From Polytrichum commune (lineage: Eukaryota > Streptophyta > Polytrichopsida > Polytrichales > Polytrichaceae), in the NCBI GenBank assembly GCA_950295325.1, contig OX485807.1:35432440-35496439 (forward strand): 64,000 nucleotides of DNA. Direction: 5' to 3'. How positions within the stretch are numbered: the first letter of the stretch is position 1; each line of letters begins with the position of its first letter. The notes under the pieces were generated by a model. The model was not told the origin of the DNA. It searched no databases and saw nothing but the letters and a program-made list of their open reading frames with translations. A program made the position numbers and the translations under genes. Shown here in pieces: positions 1 to 64,000 of the stretch.

Positions 1-2237
1 TGTACCCCAATCACGAGTTGTTAAAATAAGTGTGGTACCCTTGCTCCGATCCAAGACAACCATTGGTATAATGTCATCCACTTGAGCTTCATCCTTAACA
101 TCGTCCAAGATCAAAAGGGCTTTCTTTTTGTTCAACAATTCTTCCATCAATTTGTGCGCATGCACTAAATCCATGGCTTCTTTGTCCACGCCAAATTTTG
201 ATAGAATTTCATGTAGAATATTAAGCAAACTCCTACTTTTCAATTGTCCAACAAAGCATGAGGCATCGTATGTGGACTTCACATCATCAAATATGGCCTT
301 CGCCAGTGTGGTCTTCCCTATTCCACCCATACCGACAATACCCAAGGTATTCACTTCCTTGAGGTGATATTTCACTTTTGCAAGGTTGTTCTCGAGACTA
401 ACCACCGTTGGATCATTCAGTATTGTTCCATCAATCACCTATATATACAACACATAAATATATCAATAAACACTACTAAACCTTACCACCAAAAATGCAT
501 GCTCAACTTCATACATTCACAATAATAAATCAAAGCAATTAAAAATTTGAGAATAATTTATATAGTGAGCGCATTATAATGGAAGTGGCCATTTACCTTC
601 TCACAACCATGACTCGTTTCTTCTTTGCAACCTTTCAATGTTGTTGCCCTCTTTTGAAAAAACTTCCTAACTCCACCAAATTGTGGAACCATATTACTCA
701 AATATGTTCCCTTCATGAACATTTTTTTCAAGCCTATAAGTCTCTTGCAAATATTGGAGAAGGTTGGCCTTTGTAAAGGATCCTCCCTCCAACATTCCTC
801 GATCAATTTGGTAAGCTCCCCACAATTGATAGGTAGCTCTGGCCTTTCACCGTTCTTTATTTTTTGAAGAATTTCTCTCATATCATCTATGTGATGAAAT
901 GGCACCTTTTGTGAAAGGATCTCTGAACATGTCATACCAAAAGACCATACATCTGCTTGGAAAGGACATGCTATACGGGCTAGGTTTTTGTCCCTTTCCT
1001 CAAGTGCCATATACCTTGGTGTACCAACAATACATTTATCCTTTTGTATTTGCGGTTTGCTTTGAACTTCCAATTTTGAAGTGCCATAATCGATCAATTT
1101 GACATTGCAATGGTAAGGACTTGTATCCTTTGCTCCATCAATGGTCATGGAGCTTAAAAGCACATTGTCTGGCTTTAAGTCAAGATGGGCAACATGCATG
1201 TCATGAAGGTACCACATGCCACTTGCAATTTGAAGCATAACATCAATTGCAACAATATATGATAAGAATGTCTTATTGAGCTTCTCCAACATTTTTGTTA
1301 GAGTCATGTCCATCATCTCCATCACCAAATACAACTCCTTACCTTCTTTGTCTATTCCACAACAAAAGTATTTGATGAGGTTTGGGTGGCTCAAGCCTGC
1401 CAAGATCCCAACTTCTTTGCGAAATCCAGACAAATCCTCTGCAACCTTCACCTTTTTTGTTGCACTTGGTAATCCCAACCATTTTGATTTGTACACTGAT
1501 CCGGACGCACCATCACCCATTATTTCTCCAAGTGTAGGTTTTGGAAAGTCTTGAGGTATTTCCAAAGCATCCAATTCTCCACCTTTCACTTGTTGCAAGT
1601 CATATTTCAATCTCTTCAACAAATGCTTTGCTAATGTGTATTCTTTGGAGTCCTCGAGCGTACTTTCAAGTTTGTTCTGCAAGTCTTGTTCGTCGCATTC
1701 AATTTCCTTCAAAGTAGTCACATTAAAATCCTTACACATTGTGTAGTTTTGTGGATTTGTATGGTTTGTCAAATATATCTCATGCACTGCCTCCCAACAA
1801 CACTTCAAATCAAACACAAGTTCTCGAAAGGCCTCTTTGTTGTTTAATTGGAAAAGAGCTGCAGGGCACCAATCTCCACTCCCGCATTCATTGACCAATG
1901 CTCCCCCTTTTTGTATGATACGATGTAACTCCATCACCACAATCCTAACTTCAAAGGATGGCTTGATGCATGTGATCATCTCAATGATATTATGCATAGT
2001 TGTAGAAAGCTCTGTGACAAGATTTGTGCATTGTCTCTTATTCAACACATCATCTCGTTGAAGAATAATTTGCATTTTGATCATTTCTTCCTCTTTCCAT
2101 TGCAAAAATTCCAAAAACTCACATCGATGTGGTTTCTCTTTGTGAACAAGTGTCAAGAAGTATACGAAGCAAGCGATGATGAACCGCCAGAGCATTGAAA
2201 ATTTCTTCACCAATAATTGCCAAAGCTCGATGGCCAT
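1..2237 (-). CDS. Kinase-NB-ARC immune receptor (PNL-type), 5' part, truncated by window edge
   Basis: Exon 1 is 2237-597 and exon 2 is 438-1, continuing outside the window. The 158-bp intron (596-439) is gt...ag and phase 0, and the reading frame passes straight from kinase to NB-ARC. Residues 1-220 are helical, with a hydrophobic stretch at about 13-31; residues 40-160 resemble the N-terminal helical bundle of plant MLKL-like/MCA proteins. The kinase spans about 236-500: glycine loop GDGASGSV (241-248), candidate ATP lysine 261-264, HLDLKPDN (351-358), DYG (383-385), ALE in place of APE (411-413), DVWSFG (429-434) and the late Arg at 490. Exon 2 encodes the NB-ARC P-loop GMGGIGKTT, kinase-2 LLILDDV and the RNBS-B-like TTLILTTRDW. 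Family knowledge: kinase-NBS-LRR receptors are known from mosses and act as intracellular immune sensors. LRRs are expected beyond the edge but not seen. The ATG at 2237 is the first in the open frame. Confidence 0.9.
439..596 (-). other. Intron between kinase and NB-ARC exons
   Basis: On the minus strand the donor is GAGAAG|gtaaat and the acceptor is tatatag|GTGATTGAT. Splicing is phase 0 and removes the stop codon that would otherwise end the kinase frame at 558-560. The sequence is AT-rich, as usual for plant introns. Confidence 0.85.
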
Positions 2238-4799
2238 GATAGAATAAAACCTACATTTTACATCAATTTTTCCAAATTTTCATTCTATGACTTTTGTGAA
2301 CATACACAAAACCCATACTACCAATTTTACTTAGTACGAACAAATTATTTTAAACACCTTTGCAAATCACAATTATAAAATTCATTCTCATTGAGAATTC
2401 TTGGTCTGGGTAAGCCCTGAAATTTCAAAAAGAGATGGATAGTAGGCCAACAGAAAAGAAGCCTTCAAAAGAGCACATTTCATTTGTTCTCCTCATCTAA
2501 TTGTGCCCATAATTAAATCTTCATTCATTCTAATTCTCCCAACATAAATAACAAGGCCACATGTTTTTGTGTGAGCTCATTTATATTGCTTGGGGAAAAC
2601 AATTGTGGGAGTTCCCATGCAATCCAAAAACTCCTTGTATGCACCACTAATCATTAACAATGACTAACATAGGAAATCTAATGAGTAACATAGGCAACCT
2701 CCGCATACAAGCAATAAAACATGATATTAAGAACAAGAAACATAGATCCTACTCTCATCTACCATGATGAAGTTACATGACTCAAGTATTTTGCAAGCAC
2801 ATGATGCAAAGATTACCTAAATCAATTCAAACAATCAACCAAATATGTTGATCTAAATACTAATTGCATTAATGATTCTTATTACATATGATGCATTATA
2901 GAGTTCCATCAAAACTTTGAGCGGACAAATTGTTGTACATGTGACTTAGCCTAATGAATTTGGTTGCATTCACTTATATCTTTTGTATAATAATATGTCA
3001 AGGAAAATAGCATTGGAAAAGAAAAGTTCATGTCTTAGGGACTTCAAAGAACATTAAATCAAACATTCAATTTAATGACAAGGTTGTGGATGAAAAGTCA
3101 TTGAAATTTATTGGTTTTCATTGCGGAGGAGCCAAAAAGCATGCAAAGTAGGTGGCGTATATAAATTAATTATAAAGATTACTGAATGATCCTCATATGA
3201 TTCATCAACCAATACTAATGCATCCCAATCATCAAGCATCCTTTATCCATGTAGCATATTTAAGGTCTTTGCCCCTTATAATCATAAACCTATGTTACTT
3301 TAACACTAATGAACTTGTTTTTCCGTTGTACCCATAACTACATTATGCCTCTAAATAGTATGAGGCACCCTATTATCTTTATTGAACATAGCTTTTGAAA
3401 ATGAGAAAAAAAATTACAGTCAACATAAATTGAATATTTGTGAGCTAAGCCCCAAGATCCTCACATTCAGGACCTAGGAAATGAAAACTGAAGAGTAAAG
3501 TAAGGCATATGTGATTTGTGGATCACACAAACATGATGCATGGATGACTCCCTTTGTCCACACTACAAGGTTTAAAACATGACCATACTTTGCGACATTT
3601 TGTCACCAAGCAAATAGAAATCTCACTATGACTTTGTTCCAGTCAAATAATAGATAACTCAGCTCACATACTCCCATATGACAAAACACACATGCAAACT
3701 ACTTGAACATTCAACATGAAAGTGGTTGTAGGCTCACCTTGAAGTACTCTTGAATATTCTCCTCGATAGAAATTAGTCTTGTCGCCACGTTAGCTAAGCT
3801 CAATGAGCCTAAACACATAACAAACAAAAATATCACAATGAGTACACACAACCATTGGTATAATTGACATATTGTAATAAGAGTCAAAGAATTTCATAAA
3901 TTTGCATAATCTTATATTTTGTCTTCTCTATTCATCATACGCAAAGCCCTTGTTCAGCTTCTTATCATACTCTAGGAAGTCACCACAACCCCATGTTCCT
4001 CCTAACTTGAAAATAAGGTTGATTGTCCAAAACCTCACCAACTTGATTGAGAGGTGTTGAATGCAAGAGAAAAAGCCACAACATTTTCATATATATGTCA
4101 TTTTGAAATACTTGTAGCAAATTATGATGTTCTTTACCCTCAACAATAATTTTTTTAATTTTTTAGTATACTTAGTGCTAAAAATCATAGATATCATAAG
4201 CTACCCACTCAGTGGAATGTTGTTGCTCATTCAAAGGTTGTTAGAATTCTATGTTGTAGATTTCTCGAAAACATCAATTAAAGGTGTTTGGTCTAGCAAA
4301 ATGCAAGACATGATTGTTATTCTTCGGTCTTGCTAGGCAGCTCTACAACATTAAGCGCACAAGTTCTACACTAACTATTCATATGTATCAAGACATGCGA
4401 GTAACATTGACTTTCAAATGAAAATAGTTGAATCCTTGCATTCTAGGGTAAATATTACTCTATTAACATAGGTGATAAGCAAGGTAGGCACTTTGGTGTC
4501 AAAATGCTAAATTTTTCAATGTGACTCATGAACTTCTGTAGAGAATGGACACTTGATGTGGGGATGAGAATATAAATTCAACACCAAAGTTGCAAATTCT
4601 AACTGATGAAACATCCAAAAAGAAAGGTTAGGCATGAAAAATAGGGTCCAATATATTCATTGTAGATAAATTAAGCAAAAATGTACATATAATATAGGGT
4701 TTTTTTAAATAATGAAACATATATACATGTAAAATAACATCACATATAATGGCCTCTTTTATTTATTCATTACATGCAAAATGAAGTGGAAACAATTAC
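2238..4799. other. 5' flank of the kinase-NB-ARC gene; AT-rich, no complete gene
   Basis: The promoter and leader of the minus-strand receptor gene should lie here. A possible acceptor (aatgtag|GTTTT) sits just upstream of the start ATG, so a spliced leader is possible. One exon-like island at 3738-3808 is listed separately. Otherwise I see only short interrupted frames. Confidence 0.5.
3738..3808 (-). other. Exon-like island upstream of the receptor gene
   Basis: On the minus strand the sequence between acceptor gtgtttag| and donor AAG|gtgagcc is open and encodes an amphipathic peptide ending EENIQEYFK. Joined at the predicted leader acceptor next to 2237 it would put a stop in frame. It may therefore be an untranslated exon, an alternative first coding exon using another acceptor, or chance. 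Both splice signals are good; there is no homology evidence. Confidence 0.25.
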
Positions 4800-7700
4800 T
4801 AGGGGTATCGGGTCTAGGGTAGGGTATGTGCTAGTGGATGAAAAAAGGTAGTATTTTGTTGAAAAAACTTGGATGTATGACTTTGTAGGCCGGCTAGCTT
4901 GAACATTACTAAACCAACAATTCCAATGTGGAGTTATTGGTCAATTGGGGTAAAGTCAAAAAAATTGGTTACTTGGGGTATAAGGGAAAAAAAGCAGTAT
5001 AAGTAAAATAGGGTATTTTAAAATGATTCCCCCCAAAAAATTTAATTACAGATAGGGTGTATTAAAATACAAGCATTTACCTTTATTTTGAAAAATACCA
5101 GACCTTGTATTCTTTTTTGCAAGGTAATTAGCCCCTCGATAAATAGGTCTTGGGCGCACATGTATGCATTAATATAAGAGGGTGTGACCCCCCCGAGGAC
5201 ACATGTTGTGTCATATTTTGTATAAGAGATCCACATGTCTATGAGACGGAGCTACTTTCTAGAATTTCTAATTTGGTCAATTTGTTAGCAATATTGGTGT
5301 GTGGTCGGAAGAATTGAAGTTCAAATATGCGTGTGTGTCTCATGATAATGGAGAACCTAACGCCTACTTCAATGTACACTACCGGATTGTATCATGATAA
5401 TATATACAAGTGACCACTGAACTTGCAAATTTCAATTTTAAAATTGTGCATGGTCAGGATTATGATTGGTTGCTTCGAACGGATACAAACTAGACATTGT
5501 TCAAAATTTGCAGATATCACCCGATGTAGACACTTGTCAAAAAATTTGTTGGATTAGTGAACTTCATTCATGACAATTATATTTATCCTCAGAACCCTTT
5601 AGTTGCTTAATCCACATAAGACTACATTTTCCAATCGTAGACATAACCATTTAGTTTGTAGTCTAGCTCTTAGACTAGTGCTAAAGCCTACAAGAATTTT
5701 TTTACCTTAACTTGTTGTAGATCGACCAATTAATTGCATTTAGGCAACATTCATAAAGAGTTCCATGATCTTGATGCTCTACATTCTCTTAAGCAAGTAT
5801 TTAGGAATTCCTTCAAGTTTCATATTGAAGAACATACATGAACTTCCCATTTGTATGATTGCCCGCTTAAAAATGACATGCACCACTTAGATTGATATTT
5901 AAATGCTAAAATTTTAACCATTTAAAGATCCTTAATTATGCTTGTGAGATTGGACCAATTGGCATTGACTTGATTGCAATATTAAGTGTTGTAGAACCGC
6001 ATAACTTTGCAAAACAATAATGAACTCCACATATCACAATTCAGAGTGCTCAACCTTTTGCAAACTGTGACAATATGGAAAATGCATAAAACTCCAAGCA
6101 TGCGTGCCTAGAGCTAGCAAAAGAGGCAGTTAACGTGGTTCTACGACACCTATTTGCATTCCCCCGAATATATGTCATTGATTCCATTCAACAAAAGAGC
6201 ATGCAATTGCGACCCTTTTAAGCATCGGATCTCTAAAAAATCTTTTGAAATCGCGATACAAAAACATTTCAGCAGTTAAGTTCTTAGACACAGTCTAAAA
6301 TCTAAATATTGACTGCAAACTTTTGGTTGGAAACCACACCAAAAGAGAGAAGGAAAGTTTCCTTTTGTAGAAGTACATGCCGCTAGAAAAATGAAAACAC
6401 ATCATCTAAGCATAGCATGATAGAAAAGACTAAACTATGTGTAAAGACAAAGGATGAAGGTGTCGATGAAACCCTCATCACTCCAAAACCAACGACAGTC
6501 CAAAGGATTTTGATCGAATAAAAGACAATGACACAATACATTTAGTCCTTCTGGACTTCGACCCATGTTGTTATATAAGTTTCAAACTTGTACAAAATGC
6601 CAAAATAATGAGAAAGGAAGTAGGAGCTTACATGAATGATGAGGCTAGCGAAACTAGGGATGTTTGGCGCAAGATCATTGTAAGCAGATCTGTATCTTGA
6701 TGCAACAAAAAGCTTGCAGTAGACTTGCCATTCTCACACTCCCTACCTCTCACAATCTTCCACATCTACATCCTCTCGCTCTTAACAAAAAATCATAACT
6801 ATCTGCCTCCGCCAAGGAAGGAGCTGAAGCCCAACCTGAGACTCAAAGTGCAATGCAATTGGTCAATGTCTGATCAATCAGAGATGGCAAAGAGGAGTTC
6901 ACTTTGAAGTAGCTAGAAGACAAAGGCACAGGTTGGGCCAAGCCTCACACATTAGGTTCAGCATGTAAGCTTCGGAGGCTCAGCAACTTGGACAAAGAGT
7001 CGTGTGACTAAACTTATGAAGATGGCATGTCACTTAAGTGTAGTTGCAACTTGGTAGATGGGGCCACTTAATATATGGACCTTCATTATCCACATTGCCG
7101 CTCTTTCCTCCTCTTCACATATCCTAAAGTTCATCACCTCTATTCCCACACCCAAGATAATGGTGGGTGTACCAATATCACGTGCTAGATACTTCAAATT
7201 ATTGGCAACAATCGGGATCTAATTAAACCCAACATGCATCCCTTACACCAAAAAGAAGCTCATCTAACCACCTTAATCGAACTGCCCACTATAATGCTCT
7301 CAATGGCAGGAATCAAATCTCAAGAGATTGCCAGTTTAACACGGAATGATATAACATCACCACGGACAACAACTAAGCGTTTGAAACCTTCAAGTATGTC
7401 CCCACTTCATCACCATAGACTGCACCAATAATGAAGTTGCACCCAAAACTTATAAAATCGTCGATGTTGGTTGCATAGTCAAGACCTTGAATCAATACAA
7501 CAAGCATCATGTTTCCTCAAATGTTGTCCAATGTCCGAGTATTAAAATAGGCGTTACATCCAGTGGATCGTGTGTCTGCTCAATAGTGAGCAGCCTGGAT
7601 GCATGTTCTCGTGCTCAAGAGCCTGCAAAACACAGTTCTAGTGGATCAGATTGTAGATACCCACAAAATTCAAATGTATGATAAATTTCCTATTACTTTT

Positions 7701-8106
7701 GAGACTATTGCAAATATCCTAACTTGCTTGATGTTTCTCGATATGGAGTAAGAGAATTGCTTGGTTTTCCAACTTGCACAACAAAAGGGAGGCTTTGTTA
7801 GTAATAAGATCTTCAACAATCACTGTTATGTTGTTAGTCTATCAAAAATTAGTTTCATGGGTTATTTTGGAAATCACATGCTTGTCTCACCAACACACAC
7901 CAAACGGTTTCCAAAACCATATTGCCCACTGAAAATTGAGAGAGGAGGCACCTTCTATACCCCTTCCCACCCTCAACAATCAAGTGACCACAAACTTTGG
8001 AAGGTTGTTTCTCTATCCCAATAACCAACAACCAATGAATATATAGACATATATAAAAAATGACATGTGAAGATTTCATGGGTGCGATGAGCATATGGAA
8101 TGGGAT
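4800..8106. other. Intergenic, no recognisable gene
   Basis: AT-rich sequence with only short, unconserved-looking frames. At 5181-5197 the run ending in CCCCCCCGAG resembles the terminus of the 8.1-kb transposon family, but I found no partner end or target duplication. I see no RNA gene. Confidence 0.4.
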
Positions 8107-8350
8107 CACTATATTCGGAAATTGGAGATTTTTTCATGATTTTGAGACTACTTAAGAACATGGTTTTCAAATAAAGAACAACAAAAATTCAAATATATAA
8201 TTCAATGTGACTGAATAAATCAATTCGTGTGGGCGGCACTAACCAATTTGGCACAAATATATGTTATCACAATAAGAAATTGGACCAGATATTAAGCCAT
8301 TTGCATATATTTTTGAGACTTTTTAGAGTCTCCAATTAACGAATATAGTG
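8107..8350. mobile_element. MITE with CACTATATTCG terminal inverted repeats
   Basis: The left end reads CACTATATTCGGAAATTGG and the right end is its inverted counterpart (CCAATTAACGAATATAGTG). Similarity extends about 40 bp inwards, through the GTCTC/GAGAC motifs on each side. The 244-bp length and lack of a reading frame fit a MITE. The CACTA terminus suggests CACTA/EnSpm relatedness, but the flanking 3-bp duplication (GAT/ATT) is not convincing. Confidence 0.5.
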
Positions 8351-10726
8351 ATTGGGCCAAAAACTGTGAAAGCCGGTTCCTTATTGTTGGAAACATTTTA
8401 TGATGATTGTTCGCTTGCTTTGAATCATGCGTCTAGCTACACACAACACAATAGTAACATTATTTGAATTGTCAAAGGAGTGTGAGCAAAAATTTGAACC
8501 TACTTTGTCCTACCATGGTCACCACAAAGTTGAAATTTGTGCAATCAAGAAGCTATTGTGGCAAGTTGGGGTTCACGAGGAGATATGTCCAAATTTAAGC
8601 AAAATTTATACAAAGAGGAAGCCGCAAAATTTAGTGTCAGAATATTGAGTTGCTTACATTAAACATTTCTTGTTTTTAGGTTACAAGTGGCCCGCGCTAA
8701 CACAACATCAAAATCATCTAGACTCTTCCCTCTCCGTTATAACCTGCAAAAACACACAAACGAGTTCATTAATCTCTATTGGAAGGGTTCAACCCATCAA
8801 TAAATATCGTAGCTGGAGTGCGAGGAGACATACACAAACATTCAATTACAAAACTCAACAACCCTTATCTCCAAACCCACCACCAAAGACCTAATGAACC
8901 CCACATACATAATGATATAAAACACCACACGTGCCTGATTCTAAACCAAAAGAAAGCTAGACCACCAATGACCAAAGCGTTCAACATATAAGGCTCCGCT
9001 AGTTGAGATCCAACACCTGATTCTCACAACAAACATCAACATTCAAGTCGAACTCATAAGCACCGGATTCGAAATAGGAAAACTAAGTGGACCGCGATTC
9101 ACTACGTCCCCTCCAACAGATTTACGGTAGAGGAGCATGGCCATGGCGCTAATTCCACCTTTGAAAGCACTCTACTGCCACTACCCGATCTTAGAGGTCG
9201 ACTCATTCCTCAATGAACCTGTAAGTAGTCCAAAACTATAACTGCAACATCAAGTTTCTCAGAATACTATGTGCCTCCGCATCAGACTGTGTAAATCGCA
9301 CAAGTAATCGAACCACGACAGACCTCATCTATCATTTCGCATAAGAAGACAACAAGCTTGTCTCACAAATGGAACCCTCCGCCCACAAGCACAAAGATAT
9401 ATCCAGGGAAGAAGGCAGTACCTGCGTTCTCTATGAAGCTTCAATTGCAAGGGCTCACTTAAGTTGCACAAGATGGATCCGGCAATGCAGACAGCTTAGA
9501 TATCTATTACTTACGACATCACTTGGGAAGGAGAGCACACTCCACTACATGCAGTGTCTGGAAGGTGATTTGCAAGCCTTTTGTGAGGAGTTCTAACTTA
9601 AGTACAGTAGCAAAGCTAACTTCCGGGCACAACCACACTACGAAATAGCAATAGTGTCATATGGTATTTAATGTCACCGTGGTAACTATTTGGAGGACAC
9701 TTCTCATGAATAAGTGAACAAATACTGTCTTGGGTGCTGGATGAGTTCATCCATTGGTCATAACCCTACCTTCTCTCGTCAGCGACTTGTGATGAAATAT
9801 TGTCATGGATGACTGAAATGTGAGTGAAATTTCACTTACTAAGTGACATGAATTGCAACACTGTAAATCTATAATCTCCAAACAATCTAATGTTGGGTTA
9901 ACATTTAGTGTCGTGACGCTATACTGCAGTTACCAATTAGTGTTGAGCAAGACAATTAGAATTGATGACGCTAAATATTGTATTTAGTGTGGTGTAGTCG
10001 GAGGAAGGCGGACTAAATGCACACTTATACACATTTGATTGTGTGTATAAGTTACGCAATCGTGTAGTCCACAACATTATTAAGCCATGTGGGTCGGTTC
10101 CATGACCCTAGACTATGTCAATTATATTTCATGAGTCTTTGAACAATGTGGGAATATTTATTTGCTATTTGTACATTCACGACAAACTTTGGGTGGAGTT
10201 ATTCTTCCCGCACTATGCGTAGATATCATTGTTCATCCCAATGATATTCGTAGGATTCATTGTTCATCTCGGTAATGTTCCTTGAAATTGTTATTCTTAG
10301 TAAAACTATCATTGAAAATGCAGACACTATTCACAATATTCGTAATATTCATATTGGAACTATTCATGTTGACATTATTCATTATTCATTCCGGTGCTAG
10401 TTTCTTCTTATTCTTTAAAGTTTCTTTTCATTAAGGTAAGATAGTGGAGGCCCATTGTTAGATGATGAACATAGAATGAAACACGATCATGCAACTAAAT
10501 AATGGGTAGTTAGAAGCTTCTTGCACGATCTGATTTTGACCCAAGGTAGTTGACGTGGGTAAAGAGGCAACCTATACACAAAGGCAACTTAATTGCACAT
10601 ATCAATGTGCGCTAAATAGTCCTATTAGTGTGGGTGAAGAATTAGAGTGGAAATAATTAGTGTGGGCCACTCCAATTGTCTAGCGGGGTGAAAATAATAT
10701 GGGTTTGCCTCGGCCACAACGTGAAT
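8351..10726. other. Intergenic; degenerate repeats only
   Basis: No gene recognised. Around 10170-10440 there are loosely repeated CATTGTTCATC-like units. The stretch 10610-10725 shares about 110 bp of recognisable similarity with 59870-59990, so both belong to some dispersed repeat. Confidence 0.4.
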
Positions 10727-11233
10727 CACTACTAGAAAAGGTGGGTCAAGGGGACACCAAAATGACATCGAGACGACACCGTTCTAGCCAATTTAACAAA
10801 CATTAGATTTGAAGTAGGGGTAGCCTTGGACATGTCGAACCCATGTCATCTTGGACACGGTCTTGTTGCTAGGGTGGGAATAAGTGTACGCTTAAATCAC
10901 GGTGCATTCATCTAGGAGGTCTACAAGGTTGATTAATTAAGTGTTAGAGTCTGCATACATTTCTAGGCCTCCGCTTCTCCATTCACTATGGGCAAACCTA
11001 TTTCTACCAACAAGCATTCTTCAAAACTCACAATTACCACTGACGGTAACTTGCATGGAGTTAAAAAAGAAATGGACCGATCGTCAAGTAACACGATTGT
11101 GTGGTAATACATGTCTTCCTCCGGTAAAAAAATTACACTAAATATAATAGTTATTTCAGTTACTATTTGGCATTATGCAATGCTATATCTTTTTATCATT
11201 GAAGTAACTTTCTACCAAGTAAAGTTGTTACCA
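10727..11233. mobile_element. Possible CACTA-type terminus and adjoining sequence
   Basis: CACTACTAGAAAAG at 10727 matches the typical plant CACTA/EnSpm end (CACTACAAGAAAA-like). No matching inverted end was found within this stretch, so only a terminus-like motif is supported. Confidence 0.25.
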
Positions 11234-11550
11234 CACTAGTAGAAAACTATGCGAAAAAGAACCGCAGTCGTTTTCCCATTGTGGTTCTTTTGACCACCCC
11301 GATCTTCAGTCACTAAACGACTACAAATTTTTCTTTTTCGTTTTGTGACTGTAATTTTACAACTTTCGGGGCATGTAATGTACCATTGGGAAGGAAATTT
11401 CAAGACTTTTCCAATAGTTTATTACAAGCCACCAAATTCCTAACATTTCAGTTGGTAACCGAAAAAAACAAACATGCAGTCGTTTAGTGACCGCAAAGCA
11501 GGCTGGTCAAAAGAACTGCGGTTCTTTTCGCAATAGTTTTCAATTGATAT
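11234..11550. mobile_element. CACTA-like MITE with long inverted repeats
   Basis: The left arm begins CACTAGTAGAAAACTATGCG and continues through AAGAACCGCAG, then CTTTTGACCA and CACTAAACGACT. The right arm carries the inverted counterparts of all these blocks in the same order, ending near 11550 in a degraded terminus. The arms are about 85-90 bp around a roughly 140-bp centre. No coding capacity. Confidence 0.55.
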
Positions 11551-11564
11551 AGTTCGCATAGATT

Positions 11565-11860
11565 GAATGCAACTAAGTCTAATAATTTTTTATTAATCCT
11601 AATTAATCCTAATTAATCCTATTCAAGCCCAATTAAATCAGAAAATATGAGTACCAAATTAATTAACCCTATTTAATTATAAAATGTACTTACTAGAATT
11701 AATCATGATTTAAATGGAATTAACTCCAGTAAATATAACTTATGATTAATTAGGCTTAATTAATTTGGTGAGCATATTTTCTGATTTAATTGTGCTTAAT
11801 TAGGATTAATTAGAATATATTAGACTTAGTTGCATTTAATCTTACTTAACCAGTTTAAAT
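11565..11860. repeat. Large AT-rich imperfect inverted repeat
   Basis: The left arm (from GAATGCAACTAAGTCTAATA, about 11570) and the right arm (inverse ending near 11842) pair over about 120 bp, including TTAATCCTAATTAA runs and a shared CAATTAAATCAGAAAATATG block. It begins immediately after the CACTA-like MITE. It may be an independent foldback element. Confidence 0.5.
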
Positions 11861-12265
11861 GCATATGAAAACTTTGTGATAGTAGAAGGTATTAACTATA
11901 TTATATATTATATAAAAATATTCAAAAAAATAAAAATCATTCATTTTAGTTTCATTTTAGAATGACAAAGTCCCTTTCAATTGTAAGTGACAAAAATTAT
12001 AACCTGAGTGCTAATGAGGATTTTGTAATATTTTTGACTTCCAAGTTAATTACATGCTTTATTGGCGGTTTCATTTTGAAAATGAAATCTAGTCAATTGC
12101 TTATTTACTCAATGGAAGTGAACATATATATTGGATTTGAGACCTTGAAAATGAAGTGCACTCAATATGGGATTTGTGGACAAGTAGCCTTCAAAAATGC
12201 AAGTCGGGCGGGCGGGCAACAGTTTTCGGTAGGTGCAGAAAAAATGACGGGCGGCTGCCCCTGAC

Positions 12266-12559
12266 AGAATATTCCCCCTCCCCCCCCCCCCCGAGAAGTT
12301 CGTCGGGGGTATTTAACGTCCTCCCTTATTTTCATGGGTTATGGTATTTCTACCGAGACACAGCACGAGGCACAACTATTCCCACATGGACTGTACTCAG
12401 GCCTCGTTGCCATGCTATATATATATATATATATGCTTCCAGTCTTCTCGCCATCGCCACAAGTCACACACCGGGGGTTGGGCGTTCTTTCCAACCACAT
12501 TGCGCTTTGTCCACTTCACGGTCAAGGGAGACGGTTCCTTTCCGTAGACCGTGTCATCC
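12266..12559. other. C-tract, (TA)n microsatellite and flank
   Basis: A C-rich tract at about 12270-12293 ends in CCCGAG, faintly like the 8.1-kb transposon terminus but without a partner. A (TA)n tract lies at about 12415-12434. The overlapping small frames here arise from simple sequence and are not called as genes. Confidence 0.4.
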
Positions 12560-12569
12560 AAATATTTCA

Positions 12570-13730
12570 AACCTTGGACAACTGCCAAGTTAACTATAGC
12601 TAACTAGATATTTTTCAGCACATTTTAAGGAACAACTGTAGTTGATTAGAAATATTTTGAAGAACAACTATAGTTAACTAGAAAAATTTAAGACCACATT
12701 CAAGAACAACTATAGTTAACTAGAAAAAATCCAAGTATTATTGTGTATTCAAAGAAGTTTGCCTCTCGATTTGCTTTAGTTAAGGGTCTTCAATGTGCTC
12801 GGGCCACTGAGGATCATCAAGAAACGTCTTTATACGATCACTCACAGTGTTGGGCTCCGGAACAACCTCCATGGTCGCCAACAACACAAATAACACACTA
12901 GTGACACTACAACACTACAACATAATTCCGTGAACAAGTCGTGCTCAATCCTAGTTAACTAGATGTTCAGTTAACTAAATATAAGGGCCGCTTTATATTA
13001 GGGCCCATTTGGAGTAGAGCCCACTTGGACTTGAAGTGGGCCTTAACTTTAGCCCTACTTTACAAAGTGGGCCGTTGAGTGGGCCTTGCAATATAAAGTC
13101 CATAGGCCCACTTGTAGGGCCCAAATTGGAAATTCTACTTTAAAGTGGGCCTTCCAAATGGGCCTAGGGACTTTATATTGTAAGGCCCAATCCACGGCCC
13201 ACTTTGTCTTAAATGAATTATGCCCTTGCTTGAACTAAAGTCATAAAGTCATAAAGTCATAAAGTCATAAAATCATAAAATCATAAAGTCATAAAGTCAT
13301 AAATGACTATATGACAGAAGTTGGGTGAAGTGGGCCGTAGATGCGAAGTGGGTCTCCATAAACCCTCGACCCATTTTTTTGCCGGCGGCCCACTTTTTTC
13401 CCTCCAAAACGCCGCCATGTCACCCACCACGCAAGCTTTAGGAGAAGTGGGCCGACTCTCAATATAAAGTCCTTGGGCCCATATTAGGGCCCATTTGGGC
13501 AATCTAAGCACTCTCATTGGTTGATGCCTAGGGTTTGGAAATGGGCCCTAGAAATGGGCCCCAATATAAAGTGGCCCTAATTATAGTTAACTACATTTTT
13601 TGGCAGACCAAATTTTAAAAGAACTATAGTTAAATACATTTTTTGGCAAGTCAAATTGCAAACAACTATAGTTACGAAAGGCATCTAGTCAACTAATAGT
13701 TGAATTAGTTGGTTAGTTGTCCAAGGCCTA
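12570..13730. mobile_element. TIR DNA element with CCTTGGACAACT ends, host to a nested MITE
   Basis: Inverted CCTTGGACAACT termini lie at 12572-12583 and 13715-13726. They are flanked by the direct repeat AAATATTTCA at 12560-12569 and 13731-13740, a probable 8-10 bp target duplication. Subterminal arms contain several copies of AACTATAGTTAACTA on both sides, as in Mutator-like or hAT MITEs. The middle is occupied by a second element (12985-13577). No transposase frame. Confidence 0.65.
12985..13577. mobile_element. Tourist/PIF-Harbinger-like MITE nested in the 12570-13730 element
   Basis: The left terminus matches GGGCCRCTTTATATTRGGGC, and the right terminus reads the same in inverse. TAA flanks both ends (12982-12984 and 13578-13580), the TWA target duplication typical of PIF/Harbinger. 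Internal GGGCCCA/ATATAAAGT motifs recur in both orientations. A CATAAAGT tandem tract lies at 13240-13303. Length 593 bp, non-coding. Confidence 0.7.
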
Positions 13731-13740
13731 AAATATTTCA

Positions 13741-14830
13741 TCAACCCATCTTTTGGCGAAAAAATAATTGGATTTGCACACGCTTGCGCACCTTCTTTGT
13801 GCAACATAGCCCGTATATTGAATCATATCCTCGTGATTGGCCTAATCACCCCTTACGGTGATGCCCTCTTCTATGGGTTTCAGTCCCGCTTGTGGGTGTA
13901 GCACACAGCAAAGCGTTCCCTCTGGAAGACGTTCTTGTAACCAAATCAGCACCACCGGTTTCCATGAAAAAACTAACGCAATGAGTAGTGAAGTCGTGAC
14001 CGATCAATGCCAAACTAAGAGCGTCCCCACCAGACCGGACATGGGGCATGCCAACACCAAAAGTGGGGCATCCCGGCATGGCGGTACCAATATAAATTGA
14101 GCCCCACCAGTGTCCGGTCCCCCATAATTTAGAACCGGCCCGTGTATAGTAAAGACCTTCCCCCGCCATAAATGTTTCATATAACGGACCTCCTTAGGCC
14201 CGCCAAGAGATTACTTTAATATCAGATACTCCGATATTATCCTACTTTATCCCATGTCAGATAATAGGTGTCATTGTCTTGTTGATTGCTTCCTAATTCT
14301 ACCGGGGGTATGCCTAGGCTTTGATGGGCTTTGACTCAAGATGAGCTGCCCCGCCCAAGATGGAGGGCTCCCAAAAGGTATAAAATATTATATACTCTAT
14401 TTGGCGTGTACCCGATCTGGTGGGGATGCTCTAATAGTGTCAAGTGTGCTCCAGTCATGAAAGACGAAAGATTGGACTTACCCATGTGTGATATCGAACT
14501 CGCACTTGGGGGAGTTTGGATGATGACGAGCGTTGCAGTTGAGATTCAATACTCTCCTGCCTGACACATGGTCCAACGAGGGTGTTGTAGGCATTGTAGT
14601 TGCGTTCCTCATTGTGATATGGCAATTTGCTCTCATGCGATTGCAACGGTCCCGGTGTGGCCGACAAGTTTAGATTGAAGGGCCCCTTGTCTATGCTTCC
14701 ATAACGAATAAAATGTTCCAAGGAATTGGCCTTGACATGAATTTCTGTGAGAAGGATTGGTTGAAGAACCCCCTGCCTTATGCACTTGATGTTGGGGTGG
14801 TGGATGTGGGTTACAAAGGTCGATGATGGT
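13741..14830. other. Intergenic, no recognisable gene
   Basis: Mixed-composition sequence with short frames in several frames and no recognisable domain. I see nothing further. Confidence 0.4.
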
Positions 14831-17002
14831 TGTGAGCCTAATATGGTGCTCACATGTTAACTTAATTACAAAAATTACTAAAACCTTAATATTGTGCTTT
14901 CTTGAGTAGTCAAAAAGATAAGAAAAAGGTTGAGGAGTTAAAAGTCTAGATTGAATAAAGATTAGTGGTAAGTTAGGAGTTAGGTAGGGCAAGAGGCCAA
15001 GGAGAATTAATGATGGATCAAGTCAAGTAGTTAAGTGTGAGTGCTAGGGGGAGGTAAAAGCAACTAGGAAAGGGGGGAAGTGGAGTTTGAAAGGGGAAGG
15101 GCCAAAGAAAGAGGCCTAACCGCATTTTTCTTTTCGGGCGGCCCGAAAAATGCCGGGCAACGGGAAAAAAAAAGGAAAGGTTTGGAGGGGTCTCGGGAGG
15201 CAAGGGAAAAAGTCTCATTATGCAAGTGTGAGGAGAGGAACCTCTAGAGGAGAGGCGAAGCCCTGCTTTGTTGGGGAGCGTCGGAGGTGGTTGCAAGTAG
15301 CGATCCTCCGGGGCAAGAATTGGAAAAGGTTAGCAAGCATGGTGTGGAGCGATGAAGGGTGGACAACCAAGGGTGAGGGGTCGCAGAGTAGGTGTGAACG
15401 GCGAATGCCAGGAGCGCTGTAGAAACGGTAGCGACGGAGTGTTCCTCTGTGGGTTCACCTTGCAGATCTAAAGTGCGGATTGGGGAGTAAACCTCCAACT
15501 CCAAGGTCCCTTGGCCATGGACGGAGCCTCCCCCTCATCACCACAATGGTCTTGGCCTCACTCTCGGCTCTCCTACTCTCCGATACTAGCACTGCGTAGC
15601 GTCTCTGCTCCGATTTTCAGCACTTGCTGCGGCATCATTCGAGAAATCTCAATCGGTAGGGACGGCGGTCAGAGGTGCCGGACTGGTCACAGGAGCGCAA
15701 CCGCCAAGGGAAGAGGGGAGAGGTAAGTGCAAGGAGAACCGAGGAGTCATAGCAGATCTCGGGAGAAGACAAGGAGACTGAAGTGGAATCTTAGATGGAT
15801 GATCACACCAGTGGCGATCAATCCGCTCCCGCTCACGAATGAGAAGAGAACAAAGAAACAACAGAAGGATGCCTTGCTGCTGGCAGGGAAGGTCGATTCT
15901 CAGGTTTGATGTAACTGCAGTGAGAGTGGGAGAGTAGAGATGATGACTGCAATGGTAACATTCAAGTTAGGTTGGAATAAAATGTGGGTTGGGTTGCACG
16001 AAAGTGGATGTGGAAGTGGAGTTGAGCAGGGGTTAGGTGGTAGTTGTTTCGGAGTTTCAATTCCTTGTGGGTTTGGCCCAACAACTTAGAGGTGTGCGGA
16101 GGAGTGTGGATTTGGGGGTACGGGGAATTGGGCCAGGGAATTTTCTTGCAGAGGAATGACAGGTCAGGGAGGTGACAAATCTGCACGGCCAGAAGAGGTG
16201 GTCTCCGAGGGGTGAGAGGAGCATCATCGCAACAGTGGCAATGCAGTGGAGGGTGAGAACGACCTCACGGCGTGGTTTATGCGGAGCTACCCATCCGGGG
16301 ACGGCAGTCGTACTGATCCCTCTACTACACTCCTGAAGCGAGAAGGGGTCCTGATGCTCACCTGGGGGAGGATTCACGCCTTCAAGATGCGGGGAAGGGG
16401 ATTGACTCTGCGGTCGGGGGGCTAGCCTTGGTCATCGCCCCGGTTCCTTCATGGATGTGCAGGGTTCATAATTCCTTGTTACTGGGGAGGCTCAGTCAGC
16501 TGCAGCAAGCAGCAGCGGAGATGCACACTTCTCCGAAGGTCTTGATTAGTGGGGGTAGCAAGCTAGACTTCAACTGGCCTCGTGGAATTGTTAGTGTTCC
16601 GCTCGGACGAGGGAGGTAGTAGAGGTAGACAAGGTTACTGCAACATTTAAGAGGAATAAGGCAGATCATGGGACTGTGCCGATGAGTTGTTGAAGGATAG
16701 GGACTAGGACAGGGGGTTGCATTCAAAAAGGCGAAAAGAAACTAAAGAGGGGAGGTGAAGGCCATTAGACGTGGGTGTGAGGGAAATTTAATTGGATGTT
16801 GTTGCATTGACATTATTTGGGGGTCAAGCATTTGTGAATGCTTGTTTGAAGTTAATAAAAAGGTGTTATACACACCACTTCTCCCACTTCAATTGGATTG
16901 AATTTGTACTTGCTTATGAGGATGTTAGGTTTAGGATGTGGCACATGATCTCCCACCCGGACTAGGACGCAATTGAAGGGTAGGGGTGATTGTGGGCTGA
17001 CA
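14831..17002 (+). mobile_element. Solo LTR, family 2 copy A (about 2.17 kb)
   Basis: Starts TGTGAGCC and ends GGGCTGACA, an imperfect inverted pair with TG...CA ends. Flanks ATGGT (14826-14830) and ATGGC (17003-17007) are a 5-bp target duplication with one difference. It shares its start, the internal GCGAAGCCCTGCTT motif and the 3' motif CACCCGGACTASGACGCA with the copies at 21669-24446 and 25341-36257. No gag or pol frames, so it is read as a solo LTR. Confidence 0.65.
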
Positions 17003-17890
17003 ATGGCCTCCAGTTCATGGGCATAAGATAATGCCGAGGACGATCAACAAACTTCCAAAAGGCATATTAACTCTTTCAATCCGATCCGAATTAATTCAAC
17101 ATTCTCCACCGACATTTCCGCTGCGCATTTATATGGTGGCATCATACGTATGGGTTTTATTTACTGGCACGGTGAAGAAGTTTTGTACCCTAATTACGTA
17201 GAAGTGATGTAAGCTTGACTACTACAAAACGCAAGTGCTTATGATCTCTTAAAATGAACCCCAGCACACTTAGTTTTCTTGGTGAAATGTTGAATACGTA
17301 TGTCACATGTCAACTTCGACAAGCTAGTTGCACGTTGGAAGCAGGTGTTAAAAATCTACTCTACCAATTAGGGATCTACTATGATTTTGAACCTAATAGT
17401 GTGGTTTTGTAGAATTCTCAGTTTATCACTTACTCTTACATATTAAGAACCGGCTATTTCTTCGTTATGGAGATTCTAGTTCATTTTCCACATCGAATTG
17501 ATCTTACCGCGTCTTACTATCTACAGAATCTTGCCGAACATGGGCATGTTGAATCGATAAGTTATTGCACTTATAGAGTGTGAACTACTTCCACACAAAA
17601 TAGCTGTAGGCGAACAGAGCATCACTAACTTAGACATGTGTGCCATGTTGAATGTCCTTACCATTGATTAATGCCAGATATTCCAACTGAATATATTGTT
17701 CATTATACAGACCAACATGGAGACATGCACAGTGAAGAAGGCAAACATAATGAAGCGGAGCATAAGAAGAGTTCCAGCAAAAAAGTAATCCAATAAACGC
17801 CCTACAGCAAGATAGTTTGAGCTGTTTAAAGCTTCTCTGGTAAGGATGGACCCTGTCATTGTGGAAATTGATCGCAAGCGCAATCTTATT
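17003..17890. other. Intergenic; possible eroded retroelement
   Basis: A minus-strand frame (17668-17967) has a stretch LNSSNYLAVGRLLDYFFAG that faintly resembles the start of copia gag. It is hydrophobic afterwards and has no other retroelement domains, so it is not called as a gene. Confidence 0.25.
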
Positions 17891-17891
17891 G

Positions 17892-18381
17892 CAGTGATCA
17901 GGGAGATTTTGGGCGTAATCGGTTGAGATCCTAGTGTTTGCAAATCCAACTGGTTACATGTTGACATCGTCCGGTGTTCCTTTAGTAAATTGGGGTATAT
18001 CCTATAAATTCCTCAAAAACGACCGGTAATTTTCCTGCAGTCTTGAACTTCAACCGGTTATTTCTCAAACTCAACTGGTTCATCTGTAACTAACTGCCGG
18101 TTCTCCCCGATCATTGATCTTATTCTTTTGCACCGAACGAGGTGTGCACACCTATGATCTGGGAGAACTGGCAGTTAGTTACAGATGAACCAGTTGAGTT
18201 TGAGAAAGAACCGGTTGAAGTTCAAGACTGCAGGAAAATTACCGATCATTTTTTAGGAATCTATAGAAGAATATACCCCAATTTAATAAAGGAAAACCAG
18301 AGGATGTCAACATGTAAACGGTTGGACTTGCAAACACTAGGATCTCAACCGATTATGCCCAAAATTCTCCCCGATCACTGG
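17892..18381. repeat. Long near-perfect foldback (two arms of about 230 bp)
   Basis: The left arm (17892-18119) and right arm (18148-18381) are inverse copies around a loop of about 30 bp. A segment containing CAGTTAGTTACAGATGAACC is almost identical in both. Transcription from either side would give a long double-stranded hairpin. It may be a foldback element or an inverted duplication, and the low divergence suggests it is recent. Confidence 0.75.
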
Positions 18382-20959
18382 TGCACAGAATTTCTGTAAA
18401 CAAATCAGCTACAAGTTGTGTCTACCCCTCGTCTGCCTAAAGAAGTAGCAGCACTTGCAGTCGTTCTCACTTATAAAATGTAGGAATGAAATTTCTTCGA
18501 ATTTGCAGCCTAATATCCCCTTTGATACTCTTAGCAGCTCCAAACTAAATTCTAACGATGGTGGCCGCGACAAGTTGCCACCCTGAGCGACCAAGAGGCT
18601 AGCGAAATTGCGGCAAATTATCAGACCTAAGCTCGGAGTTTTGAAAGTCGTGCCTCACATTCATGTGCACATGAAATGAAAACAAAATCGCATCAAAAAG
18701 GGGTGATGAGGGGCCTGACCTTTGATTGCGAGGAGGTGGCCGCAGTTGCAATGCTAGTCGCTCGCATTGCCTAGGGCCAATGAGATTTCATAGCAAGAGC
18801 AGTGCCTGTGGATAATTGGTGGAGACCAACAACAACGTTAAATTAATGAAATACTTAAGGTTTACATCCAAGGCGAGAGAGGTTCTCTAAAGTTTTCATG
18901 GTTGTTGGAACTTCTAGCGTCTAGGTTACGAGATTGGGCGTTGCTTCCAATGTGAGTTGAAGCTAGAAAGTGGTGGCAATCGATTTCAGGCTTGCGACAT
19001 CACAACACCCCGCCATAGCCGAGTTTTTTATGTCAGGGGAAATAGAATCCTAAAATACAATTAGGAACTCACAGTACAATTGTAGCATACACCCGACTCC
19101 ACATCCGAGGCGATGTAGTTTGGTAGAGTTTGATAGACGGCCACATTATCGGTGTTCTAATATGAGCTTTCATGGTCTAGATTATGAGCGACCGATCCTG
19201 CATCAAATTTGGATTGAAGTGAAAAAGTGATGGCAATGGATGCTAGGATCTCAACAGCGCCCTGCCATAGCCAAGTGGGCAATCTTGAGATCACCATTTC
19301 TCAATTTTTTTTTCTTAATGCACAAAGTATCAGTCAGCAGAGGTTTTATGGCGACATTACCCAAGCTCTAGACTTCTATGACTTTAGAATTATTAGTCAT
19401 GTCCAAGACATTTGCTTTTGTGTTTGATCTCCTTGTAGTTTAGATTTTGGTTACAAACAAACCCAGGGAAACACTCAGGGAAAATTTTAAAGGTGATTTG
19501 TATATCATCTAGGTGTTTCATATAAGTTTTATCAAGGAAAAGACATGACTATTTCACTTTGGGTTCATATTGACAATTGAATTAGGAATGGGTGTTAAAA
19601 ATTTCGAAATCAATCCATATCTGTACATACAATTGTGGTAGTTTCTCATCTCATTCTAATTACCCAAACAATGGTGTGGTAGTGACTTTATTTTAATTGA
19701 ACCAAGTGCGGTGCACAAGCATAGGCACAAGCATAGTCAATGATCTTGCATGACTAATCCATTTTTGTCTTGTTACCAAAGCCAAGGGTACTTTGGTGTT
19801 GTCAATGATCTTGTATTAATTAATCCCCTTTAGTGTGGCTTAAAATGTTTGTGCAGTTATCCTTTCAAGATTTTCAGTCTTCTTAAATTAAATATGATTT
19901 TGGTTATAATTTTTGGCAATAGTCTCTTACCTAGTCTTGGCCAAGGTAATCACAGATATCTCAATTACGACCATAGACCATGCCACATATATATACATGT
20001 CAACCTAGTTCCACATGATTATTTATCTAATTGATTCAAAATTGCTTGCACGCATATTAACATTGTGTGACTTCCTCTTATCTTAATTCATTTAATCTTA
20101 ATTTCTCAAGACCATAATCTGAAATGAGCGTTAATAAGTTCTTTAATTACTGACGAATTATAATATCTCAATTTTAAATGACTTTCCCTTCTTAGTTTTT
20201 TAAATATAAAGTCACTATTTACTTGGATATGGTCAGTCAAATCCTTTCGGCTACCTCCAACTCGCTTCTCATCCTCTCTGGATGATTGTATTGTTCGATT
20301 ACCCTTTTCTAATCCCTGAAAGGTTAATATGTTTGAAAATCAATTATTTATCGACAGTAAGACTATAGCCATCAACATCAATATTCAAGCATACGATTTT
20401 ATCATAATTCTCCAAGGAAACTCCCCTCATTTATTTTGCATTTTAATTTGCAATTACATTTTCACACCAAAAATTACACAATACAATGTAGAATCCAGTA
20501 ATATCCCCCTTAGATCGAACTTATTTACAAAACAAATATTAGACATTTCCTTGTCCAATTAATATTTCACTCACTTCCGGCCTTACATTAACTGTATTTG
20601 GGAAGTTAAATTCACAGTGGATCGTAGTGCAAGTGGTTGACAGAATCTGAGTTCAAAATCGAATGATTTTAACAATAGCTTTCTAACCATATTTCTACCC
20701 TGTCATTGTTGTTCAATATTTTTACATAAACGGGAATAATTTAATTATATAACTTAATCAGATGAGGGTTGAACATTTCCTCAACTCAGAGTTTCAAACA
20801 TTCCAAAATTATCCATGCAAATGATATATTCAATCACGACCAAATATTCCAATTTAATCACCCGAGACGAACTCATGCCTGATTTGATTTGTATTGTAAA
20901 ACAATACAATTCACTCTCAAGACAACAATCAATTTCATCTTACGCATTGGTTTCTTCAT
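18382..20959. other. Intergenic; one degenerate tandem pair
   Basis: Around 18890-19015 and 19115-19275 two diverged copies share TGGCAATSGAT...CCTGCCATAGCC-type blocks. From 19440 onwards the sequence is AT-rich and without any gene I can recognise. Confidence 0.4.
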
Positions 20960-20967
20960 TCAACAAA

Positions 20968-21232
20968 CTCGGGGAGGACACTTAGGAAAATTAGTAAACA
21001 TGGTGCGTTAAAATATAGGGTGTATTTTATTCATGAGCAATAAAATTAAGAAAAAATTAGATGTAATATAGGATGCTTAAAATCCAAGTACGGAGTAATT
21101 AGAGAATATATGAAGAATATACCTCAAATGTTTGAGAATGTACCTCAAATATTCCAATTATGTGATAGCCTCATTTAAATACCCCTTTAACGTATGTGTT
21201 CACACAAAGTATAGTGAAGTGTCCCCCCCGAG
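20968..21232. mobile_element. 265-bp non-autonomous element with the same ends as the 8.1-kb transposon
   Basis: The left end is CTCGGGGAGGACACTT and the right end is the inverse of CTCGGGGGGGACACTT. These match the CYCGGGGGGARCACT ends of the transposon at 27368-35493. A perfect 8-bp duplication TCAACAAA flanks it (20960-20967 and 21233-21240). The interior is AT-rich and non-coding. Inference: a MITE mobilised by that transposon family. Confidence 0.75.
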
Positions 21233-21240
21233 TCAACAAA

Positions 21241-21668
21241 CTATTATCTTGCACTCCAATTTAACCAAAACTTAATATTAGATTACTTAAGTCTATAAAT
21301 TTTATCAATTTTAGTTCTCCTAGACCATAATCAATCAATATTACGCAAACAATAACGCTCAAACAATTTCTCGGACAAATGATAAAAGAATGTTTCTTTA
21401 ATGACACTGCGATTTCTTCACAATCGCAAATTCAGACAATTCTCTTTAGGTTGATATGGATATCCGATCCAATCCCCTTAGATTCCAATTCAAACACCCA
21501 ATTTCACATACAATTGACAAAGAAGACTTCAATTCTTACAATTGCTGCAAAATACAATTGATAGTCAATATAAGATATTATTCTAAAAACTTGTAAAGTT
21601 TAGCAAAATTTTGGCATGAATGAAAAGTAAGAAATCACACCCATCAGATTCTAAAGGCCTTGTCTTAT
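21241..21668. other. Intergenic, AT-rich, nothing recognised
   Basis: Short AT-rich spacer between the 265-bp MITE and the family 2 LTR. No gene or repeat seen. Confidence 0.4.
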
Positions 21669-24446
21669 TGTGAGCCCGAATTCGTGCCCACAATTCAACT
21701 TAAACTTTAAAAAGTACAAAACATTGGGATTAACAATTGTTTGAAGTGGTTTAGAGGTAGGAAGGAGTGAAGGTTCAAAAGCTTAGTTAGATTAGAATTA
21801 AAGTTGTGTGACCGTGTGCAATTAAAGAAAAAGACCAAAAACAAGTACTTAGTCTACTTAGGTTGAGTGGCCATTAGGTTGAAGTGGCTTAGGCCAATGA
21901 TAATTGTCTGTTTTAGGTGGGGTGATGTTTGTTTAAGGGGGGGGGTCCCTCCCTGTTAGGATTAGGTAGTTGCTGGATCTCCGGGAACGAGAGGAGGGGG
22001 TCCCCGAGGCTCCTGATGGGAGGCTCTCATAAGGAGAGCGGCGCAAAGAGCCACCGAGCGACGGCGAAGCCCTGCTTCGTTTCGGTGCAGGGGAGATTGA
22101 TAGCAAGCGGGTAATGGAGGGCATGTGACGTCAAATTCGATTCATGAGCTTGTTGCCTGGATCGAAGCCGAATGAGGTTGAAGCACAACATGGCAACAAT
22201 GGACGGTAGACAAGGAGGGCATCAACATTACTTGAATTCTCACAGTTGAGACAAGAGAGTGAGAAGGGAGAGCCGTCGTAGATAGCACTTTGGGCTCTTG
22301 GGGGAATTTGGGCTAAGATGAAGAATGATGCCGAAAAGGGTGCAGCACTGTGGAATCGTGGGCGCTCCGAAGCATCAGGAAGGAGGAATCTAGTGGAGAC
22401 CCGAAAAGTGTGAGGCTGCTGGTTGTGATTCCTCGTAACATTCAGCTAAGAGTAGCAGCGCCAGACTCTCGGACCGCAGCTCGGAGTTGGCACTGGACGC
22501 TCAATTCGGGCGTGGATCAGCTGTCCTCGCATGTCGCAACCCTTGCTAAGCCCCTTTGACAATCTTGCCAATTTTCAATTTTAGCAAAGGTTACGAGCGC
22601 TAACCATTCGCATTCCGCCATGCCAATGGTTAGCTCCTCCTACCCCGGACCTTATAGTTCATAGGAGGGAACCAACCCTCCTACTTTGCTTTTGGGACTC
22701 ACCCCTTAATCAGTAACCATTCCTTAGATGTGGACTTCCATCCATGGAAGTCCAATCCTATGTTGATCATCGCATTGCCGGAGCAACACTACAACAACCC
22801 GAACCATACTAGGCAACTATGGCCTCACAATGGGCCAATGCCCATGGAGGCCTTGCCGTTCGGCCTCGGGTGGGTGAGGCCACACCACCTCACCCATATA
22901 AGCCTCAAGGACTTCACGCGGGGCCCCTACCCCACCTTCAACCAACCTCTTGTCTCTCTACCAAGAGTTGGGGCCAAGTGGACATTTTCCTTTAGCTGCT
23001 GGGCCTAGAATCCCCCAGCAGCTTCAGACCATCATAACTTTCTTGTATGATGTCTGATCATAACAACCAACCATTCCATCTTCATCTACGCTTCACGTAG
23101 ATGCCGATGGACTCCTCACTTGCCCCATTCGGGCAAGATTTAACGAAGTTATGCCTGTTTGAACCTTGGCAGTCCCGGGAATCACTGCCAGGCACTGCTG
23201 TAGCAGGGCGCTGTCCCGGGACAGCGCCCCACTCAAATGGCCATAACTCCTAGCTCACACCTCCGATTGAGGTGTTCTTGAGCTTTCTAGAATCACCACG
23301 CCATGAGCTACGCATAACTCATGGCCTTACCCTTGTGCCTCCTAGTCTTTGTGGGTGGGAGGCGTTCCCAACGCCCGGGGCCCTCACCCACACTAGGATC
23401 ACTTGGGCCCTCTCACCAACGGCGCCACAAGTCCCGGGTGTCACTCCGGGGTTTCCCTTGTGCCCATGGTGTTTCGGGCAGTCCTCATGGAGAGGTGCGC
23501 GACATCGCCATCACCACACCAATGTTATTGTTGTTGCTACAATCGTGGTCGAAGCCGCGAATCGGTGCAGATCCAGGCTCCGCTCGGAGGATTCATAAAT
23601 GGGTGGTGTCGGAGGTGGATTGGGACTGTCCTTCAGTGTTGTGTGTGAGTCGTCGGTCATTGAAGCAGCATGCTCGGAAGGGCGAATGCAGGGCGACAGA
23701 GCGTCGGCAGGGAAACAAATTGAGGAGAAGGAGCTGGTAGTGAATATAATGCCTATGCAGCGGACAGGAGCAGAGTAAGGTTTGCATGCGTCGAAAGCTT
23801 TGGGAGGCAGGAATGTCTCAAGGTCATCAGAGGCTTCGGAAGATAGAGACTGGGCGCCGTGAGAGGCCTTGTGGATTTCTAGTTCGCACACATGACCAAG
23901 CATTTTTAGATCAGTGAGACCAGTGGCATGTGCATAGCCGGTTAAGGAGCAGTGATAGTCAAAGAGCAGTAGAGTTTGAGGTTGCTCCAGAAGCTACTAA
24001 CCTCGAGCTAGTACTCGGCAACTCTGTAGGGAAGTCAAGTAGCAAGCAGTGGGTAAGGGGATGTGACCTGGCATCCATTGAGGGGCCAGCAAGGCCGAAT
24101 GTGATGAGAACATAAGGTGCCTGGGCCTTGGAGTTCGGCACTGGGCATATGTGTGCAATGGTTGATTATAGGGTAGAATTAAAAATAGTGGTGGCATGAA
24201 TGAGTAACAATTAGATTAGAATTTTTGGGCTTGAGTAGGATTTGAGTGTTGCCCTATGTAAGTGTGTGACTGAAGTGTTTATGAACACTTGTGGTTTATT
24301 TAATTAAAAAAAAAGTGTTCATCACACCAAGTCATTAATTGGGTTGGATCTAAGTCCCAATGGTTGATCAAGGCTGCGGGACTTCATGTGAGTTATAAAC
24401 CTTCACCCGGACTACGACGCATAAGGGTGGAGGTTTAGGATTGATA
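21669..24446 (+). mobile_element. Solo LTR, family 2 copy B, interrupted by a family 1 LTR
   Basis: Starts TGTGAGCCC and ends at a decayed terminus GGATTGATA, which differs from copy A's GGGCTGACA only by transitions. Flanks CTTAT (21664-21668) and CTTGT (24447-24451) look like a target duplication with one transition. Removing the nested LTR and its duplication leaves 1800 bp, close to the 1805 bp of copy C. Internal landmarks GCGAAGCCCTGCTTCG and CACCCGGACTACGACGCA match copy A. Non-coding. Confidence 0.6.
22532..23504 (+). mobile_element. Solo LTR, family 1, first copy (973 bp)
   Basis: TGTCGC...GCGACA ends; same length and very high similarity to 26149-27121. Flanks are TCGCA (22527-22531) and TCGCC (23505-23509), a 5-bp duplication with one mismatch. 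No primer binding site or polypurine tract follows, so it is a solo LTR and not one end of a retrotransposon. A TATA-like catataag lies near 22895, and a perfect 24-bp GC-rich palindrome lies at 23206-23229. Confidence 0.8.
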
Positions 24447-24451
24447 CTTGT

Positions 24452-25335
24452 ATAGCCTACCCAATGTGAGATAAAGTAGGCACCCCCTTGGTTTCAAAGC
24501 AGAAAAATTAAATCGTATTTACCTTTAGTTCACAAATAACATTTTCTAATGTTCGCAAGTCTTGTGAGTGAAAATGTTGTAGTTAGCCTCCTAAACATCT
24601 AATTAGCCCAACCTAAGCTTAGTTACCTTAGATTTGGCAACCTAAACCCTTTTAATGTAGTTCAACAACTAAAAATCAACACAAAGAGAACCAAATGCTA
24701 ATATAATATTTTAGAACTTCTAACTATTTGAGAAGGAATATGAAGAAATAAAATTTATGTGAGTTGCCTCACGGAAATGCTTATAACTTTTAGTCAAAAT
24801 TTTAGAATCAAACAAGACTAGTACGAATAAATAGATAATGTTAAGGCCTACCTAAACATAGAAAACAATAGAAAATTGACTTTCCACCCAACCGGGGTGA
24901 AGCTACAAAGTTAGTAGTACCATAACAGAAGTTGTCTCACGGAAACACTCATAACTTTTAGAATAAAATTTAGATTTTAATAAAACTAATTTTATTGAAA
25001 AGAAGACTTTAACATCTATATATCCATATAAGATAAGTTGGAATCGGATTTAAGAGTAAGACGTGATGAACTTCTGAAGTACCTTGTCTTTTTTTATTCA
25101 AAGTCATTAATTAACATGATATTCTATATGAACTAATTTTTCTTCACTAACAAGGAAAAAAAATTAGGATATAACTTCAATACAAAGAAACAAAGACCAA
25201 ATAAATTATAAGAAATAAACTTTATTTGGATGATAAGAACGACCTACTCCCTCTCAATGAACACAAATACTCAAACTACTAAATACTAACAACGGGTCTT
25301 TTGATCAAGGGTCGGTCGAAGTCATAAACGTTTGG
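24452..25335. other. AT-rich spacer between two family 2 LTRs
   Basis: No gene recognised. The sequence is AT-rich with a weakly repeated phrase (CTCACGGAAAYRCTYATAACTTTTA at about 24768-24792 and 24934-24959), indicating a diverged internal duplication. Confidence 0.4.
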
Positions 25336-26148
25336 GTTGATGTAAGCAAGAATCATCCTCACCCTTGAATGCGTCTTAATCTTGGTGGGGACTCATCCAC
25401 TCGCAACTACTAACTGGTTGGTCCACTCGACAACTTCAATTCATGGTGCCAAGAATGGTGAGGTGCATGTGGCACCTTCTTTATTTAAATCCCAAGTGTT
25501 CACAAACAGTTGGGTTACACACACACACAAAAAGAACCACATTCATATGTAATCCCTACCACAAGAAGCCCTATTCCAATTTCTACTCTTCCTTGCCACA
25601 TCTAACTCATGTTTCCAATTGATCATAATGTACATGACCATCCATCTCAAGAAGCCTAGCACCCAATCTCATGCATCCATTTCTTTTTTATTTTATTTTT
25701 GCACAAATCAATCCTCCATAACCATCACTACATTAACTCTATTCCAACACTATGTCATGTTAAGCCTCAATCCAATCAACTTCCCTTGACACTCTACTCT
25801 ACACACGTTGTCACCAACAAAGGTTGGCCTCCCCTTCCTTGCTACCAGTTGGTCACTCCTTGCAGCTTGAAGGAGCTACCTCCCGGCACAGCAACCAGCA
25901 GCCTCAGCTCACCTCCTTTGTTCCCTCCTTACTTCGCAGGTGGTCACTTCCGAGAATCCCCCTTGCCATTGTCGATTCAAGCCCCAAATCCCAACAGCCT
26001 CAACTTGGTTCGGGCATGCTATCTGACTGAGCGACAACCCCCAATCTCCCTGCCCTCGGCCGCCGTACCAGCTGCCTTGTGAGCACTCTCATCTGCTCCT
26101 TCTTCCCAGCCAATCATTTATATCAATCAATTCCATGGATTTAAACAG

Positions 26149-27121
26149 TGTCGCAACCCTTGCTAGCCCCCTTAACAATCTTGCCAATTTTCAATTCTAG
26201 CAAAGGTTACGAGCACTAACCCTTCGCATTCCGCCATGCTAATGGTTAGCTCTACCTACCCCGGACCTTATAGTTCATAGGAGGGGAACCAACCCTCCTA
26301 CTTTACTTTCGGGACTCACCCCTTCATCAGTAACCAAATCCCAAATGTGGACTTCCATCTATGGAAGTCCAATCCTATGTTGATCATCGCATTGCCGGAG
26401 CAACACTACAACAACCCGAACCATACTAGGCAACTATGGCCTCACAATGGGCCAAAGCCCATGGAGGCCGTGCCGTTCGGCCTCGGGTGGGCGAGGCCAC
26501 ACCACCTCACCCATATAAGCCTCTAGGACTCTACGCGGGGGCCCTACCCCACCGTCAACCAACCTCTTGTCTCTCCACCAAGAGTTGGGGCCAAGTAGAC
26601 ATTTTCCCTTAGCTGCTGGGCCTAGAAGCCCCAAGCAGCTTCAGACCATCATAACTTCCTTGTATGATGTTTGATGTCAACAAGCAACCACTCCATCCTC
26701 ATCTACGCTTCACGTAGATACCAATGGACTCCTCACTTGCCCCATTCGGGCAAGAATTAACGAAGTTATGCCTGTTTGAACCTTGGCAGTCCCGGGAATC
26801 ACTCCCAGGCACTGCTGTAGCAGGGCGCTGTCCCGGGACAGCGCCCCACTCAAATGGCCATAACTCCTAGCTCACACCTCCGATTGAGGTGTTCTTGAGC
26901 TTTCTAGAATCACCACGCCATGAGCTACGCATAGCTCATGGCCTTACCCTTGTGCCTCCTAGTCTCCGTGGGTGAGAGGCGTTCCCAACGCCCGGGGCCC
27001 TCACCCACACTAGGATCACTTGGGCCCTCTCACCAACGGCGCCACAAGTCCCGGGTGTCACTCCGGGGTCCCCCTTGTGCCCATGGTGTTTTGGGCACTC
27101 CTCATGGAGAGGTGCGCGACA
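26149..27121 (+). mobile_element. Solo LTR, family 1, second copy (973 bp)
   Basis: TGTCGC...GCGACA ends, with a perfect 5-bp duplication AACAG at 26144-26148 and 27122-27126. Length is identical to the copy at 22532-23504. The duplication proves an independent insertion. It lies in the opposite orientation relative to its host LTR and at a different internal position than the first copy. The 24-bp palindrome is conserved at 26823-26846. Confidence 0.85.
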
Positions 27122-27359
27122 AACAGCCTGCAACCGCAAGGTCCAACATGCAGGAGATGCCTTAATACAGACAGCCCAAATCATCGTGATCGGCGACCTC
27201 GCAGCTATACAATTCCACCTCAGAATTTCCAAATCTCAATGCGCCTCTGATCATCAGATGTACTCGCTGAAGCCACCCTTTCCACCGCTTCTCAACTCTT
27301 CTTTTCGACAATCTCTGTGATCTGCAATTCTAATCTTTGGCCCTTCTTCGGTTGCAGCT

Positions 27360-27367
27360 CCAACAGC
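27360..27367 (+). repeat. Left 8-bp target duplication of the 8.1-kb transposon
   Basis: CCAACAGC, identical to 35494-35501. Eight-base duplications are typical of hAT and P-type transposases. Confidence 0.75.
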
Positions 27368-27769
27368 CCCGGGGGGAGCACTCCCCCATTTTTTTTTGGT
27401 AGCGTGCGATCAAATGAAGGGGTATTATAATTGCCTTGGTCCTAAAATTTAGAAAGGGATTCGAAGTAAATTAGCATCACCAAAATGGGTATATTGAATT
27501 TTATAAATAATGAAGGATAGGTGATAATACTAAATTTTAGTTGAAATTTTTTTCTACAATAGGCTTGCCAAAAAACAAAACTAGATTTCAATTTGTTGTG
27601 GAAGTAAATTAGGCTGGTCAAAATGTATCCAATGTCGTCATTTGCATATAGTTATAGCTGATGAATATTGGTGGATGAAAAATATTTACTGTCATATGGA
27701 TGACCTGCTGGGCGTTAGGGTTCAATGTTCCCTCGGTGCTGTAGAGTGCACTGTTTTCATACCACAGCT
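27368..27769 (+). other. Left terminal and subterminal region of the transposon
   Basis: Contains the 15-bp inverted repeat, a CACTCCCCCA and poly-T stretch, then about 350 bp of AT-rich non-coding sequence. Transposase binding sites would be expected here; none is identifiable by eye. Confidence 0.5.
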
Positions 27770-28540
27770 AGGGTTTCTTGTGTTTCTTGACGCTGGTAAC
27801 GTTGCAGCTTGCATGTGAGGGCAAGGGGTTTAGGGTCTATGCTTACAGTCTTCTCTTCCGCGCATACAGGTTTAGGGTGGTACATTCTTGCTAAAGGTTT
27901 CTTGTTTAATCTTCCCTTGGTGCTGTAGATTGCATTGTTGGCATACCACACTAAGGGTTTCTTGTGTTTCTTGTTGCAGCTTGCATGTGAGGGCAAGGGG
28001 TTTAGGGTCTATGCTTACAGTCTTCTTTTCCCCGCATACACTCTTCTCTTCTCTTCCTCACAAACAGTCTTCTAAGGGTTTCTTGTGTTTCTGTCGCAGC
28101 TTGCATGTGAGGGCAAGGGGTTCAGGGTCTATGCTTACAGTCTTCTCTTCCCCCCATATAGTCTTCTCTTCTCTTCCCCGCATACAGTCTTCTAAGGGTT
28201 TCTAAGGGTTTCTTGTGTTTCTGTCACAGCTTGCATGTGAGGGCAAGGGGTTCAGGGTCTATGCTTACAGTCTTCTCTTCCCCGCATACAGTCTTCTCTT
28301 CCGCGCATACAGGTTTAGGGTGCATACAGGTTTATGGGGTACATTCTTGCTATTGGTTTCTTGTTCAATCTTCCGTAGTTGCTGTAGACTGCACTGTTGG
28401 AATACCACACTAAGGGTTTCTTGTACATGTTTCTTGTTGCAGCTTGCATGTGAGGGCAAGGGGTTTAGGGTCTATGCTTACAGTCTTTTCTTCCCCGCAT
28501 ACACTCTTCGTTTTCCCGCATACAGGTTTAGGGTGGTACA
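27770..28540 (+). repeat. Five-copy tandem repeat in the transposase leader
   Basis: Five copies of a unit containing GGTTTCTTGTGTTTCT, GCAGCTTGCATGTGAGGGCA, a GGGTYTAGGGTCTATGCTTAC phrase and a pyrimidine-rich TCTTCTCTTCCCCGCATACA block. The GCAGCTTGCATG anchor falls at about 27804, 27976, 28096, 28226 and 28438. Units carry pyrimidine tracts followed by CAG, resembling splice acceptors, and short frames translating to repeated peptides. It ends just before the transposase start, so it is probably promoter or leader sequence. Confidence 0.75.
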
Positions 28541-28561
28541 TTCTTGCTAAAGGTTTTAGGT

Positions 28562-31500
28562 ATGGCAGTGATTCCGCCGGATAGGGTCACGATGTGGACG
28601 TTGGAGGGGGAGGGTGCAGATCCGGAGTACTTTGGAAAGGTGGAGATTGGAGGCGCGTCGACGCTGCAGGCACTTCGCGTTGCACTGGAAACCAACGATG
28701 CACTAGAGTGGCCTTTCGATTTTTGGGACGCCGAAGATAAGCGGCGCGTGCGGAAGAAGTTGGAGCGCCTCAACGGATTTTCTAAGGAGGTTCATGTTAT
28801 TAGGGTCGAAGAAGGTGAACTTGCCGGAAACAAGCGCCGTCGACTTGGAGATGGGTTGTTCGCTGCCACCATTGTCGAGGCCGCCCCTGCTTTGAGTGGT
28901 GAAGGCGTAGGCGTAGGAGTGGATCCAACTATCTTGCCTGTCGGATCATCTAGGGTTACTGGGAGTGCAGACTCCGCTGAGGTAGAGGATACCCCTCTGA
29001 AATCCAAGCTCTTGCCGAATGACGTCATGGATCGCTACTTGGAGAGGGCAAAGAAGATGAGGGCGGAGTTGAAGAAGGTCGCCATGTCCGACCACGAGTG
29101 GTGGTTGAAGACTTTTGACCTGAATGGTGCTGGAGTAGTGAAACTGTGGTGTGGTGAGTGCAAAAAGGATTGCGGGGGTGGCAGCAAGGATCACACCAAA
29201 GCCCACATCGACAACTTGTTCAACAATTTCAGAAGGTCTCACATTATGAGCACAGCCCACATTCGAAATTTTTGTGCTGCCAAGAACGTGAACTTCGATG
29301 ACCATCCGCAGTCTGAGTCGAAGAATGGAAGGCCACTTACCCTAACTCCAGAGGATCACAAAAGGTTGATTTCTGAGGGGGTTGAGATATTGGAAGGGGT
29401 GAACGTTGATCTTCCAGATGGCCATAAGAAGTTCACAGTGTTCAGAAATTTAACAGCAGAGGACACCAGGTGCTATTGGTTTAAGGTGAAATGCCAATAC
29501 TGTAGGGACATGATGGTGCTCTGCCCGCCAAGGAAGACACTCGAGGTGAATCTCCGAAATCACCTCACTGGTCCAAAGCACAAGAAGGATGTTGAGGTAG
29601 CAGAGCAGCTATTGAAGGAACCAGCGAGGACGGGTCGAGCTGGGCGCCCTAGCAGGTCCACCACAACAAGTTCTCACTCCAATCAAAGCGACCTGCACAC
29701 ATGGTTTAGGACAGCTTCATCAAACAGCGTGGAAGGTACATCTCAAGTAATCGATAGGAACTTAATTGTTGGTTTGATGTGCTATGGATTTCGTGGTCCA
29801 ACTGTTGAATACGGGGGTAATTCTTATGTTGTGAATGCTTTACTTAATGACCCCCACTCTGGTGTTGAATGGTACCCGGAACCTCATCTTCGTGTCGCTG
29901 TAGAAGTTCGTGGTGTTCTTGAACATGTGAGTGGTACTTTTCGGCATAGAAAGTGTATTCGCATGGCTATGTCCTTAAAGCCTTTCTCAAATCTGACTTG
30001 CCCTATGTGTGCCCAGATCCCACGTGAAAATGATTTCAGAATGAGAATCAGAAGAGAGGACCTCGCATTGGTTAAGAGAGGCCACAGAACCACTGCAGGG
30101 GGGATACGGTTAGGGTATTTATCTGTATATGAAGTGTCCAAACATACAAGAGAGTTGTCTAGAAAATATCGGTATGAAAAGCTACACTACTGGCATGCTA
30201 GAACAAGGATTGTTCAATTGAAGGCGAGAAGACCAACGATGCGTGAGAGTGCAATAAACGCCACATCAGATAATAATCTTATGAAATTCTGTAACAACAT
30301 AATTAGTGCCCATCGGATAGGAGCATTTGGAGGCAAACCTGGACTGTGGGACTTCATGAAGGATGTGGCAGGGAACTTGAATAGGAAGGGTTCTGGGTAT
30401 CGCTACAGTGGAAACACTAAATGTTTTTCGCAAGCGATGAGGATCTATGGGGGCCGACGTCTATGTGATTTATTTGCCCTCAATTTTGCTGGACCTAGTT
30501 ATGACACTATTCGAAGGGAGGGTCGTAAAGGTGTACAGTTCATATCAGGGGAACATGCCAAAATATTTGAATCGATTGCCAGAATCTATTCTGATGCTAA
30601 AGTTGCGCATGGGATAACTGGCCCCATCCCGGTTATACTTGCTGAGGATGAAACAAAGGTTAGGGGGCGGGTTTCTTGGGAGGCGAGGTGGGATACTATG
30701 GTGGGGTTTTGTGGGCCGAAAGAGGATCACACTTGTATACCTCATTATAAACCCACTGTTGGAGTTGGTGAGGCAGGTTACAACAAAATGGTAGACTCGT
30801 TCAGGCTGGACAAGGTGGGGGGGTTTGCGAGAGTAATTGTTGTGAACCCCATGCATGATAAACTTCCTCGATTAGTGTTGGTTGCTTGTTGTACCTGCGG
30901 TTGTTTTGATTCAAATTGGGTTAGAAAACAATGGGATAGAATCGATGAGTTGTGGACCAGACATTGCTATGCGGCCGTGGGTCCCATTATAGGACATGCT
31001 AGTGATGGGGACTCCCGTAGAAGGCAGTTAATGCTTTGCGATTATAGAGGTTTAGAGGGGCCGAGGTTAAGTGTGGATTGGGAAGGCTGGGTTTTCACTT
31101 CATCAATGAATGTCGATGGAGAAGCAACCGGCTTGCATGACCAAGACTATATTCACAATGGCAAGAAGCTGTTGAATCCCATTGATAGCAATGTCCGTAC
31201 TTTGAGACTAGGGGGTGATCTGGCCCTACACCAACACATTTGCCAAGTGTTCAACCGTTTCACAGTGGATCAGCATAACTTACTTCAAGAGGATTATGAC
31301 AGAAAGGACCGGCAGAATTGGGCCAGTGCACAAAGATTATGTTCACAGAAAGTTCGAGAGTGCCTACGGTCCCTTCGCTTGTCCACTGATTTGCACCATG
31401 AACGCACACTTGGAACTGAGATGTACCTAGAGATATGTGCTTACTACATTGATATATTTCTTTCCCCGCGTCACGACCTTCGCGCTCGCATTGTGAAAGC

Positions 31501-31987
31501 AGGTAAGGTCTCCTTTTTTTTCCGAATCTGGAAATTATGGATGAGGCACGGTAACCATGGGGTTATGGGAAATACTGAACATGTAGATCCAAAAGTGAAC
31601 TTTGTTAGTCAACAATGTTTTTTGGATATACAGATGTCGTGTCATTTCATTGTTCTGCTTATTTGCCATTTCCGTGACAAGTATCCTCACTTGAGTGTGC
31701 CATTCCACTTGACTGGTAGTGACTCATGCGAGATATTTTTCTCAAAGGTTGGGGGCATGGTGGGCATGGAGAGGGCTTATGATTTTCATGAGTTGGTGTC
31801 TTGTGCAAATATTGTTAATCATTTGTCGCAGATTGAATATGGACACAATGGGATCAAGTTTGCGAGGGCACATAACAAGATGAACAACATCTGGGCCAAG
31901 TTGCATAAACTGGAAGAGGACGAGAGGGAGCCTAACCTTGGAGACTACAGTGTTGTGTCAACTAATGAGGACGTTGTTCGGCCTTAA
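28562..31987 (+). CDS. Transposase-like protein, main frame (1141 residues)
   Basis: The ATG at 28562 is the first true ATG; the frame is open a few codons further upstream only through TTG. Residues about 190-240 form a zinc-finger-like module (C197, C200, later His pair). Residues 311-340 form a C-x2-C-x19-H-x5-H BED-like finger, and another CPMC pair follows later. A Ser/Thr-rich linker carrying many S and H residues separates this from the C-terminal half. There, AEDETK (D696), ASDGDSRRR (D815), HDQDYIHNGKK (H865) and TGSDSCEIFFSK (E1057) occur in the order and context of the DDE catalytic core of P-element/THAP9-type RNase H folds. Only the 8-bp duplication independently supports this. 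The frame stops at 31985, but coding clearly continues in the -1 frame. I do not recognise the exact family. Confidence 0.75.
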   Translation: MAVIPPDRVTMWTLEGEGADPEYFGKVEIGGASTLQALRVALETNDALEWPFDFWDAEDKRRVRKKLERLNGFSKEVHVIRVEEGELAGNKRRRLGDGLFAATIVEAAPALSGEGVGVGVDPTILPVGSSRVTGSADSAEVEDTPLKSKLLPNDVMDRYLERAKKMRAELKKVAMSDHEWWLKTFDLNGAGVVKLWCGECKKDCGGGSKDHTKAHIDNLFNNFRRSHIMSTAHIRNFCAAKNVNFDDHPQSESKNGRPLTLTPEDHKRLISEGVEILEGVNVDLPDGHKKFTVFRNLTAEDTRCYWFKVKCQYCRDMMVLCPPRKTLEVNLRNHLTGPKHKKDVEVAEQLLKEPARTGRAGRPSRSTTTSSHSNQSDLHTWFRTASSNSVEGTSQVIDRNLIVGLMCYGFRGPTVEYGGNSYVVNALLNDPHSGVEWYPEPHLRVAVEVRGVLEHVSGTFRHRKCIRMAMSLKPFSNLTCPMCAQIPRENDFRMRIRREDLALVKRGHRTTAGGIRLGYLSVYEVSKHTRELSRKYRYEKLHYWHARTRIVQLKARRPTMRESAINATSDNNLMKFCNNIISAHRIGAFGGKPGLWDFMKDVAGNLNRKGSGYRYSGNTKCFSQAMRIYGGRRLCDLFALNFAGPSYDTIRREGRKGVQFISGEHAKIFESIARIYSDAKVAHGITGPIPVILAEDETKVRGRVSWEARWDTMVGFCGPKEDHTCIPHYKPTVGVGEAGYNKMVDSFRLDKVGGFARVIVVNPMHDKLPRLVLVACCTCGCFDSNWVRKQWDRIDELWTRHCYAAVGPIIGHASDGDSRRRQLMLCDYRGLEGPRLSVDWEGWVFTSSMNVDGEATGLHDQDYIHNGKKLLNPIDSNVRTLRLGGDLALHQHICQVFNRFTVDQHNLLQEDYDRKDRQNWASAQRLCSQKVRECLRSLRLSTDLHHERTLGTEMYLEICAYYIDIFLSPRHDLRARIVKAGKVSFFFRIWKLWMRHGNHGVMGNTEHVDPKVNFVSQQCFLDIQMSCHFIVLLICHFRDKYPHLSVPFHLTGSDSCEIFFSKVGGMVGMERAYDFHELVSCANIVNHLSQIEYGHNGIKFARAHNKMNNIWAKLHKLEEDEREPNLGDYSVVSTNEDVVRP

Positions 31988-32889
31988 AGCAGGGACTGAA
32001 AGAGGCGCAAAGGATGATTACTAGTTTGAACATGGCCCCAAATCCACAAGCTGCTGCAAAGCTTAAGTTGTGGTTTGATAAACCATGGATAGTTGAGCGT
32101 GCAGACAAACAATCTTTTACCTCGGCGGCCTCTTCTAAACATGTACGTGGTGAAGACAGCGACATGGAAGTGCTTCGAGAAGATATACAGGAAAAAGAGG
32201 GCGAGCTCCAGCGAGATATTGAACCTCCCGTGGCAAAGCTTGTGGAAGAGGACCTCATTGATGATGGTGTCCCGGCAATTGATGTCGTGGAGAGTGAAAC
32301 GCGCGATATTATTTTTGAGATGCTGAGCAGCCACGAAGAACATGTGCAATCAATCCCTGTTCCTGCAAAAATAGAAGCCTTTGTGGAGTTTGATGGGCAC
32401 AGGATATTCAAATCCACGTTGGTCGGGCAGCTTAATGGTAACCCCTTCTTGTCGAAGGATAGGTTGACACGGGTAAGGAATTCCTTGTACTTTAACAATA
32501 GTGAAGATTATCTAAGAGCGGCTCAATGCTCCAATACATGTTTTGTTGGAATTGGGTCTAATGTCGGAGTATACTTTGTACAACGCACTACAGTTACGAG
32601 GCTGTCTACAGTGACTGCCGCAAAGAAAAGGGGAAATTCGCTAGCTAAAAAATGTGGCAGGGTTGCTTCGACCATGCGAGGGGTGGACGAGGGCACCTGG
32701 TGGGTTGGCCGAATTCAGAAGATGCGAAGGCGGGTTGGAGGGACCTCGTGGGGGTCTTTGAAGCACCCTGTGGATATTGCCAACCGCGAGGTCTTTACAG
32801 GGAAAAAACTAACATTGTTTCTAATGTCGAAGTCATATTGCATTACTACACCCGAGCACCTGGTCAGTATAAATTCAAGTATAACTTGA
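31981..32889 (+). CDS. Transposase-like protein, continuation in -1 frame (broken or frameshifted)
   Basis: Directly at the stop of the main frame, the -1 frame reads ALKQGLKEAQRMITSL, a natural helical continuation. It runs through an acidic linker, FKSTLVGQLNGNPFLSKDRL, and a W-W-x-G-R-x-QKMRRR stretch followed by KHPVDIANRE, reminiscent of BAH-like chromatin-binding folds. An ATG at 32014 could start a separate protein, but sequence upstream of it looks equally coding. The frame loses sense after the A6 run at 32803-32808 and ends at 32889. One lost base at about 31980 would explain the break; I cannot tell mutation from assembly error or recoding. Confidence 0.55.
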   Translation, partial: ALKQGLKEAQRMITSLNMAPNPQAAAKLKLWFDKPWIVERADKQSFTSAASSKHVRGEDSDMEVLREDIQEKEGELQRDIEPPVAKLVEEDLIDDGVPAIDVVESETRDIIFEMLSSHEEHVQSIPVPAKIEAFVEFDGHRIFKSTLVGQLNGNPFLSKDRLTRVRNSLYFNNSEDYLRAAQCSNTCFVGIGSNVGVYFVQRTTVTRLSTVTAAKKRGNSLAKKCGRVASTMRGVDEGTWWVGRIQKMRRRVGGTSWGSLKHPVDIANREVFTGKKLTLFLMSKSYCITTPEHLVSINSSIT

Positions 32890-33029
32890 CGGACTCTAAA
32901 TGGATTAGTCTTGAGTCGATAATAACCAATGTTACTCTTACTTATAAGAAAGAGACTCAAGTTTATACCTTGGACAGGGGCGATGCCGAGAACTTGAATG
33001 AGTATGTATCTAACAATAGACTGGAATAG
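32803..33029 (+). CDS. Transposase-like protein, C-terminal tail in a further -1 frame
   Basis: After the A6 run at 32803-32808 the protein-like sequence continues in the next -1 frame (TNIVSNVEVILHYYTRAP, then a region with SKWISLESI and YTLDRGDAENLNEYV) to a TAG at 33027-33029. Together with the preceding segments a product of about 1490 residues would result. The frame is open back to 32652, so the exact crossing point is not certain. Confidence 0.5.
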
Positions 33030-34015
33030 CATTTGAAGATATCATCTATAGGGTTTAGGGTTTATATGGGCTGGTGTAGGGTCTATATGGGCTGCTCCTC
33101 CAGCCAATTCCATTGTTAAAAGCTGAGCTTAAGGAAGCCCAGAGAACTCCTCAGTCTATCATAAAGACAGGAAACAGCTCAGCAGCTGCACAGGTAACCA
33201 ACTAAGTTGCCTACACTTCATGCTTTTTGTGTTCTTTGCATGAATGGGTTTAGGGTTCAGGGTTCATGCTTTTTGTGTTCTTTGCTTGCTATTAGTAAGG
33301 AGATGTTAGTTGAGGGGAGATGAATAGGCGGCTACTAAGGGTTGAGAGTTGACTGTAACTGCTATGAAGGTTTGAGGTTTGCTGATGGTTTTTTAAGGGC
33401 TTGGAGTGGAGTTCGCATTCAATACCTCGCCTCCAATTGCTGATACCAAGGTATGGGCGCCACCAATTGCAAATAAGAGTGTCAATTGAAGAAAAAACTT
33501 ACCTCAGGTGCGTTGAGCTAAACCAGCTAATGGGTGCTGAACTGGTTTTGAGGGTGCAACCATCACCCAGAATGTTAAGCCCCTAAACCCAAACCCCTAC
33601 TTGCTGGCTGCTCTGATGGATTTGTTGGCTGTGGCAGCAGGGTTAGAGATCGTTAGCTAAAGTAGATGCTACAGTAGTTGCTGATTTCCGCTACTAAGAT
33701 TTGAGAGTTGAAGTTGATTCTAGTTGTTGGACGCTGCTATTGTTGTGCCTGTGAACTAAGGGTGCGTTTTCTAAACCCTACCTTGTTTATGTTTCACCTT
33801 GGAGCACATGTGCTTCATTGTTGGGTTCCTTGTTTTGCAGGATGTTATACTTGTGAATGTAGAGATAATCGTTAGGGTTAAGTGTTGTTTGGGGAATTCA
33901 ATGTTAAATTTTTCTGGGGTTCAGGGTTTGGTTACTGATAGGATCACACAGTTCTCAAGTGGTTTTTCCTGATGGTTTTAGGTATTTGTCATAGTGGGTA
34001 CCCTGACACGCTGCA
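33030..34015 (+). other. Spacer between the two transposon genes, with splice-like signals
   Basis: Contains GGGTTTAGGGTTTATATGGG just after the transposase stop, a donor-like CACAG|gtaacc at about 33192, and an acceptor-like ttgttttgcag|GATG at about 33840. These could delimit an intron in the leader of the 168-residue gene. No coding frame beyond short pieces. Confidence 0.4.
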
Positions 34016-34522
34016 ATGGAGGTGACTTCATTGAATGGGCAAAATATTGTGTCTGATGCACTCCTTGGACATGTCCTTGAATTCTGTTGCCTGTCTGGAT
34101 GTCCATGGGTACGGTATGAACGCCGTCACGTGGACCGCGGCGATTTGTTGAAGGTGCTGACAACTTTGATGAGGGTTTCAAAGAAGACCCGGGAGAATGC
34201 TACAGACACGGTGCAGATTGCAGCGCTCCGGCTGGCGGGCCACGACGTGGCACTTATGGCAGGCTTATCTCCAGCTGAGAAGATGTCATATGCCCTTGAA
34301 GGGTTTGACATGAATATTGAGGTATTCTCCAAGGATTGGAAACTTGAAATCCCAATCCCGGAACACTTAAGGTCGAGCTCGCTGCAGGAGCTAAGCGTAG
34401 ACGAGTTGTATCGTCTTCGGGGACTTATTCATGGAGGTTGGGCGGAGGAGATCACAGCTTGTAGAGGAGACGGGCAATCCGAGTCTCCCAATGTGTGGGT
34501 GACACCGGCACACCGAAGTTGA
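34016..34522 (+). CDS. Unrecognised 168-residue protein, cargo gene of the transposon
   Basis: ATG start with purine-rich context (GCAATGGAGG). Uninterrupted 168-residue frame, GC-richer than its flanks, predicted soluble, with no signal peptide or membrane segment. The C-terminal half has SPAEKMSYALEGFD and a Leu-rich LQELSVDELYRLRGLIHGGW. I do not recognise a family. It lies inside the transposon, in the same orientation as the transposase gene and about 1 kb downstream. The TGA stop is followed after a single base by a strong donor (TGAG|gtaagtc), and an acceptor-like ttatgcag| lies near 34633, so the 3' leader may be spliced. It could be a second transposition protein or a fragment of a spliced longer one. 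Confidence 0.55.
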   Translation: MEVTSLNGQNIVSDALLGHVLEFCCLSGCPWVRYERRHVDRGDLLKVLTTLMRVSKKTRENATDTVQIAALRLAGHDVALMAGLSPAEKMSYALEGFDMNIEVFSKDWKLEIPIPEHLRSSSLQELSVDELYRLRGLIHGGWAEEITACRGDGQSESPNVWVTPAHRS

Positions 34523-35493
34523 GGTAAGTCAAGCCTATAACTTTTCAAGTTTTTGCGAGTGTTTGTGCACAATTGGTTGCAGATAATACACTTTGAATGC
34601 CACTTATATGAAGTGTTTTCTGGTGTTATGCAGGTTTACAGGTGACAGCGCATTGATTGTGAGGTTTAGGTGTTATGCAGGTGTCTTCGCAATCATTCTG
34701 ATGCAGTGAAAGGGCTTTGTGGTTTTCTGAATAGATAGATAGAAACATGTTTTCGTGAATAGATGTTTGTATAGAAATACCCTAAATGGACACTTGTGTT
34801 TATTTACAACTTGTAAGTTACATGGATTGTGTTTGTGAACACAATCCTAAACTATTCACCATAACCTAAACATTACACTTGAACTGTTTTTTTGTGTGCA
34901 CTCATGCATGTTGGAATGTTTCTCCCTAAACAATGCGAAATGGACACATGCGTCTATGTAGACATTGTAAATGACTTGTTTTGTGTTTGTGAACACAATT
35001 TCAACTCTTTAGTGCAAGTTCAATTACACTTCAGCTCACACTTGGACTGTTTTTTTGGATGTTGAATGTTGACTGTTTCTTTGTATGTTGAATGTTGAAT
35101 GTTTTTGTTTGTAGCACACAAGCAATTTTCTGTATGCATTTCAGTGACAGAAAAAACTACGTACACCACCAGATCACTGTCCTGATAGACCATTATCTCT
35201 TTTATAATTGTCTGCAGATAATCAGCATGAAAACAACAATCCATATGTATATTTATAGTATAAATAGGTGCTCTAATTGCTCTGATGGTGTATTTATAAA
35301 TAAGTTAGCCTACAAATAATTAGTCCAACAAAAAAATTATAATGAAAGGTAGGGCCCATGAAATGAACAGATTTTAGAAATTTAGGTAAACATAGGCCTA
35401 CAAAAATCCACGAAATTTACATACATAGCCCCCCTATAATGGGGGCTTGAACGCACGTGATCAACGAACACCCTATCTAGTGTTCCCCCCGAG
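34523..35493 (+). repeat. Right subterminal region with an internal duplication
   Basis: Two diverged copies, at about 34780-34890 and 34924-35053, share CCCTAAA, AAATGGACAC, GTGTTTGTGAACACAA and a T-run after ACTGT. The rest is AT-rich and ends in the right terminal repeat (35479-35493). No gene recognised. Confidence 0.5.
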
Positions 35494-36262
35494 CCAACAG
35501 CGGCATTCCAGCTTAGGCGTCCTCAACAAAATGAGCGGCATGCTTGAATTCTGGTGTAGAGAGTTCAGATCCCTTCCTCGAGTCCGCTGCAGTCGGTGAG
35601 GCTCCCCTGGCAGCTGCATTGTAATGGCAATACATCGTGTTGTTTTATTCTCTCGATTCCAGCTTCCCCAACCCCTTTCCGTACGAGCTCCAGGCGCCAA
35701 GTAGCTTTTCCAGTCATGAAAAAACAACGGGGCACAGACCCCCCCGCTCTTCGGCCAGCACCATCCTCTCGCTCGTCATCCTCCCTCTCCTTATGCGGCA
35801 GGTTCACAGATTCTCCCTCAAAAACCAAGACTACCCTCTCCCGCTTCATCTCTCTCTTACCTCCAGGTAGTGTCGAATGAGGGCCTCTGAACCTCGTACC
35901 TCCGGACCCCTCCCGTTCGGAGCCTTATCTCCCATGGATTCCAAGAGCTCTCCCACTCGCCCCTCTTCCCTAACTGCCACCTCCTCCTACCTAGCCTATC
36001 CCACACAAGGCAACCTACCTCTTCCTAAACCTGTTGGCCCCTAAATTGTAACTTGGTCCCTAGGCCCTTTCACTATAATTATTTTTGGTTTTTCTTTCTT
36101 TAAAGGTTCCTAACATTGGCATCTTAACTCTATTATACTTAACTTTTGAAACTTAAATTTTTTTCTCTCCCTACAACTAATTCAAACAATTACAAATTCT
36201 ACGGTGTTGATGTTTTTTAAGATTAAGGTAAAATGTGGGCACAATATTGGGCTTACAGTTGA

Positions 36263-37714
36263 AGAAGAAAATGACTATGCTTGGAGGTTTGGCTTTCAAA
36301 AGGCCCGAGACCGAGGAAAATTTCCAAAATAAAAGAGTGGTAATGTTGAAGGGAGCTTTGACGCCCTTTAAATAGGGTTGCCTCATGCAGTGGAGTTGGA
36401 CATTTCAGTCCTACGTCGTCTCGCTACATTCACCTTTGTATTGGATATTTTTAGCCATCGTTGATTATTTTCATCCCAAAAAATTTATGTCATTTTGACC
36501 TAGTAGTGTCAAAAAATACTTGTCGAATTGGATTTTCCCTCATCAAGGCGAATCGGCTCAGTCAAAGGAATATCTTTATTAGTCAATGTCGTTTTACTCC
36601 ACTTCTTTAATCATTTTGTCGCGTAGTCATTTTGGATTTGGAATATCCTAAACCCTTAGCCTTACCAACTACTCGATCATTGCTTTTAATTAAGTTAATC
36701 CTAAAATAGTCTTACAATAATCTGTTGTTACTTGTTCTATTAGGATTTACTTACTAAGTCAATTTCTAATTTCTAACTTACCCAACCGACATAATTTTTA
36801 TTATTTATATTCTATTTACCACTAATACTAGGTTAATTTTTTTTTAAATTAAACCTTTACACCCAACACACATGTTGATATCCAAACATATGCTCATTGC
36901 TATCATGATATAATCGTACCTAGCCCTAATTCTTAATTTCACTAGACTATAGTTTATTTACACTAGCTTAAATTCACTATTATGGTTCATCTAAAACACT
37001 CTTACACTGAATTCCAAATTTAATCAGAAAAATCAAGAAATATTTACTACCCTTCTCAACATTATCTGGTATTCAATGAAATAAACTTATTTACGATTAC
37101 AAGATTATGGAAATATGAGGAAGGAGAGAAAGTCTCTCTTTAAATGTACGATTGTTATTACACTTCCTATTTAAAACTAATTTATTTCTTATTTGTAGTC
37201 ATTCATAACTTAAATTTTATCACTTTGTTTTAACAACAATAGAATAAAAATTTGACTTGATTGAAAGTTGTTTGAAACGTTGATTTAATACATCTTCAAC
37301 TTATTGAAAAGGGATGAGATCTTCTAATGAACTCAAGGTTTGAACATTAGAAATATTTATATTGTTGATGACATATAATGACTTATTAATGAACCTAATA
37401 CATAATACAGTGATAAATTTTAATTATTAATTTTTTGGCTTTCTAAGTTTCTACAATTGGATGCAACTTTCAACAGAACCAAACTCCTCTAATAATGTAT
37501 AGACTACGAATAAATGTAGGAAAAGAAAGTGGCATTTGATTAGTATATTGGAGCATTTTTTTTACAGAAAAAATTTATCATGATTGCACCCACTTATCTT
37601 ATTGGACACCTATATTTGAGTAATTTGTGGTTAGGTGTGGATCCAAGAATGGACACCAAAAGACAAAATACTTACACCATTCTCAACTCAATGGCCAACA
37701 TAACTTTTTGGGGG
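36263..37714. other. AT-rich intergenic, no gene recognised
   Basis: Between the family 2 LTR and the region upstream of MGST3. Low-complexity AT-rich sequence without long frames. Confidence 0.4.
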
Positions 37715-38019
37715 GACCTAAATGACCTTATAGCTCGCTGTAAGTAGGACTTTGATCATTCACAACAATTCAAGATTAGTTGGGATTCATCTTGGCTTCT
37801 TCAAATACATTTGCAAACACTATATATATCAACGCTACAAATATGCGTAACTTAGGGCCGGTTTAGACCTAAATGACCTTATAGCTCGCTGTAAGTAGGA
37901 CTTTGATCATTCACAACAATTCAAGATTAGTTGGGATTCATCTTGGCTTCTTCAAATACATTTGCAAACACTATATATATCAACGCTACAAATATGCGTA
38001 ACTTAGGGCCGGTTTAGAC
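37715..38019 (+). repeat. Perfect 151-bp tandem duplication
   Basis: 37715-37865 and 37866-38016 are identical base for base, with the next three bases continuing the repeat. The unit contains TATATATATC and ends TAGGGCCGGTTTA. Complete identity indicates a very recent event or an assembly artefact. It lies about 0.9 kb upstream of the MGST3 start codon. Confidence 0.85.
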
Positions 38020-38963
38020 ATGGTCCCAAGTCTAAAGTCTGAAGTCACTTGAGGTTAATCCGTGGAATCTCAACCGTTGAGAGCATGGAAGTTGGGACTT
38101 ACCACTCCACATGGGATCCCAAGTCCTAAGTCCCAAGTATGACATGGATACCTACATATCAACACTTTTTGGAGGCACAAGGCTTGAAACTTGTAATGAT
38201 AGTCAACCATATTTTAATGGTTTATGGAGCCTCAAAAGTTGGGACTTGCTAACATGACTGGGACTTGGGCGCATCTAAGCTAGTGGCAGTCAGAAGGTGC
38301 GGAAGAAAGGATCCAGAAAGAGCCGTTCAATTGGTACGCTATAAAGATGGAGAAGGAAGGAAGGTGTCGGAGAAGGTGACGAGGCCTGTCCAAAGAGTGG
38401 CCTCCAAGCTCGCCCAATTTCCTATCGACACTCAAACTCCAGTCTCACTGATTCCCCCACTATATCAATTACCGCCTCACGACATCTGGAGTCATTCCGA
38501 GAAGCCCCTTGCTTTTTGCATACATCTACGCAAAGTTCTCTACAGTTTGTGTGTCGGTTTCAGTTCTCTCATCAGTTCTCAGGCTATCACTTCCTACCGC
38601 TACTGCTAAGTGCTACTTGTACTGCGGTGTGCATCTTCGATTTAGTTCATTCCAGGTAAACACCTCGTATTCATCTCTGTACAAGTGCTTGAATCTTCTT
38701 GCTCTGCATACATCGTTCTCTAAATCCTGTGAATCCTGTTTACCACGGTTAGAGAAATTCGACGGCGATTCCGGTTGTTTGAAATTGAAGTTCGGTTGCT
38801 TATTGGCTCGTATATTGCACTGCGAAGGAAGTGCGCAGCTGTGAGTGCGTGCTGTTGAATTGTATCTGCTTGAAGTTAAGGCTAAAGTAGTCTAGCAAAT
38901 TTCGGCGCAGAGTTGCAACTCATCCTTTCTTTTATTCTGTGGTATTGACTAGGGTTGTGAGCC
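38020..38963 (+). promoter_or_regulatory. Upstream region and leader of the MGST3 gene
   Basis: 38020-38275 is rich in direct and inverted AAGTCCCAA/TTGGGACTT motifs and may be an eroded MITE. A TATA-like ctatatca lies near 38460. A probable leader intron runs from donor CCAG|gtaaac (38656) to acceptor ttgactag (38952), leaving GGTTGTGAGCC directly before the ATG. Confidence 0.45.
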
Positions 38964-39407
38964 ATGGCGGTGGAGTTGGTCGCGGGGTATGGGTGGGTCA
39001 TCCTGGCGCTTGTAGCCAATGTCTTGCTCAATCTATACATGGGTGCGCAAGTTGGGAAAGCCCGCAAGAAATACAAAGTATTCTACCCAACAATGTACGC
39101 GATCGAAAGCGAAAACAAGGAAGCGAAGCTCTTCAACTGTGTGCAGAGAGGTCACCAGAACTCCCTTGAGTACATGCCCTCATTCTTTGCTGTTCTCCTG
39201 ATTGGTGGTCTCCAGTTCCCCATAGCCGCAGCAATTCTTGGAGCTATTTATAATGTCGGACGCTTTCTCTACTTCCAGGGCTATGCCACTGGGTCTGCGG
39301 AAGCACGACATGCACATGGAGGACGACTTCACTGGCTAGCTTTGATGGGACTCATCGTCTGTTCTATTGCTTGCGCGCTTCACCAGTTTTTCCCAGATGT
39401 AGTGTAA
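38964..39407 (+). CDS. MGST3: Microsomal glutathione S-transferase 3 (MAPEG family)
   Basis: The 147-residue frame is complete and has the usual length of the MGST3 group. MAPEG members of this type are trimeric membrane enzymes of the ER or outer organelle membranes that conjugate glutathione and reduce lipid hydroperoxides. Four membrane segments are visible (about 9-29, 70-90, 84-104 and 122-141). Family signatures are ESENKEAKLFNCVQRGHQN (48-66), LEYMP (68-72) and YNVGRFLYFQGYATG (96-110). The start ATG sits in a good context (GAGCCATGG) and fits family N-termini. The coding region is not split by introns. No gene neighbour suggests co-regulation. Confidence 0.93.
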   Translation: MAVELVAGYGWVILALVANVLLNLYMGAQVGKARKKYKVFYPTMYAIESENKEAKLFNCVQRGHQNSLEYMPSFFAVLLIGGLQFPIAAAILGAIYNVGRFLYFQGYATGSAEARHAHGGRLHWLALMGLIVCSIACALHQFFPDVV

Positions 39408-39780
39408 AAGCTATGTGCATAAAGGTTAGGAAATTAAGGGCTTTGTAGTGATCCTTATGTCATTTGTCATTTTGCTATTTGTCGCATTCAATGGAGTGCC
39501 ATATGGTAATTGCTGTGGATATTTTTGCTGAGGTTAAATCTCCTCAAGGATAGTAAAGTGACCGTTGGTGGTTTTGGGCGAAGTGTGCGCGGTGTCGCTT
39601 GACAATGAGTGCAACTGAAGTTCTGTCTGATAAAATAGCGTTCGAGATTTTTGTGTAATGCTTTCTGAGGATTTAACACTAGGACTGCTTTCTTAGCAAG
39701 TTTCGTGGCTTTTATGTACTAGGCAAGTTTGTTTGATTGTAGTATCGAAGATTATTTGACAACCATTTCTTTAAATATCG
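39408..39780 (+). other. Probable 3' untranslated region of MGST3
   Basis: T-rich sequence following the TAA stop, with no further frame of interest. I cannot fix the polyadenylation site. Confidence 0.35.
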
Positions 39781-41863
39781 GAATGCTGTATAATCAGCAA
39801 ACCCAAAATCTCTCCACAGCTCAAACTATTGAGAGCTTGACCAATCCTCGAGCTTTCAATAGTTTGAGCAAGTGTCACGTATATATGTAAGTAGAGCAAG
39901 AGGATCCGATCCGCCTTTTCTCAATCGATCGATCGATCGATCTAGACAGCACTGGAGTCCGGCGGCTCGGAATCCAACATACACACCAACTCAACCTCCC
40001 TGCAAAGTGGCACTCCCCAATCAATTCAAGTTTGTAACAGAAGTTGACCCCGCTGGGTTTCAGGACTCCGACTTGAAGTTAGCATTTTTCTGAGTATTAC
40101 TAGTTAAGTATAGGGCTAATTAAGGTGGTATTGCTGTGATGGTGCTTGTTGCTGCCGCCAATTAGTTGGATCCGAAGCGGGAAGCGAAAGGGGATGGGAG
40201 GGGGGGCCCAGATGATTTTGAAAAGGTTGATTGCAAGAGTGTTTTATGCAACTGGAAAGTGGAAACACACAAGACTCCTCGAAAAGCATCAGAGTCAGTC
40301 ACCCTGACCTGACCTGACCTGACCTGACATATTGAGTTCTATACAAAACTCGGTACATTTCCTACCTTTTATAAAGAGGTTTGGATTGTTTTCTTTTTAT
40401 TCGGAAGCTACCAAAAGCCAGTTTTTGTCTCGGTTAAACTCCTAGATTTACCTTTACCATTTGGAATTCGGTATTTTTTTATATAGCAAAATGTTGTTTA
40501 AATTGAATTTCTTCTCACAATTCTCTCTATTGTTGTGTTAGGTTCAAATATAGAATACCAACATAAATCTTCAACACTTATTATTAAAACTATTGCTTAA
40601 AACATAATAGCTAAATATGGTTTGGACTTAAATTTCACAACCTAAATATCACTTTATGTAATTTCACTTTATGTAACTTAAGTAATTTCCAAAGCTCTTC
40701 AAGTTCTCAAGTGTCCAAATTCTCAAATTCTCAACCTTCAATGTCTTCAAGTTAAAAGTCTAAAGTATCCAGTATGAGGTGGTTATAATTCCGAGTTTTG
40801 AGTAAACTTCCCTAAAAGCTTTTGATTGAAGGATGTAGGGATGATACAACTTTAGTACCTTTGAGACATGCTTGTGAAAAATAGAGATTATTGTGATTGG
40901 TATCCCGCCAAACTATGGAGATGCATCAGCTATTGAGTTTTCCTTCATGACAACTTATGTTGTGAACATATAGTGACATAACAATATTGTTTTTAGTTGA
41001 GCATTTTAATTTGAGCTAACACAATGTAGTGGTATACATAACTCGTGGATGGAATAGCACTACTCTCAATATGTATTCTCCAATGTGACACCAATGTTTA
41101 TCGTTGTATCGTTATATGGTCGTGGCATTATAGTTTTGAATGCATTACTTTTTGTATTGGAAGTACATATTATATGTATTTAATTACACATGCCATAGGT
41201 TGATAGTAGGTGGGCATAAAATGCCCAATAATCAATTAATTTTCTAAATAAAAAGGCTTCAACGTTTGTAAAAACAAGTATGAGAATTTAGGCAACTATG
41301 CATACATATAATTCAATATGTAGGCATACAACATATCCTACACATGTCATCAATCCACAACCTAGAATGCATGTCATGCAAACAATTGAGAAGCCATGTC
41401 GATTGTTGGGTAATAGTTTACTACCTTGGTGAACTCTTGAACAACAATTGGTCCTCTAGTTCATTGCCAGTTTGAGTAGTTGAATAGGAAGTCAATTGTT
41501 CATTATGTGGATTGCCATATGGATTTAAGGAACATGAAATGAAAAAGGAGATAAGAGCCAACAATTAATTATATTCAAGAAAGAAGAGTGTTGTATCATA
41601 ACAAAGGGTTGATAATGTTATAATTTTCTTCACAAAAAAGTTCTTGTTAGTGATACATGCCTACTAAGTCCATGTAAACACCCCTTAAGAAGCTGAAAAA
41701 ATTAAACATTGGTAATACTATCCTTGATCTTAGATCTCCAATAGTCTACAAGCCATAGTTTTTCACATCCATGATTTGACATTGATTGTCTTTGGACATT
41801 CGTTGCAAGTGGAGAAAGGTAGTGGGCTATATTTGTATGAATACAAGAGATGAATGAAAACTT
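39781..41863. other. Intergenic with simple repeats, no gene
   Basis: Besides the hairpin, it contains an ATCG tandem tract (about 39923-39942) and a CTGAC pentanucleotide tract (about 40303-40328). From 40400 the sequence is AT-rich and without recognisable coding potential. Confidence 0.45.
39819..39869. repeat. Short perfect-stem hairpin
   Basis: GCTCAAACTATTGA and its inverse TCAATAGTTTGAGC, extended by AGAGCTT/AGCTTT, form a stem of about 20 bp with a loop of about 9 bases. It lies downstream of the MGST3 3' region. Confidence 0.5.
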
Positions 41864-43153
41864 TGGTACATGCCCAAAGAGTGGACTCCAATGTCCAAGA
41901 AGGTGAAGTGCAAATTTTGCAAGTTGAAATTCATGTGTGAGCAAGACCGTATGATTATCCATTTGGGATACAAAAAAAAAATGGCAAGATGTTGGGGCTG
42001 GCACTGTATCAATGTCAAGGGCTAGTTATCAAAGTTTTACTTCCAAGTACGACAATGTGTGGCTAGCAATTTTGAATGAAGTTTTGAATAATTATGTTGA
42101 GGACATGAGAGACGATGTAGTTGGCTCACAACAACAAGCTTCATGCAATGCACAATCCAATGTGAATGGAATTAAAATTGTTCCATTGTCCCCCACACCA
42201 TCAATGGTAAGGGAGGTGGTGTCTGAGCAGATTCCCAAACCCTAAATATATTCCCAATGTCAAATTGGTCTAAAGGAAGGCATGCAAAATTCCAAGACAT
42301 GTGAGTTGGATATGAAATGGTCACAAACCTTCTACAAGGCTAATGTCTTCATTTGTATTGTCCGCCATCCCGCATTCATCAAGGTCGTGAAGGCAACCAT
42401 CAAGGCAAGAATTTTATACAAATTACCAACCTATCATGCAAAGCGGAAAAATTTACTTGGTGATGCATGGTATAATATCCAAAAATTAATGGAGTTGAAG
42501 ACAAAATCAATGGAGAATGTTTTTCACTGGCCTTTAATGAATATCAAGCAAATTTTCTGGTAGGTGATGTGTTCTTTGGTTCTATCGATACGACCTTCAG
42601 CATAAAAGACGTCGACTATGTCACCATCAAGGTCAAAAAAATATTGCCAGATGGACCCAAAAAATGTTGTCCAAGTGTGCTTCAGCCATGAAAAATACAA
42701 CTAGTAATATTAGCCGTAAATGGTCACACATATATTGGCAAGGGTATGCTTGAAGTTGTTGTTGAAGGATTGAAAAAACAGCAATGGACGAATGACATTG
42801 TCGACAAGACAAAGGGCATTTTCAAAATACATCTAGGCCCACTAATGTCCTATGGGGCTTCTTTATTACTTGCCCAATTTGGGACTAGAGTTGCCCAGAT
42901 CCACAAGATTTTTCACCAACTTCTTAGTGATCGACCAACTCATCAAGATCAAAGATGCATTAGAACAAATAGTTATACATCCTGATTGGACCATCTATGT
43001 GAGCAAATTAAATCAAGGGAGAGATTATCAAAAGAGAAGTGCCATCAAAGCACATTAAATCAAGGAGAATGTGAACAATGATAATTTTGGGCTAGTTGCA
43101 ATAATTACCGCCACATGTTGGAGAAGGTATTAAAAGCACTGAGAGTGTTTGAT
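41864..43153 (+). pseudogene. Decayed hAT transposase (BED finger, DUF659-type) with several frameshifts
   Basis: Pieces in several plus-strand frames align in order with plant hAT transposases. A BED-like finger (WYMPKEWT, VKCKFCKLKF, DRMIIHLGY; 41864-42020) comes first. A DUF659-like block follows (KWSQTFYKANV, RHPAFIKVVKA; 42310-42540), then a GPKNVVQVCFSHE-like piece after an extra A (about 42655). Next are STRFFTNFLVIDQLIKIKDAL (from about 42885) and NNDNFWASCNNYRHML (from about 43070). Stops and shifts separate the blocks, so no functional protein is made. No terminal repeats were identified. It is unrelated to the transposase at 28562. Confidence 0.75.
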
Positions 43154-44395
43154 ATTATGTCAAAATGGTGGCAAAGTTCATCAAGATGGTGGCAAACCAA
43201 GTAATTCCTTAGAGTAGTAAAATGCAGTAGTCTCCGTAAGATAGAAGCCAAGATTAACTTGATGGTCCAATTGAAAGACTTAGGACTCCCTCATACTACA
43301 ATAGATCCATGTCCCCTTGATTTCATAGGCTTTCTTCATTTTCCTGAATTTCCTAATTGTATTGAATAATTATTTGATTTATCATATGTATTTCAAATAC
43401 CAAAAGAACTACCCTTAGAACTTGCAAAATTACTTGTGTTATTTCAGTATTTGCCAAGGTTAGGCCAAGATGGAAAGAGATTCACGAGCCTTATTACATT
43501 CTTTTATGCATCGACAACTAGTAGCCTAGCATATGATTCATTAGAGGACGCCCACCTGACCAAGCATTTTCTCTTGCTAACTTACCATCTATCATTCAAG
43601 TAAGGTGCCATAGTTGTCTCACCATATGTAAGGAATAAAATTTATTGCCCATATGGTAAAGAGAGCTTCTCTATAACATAATCAGTGGAAAACAACTCTT
43701 ACATTAGCACTATGTGCGTCATGATTCAAGAAAATTTGGAGGGATTGGTGGCAACACATCAAATCCAAACAATAAGTGAAAACTATCTACAAAATAAACT
43801 CTTATAACAAACTGAACAGTGTGATTGATTTCCCTCCCAACTTACATATTAAATCTAATTAGCCATTTGAGCAAATATAGATATATAAGTGTGAGTACAG
43901 CAAATCCCAAAACTACAATTCAGTTACAAACTCACCTGATTTGATATCATCATGTGATGTGTTTAGATGAACCAATAGCACTTCAATATGTATGTCCAAT
44001 TTGATATCATCAAAAAAGTTCATTACCTATATTACAATTGTTTGCTCAAAAGCTTTTTGCACCTACTCAGACATGAGTTTCAACCTTCACAACATTCCAT
44101 GGTTCTCAACTTGTTTCCAAGTTTGAAAAAAAGAGAATGATGAAGGCTCAAAAAATAATCTTGAATACAGTTCTTCCAGAAGCCAAAAATGGACAACACT
44201 GCAAGAAAGCATGGGCACCCCAAGAGGGAGAGCCACAACTAGCAAAAGCTCCAAAAGTGTCCTATACATCAACCATTGCAACCTCAAAGGTTTGTAAACC
44301 CCTTACTTCATGATGTCATGAAGACCCAAAAATGCATACCAGGAAAAACTAGCTGAAAGCAAAAAAGCTTTCTCAACATTTGAGAAACGGTCGAG
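43154..44395. other. Intergenic between the hAT relic and DRP3, including the DRP3 3' end
   Basis: AT-rich; no gene recognised. The 3' untranslated region of the minus-strand DRP3 gene should lie at about 44100-44395. Confidence 0.4.
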
Positions 44396-47300
44396 TTAGC
44401 CTTTGTTGCTGATGGTTGGGTACCTGGCACCACCACTGCCTCCGAGGCCACTGTTGTTGGTGGCCATAACACCGTTGGCATCTATTGAAGGATCAGAGTT
44501 TGCCCTCCTCGACCTCGAAGAACGTGGGGAACCCATGAAAGGTGAACTGGGCGACAAGGGGGACACCCCATTGTAATCACCATGGGGAAGGCCATGCCCT
44601 CCTTTTGTGGAAGGCGGCAACAAGTTGCTCGGATCCACACTTGTGTATCGGGCTGAAGGTTCGGACTCAAGGGGTAGTTCTTCCAATGTCTGGTCACATG
44701 TCCAAAAACACCCACCATTCACACATTCGGCAAAGCATCTCACAGCCTCTGTGTAGCTCTGTTATCCATCCCCAGCAGGACGTTCAATTTTCTAAAGACA
44801 TGATGCGAGGTCACTGCACCAGAGTTACTTACAATTTTCTCAATTGACTCATTCCACACCCATTTACAGATTTCAATAGTGTATGCAAATCAAAATATGC
44901 TTGCTTTCTATAGAAATAAAACTGATTCAAATCTGGGACACCCTCCAGGAAAAACAAGAGGGGAGCACACAAGACAACACACTGTGATAAAGACTTCTCG
45001 TAGAGCGTATGGAATTGTTTATTTAGTTGGCCATTCATGTCATGAATGTCGAAAGAATCATTTTGGAGCAATACAAAGATCTAGCAAGTGCCATAGAATG
45101 AAGCAGGCATGCAAGAAATTTAAAGGACTGTGTTGTCCAACTCCTGCACCCAAAAGTAAAAATTCTCAGCAATTCCTGTTGACTGACCAAAATCACTTGG
45201 ATGTGTTGCAGCCTACCTTCCCTGATTTGGATATGTTCTGGCACTTCTGTGAAGCCCTTCAGCACCAACTACATATTTTTTGGAAGCTCTTAAGCATTCC
45301 ATACCTCCCCATGCCAACTCATTCAAAAGACACTGGCCTAGCACACTGTAAACCTTCAAAAGATTGCATTTTAGCCCCCAAAGGCAAAATATGAGCTCAG
45401 CTCATCAATCTGTTGCGTCGTGAGGGACCCTTGACAACAAAGGTTAATTTTAATTTGTAAAGACAAGAAAACTAGATAACCCAAACACTTTCAGAATGAA
45501 TAGGAGCAGATGAAGAATAACATACCCAGGCAGCTTGTTGTAAGACACGCAAGATCTCTTTGCAACGCTTCCTCTTTGCTGCTATTTCCTCTTTCTCCTG
45601 AAGCATCTCCTCAAACAGGTTCTCCCTGTCCAAAAGGGAGACAGTATCAGACTTTCTCGTTTAAATAGAATAAAAAGAAATACATGGAACCCTCCAACCT
45701 CATCCAAACTCCCCAGTGCAACAGATACAACACAAATGAACATAACAAACACAAGACAGGAATAAGCCACAGTGGAATACCTGTACAACTTCCTGATGAA
45801 GACACTCTGAAGCTCCCGCTTTGAATGGTTCACCTAGACCAAGAAATATAAATGCATTTCTCTAAGTCAAAACCTTGAGCTACAATCAGATAACCACCGA
45901 TAACAAATTGTGAATTTTCCTGCAAACACTGCATATATGTCGCATCAACTGAGAGGCACCTAAAGCCGTATCATTTAGTTGTCCAAGTTCAGTGTATTGG
46001 CTCACCAGGAAATGCATAATTGCTTTGGGCACAGAATCCTGAATATTCTTTGAAACAATTTCGTAGTAGGACTTCAGAAGCAATCGAGTGACAGAGATCT
46101 CGACAGTCTCTTGCTCTGTTTGGGCATCATTTGATCTCAACACAGTTGGTGGCTGATTGATGGAAAACAGTAACCTCGATGAATTAGAACAGAATTGATA
46201 GTCAGATTGTGTTCTGCAAATGCATGATTGACTTGGCAGCCAATAGAACACTGAACCACAGTAGCACACGATTAGGATCTAATACATCTGTACATATGAA
46301 CATCAAAGCCATACCTCACGGAGCTGTATAATTGCACCTGTCGACTCCATACTTCCTTGGACAGGTTCACTGTGACCGCGATCTATAAGTTGCTCCTTAC
46401 TGTTCCCATTTGCAGATTTTTCTGTGTTTCCAAATATTGATGGTATCCCCCAACTCCCAACAGTTCCTGAGTTGCCTGCACAAGTAGTGTAACTCTTAAG
46501 CTCAAATCTCAATCTCAATCTTAATTGATTGATTTTATGAGGAAATGATGAGGATATGAAACAAATATAACTGGGAGCAGAAGAAGCTCAATCCAAGTAT
46601 TCTAATCCTCTTCCCCAGTACTCCCAAACCTATTCATAAATCTGCTCAAGAATGCTGAAATTTACTTTCATTGATGTCCCACCCTCAGAAGACAATCGAG
46701 AGATGGAATTAATCATAAACAGTGGATGATACCTGCAGCTGTGGGTTTCTCTTGTTGCACAGATGGGGGCTTTCCATTCTGCAAACATATCAAAGAGAGA
46801 AGGGTCAACTATGAACGGAACAAAGATGTTGAGAACCCACATGTCCAAAAGGAAAGTGAGTACAAATGTGCCTAGAGAATATTCACATGTTATGCACTCC
46901 CACTGGAATGCAAATTTACAACCTTTGAACTGCTATGATTGGCTCAAGACATTCTGCAATACGTTGACGCAAAATAGCTGCATTGAACACTATGAGACAA
47001 TAACATGATTACACATGAACACAATAGGGTCCCTAAATATCTGCAGAATGTATATATCTCTACTTAGCCTCTCTCTGTGTCTAGTATTATTTGCCTCAAC
47101 ATCAAAGTCCAAGCCACATGGTTTGATGCAATGAACGCCACACATTAAGTATCAGAGACATAGAGAGTAAAACCTAAGCTTAGGTTTGAAAGCACGAACT
47201 TGAGAGAGGCATTAAACCTAGAAGTCACAATTGTCTGCTTCAATAAGGTGTGTTGATTATTTGTAAATAGCTACCAGAATACTTTAGGACACAGATCATT

Positions 47301-50300
47301 TGTCCCCCTTCAAATGGCATGAGTGGCATATTCAACATGGGTACAGATATAAACTTGACAAACCCTGTCTCCAGAACACAAACAACAGATGATGTGTATC
47401 ACTGAATATACATGCTCAGGAACAATGGTTGTAGGTGCACTGGTCCGAGCCAAAATTGCCCGTCCCTTGGTATGCTTCTCTGGAATTGTCAGCCTATCAG
47501 CTCCAGAATCCTTCCAGTCATGCGCATCCTATCAACGCAACAGCTCTGGTCATGCCAAGCTAAAATATTGACACGCTGAGGAGCACAAATATATGAGAGT
47601 AGTGAGTAAATTCTAAATCATGAACATTGAACAGCAGAACATCCCAATTCCTGGAAGAATGACATGAGATTAATGTTGGCTTGAAGGCACTTGGCCCTCT
47701 ACAGTGGCTAAATGTTGTGAAGAATGTCTCTTTGAAATCCATAGCCTGCAAAGTTCTGAGAGTCACTAACACTACCACATGAAAAGGAGACTTCAGAAAG
47801 AAAGAGATGTACAAAGATATTGAGCAGAAACCTTTGCTTTGGTAATGTTAGAAGTTGACACCTTGGAACCCCATTGCTGCTGGAGCGCAGCCTCAACAGC
47901 TTTACTTCCTCCTAGAAATCCAGGATGTGATGTGTTGATATAGTCCATCTGCAAGCAACTCTTGTGGTTAAGAGACATATTTATCATAAAGACTGCAGAA
48001 GGAAGCTTTGACTATACTGACCCTCCATCCACATCAAGAGAGAAATAAAATTGAACATACACACAATTTCTACTATACTACAAAGGCAGCACAGCATATC
48101 CTGATTAAGTGAAATATTCACCTCAACATCATTTTCAGGATACAATAAGCAGTAACATATCAGATCAATCCATTTTTCTGAACAACATTTTGACCATCAA
48201 GAAAATCCCAATGATATGGATAGAAGAGCACCTCCATCTCAATAAGATGGCCTATCATGGTTTCTGCAGGAGCTAGGCCATCGCGCAAAAAGCTAGCCAC
48301 CACTTCTTCAATACGCCGTCGTAACACAGGGAACCGTTGCAATTCATAGGATTCACACCTATGCGCAATCTGTCATGCCCTCATGTACCCACTTAGTTGC
48401 AAGCACAGATCTGAAGTGCAAAACACAAAGAAAGGGAAATCCTCAATGGCTTCAAGTCATACTGTTACTTCACAGATTATTTGACATGGCCATACTGTGA
48501 TGAAGTTTCATTTCCAGACTACTGTTGCTTAGAGAAGAAAGACATAGACCGTACATGACAAATGCCCAAACACCCACTGAGTTGAAATAATAACAAAAGT
48601 GTTATGATCTTGAAAGTCATAAAATTAAATATATGTAGAAATGTAGTACCTTCACAAGCTCATCATAGATGAAACGAGCACACTGCAGGCTGGGCTCCAG
48701 CAGTCGAGCAATTTGGCGACGCACCAAAACTTCAAAAGGTACCTGATCCAATGGCACCACAAAAGTGTTCAAAGATTGTATACTGCTCCCATCAACTGTT
48801 ATATGGTTCTTCTACCCTCCTGCACCCCAAACTCTGTTGTGTGCTCTTCATATTGTTCAACCTGTACTTTGACTGAAGAATCTGGTCCTCAGGTGAACAT
48901 AATCCCTCACTGGGATAACACCAAATGTGACGCAAATTATGATGCAAACTGGATTTATGCGAAGGAAGTCAGATTATATGCTCTGATGCCCTTTGAATCT
49001 CTGATCAATCTCATGAATTATGACCCCTACTTATCAAAGTTGTCCAATCACCAAATGACCAATATCGAGTAAAAAATGGGCATTCTAAATAACATCAAGC
49101 CTTCAAAAAGTTCAATAATTTTAGCCTTTTGAAGTCCAGGAGATTTTCCCCAATCATGTCATTCATTTCATCGAAGTGTGTCATAATTGTACATTTCTGT
49201 CAGAAATATATAGTTTAATATCCACTTACGTCATCAAAAATTAGGCACAAAAAAGCTTCGTCAGGAAGCAGTTTCTGATGGCCTACTTTTGCAACTACGG
49301 CTTGATTTAAGTAACTTGGTCAGATTGAGTTTGATTCAAATAATTGGCTTCAGTTCCGACAAGCTATAACCCAAATTGAATAAATCAAAGTACTAAACTT
49401 GAGGTGAAAATGACAATCAAAATTGAGAAGACAAAATTACATTATAGAGTACAGTGTGAAAAGAAAAGCACCATTCCAAGTTGTACCTCAGGAACAAAAA
49501 GCACATTTTTGGGTCCAGATGCATTTTGAATTGCTGTTCTAATGTCTTCATCAGTCAAGTCATCACATGGATCTACTTCCTGCATCATCCCCTCCACCCC
49601 AATGTGAACAACCTTCCTTCTGAAGGCCAGGGACGCATATTAAGCTCAAGATGCAAGAGCAAATAGTTTAAAATGAGAGAAATACATCTGCCCATTCTGG
49701 AGTGATACCTCCAAGCTTCTGACAAAAATGGCTTGAAAAATATAGTGGATGCGTGCTCCTCCAGAGAGTTCACTTGTTGACATTTCTTCATATTTCCCAT
49801 CAACAATTGACTGAAAATCTGCAAGCAAAACCTGACTGTAATCCATACTGAGGTCTATGATAATTACACAGAATACAAGTGCCACATATCTGGCTGAGAA
49901 ATTGCTGAAACAACTATGCAGCACACTCAGGGATAAGGATAATCACAATTTGGCGCATGAGAAAGGTGTTGAGCACCCTACCAGAAGCAAACTTGGTGAT
50001 GATTCCAAGCAACAATGCCCCTTGCCCTGACTACAAACCCACCATGACATGACACACCACATTTTAGCTTGACTTATGGATCAAATATATTGAGGATACA
50101 TTAGTACACTTCATGATCCAACCAGCTTTGAGATTCCAAGAACTTTAGGACCACCATGCTGTACTAATCAGTTTCTGGACCAAAAGTGCACAAACAACAC
50201 AAAAACATATACACAACCTCTAGATGACTGCAGAGGAAGACACATTGGAACTGAAGCAACTCACCAGGGGTATTATTTATAAGCATGTGCAGTTCAATGA

Positions 50301-53125
50301 GAAAGCTGATTTTTGAGGTGAGAAGGGGAAGGAAAAGGGGAAGCACAGCAGGAGCTTTGAGTATCTAATCTGGTATCTGATCAGTGCCTAAAGTTTAGTA
50401 GGTACCTTAGACTCAGTAAGTTCCCCATAACTGGCTAGCTCTTTCTGCAGAGTGACCATTTGTGTGCTGATGCGGGCTTTCAAATCTGGAAGAATCGCCC
50501 GTATGTGTTGAACTAGAATCTGGACAAAATAAAGTTGTGTCACCTCTAAGAGCCTGCATTAAGTACCAGAATTGAAAATGAAGTGTATGGTCCCTAGCAC
50601 AACTTCTCCACAAAATTTGTGCCGTGCTAACATAGAAGACCATACATCAAATAAATGAAGAGAAATTGCCAGGATGCGAATGTATGCAATACAGGTGGTA
50701 CAAACCATGTTTAACTTCTTTGCCAATTGGGGAACCCCACATCGATCTGCTAGATTGTGATACACCTGCAAGGTACATCCAAAATGTTGATCATACGATA
50801 ATTTGTCATATTGCACCAGCTAAGAATGGCACTCCTAGCTCTCATGAGAGCCATTGACCAAGGCAATTGGATACCAACTGAATGGACTCACAACGGTCAC
50901 ACAAATGTACAATATACCGCACCTCACTTAACATGAATGGAATAAAAGAATTTTGCAGCACTTACAGGTCTGCTGCGATAAAAGTTTTCTTCATAGATTA
51001 GCGCATCCCGAATGCTTTTGTTGGCGCCAATATCCTAAATACCCACATGCAACGTGATCACCAAGGCAACACATCATGCAGAGCCAAGTCATTAATGAAT
51101 GTAACCTGCAAATATGGTACTGAGTTTTCAAATTATTTTGCAGATCATTGTCAATTGTGACTATCAAATCCACAAACGCCAATGTCAAAGAAGAGACTTA
51201 CCTCTTGACTCCTGTTGACAACACCAACATACCCAAGCCGCAAAGGAATAACATTCCCTAACAAGAAGTTTTGAGCATCTGTTCCCCGATCCATGATGTC
51301 TAACTGCGATCAATCATCAGCAAGTAACAACATCACATCAGGGACCCTCACCATTGCAACACAAAAGAGGATCACAGACAGTATACAAGCACTTACTCTA
51401 TAGTGTAAACTAAACAAGAACTCCATCACAAGGTCCCTGGTAGCCCTGATTGCTAAAGAACTGATTCCTGGCAGACTTGCCACAGATGCAACCTCCTTGT
51501 GACTTTTCTCTACAATTTCTACCAGGAAAAAAAAATGCTTCCAACTCAGAAATACATAAGCTTCAAGCAATTGGGCAAAGTAAACAAACAAGACAAGTCA
51601 AAATTTAACATCCAATTGAGTAGCCTTGAGGACATCTGTCCCTAGTAATAACCAGAAGGAGAAATAAACAACATACATGGAATAATTAACAAGGAAAAGC
51701 AGCATTACCTTGGTAATGACACCAATTGTACGAGATCCTGCAAGGGAAACCACTCTACTTTAACACAAAGAAGTAAAAACGTGCTACCATTATACATAAA
51801 GTGTTCAAGATTACAATTAGAAAGCAGTAGCACAATCCTAAATGCCTTTTTTATATGAAGGTCAAACATAAACACACCATCAGGATCTGCAATCCGGGCC
51901 ATCTGAAGGGCATCGGAATTGGCAAGATCAGCATTTGCTGGGGAAACTGCCAGAATTATGCAGGTCTCGTGCTTAATGTAAGACAAAATCATGGTGCGCA
52001 CACGTGCTTCAATGTCTTTTGGCTGATCCCCAACAGGGACCTTTGTGATGCCCGGCAGATCCACCAAGGTGATGTTCAACACATTTGGCGAGTATATTTT
52101 TAATCGTATTTGCTTTTCTGAAATCCCCTTGTTTGTACCCAGTTCCCGTTCTGTCTCCAACTGCATTCAAATACATCTAGCAGTAAGTGTAACTCAAAAC
52201 CAATTTCCACTGCATATTTTCTTTCATATGGTTTACCTGACTTTTTAAATTTTGAACTCACATAATCCCCTTGCAATTCTAGACGGATGTTAGACAATGT
52301 TGCCCTTCATTGATGTTTCCTATTACAAGTTCATCTGATGTTTATTTGGTTATTTGAACTCCAGTATTAAACCTCAAAGACACCTCTAATATTCAGATAT
52401 AGTCTATGGTCCACTTACCAGTATGTCACATGCTGCACATTTCCAACTCTTTGACTATACGTCACCATACCTGAATCTCTTTGCGGATTGCAGCAAAATC
52501 TGTGAAGCGACGACCGGGAATGTGAAGGAATTCGCCCCATTCTGCACTCTCAGTTCGATCGTCAGGTCTTCTGATGGTCTGCACTAGCTGCAATACCAGA
52601 GGACGGCGTGTGCAAATATCTGAACCTCTAGGCAGGAAGTCTCTACCAACAAGTGCCTCCAGCACACTTGATTTTCCACTACTTTGGCTGCCAACCACCG
52701 CAACCTGCATCATTTTCTTTTTAGACAGGGTTCTACAAACTATTTTCAAATTTTAGTTTGTCAAGTAAATCATACAAGTTGAAAGAGCAGTGACAACTGT
52801 GACTTTCTCAATCTGGTTCAATGGATATGCAGATCTCAAGGTTGGCGACAGAAGTGAAGTGGCATCAAATCAGCTCAATTATCTACATAATTCAATACAA
52901 AGTAATATCCCTTCCTCACATTCCTGTTCAATAGATTAATTTCACCTGTGGCAAGTCGATTGTTGAGGAACTCCCTAACTGCGAGAATATGTCTTGAAGC
53001 TTGTTAACAAGAGGAATAACAGACTGGCCGAGAAAAGCCGGCGCAGGGGGCGAAGGAGATGGTGGTACATATGACGGAGATCCAGGGACCGGTGGAGAAG
53101 GTGATGTCCCTGTGGGCTGCGACAT
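44396..53125 (-). CDS. DRP3: Dynamin-related protein 3 (organelle fission GTPase), complete, 21 exons
   Basis: Exons: 53125-52946, 52704-52471, 52160-51878, 51737-51709, 51303-51202, 51034-50966, 50765-50706, 50519-50406, 50030-49982, 49818-49709, 49579-49487, 48742-48650, 48369-48232, 47948-47832, 47528-47412, 46778-46733, 46475-46315, 46152-46006, 45833-45781, 45625-45526, 44689-44396. All junctions are gt-ag and keep frame, giving about 862 residues, the usual DRP3 size. The GTPase domain has GSQSSGKS (65-72), the switch threonine in CTRRP (92), DLPG (172-175) and TKLD (241-244). Middle/stalk motifs include [10 protein letters not shown] and [18 protein letters not shown]. The fission-protein block [17 protein letters not shown] is present. 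A GTPase effector domain lies at about 685-765, and a Ser/Pro-rich basic tail ends the protein. The N-terminus is a Pro/Ser-rich extension before [16 protein letters not shown]3 proteins divide mitochondria and peroxisomes. There is no PH domain, which separates it from endocytic dynamins. Confidence 0.95.
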
Positions 53126-54849
53126 AGTGACAGCTTCCCAGATTTGATTTGATGTTCCTCTTCGAAAAGTTCTAAACACCCAAGGACTCAACTGTCTCAA
53201 GACTACCAAAATGTCATTATCCCAAGTTGAGACGCCAAAAAAAACACTTTACCTGCAAACCTCAACATCAGGTAGATGAGTTAGGGAGAGCTTAAACGTG
53301 GAAATCCTTCCTTCAGAAGAGTGACAGCAAGACTTCAAAGACGAGCACACTTCCAAACATTTTCCAATTTCCAGCTGTATATACCCTTCCAAGAAAACTT
53401 CCGAAGAATGGTTGAATTCCTGGAAAGGAACTAATAACGAATCTTTATAGCATCTATCTTTAGTAGTCAAAACTGCACGACTAGCACTTGAAAGGAAATT
53501 AATACTAACAAAGGGCATGGTCTTATATTATCACAAAAGACCCAATATGTTACATTAGAAGTGATTATGGCCAGAGAAAAATGTTGCGAAAAATGCAACA
53601 CAACAGACTGTAAAATGGCACTTCAGTAGGTTTCAAGAATTAGATATTGGATTAAATGCAACCTGATAAAATTTCAGATATGTCGCAAAATGTGACAAAT
53701 TAATAGAATTCATATTGAGGGAGCCAGCAGGAAAGAAAAGCAATGCTTGCAAGCAACAGTAACTCCAAGTCGATGCCTCCAGTATGTCAGTCCAGCTCTA
53801 AACTTGCAATTTCTTGAGAACTCAATTGTTGTGGATGCATTGCATCATTGCAGTGGTGACGTGTCCAAACTGCCGGTAAAAGAAGCCCAACCGGCCTCGA
53901 TCAAAAACTTAGCAGAGTAATTTGACACAGCTTTGGCTGCTACAAAGCACTCCGACCATGAGCTTCTGGTGCTTAAATATGGTTAGGGGGATAAATTCAG
54001 GTTTACGCAGGTGAAACGAAAGGTCGCATGTTCCTCTCTCTTTTTAACTTTTGATCCTGAAACCGTGCAAGGAAATTAGGTGGAATTAAGCTGCCTTCTG
54101 AAAATGAAAAGTGTCGGAACTACTGATATCAGTCTTTAGTTGCCAACCTGTGGACAATTAAGAGATGAAATGATTTGAACTACAGTCAATCACAGGAATG
54201 ATGAATGCGTAAGTTGCGAAACGAGTAAGGGAGGCTCAGGAAGCTGGTGAAGAGGTAGGGTTACGTAAAATGCGAAATCGATATCATGACTTGAAACAAC
54301 AGCAATGCAGTTACTGAATGCAGGCGACAAGAAGATCTCATACATCCGTACACGCGATCATGAACTTTAAAAAATGAAACAGTCGCCAATTGCGAACGTT
54401 GCCGAGAACAGAGAGTTGGAATAGCAAGTGGCAAGCTGGAAAAAATTACTCTCAAAGGAAGGCACGTCAGGGGAGAAGAACAAAGGCACTACAGCGCAAG
54501 CAAGCAAGCAGCTGGAAAAGCAGAGTGCCCACATTTTCAAAACAAAACACACTCTCACAAGCAAAGAGCCAAGAAACGCTCGAAATGCTCAAAATGCGGC
54601 AAATTAAAAAGCTAAAAAACTGGCATTACCTCCGAAGCTCCACTTCAAGAACAACGGTGAGAGATTCTTCTCCAAAGCGCCTCCCTATACAGCTTTGGCA
54701 GCACCACGACCAGCTCCCGGATGCCCGATCAGGCCCGAAGCAAGAGCTCCCGAGTGAAATTGGAAGCTCTAGACACAACACGCAGCCAGTACAAGAGCGA
54801 TCGAAAGCTTGCAGGGAAAGGGAAAGAAAAGCTGTGTGTGTGCGTGTGG

Positions 54850-54916
<67 letters not shown>

Positions 54917-55039
54917 TGAAGATCCGGCGAGGGTAGGTGAAGGAGTGGCCAAAAGAGGCGAGTGAGGGGTCAAAAGGAGCGTGGAGATGAGAGGAGCGGG
55001 GCGAGGGGGATGAGGAGGGGCGTGGAGCGGAGAGTGAGG
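53126..55039 (-). promoter_or_regulatory. Upstream region and leader of DRP3, with (CA)n(CT)n tract
   Basis: No conserved frame is present; the open frames over 54390-55150 on both strands come from simple sequence. At 54833-54912 a (TG)n tract runs into a long (GA)n tract, which on the transcribed (minus) strand reads (CT)n(CA)n, as is common in plant promoters and 5' leaders. The GC-richer 54600-55150 stretch probably contains the DRP3 core promoter and first untranslated exon. Confidence 0.5.
54833..54912 (+). repeat. Compound (TG)n(GA)n microsatellite
   Basis: Uninterrupted TG dinucleotides followed by about 20 or more GA dinucleotides, immediately upstream of the minus-strand DRP3 gene. 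Confidence 0.9.
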
Positions 55040-56790
55040 CGGGAGATGGCAGCAGGTGTGCGGGAGGGGGAGGTGGCGGTGTAAAAGCAAGCAAGAGAGG
55101 ACTACGAGGAGGGAGCGAAATGCCAAGGGAGCGGAGCCGAGCCAAGCCAAGCCAAGGTAAGCTTCTTCTTCTTCTTCAAGACGTTGCTAGGCGTGCACTG
55201 TTGCCGCTGCTCCTGCATTGCCTCTTGGTTTTCAAACACCAGCTTCGACGCCTGACCTCCCCGCTTCGGCCCGAACCTACCTTCCCATTTCCTGGAGTGT
55301 ACGTATTTTGTATGCGCACCGTCTATCTACCATGCGAATCTTTTTGAATCGAGTCTCGAATCTCGTATTCAAATTGTTTCCAACCAACCTTCAAGTTCTT
55401 GACCCTCCATTGAGTTTAGATCAAGGATTACATGTGTTTTTACCTAAATCATGTACCAATCGTTTAGTCCAAACTTACGTTTTCATCCCTATATACCATC
55501 TTGTATTAGGTCTATATACAAATTGTTTCCAATGAACTTTAATATTCTTGAATCCCTTGTGAGTTTAGGTCATGGATTGCATGTATGTTACCAAATATGG
55601 TAATCAACCAATTTCACTTTGTGACCTCCCTACTCCAGCCCAATCTTACATTTTCCATCTCTATATTATATATATCATGTATTAGGTATATATGTACTTG
55701 TCTACTACAAAAATATTGAATTAAAGTGTATCACCCATTCAAATTGATTCCAACCTACCATAACATCCTTGAAGTCGTGGATTACATGAGGCGGGAGATG
55801 GCAACACGTGTGCGGGAGGGGAGGTGTAAAAGCAAGCAAAATAGGACAAGGAGGCAAAGATTGCAAATGCCACAAAGCCAAGGTAAGATGTTGCTAGGCA
55901 TGCATTGTCATCGCTCTTTCTCCTACATTGCCTTGTGTTTTTCAAACAATAACTTCAATACTCGACCTCCCCTCTCCACCCTGAACCCACCTTCCCACCC
56001 GCATATCTATCTACAATAAGAAAAATTGAATTGAATCGTATCTCGTAGGTATTAAAATGGTTTCCAACAATTCATAACCTTCTCGAAGGGGCGGTGACGA
56101 TGTAAAACCAAGCAAGAGAGGACAAGAAGGAATATATTGCAAAGGGAGGGGAGCCAAGGGATATATAAGGTGTTGTCATATTTGCATTGTTGTTGCTCTT
56201 GCATTACCTCTTGTTTTTCAAACACCATCTTTGCTTCATGACCTCCTTGCACCGGCCTGAGCTTATCTTCCCGCCAATGTACGTATTATATGTGTATCAT
56301 CTAACATTCAAATTTTTGTATTTTTGTATTTGAGTTGTCTTCAACCAACCATAAGATTCTTGAAGACATTTATGCATGTAATTAATTACAATTTCATGTA
56401 ATAAATTATATGTTTGTATCCACATTATGCAATAAGGATTAGGCAACCAGCTTTGCTCCATGACCCCATCCATGTACATATTATACTAGTATGGACCCAT
56501 GCCACATGGCATGTTGCATTGCATGCACATGAATTATTGTCTCGGTCGTCCCCACACCGTCCGCTCACATATTGTTGTCAACGACCAAATGTTGAAGCGG
56601 CAATAGCCTCGCCACCCATGCAATCACCATTGAACAATTTCCAAATGTATAGTATCTATTAGGTGTGTACCTATTTCCTATAAGAATATTTGAATTGAGT
56701 CGGTTTGTATTCAAATTGTCTCCAACCTACTATGACATCCTTGAAGTTGCCTATGCATGTGATTTGATGTAGACGGATCTCAAACGCTTA
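55040..56790. repeat. Degenerate tandem copies of the DRP3 upstream segment
   Basis: A block with GCGGGAGATGGCA, GTAAAAGCAAGCAA, CCAAG|GTAAG, GTTGCTAGGC and GCATTGCCTCTTGKTTTTCAAA occurs at 55040-55270, 55790-55970 and, more eroded, 56085-56245. A second block with TGAATTGAGTC, TTCAAATTGTYTCCAACC and ATCCTTGAAGT recurs after each copy and again at 56656-56760. Units are about 500-700 bp. This is a segmental tandem array without an intact gene. Confidence 0.6.
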
Positions 56791-57016
56791 CGTTTTCCAA
56801 CTAGTCTGCTTCTCCTAGAATATGAAACATGCAATTAGTATGAGATGCTTAGCAAATCCAAGTGGAGGATGTAGCCACTTTCCTCATGATTGTTGGGTAC
56901 ATGAGCTTATTATAGAAGGCCATAAACAAAGGGTAGTTTAAACTTTTATGGTTTAAGCTATCACTTAACTTCTAGGCGAGGGCAGAGCATTACCTAATCT
57001 CATGTATATGCTAGCA

Positions 57017-57189
57017 CTAACTTATAGCCCACCCACACTTACTAGTGCATGCCACCAATGAATGGTTCCTACCAACATGTGCCACTTTTAGGGTTGCTTT
57101 AACGAGTGAGAGTCACTGGATGTAACCAATGTTGGTAGGAACCGTTCACCAGTGGCATGCACCAGTAAGTGTGGGTGGGCTATTAGTTA
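57017..57189. mobile_element. Hairpin MITE with arms of about 65 bp
   Basis: CTAACTTATAGCCCACCCAC on the left and its inverse near 57170-57189 on the right. Pairing extends through ACTTACTRGTGCATGCCA and GGTTCCTACCAACAT. Total about 173 bp, non-coding, with the shape of a MITE or a small-RNA hairpin precursor. Confidence 0.6.
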
Positions 57190-60100
57190 CATGCATCCTT
57201 TAAAAATCTTTCTATCCTCTATGTATTGTTCTACAAAGGCAAGTTTGGCACTAATCATATTTTCTTCATATACAGTGTCAAAATGTGTGGAAACCTATTT
57301 TCCATGGAAAGGTTTGGTATGGAAGCTTTTGGAATTTCAAGGAATTTTGAATTTGCCAAAGTATATTTTATAGAATCAACAATGTTTTTGGGTAAAATAA
57401 TGTTGAAGACTTGCCCTTGTTCTGTTGACATCCTTGAAGAAGATGTATATGGTTCCCCTTTCATGACACTCGCTATTGACCTCTAGTCGGCCGTTTTCCG
57501 CATAGTTTAGGCATTGAAGCCACTTTGTTGATGTGCATGCCGCACAAGGCCTACGAAAGAGTTTATATGGGATCCGTTAATCTCCAATCCAATCTCCACA
57601 AACTAAGGACACAAGGTTAATGTCATTGCGAATGTATGTAGGAGGTGGGTATCCAAAACTATCACATATATAAGAAATATTCACTAACTAGGCAAAACAA
57701 AATTCCCCTTCATACCCATCGGAGGACACAAGCTTAAGTTGTCACAACATCTTTAAAACAAACCCTAGCTTCAAATGTGTTTTTGAGCCACCACATTGCT
57801 CACAACTAGTTTGGTAAGGAGTTTAGAGTAAAGCCGGGCCCATCGTGTGGATTGCAACGGTGTGGGGCTAAGACTCAAGCTTGAAGTCGAAGCAAAGGTC
57901 ACAAAGTTCTTGACCTTCGGGCTCTTGTTTTTGTGCTCCGGGTTTAAGGGAGCCACAAAGTTGTGAGGGTTGAGGTTGGAGGAGAAGGTTGAGGACAATG
58001 AAGATTTAAAGTGAAGTTGGAGGGGGGGAAATGAGGTGAATGCATTGTTAAGGGTGAGCAAGCTTGCAATTGTGGAAGTCGAGGGCAAGGTAGGGTTTAA
58101 ACCTTGGTTATTTTCTTTGTTAAGGTTGATTTAGGGTTTAGGGTCCTTGAGGGCATCTCTTGATTTTGTGGGTTAATCCTTCAAGCCACGTGAGGTTGGT
58201 CCTCGGAATTAAACGAGGTTCTTCATTCTTGAGGCAACAACAATTAATACAAAGGGTCGATGTGGAGTCGATTGAGGGTAAGTTGTGATTATTAAGTCAA
58301 TTCTTAAAGCCACATGAGGTTGGTCCTTGGATTCGAATGAGGTTCTTTCTTATTGAGGCAACGATCTCTAAGACAAGGCTAATGTAGTTTTTGAGGGCAA
58401 CTATTGACTTCTAAGTCCATCCTTTAAACCACATGAGGATGGTCCTTGGATTTGAACGAGGCTCTTATTTTCTAGGCAACAAAAGTCAATACAAGCTACA
58501 TATAGATTTTTTGAAGGCAACCTTGGAATTTGAGTTGAAAACACACAAATTAACTTGGAATTGGTTGGAAATGGGCAAATGGGCCTTGGGAACAGACGGG
58601 TACGTGGAAACTTGTTTATTCATAAGGGAACGATTGGGAACATTTATACTCATAGTTGAGTAGTTGGGATTGAGTTACGAACGCCAACAACTTCAAAATC
58701 ACTCCCTCGAATGGCTTCGTGAGGTCAACAATTGGAGGGCATGTGCTACCCAAAAACTATCACACGACACATGTTTAGCTATCCAACTAAAATTACACAT
58801 ATTGGAGCAGGCCCAATTGCCTTGGAAATCTGCATCCCACATGAAGTCTTAATACTCGAGTGACATAGTTGGAAATAACGACTAGGGCCCTACACTCGTT
58901 TTGTTGTTTCTAACCCTAGACCAACTCCAGTTTAAATAGCGGATAAGTCTATTATCATTTTAAGATAAAAATTTACAATGAAGATGCAACATTTATAAGA
59001 ACTCACAATAAAGATTTTTCTTTCACTTAGAATAATCTATATTTGTAAGCACATTCTTCAATGTCGTTGTGACACGTGTCCTTTTGGTGTTCGTTATTAA
59101 CTACGAATCTATTCAAATATAAGTTCAGTGTCCGATCAAGAGAAGAGACCACACAAGGCCCATATCCATTTGTGATGCGAAAGCCAACCCAAGAAGAAGA
59201 AGGACAAAGTGTTTTCCAAGTTACATTAAGTGCTTATGTTATTTGGTAGAAGTTTGATCATGACAACTTGAATGCTTGTTGGTATTCGCATCAAACGAGA
59301 CTTGGAAATTAGGGTGCATCGAGTTCTATGATGACCAATTCACCCACTACGGTAGATGGGTCTTAAGTGGCTCATGTTCTTAATCATACCCATAGAATGA
59401 TTGGTACGTTGCTTGGTGAGGATCAAAAGGCAAACATTATATAGACACACGTCTCAAATATAGTGGATTGCGTCTCCGTATATTAATAATTACTCTACAA
59501 TGGTGAACACAATTGGGAGGACCTTCTATATTCAGTTAAGAAATCAACTAACATGCACCTTCCGATAACTATAGCGAAATCCAGGGTGGTTTGATTTCCA
59601 ATCCAGTTTTGTGGATGTTTCGTTATAGATTTGTTAATACAACGTGAGTTTTGTTGTGTGAACCTAATCAATAGAAGTTGGAGGACATGAAACAAAGAAC
59701 CAAATAACACCCATGTACCTTATCTAATTGGATGTGGTCAAGATTGCATATAGTTCTATGTTAGGACACTATTGTATTCAAGATGTCATGTTTCACGAGG
59801 TATCTATTTGTACGATGGGTTAAGAGTTTACACTAATTTTCTCAAGCAAGCTATGAGTAGAAACTATAGTAAAGAAGTCTCATTAGTGTCGGTGGAGAAT
59901 TAGCATGGAAATAATTAACACAAGCCAATTTAAATATCTAGTCACGGGTGGGAGTAATGTGGAACCTTTATTGCCACGGTTAAGGTTATCTCAAAATTGT
60001 GACAACCATTCTAATTGATATGCATAGTAGGAATTATGATAGAATACACATAATTGATCATGATATTATTATAGTGTTTTTTATATTGTTTGTACTTTTC

Positions 60101-61753
60101 AATATTTTATCACACATACTTAATATTGTAATAGTTTGTTTTAAATTTTCATCTTATTTTAATAGCATAAATTCAAGTAATTACTACAAATTCACATATT
60201 TCCCATAAGATATAGGTATATCAGAATTATATTTATGGATTTACTTATAAAATTGAAGCAACTTAAGTATCCAAATTTGAAAATATATCTATATTTACTT
60301 AAAACACAAATCTATATTGTACATTCGAGTGTGTATCAATTTCCATGGTTTTTTCATCCACTCATATGATAACATGTGTCACTATTTTTTACCAAAATCA
60401 GATATTGTTTAATATGACCATGCACATGGCATTTATAAAACACGACTACAATCAAAATGTTGAACCCAAAATAAATAGTTGAGCCAAATACTAAACAAAT
60501 TTGAGGACAATATAATTGGTCAAGTAACCAAATAAAATGGATAACCAAGTAATCAATACAAGAGCAACGATTGCATTAAAACTCCAACTATACTCAAATT
60601 CGTATCTCTACAAAATCTTCATTATCTTCTATTTTGATATTTTTAGGATCCTCGTGAAACACTGATTTGAAGAAGCAAGGTGTTCACGAGTTGAACGGAC
60701 GATACTCTTGATTCCTTGAGAGTGTTGTTGCCTCCATTGTATATAATTTCCAAGCAATCAAGAGTTGTACGAGTATTTCAATATGTTTTATAGAGGTTTC
60801 CGTAAGTTTTATTTATTTTGTGTGTAATTTTTAATTTTTATAAATATATTTCTACTATTATACTAAAATATGTGTGTGAAAATGATCAATGTGTAGAATT
60901 TTGAATTTAACACCCATTATACACATCGACTTGAATTGAAAAATATGGAGATTGTTGAGAACAATGTATTGAACATGGCTTCCACTAATCTACTGAATAA
61001 TTGAATTGTATTAATGACAACAAAAATAAGCATGTATAAACAGATGCAAATAGGTTGCATCGGCTGTGGACATGTATCAACAAACATATGCCTTGTCTAA
61101 GTGGTAGGTAAGTAGGAGCGTGAGCATGTCAATGCAACGACTTGTAAGGTTGTAACAACTACTAAGAAGGTGATTGTGGCTATTGGGAAGGTTGCAACGA
61201 CAACTTTGGAAATGTGACAACTTTATAGAACTAGATGCAAGAAGGATTACACTAATAACCAAAGATCCTAAACTAGATCGGCCGGAGAATCCTACATTAT
61301 TCTAAACAATAAATCTCTTAAATCCGCAACCACAAGACCTCCAAGATTCAACTCCATAACCCCACAATGTACTAAGACCTTTGGCAAATATTTAAACTTT
61401 GAAGCCAAACGACTACCACCAAAGTCAAGACCTACATGCCTAAGACGACCACTTCATAGAGTTGGGAGAGGAGTGAGGAGAAGAGTAGGAAAAACATCAT
61501 AGCTTCCGACACCTTCCAAAGTTTCAAAGGATGAAGACCTTCACGTGTTCACAAAACTTGGCCACGAAGATGTTGTTTTTCTATTACTAGCAACTAGTAT
61601 TTGGAAGACCAAGAGATATACCTACTTTTTACTAGAAACCAGTGTTCGGAACACCAAGTGATATACCTAGTTGTGACTCTTGGTAGCTTTTATGTTAAAA
61701 CCTTTAATACATGAAGGAATTCATAAATATTCTCACACAAGCAATACATATGC
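57190..61753. other. Intergenic, no gene recognised
   Basis: Several frames of 60-105 codons exist, but most start at TTG or match nothing I recognise. The minus-strand Ser-rich frame at 57771-58088 has no ATG. Diverged repeats of a phrase like CACATGAGGWTGGTCCTYGGA recur at about 58185, 58313 and 58431. 59870-59990 resembles 10610-10725. From 60000 to 61000 the sequence is strongly AT-rich. Confidence 0.4.
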
Positions 61754-62430
61754 ATAATCACAATACATCATTGTATTGAAAGTGTGAAGGGCCTGCCTCA
61801 CATGTGCCCATGCAACCAACCAACAAATATTTGAGGATTAGTTACGTACATGAGGTAAATAACAACAAGACCCAATTATCGTCCATGTCACACACATTTA
61901 GTCCATTTCAAATGCATCATAGTATTTCAAATTACAACACTCATTGTAAAACTACATATAGGTGTTCAAACTTGTTCCTTGGCCATGATTGGGTCACTCC
62001 AAGTAGAATACACCCCTTGGTGATGAGTCCTCGTTTCTCTTACTTTTAGCATGTATCTACTACCCAGTGAGTATACACAAAGCTCACCACACCTCTCACT
62101 TGCGTGAATGGTAAAAGAAGGCTTTTTTTAGGGTTACGGGTTTATATTGGATTTCTTACCTATGGTATGTTTTCGTAAACCCTAATTTTACCATGTATTA
62201 GAGACATGGGTCACGTTTGTAACTATGGTTATTTTGCTTTATTCATCTACGCCCTTGTTACATCCATTTCATGGTAAGTATGATTTCTTTCCATGTATGT
62301 AAACTTATAATCTTCCAAGCCTAGAGTCATTTATTTATAAAGAGGACCGTTTCTAGGTAGATTAATGTAAGAGTTTAAAATCAAAATTTTGTGGCATGGC
62401 ATCAATCAAGAACGAGAGAGAGAGCTGATT
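61754..62430 (+). repeat. First unit of a 1.1-kb tandem duplication
   Basis: Aligns over about 670 bp with 62869-63555. Shared landmarks are CATAATCACAATACA, CCTCACATGTGCCCATGCAA, GAGGATTAGTTA, TGGTTATTTCTTACCTATGG-type phrases and a terminal GA tract (here short). Parallel frames of 72-81 codons in both units differ by substitutions and are probably not genes. Confidence 0.65.
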
Positions 62431-62868
62431 TTTTCAAAACTTTTATAAACTTCCTCTTTTCAGAGGCCAAATCCTTCAATATCTTCACCATTGCAATACA
62501 AGGGTGGGTGGGTGGGAACATCCACTAGACTCTTTCTATGTCTTTTGCATCTTCCTATTTGATAGCATAATCACATTTTGCACAAGCAAGTTACTTGCAA
62601 ATATGCCTAATTGGATGTTTTGTACCACATAATCATTTTGTGTCATAATCTATCTTGCTTTGCAATAATATGCACCTTAGTTAGAGTATTTGCTACCATG
62701 TGGTATCCACCATCAAGTGTTTGATATTGACTGTCCCATGCTTTGGAAGCTAATCATCAACCTTCTTGCTTCTTTGCAAAGTACATCTAACTAATCCACC
62801 ACATGTATGGGGTACTTACAAAGGAGATCTTCCTAGTAACCTCAACCAATAAAAGTGCATAAAATGTC
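62431..62868. other. Spacer between the two duplicated units
   Basis: AT-rich sequence that is part of the roughly 1115-bp period. No gene recognised. Confidence 0.4.
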
Positions 62869-63509
62869 ATAATCACAATACACCACTGCATTGAATGTGT
62901 GAAGGGCATGCCTCACATGTGCCCATGCAACCAAGCAACAAATAATTGAGGATTAGTTATGTACACAAGGTAAATAACAACATGACCCAATTGTTATCCA
63001 TGTCGCACACACATAATCCATTTCAAATGCACCAAAGTATTTCAAAATACAACACTCATTGTAAAACAACACATGGGTGTTCAAACATGTTCCTTGCCCA
63101 TGATTGGGTTACTCCAAATAGAATACTCCTCTTGGTGATGAGCCCTAGTTTCTCTTACTCTTAGCACGTATCTATTACCCTAATGTGTATACACAAGGTC
63201 CGCTGCACCTCTCACTTGTGTGAATGGTAAAAAAACAGTATTTTTTAGGGTTAAGGGTTTATATTGGATTTCTTACCTATGGTAAGTTCTCGTAGCCCTA
63301 TTTTTACCATAGATTAGAGACGTGGGTCATGTCTATTACCTTCGGTCACTTTACCCAGTCCATCTACATCTTTGTTACATCCACTTCATGGTAAGTATGA
63401 TTTCTTTCCATGTATGTAGATTTAGGATCCTCTGAGTTTATAATCATATGTTTTTATAAAGATGGTCATTGTTAGAAGCATAAAATTGAAACTTTTTGTG
63501 TAACATGGC

Positions 63510-63555
<46 letters not shown>
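62869..63555 (+). repeat. Second unit of the 1.1-kb tandem duplication, ending in (GA)n
   Basis: Diverged copy of 61754-62430. Its GA tract has expanded to about 20 dinucleotides at 63513-63551, whereas the first unit has only a few. Confidence 0.65.
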
Positions 63556-63556
<1 letters not shown>

Positions 63557-64000
63557 GGTCGGTGAGACTAAGAAATGCTTCACCGGTTGATTGAAGTTGC
63601 AAACGTAAAGGCCAAGAATGATGTTTCTTTTGAGCAACCACCTCTACCCGACCAAAACATTGTACGCGTTTACATTATAATATGACAATATAAGACACGT
63701 AGTTGCTTGAAGTTTTGTGTGAACAATCATAACTCCACAACAATATCATCCATATAATTAGATCCACCATCAAAATTACATATCATCTTTCATAAGATAT
63801 TGATTTGGGATGAATTTTTTAAAACAGTTTTGTGTATATTTCACTTTTGCCTTTGGGGATCAATAAAGAATACCAAAATCATAGTTTCATCTTTCTTTGA
63901 GAGACTTTACGGACAATTCTAACATGGAGCTAACACGGATTATTGGGAAGGGCTTATGGAAAACATGCCAGGTCTTTTGGGGTCCACGGAGTAAAGACAA
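63556..64000. other. Right edge, nothing recognised
   Basis: AT-rich sequence to the end of the window without a supported gene. Confidence 0.4.

Follow-up and report, generated by a model that had tools for sequence, protein, structure and literature searches.

A multi-lineage family of plant cut-and-paste transposons in Polytrichum commune, with a large transposase probably on the P-element side

Question and answer in brief

A stretch of 64,000 nucleotides from Polytrichum commune (the window) carries an element of 8,126 bp (27368-35493), and the question that it raises is whether this is a complete and intact DNA transposon and, if so, to which superfamily its large enzyme belongs. With a probability of about 70%, we read the window copy as a non-intact member of a multi-lineage plant family of cut-and-paste transposons, the enzyme of which belongs most likely to the P side or to a sister lineage of it.

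Element boundaries and insertion site

The ends of the element and the features next to them are the following:

27360-27367, no strand: left 8-bp target site duplication, CCAACAGC, read from the sequence
27368-27382, plus strand: 5' terminal inverted repeat, CCCGGGGGGAGCACT, from genome end-pattern matches and facing pairs
27402-27413, plus strand: subterminal box, GCGTGCGATCAA, position 35 counted inward from the 5' terminus
27720-28535, no strand: 5' leader with imperfect repeats, its length varying among copies
35447-35458, minus strand: subterminal box, ACGTGCGTTCAA, position 36 counted inward from the 3' terminus
35479-35493, minus strand: 3' terminal inverted repeat, CTCGGGGGGAACACT (inward reading), from the sequence and facing pairs
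35494-35501, no strand: right 8-bp target site duplication, CCAACAGC, read from the sequence

Re-reading of the sequence and pairs of ends from the genome reproduced exactly the ends and the perfect 8-bp duplication claimed in the initial annotation. Inverted terminal repeats and an uninterrupted target site, two hallmarks of a TIR transposon, are present; a retroelement was ruled out, as the terminal repeats are inverted and not direct. The flanks joined through one CCAACAGC match an uninterrupted site at C3:33506157, with 87% identity over all 266 nt, the very kind of site whose absence had been named as evidence against a transposon, and a second empty site at C1:21515702 matches with 85% over 231 of the 266 nt of the joined flanks. 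The claim that the flanks are halves of one repeat, an older one, holds, but the identification of that repeat with the adjoining LTR-like unit of 973 bp (26149-27121, with another copy at 22532-23504) does not, since the unit is missing from the uninterrupted C3 copy; the transposon lies 246 bp past the unit. Within the leader, a repeat unit of ~130 bp was found by TRF at 27951-28301.

The 12-bp subterminal box lies 35-41 bp in from 14 of 14 ends in a comparison of seven elements from four lineages, four of the seven being from a single lineage and one end scoring 12/12 by construction, because the box was derived from the same data. The box is a candidate transposase-binding site.

Copies and lineages across the genome

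The proposed genome search for further copies with the same ends and 8-bp duplications did find them. The end pattern CYCGGGGGGARCACT has 24 exact matches in the 408-Mb assembly of the species, versus two for the backwards pattern. Of the 24 matches, 18 can be grouped into nine facing pairs, all of which are flanked by an 8-bp duplication (eight exact, one 7/8). When all elements with both ends read are considered, including related lineages and short derivatives, the duplication is exact in 16 of 23, while four have one mismatch (one of them only with the ends shifted), one has two, and two have no duplication; the one-mismatch duplication at C5:291212 was the top result among 289 shifts of the ends and could be due to chance. 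The duplications are 8 bp long and of varied sequence, which rules out Kolobok, for which the literature gives a TTAA duplication (PMC9587614).

Defined ends, the 8-bp duplication, the uninterrupted site and the dispersed copies bear out the description as a complete DNA transposon. The null of the initial annotation itself, that a host gene or a chance arrangement is accompanied by end-like sequences, is refuted by the uninterrupted site and the dispersed copies together with the counts of end matches and duplicated pairs, and we regard it as extremely improbable.

A protein-level search of the genome gave at least 44 transposase matches (40 of 669 candidates scored), and 25 matches were obtained to the 5' end and 21 to the 3' end. 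Pairing these end matches by hand resulted in 19 elements: six long ones (7.5-8.9 kb) and 13 short derivatives (0.6-3.4 kb), which keep the ends of the long elements. Two copies of a sister lineage, 21.7 kb apart on C5, differ at two of 6,432 bases (99.97% identical over 6.4 kb); as their duplications are different (GAAATCAC versus CCTTAAAC), they are separate insertions, and recent ones of that lineage. The C-N-CGGGG ends were not found within the 9.9 kb of L024, and the best facing pair of L028 is mismatched at six of eight duplication positions.

The transposase gene and the second gene

The coding features of the window copy, with residues numbered as in the window unless L018, another copy, is named, are as follows:

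28562-33029, plus strand: remnant of the transposase gene (ORF1), open to 31987 and then continuing in two other frames (two frameshifts)
29150-29260, plus strand: first N-terminal Cys/His motif, C-x2-C ... H-x5-H (L018 C199, C202, H229, H235)
29492-29581, plus strand: second Cys/His motif (L018 C313, H336, H342)
30647-30649, plus strand: candidate catalytic D696 (AEDETKV), from motif and conservation
31004-31006, plus strand: candidate catalytic D815 (SDGDSRRR), from motif and conservation
31145-31156, plus strand: DxxH motif DYIH (H865), from motif, conservation and P alignment
31451-31453, plus strand: D964 (YIDIF), aligning with the GTP-binding D444 of the P-element transposase
31730-31732, plus strand: candidate catalytic E1057 (CEIFFSKVGG), from motif and conservation
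34016-34522, plus strand: second gene (ORF2), 168 aa, conserved in the window lineage

The initial annotation had taken 28562-31987 as one gene. The large open reading frame stands, but not as the full extent, since the gene runs frame-shifted to about 33029 and the plus-strand frames at 32014-32889 and 32652-33029 are its tail. In other copies ORF1 is whole, with a frame of 1,496 aa in L018, and L021 is the most intact lineage; between the window copy and L018, dN/dS is 0.162 over 1,139 codons. The four residues of the first Cys/His motif are kept in 19 of 19 distinct copies, and in the second motif the cysteine following C313 is absent in some lineages; we take these motifs to be reminiscent of BED-type fingers. 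The four candidate catalytic residues, D696, D815, H865 and E1057 (698, 817, 867 and 1059 in L018 numbering, which is used below), were rightly singled out, being near-invariant among the 19 distinct copies: D698, D817 and H867 are found in all of them, and of the 18 copies that extend over E1059, 17 have it. D966 (window D964) is kept in 18 of 19 copies and K932 in 16 of 19. Single-sequence folds of the catalytic core and of the ORF2 protein had mean pLDDT values of 34 and 38, respectively.

ORF2 has counterparts in six long copies of the window lineage (dN/dS 0.31-0.55 among four of them) and weak ones in L023, L024, L025 and L010, and none was detected in L021/L022 at E up to 1. The claim of two genes is therefore valid for the window copy but not family-wide, and the ORF2 protein, dispensable in some lineages, is best seen as accessory.

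Relationship to known superfamilies

Profile and sequence searches yielded no relatives. There was no credible Pfam match for five family members from four lineages, and with six protein pieces at E up to 10 the best hit had E 0.015 and 15.7 bits versus a cut-off of 27; PDB sequence searches gave no match, apart from one at chance level (E 0.64). Among the families reported by the Pfam scans there was no THAP domain, even when the N-terminal 298 aa were scanned by themselves with E values as high as 10 allowed. The Pfam P-type RNase H model found no match in the genome, a silence that shows little because its 14 controls were equally silent. None of the 79 stretches from viral contigs or of the 53 from prokaryote genomes was confirmed as a relative.

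Comparison of motifs points, weakly, to the P element. With half-widths of 6 and 8, the windows round D698 and E1059 rank D230 and E531, respectively, best of all 569 positions of the P transposase. When 20,000 sets of random windows were tried at half-width 8, one did as well for P, 5,110 for Hermes and 11,001 for a MULE of the same genome, in a control that presumes four positions fixed in advance and is not independent proof, because these came from the initial annotation, perhaps with P motifs in mind. A gapped alignment from DxxH to E, a stretch picked with the motifs known, places D864, H867, K932, D966 and E1059 on D339, H342, K400, D444 and E531 of P (four of 400 shuffles as good); K932 and D966 are non-anchors, and the P residues on which they fall, K400 and D444, are functional ones. 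Five other stretches of the family gave Z values from -1.6 to 1.6 against the same P region. When the anchors are removed, in an all-positions comparison, the P similarity is not above shuffles, and hhalign against the P-element transposase gave a non-significant E of 0.11-0.27, a score surpassed by 8 or more of 30 shuffles. D817 and H867 miss their counterparts when the whole core is aligned, and the first two aspartates are 119 residues apart in the family versus 73 in P.

The possibility that the family is a divergent hAT transposon has to be weighed here, since hAT elements (Hermes, Ac) are of RNase H type, have the C/DxxH motif and usually generate 8-bp duplications, as found in this family. 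The N-terminal Cys/His motifs, which resemble BED-type fingers, would fit, the E window ranks first to third of all Hermes positions depending on width, and the anchored Hermes H-to-E alignment reaches Z 2.4 (5 of 400 shuffles). However, the catalytic motifs differ as a set: the D1, D2 and H windows miss the Hermes catalytic residues (same-residue ranks 28/28, 12/28 and 9/12 at half-width 8), the Hermes core alignment is at Z 0.4 (77 of 250 shuffles as good), and no hAT domain is among the Pfam families reported for the five scanned members, so that a hAT origin appears quite unlikely. MULE/MuDR elements, also of the C/DxxH group, are abundant in the genome (at least 142 matches, 150 of 271 candidates scored); the anchored MULE H-to-E alignment has Z 2.0 (11 of 400 shuffles), one MULE of the same genome lacks the family motifs (core Z 1.7, 13 of 250 shuffles), and MULE target duplications are ~9 bp, versus 8 bp in this family. 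Both hAT and MULE were rejected as nearest relatives by the window-rank and alignment comparisons. KDZ was rejected as well: its Pfam model found no match in the five members scanned or in the genome, where the controls were also silent. The KDZ motifs also differ from those of the family. Zisupton, of this Zisupton/Kyakuja/Dileera group, has 8-bp duplications too (PMC12730594).

The placement on the "P-element/hAT side" can thus be narrowed, weakly, to P over hAT, through the motif ranks and the gapped alignment and with the unanchored comparison not significant. The family shares with the P superfamily (Drosophila P element, zebrafish Pdre2/THAP9) the 8-bp duplication, internally deleted derivatives and short inverted ends accompanied by a subterminal inverted repeat, which in Pdre2 is 12 bp long. 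The P signature of D, D, [C/D]xxH and E in that order (PMC8230255) is also present, a long insertion separating DxxH from E (PMC7776569, PMC8230255, PMC10983969). Unlike P, the family has two Cys/His motifs and no reported THAP domain, a domain said to be confined to animals (PMC7776569), as well as a much longer enzyme, GGGGGG ends, a plant host and, in some lineages, a second gene. The initial annotation considered such an element unusual for a plant, which is only partly right, as a 2015 survey lists P-element among the superfamilies present in every group that it examined, and land plants are one of these (PMC4438587).

A wholly separate cut-and-paste superfamily, with P no nearer than hAT, MuDR, Kolobok or Dada (C/DxxH), would agree with the lack of a credible profile match, with a P similarity that is not significant without anchors and with CYCGGGGGG ends that differ from the zebrafish P-like CATACCTGTCAAC (PMC10983969); the ranking of the motif windows and the alignment of family residues with K400 and D444 speak against it, and we consider it rather unlikely, if less so than a hAT origin. 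Judged from sequence, the family is a new lineage of cut-and-paste transposon, probably on the P side and at most a putative member of the P superfamily.

Proposed mechanism and significance

In the proposed mechanism, the large protein would bind both ends via the subterminal box, the N-terminal Cys/His motifs being the probable means of contact, and would bring the two ends together. Cutting would be carried out by an RNase H-type D-D-E site with the DxxH motif and the long insertion, and the excised element would be joined to a target whose two strands are cut 8 bp apart. By analogy with the P element, the insertion domain may be nucleotide-binding. The transposase gene of the window copy is broken, so this copy would need a helper, and the short derivatives would have to move in trans. 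Only tentatively do we go further and propose a new superfamily-level plant lineage, combining a P-like nucleotide-binding insertion domain, either retained or newly evolved, its own zinc-finger-like end-binding module and subterminal box, an accessory second protein gained or lost by lineage, and recent movement in the sampled plant.

The table of a review on land plants has six TIR superfamilies, namely Tc1-Mariner, hAT, Sola, MuDR-Foldback, PIF-Harbinger and CACTA (PMC9033089). This list would be widened by a plant family whose large transposase is unclassified and intact in some copies, and which has defined ends and near-identical recent insertions; such a family would also test whether the GTP-using chemistry of the P element extends to plants, and it is a tractable candidate for excision assays.

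Insertion site and family extent

The 8,126-bp element is a genuine mobile-element insertion. Its parts, and those of the repeat next to it, are placed in the window as follows:

27360-27367 and 35494-35501, the two copies of the 8-bp target duplication, CCAACAGC
27368-35493, the DNA transposon, with ends CCCGGGGGGAGCACT and CTCGGGGGGAACACT
28562 onward, the transposase gene (ORF1), open until 31987 and continued in two other frames up to ~33029
34016-34522, the second gene (ORF2)
22532-23504 and 26149-27121, a 973-bp LTR-like direct repeat, copies 94.7% identical

The ends and duplications read in the window are exactly those described by the initial annotation, which had also taken both flanks to be halves of one LTR. 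Only part of the latter claim holds. The joined flanks with one duplication copy have an uninterrupted match on contig C3 of the same assembly (87% identity over all 266 nt) and a second one on contig C1 covering 231 of the 266 nt; however, the LTR-like unit is not the host. Given that its copy at 26149-27121 is missing from the C3 site, this unit represents an insertion of its own; the transposon lies outside it, adjoining.

Across the 408-Mb assembly (64 contigs), CYCGGGGGGARCACT occurs 24 times and the reversed pattern twice. Eighteen of the 24 matches form nine facing pairs spanning 1.2-8.9 kb, all flanked by an 8-bp duplication (eight exact, one at 7/8), so the further copies anticipated from such ends and duplications do exist. 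When the terminal 273 bp and 210 bp were used as queries, 25 and 21 genome matches were obtained, which were paired by hand into 19 elements: six long ones (7.5-8.9 kb) and 13 short ones (0.6-3.4 kb). Of the short ones, three were already among the nine facing pairs, and the flanks were read for nine of the other ten: three duplications are exact, two have one mismatch, one has two, two elements have none, and the remaining one shows a one-mismatch duplication only after shifting its ends. The three short elements that were compared retain at least ~200-270 bp of either end, as expected for derivatives moved in trans.

A genome search with the transposase, in which 40 of 669 candidates were scored, gave at least 44 matches, with identities from 100% down to 23%. 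Sister lineages, whose transposases share ~48-57% protein identity with the intact copy L018, have the same kind of ends. A scan for facing pairs covered 14 sequences, with a pair and an exact duplication in four; the copies L021, L022, L023 and L025 have ends CNCGGGGG and exact 8-bp duplications. The best pair in L028 has six mismatches in its duplication, and no facing pair was found in the other nine of the 14, most of which are too short for both ends. CNCGGGGG-type ends and an exact 8-bp duplication also occur in a third member of the L021 lineage. Over 23 elements, 16 duplications are exact, four have one mismatch and three are worse.

Coding capacity

In L018, ORF1 is a single open frame of 1,496 codons, and the stop-to-stop frames of L021, L022, L023 and L024 measure 1,518, 1,518, 1,493 and 1,502 codons. 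The dN/dS between the window copy and L018 is 0.162 (1,139 codons); synonymous sites are saturated in the 14 remaining ORF1 comparisons. The N-terminus of the transposase carries two Cys/His motifs; the four residues of the first are all present in 19/19 distinct copies (23 rows minus four repeats of the same loci). Among the proposed residues, numbered as in L018, D698, D817, D864 and H867 are each present in 19/19, E1059 in 17 of the 18 copies covering the position, and D966 in 18/19.

The annotation of two genes applies to the window lineage, and not to the whole family. All six long copies in this lineage have counterparts of ORF2; for four of these copies, six pairwise comparisons give dN/dS 0.31-0.55. 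Weak counterparts were found in L025 (E 1e-12 with the window protein), L023 (2e-6, last 33 residues), L024 (1e-4) and L010 (1e-5). L021 and L022, which have just ~740 bp 3' of the transposase gene, show no counterpart up to E 1. ORF2 is thus a real gene of the window lineage, but one that the family can do without. The second protein is either dispensable in the intact L021/L022 lineage or was gained elsewhere.

Relationship of the transposase to known superfamilies

Pfam scans of the transposase gave no credible family, and PDB sequence searches with it gave no match. Individual motif windows were compared with the P-element transposase, with Hermes (a hAT transposase) and with a MULE of the same genome. 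At half-widths 6 and 8, the D698 and E1059 windows score highest at D230 and E531, respectively, out of all 569 P-element transposase positions, the E1059 window dropping to 7th and 6th at half-widths 10 and 14. For the D817 window, D303 ranks second among 38 Asp (half-widths 6 and 8), and the H867 window is unremarkable. Random sets of family windows rarely equal the P result, and commonly do so for the other two enzymes:

Random window sets, of 20,000, doing equally well at half-widths 6, 8 and 10
P-element transposase: 5, 1, 4
Hermes: 6,451, 5,110, 6,396
Own-genome MULE: 8,606, 11,001, 9,332

A global alignment from DxxH to E pairs D864/D339, H867/H342, K932/K400, D966/D444 and E1059/E531 and beats 396/400 shuffles; in the P-element transposase, available text describes K400 as contacting the transferred strand (PMC10983969) and D444 as GTP-binding (PMC8230255). 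The core alignment with P beats 248/250 shuffles, but misplaces D817 and H867. Also weighing against P, the H-to-E stretch reaches Z 2.4 with Hermes and Z 2.0 with MULE, hhalign against P is not significant (E 0.11-0.27), the unanchored comparison is no better than shuffles, and single-sequence fold predictions failed. Thus, of the P-element/hAT side initially proposed, P is the leading reading and not an established membership.

LEAFY is a marker gene of the land-plant line, and its SAM domain has four matches in the assembly, all above the cut-off:

LEAFY SAM-domain matches
C1:40569930
C7:8639033
C1:62297762
C7:14030880

In the literature consulted, P elements are described from animals (PMC10983969, among other sources). 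A 2015 survey, in its accessible portion, lists P-element among superfamilies in all groups, including land plants (PMC4438587), and the land-plant element table of a 2022 review, as far as accessible, does not have the P superfamily among its entries (PMC9033089). Among the literature titles listed, none concerned an element of this kind in land plants; the family may already be catalogued, for example in Repbase.

Terminal structure and recent movement

The inverted repeat is 15 bp long, and a further box, ACGTGCGANCAA or a near variant, starts 35-41 bp from the end in all 14 ends examined (seven elements, four lineages). Thirteen ends match it at 9/12 positions or more and the remaining one at 8/12, a level of at least 9/12 being reached by 64 of 2,000 interior 120-bp stretches. 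Pointing inward at both ends, and kept across lineages that differ at roughly half of their transposase residues, the box is the best candidate for a transposase-binding site. The zebrafish P-like element Pdre2 is comparable in this regard, with a distant 12-bp subterminal inverted repeat beyond its 13-bp ends (PMC10983969, in the part available).

In several lineages, a second run of five or six G, followed by CTAT or TAT, lies ~60 bp in from the 3' end. It was noted in L018, L021, L023 and the window element, and is absent from the outermost 70 bp of the 5' ends. The leader (27720-28535) consists of imperfect ~130-bp repeats with six TTTAGGG telo-box-like motifs; the 56 kb of the window outside the element hold five TTTAGGG and four CCCTAAA. 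The copy L020 has more leader repeats, and its total length is greater by 821 bp.

L021 and L022 lie on different chromosomes and share 99.5% identity across 8.4 kb. A sister lineage has two copies with whole 1,518-codon frames, 21.7 kb apart, that differ at two of 6,432 bases:

L011, C5:50059600
L012, C5:50081318

The elements holding them are flanked by differing duplications, GAAATCAC and CCTTAAAC, and thus represent separate recent insertions and not a segmental duplication. Movement in this lineage has been very recent, and perhaps local.
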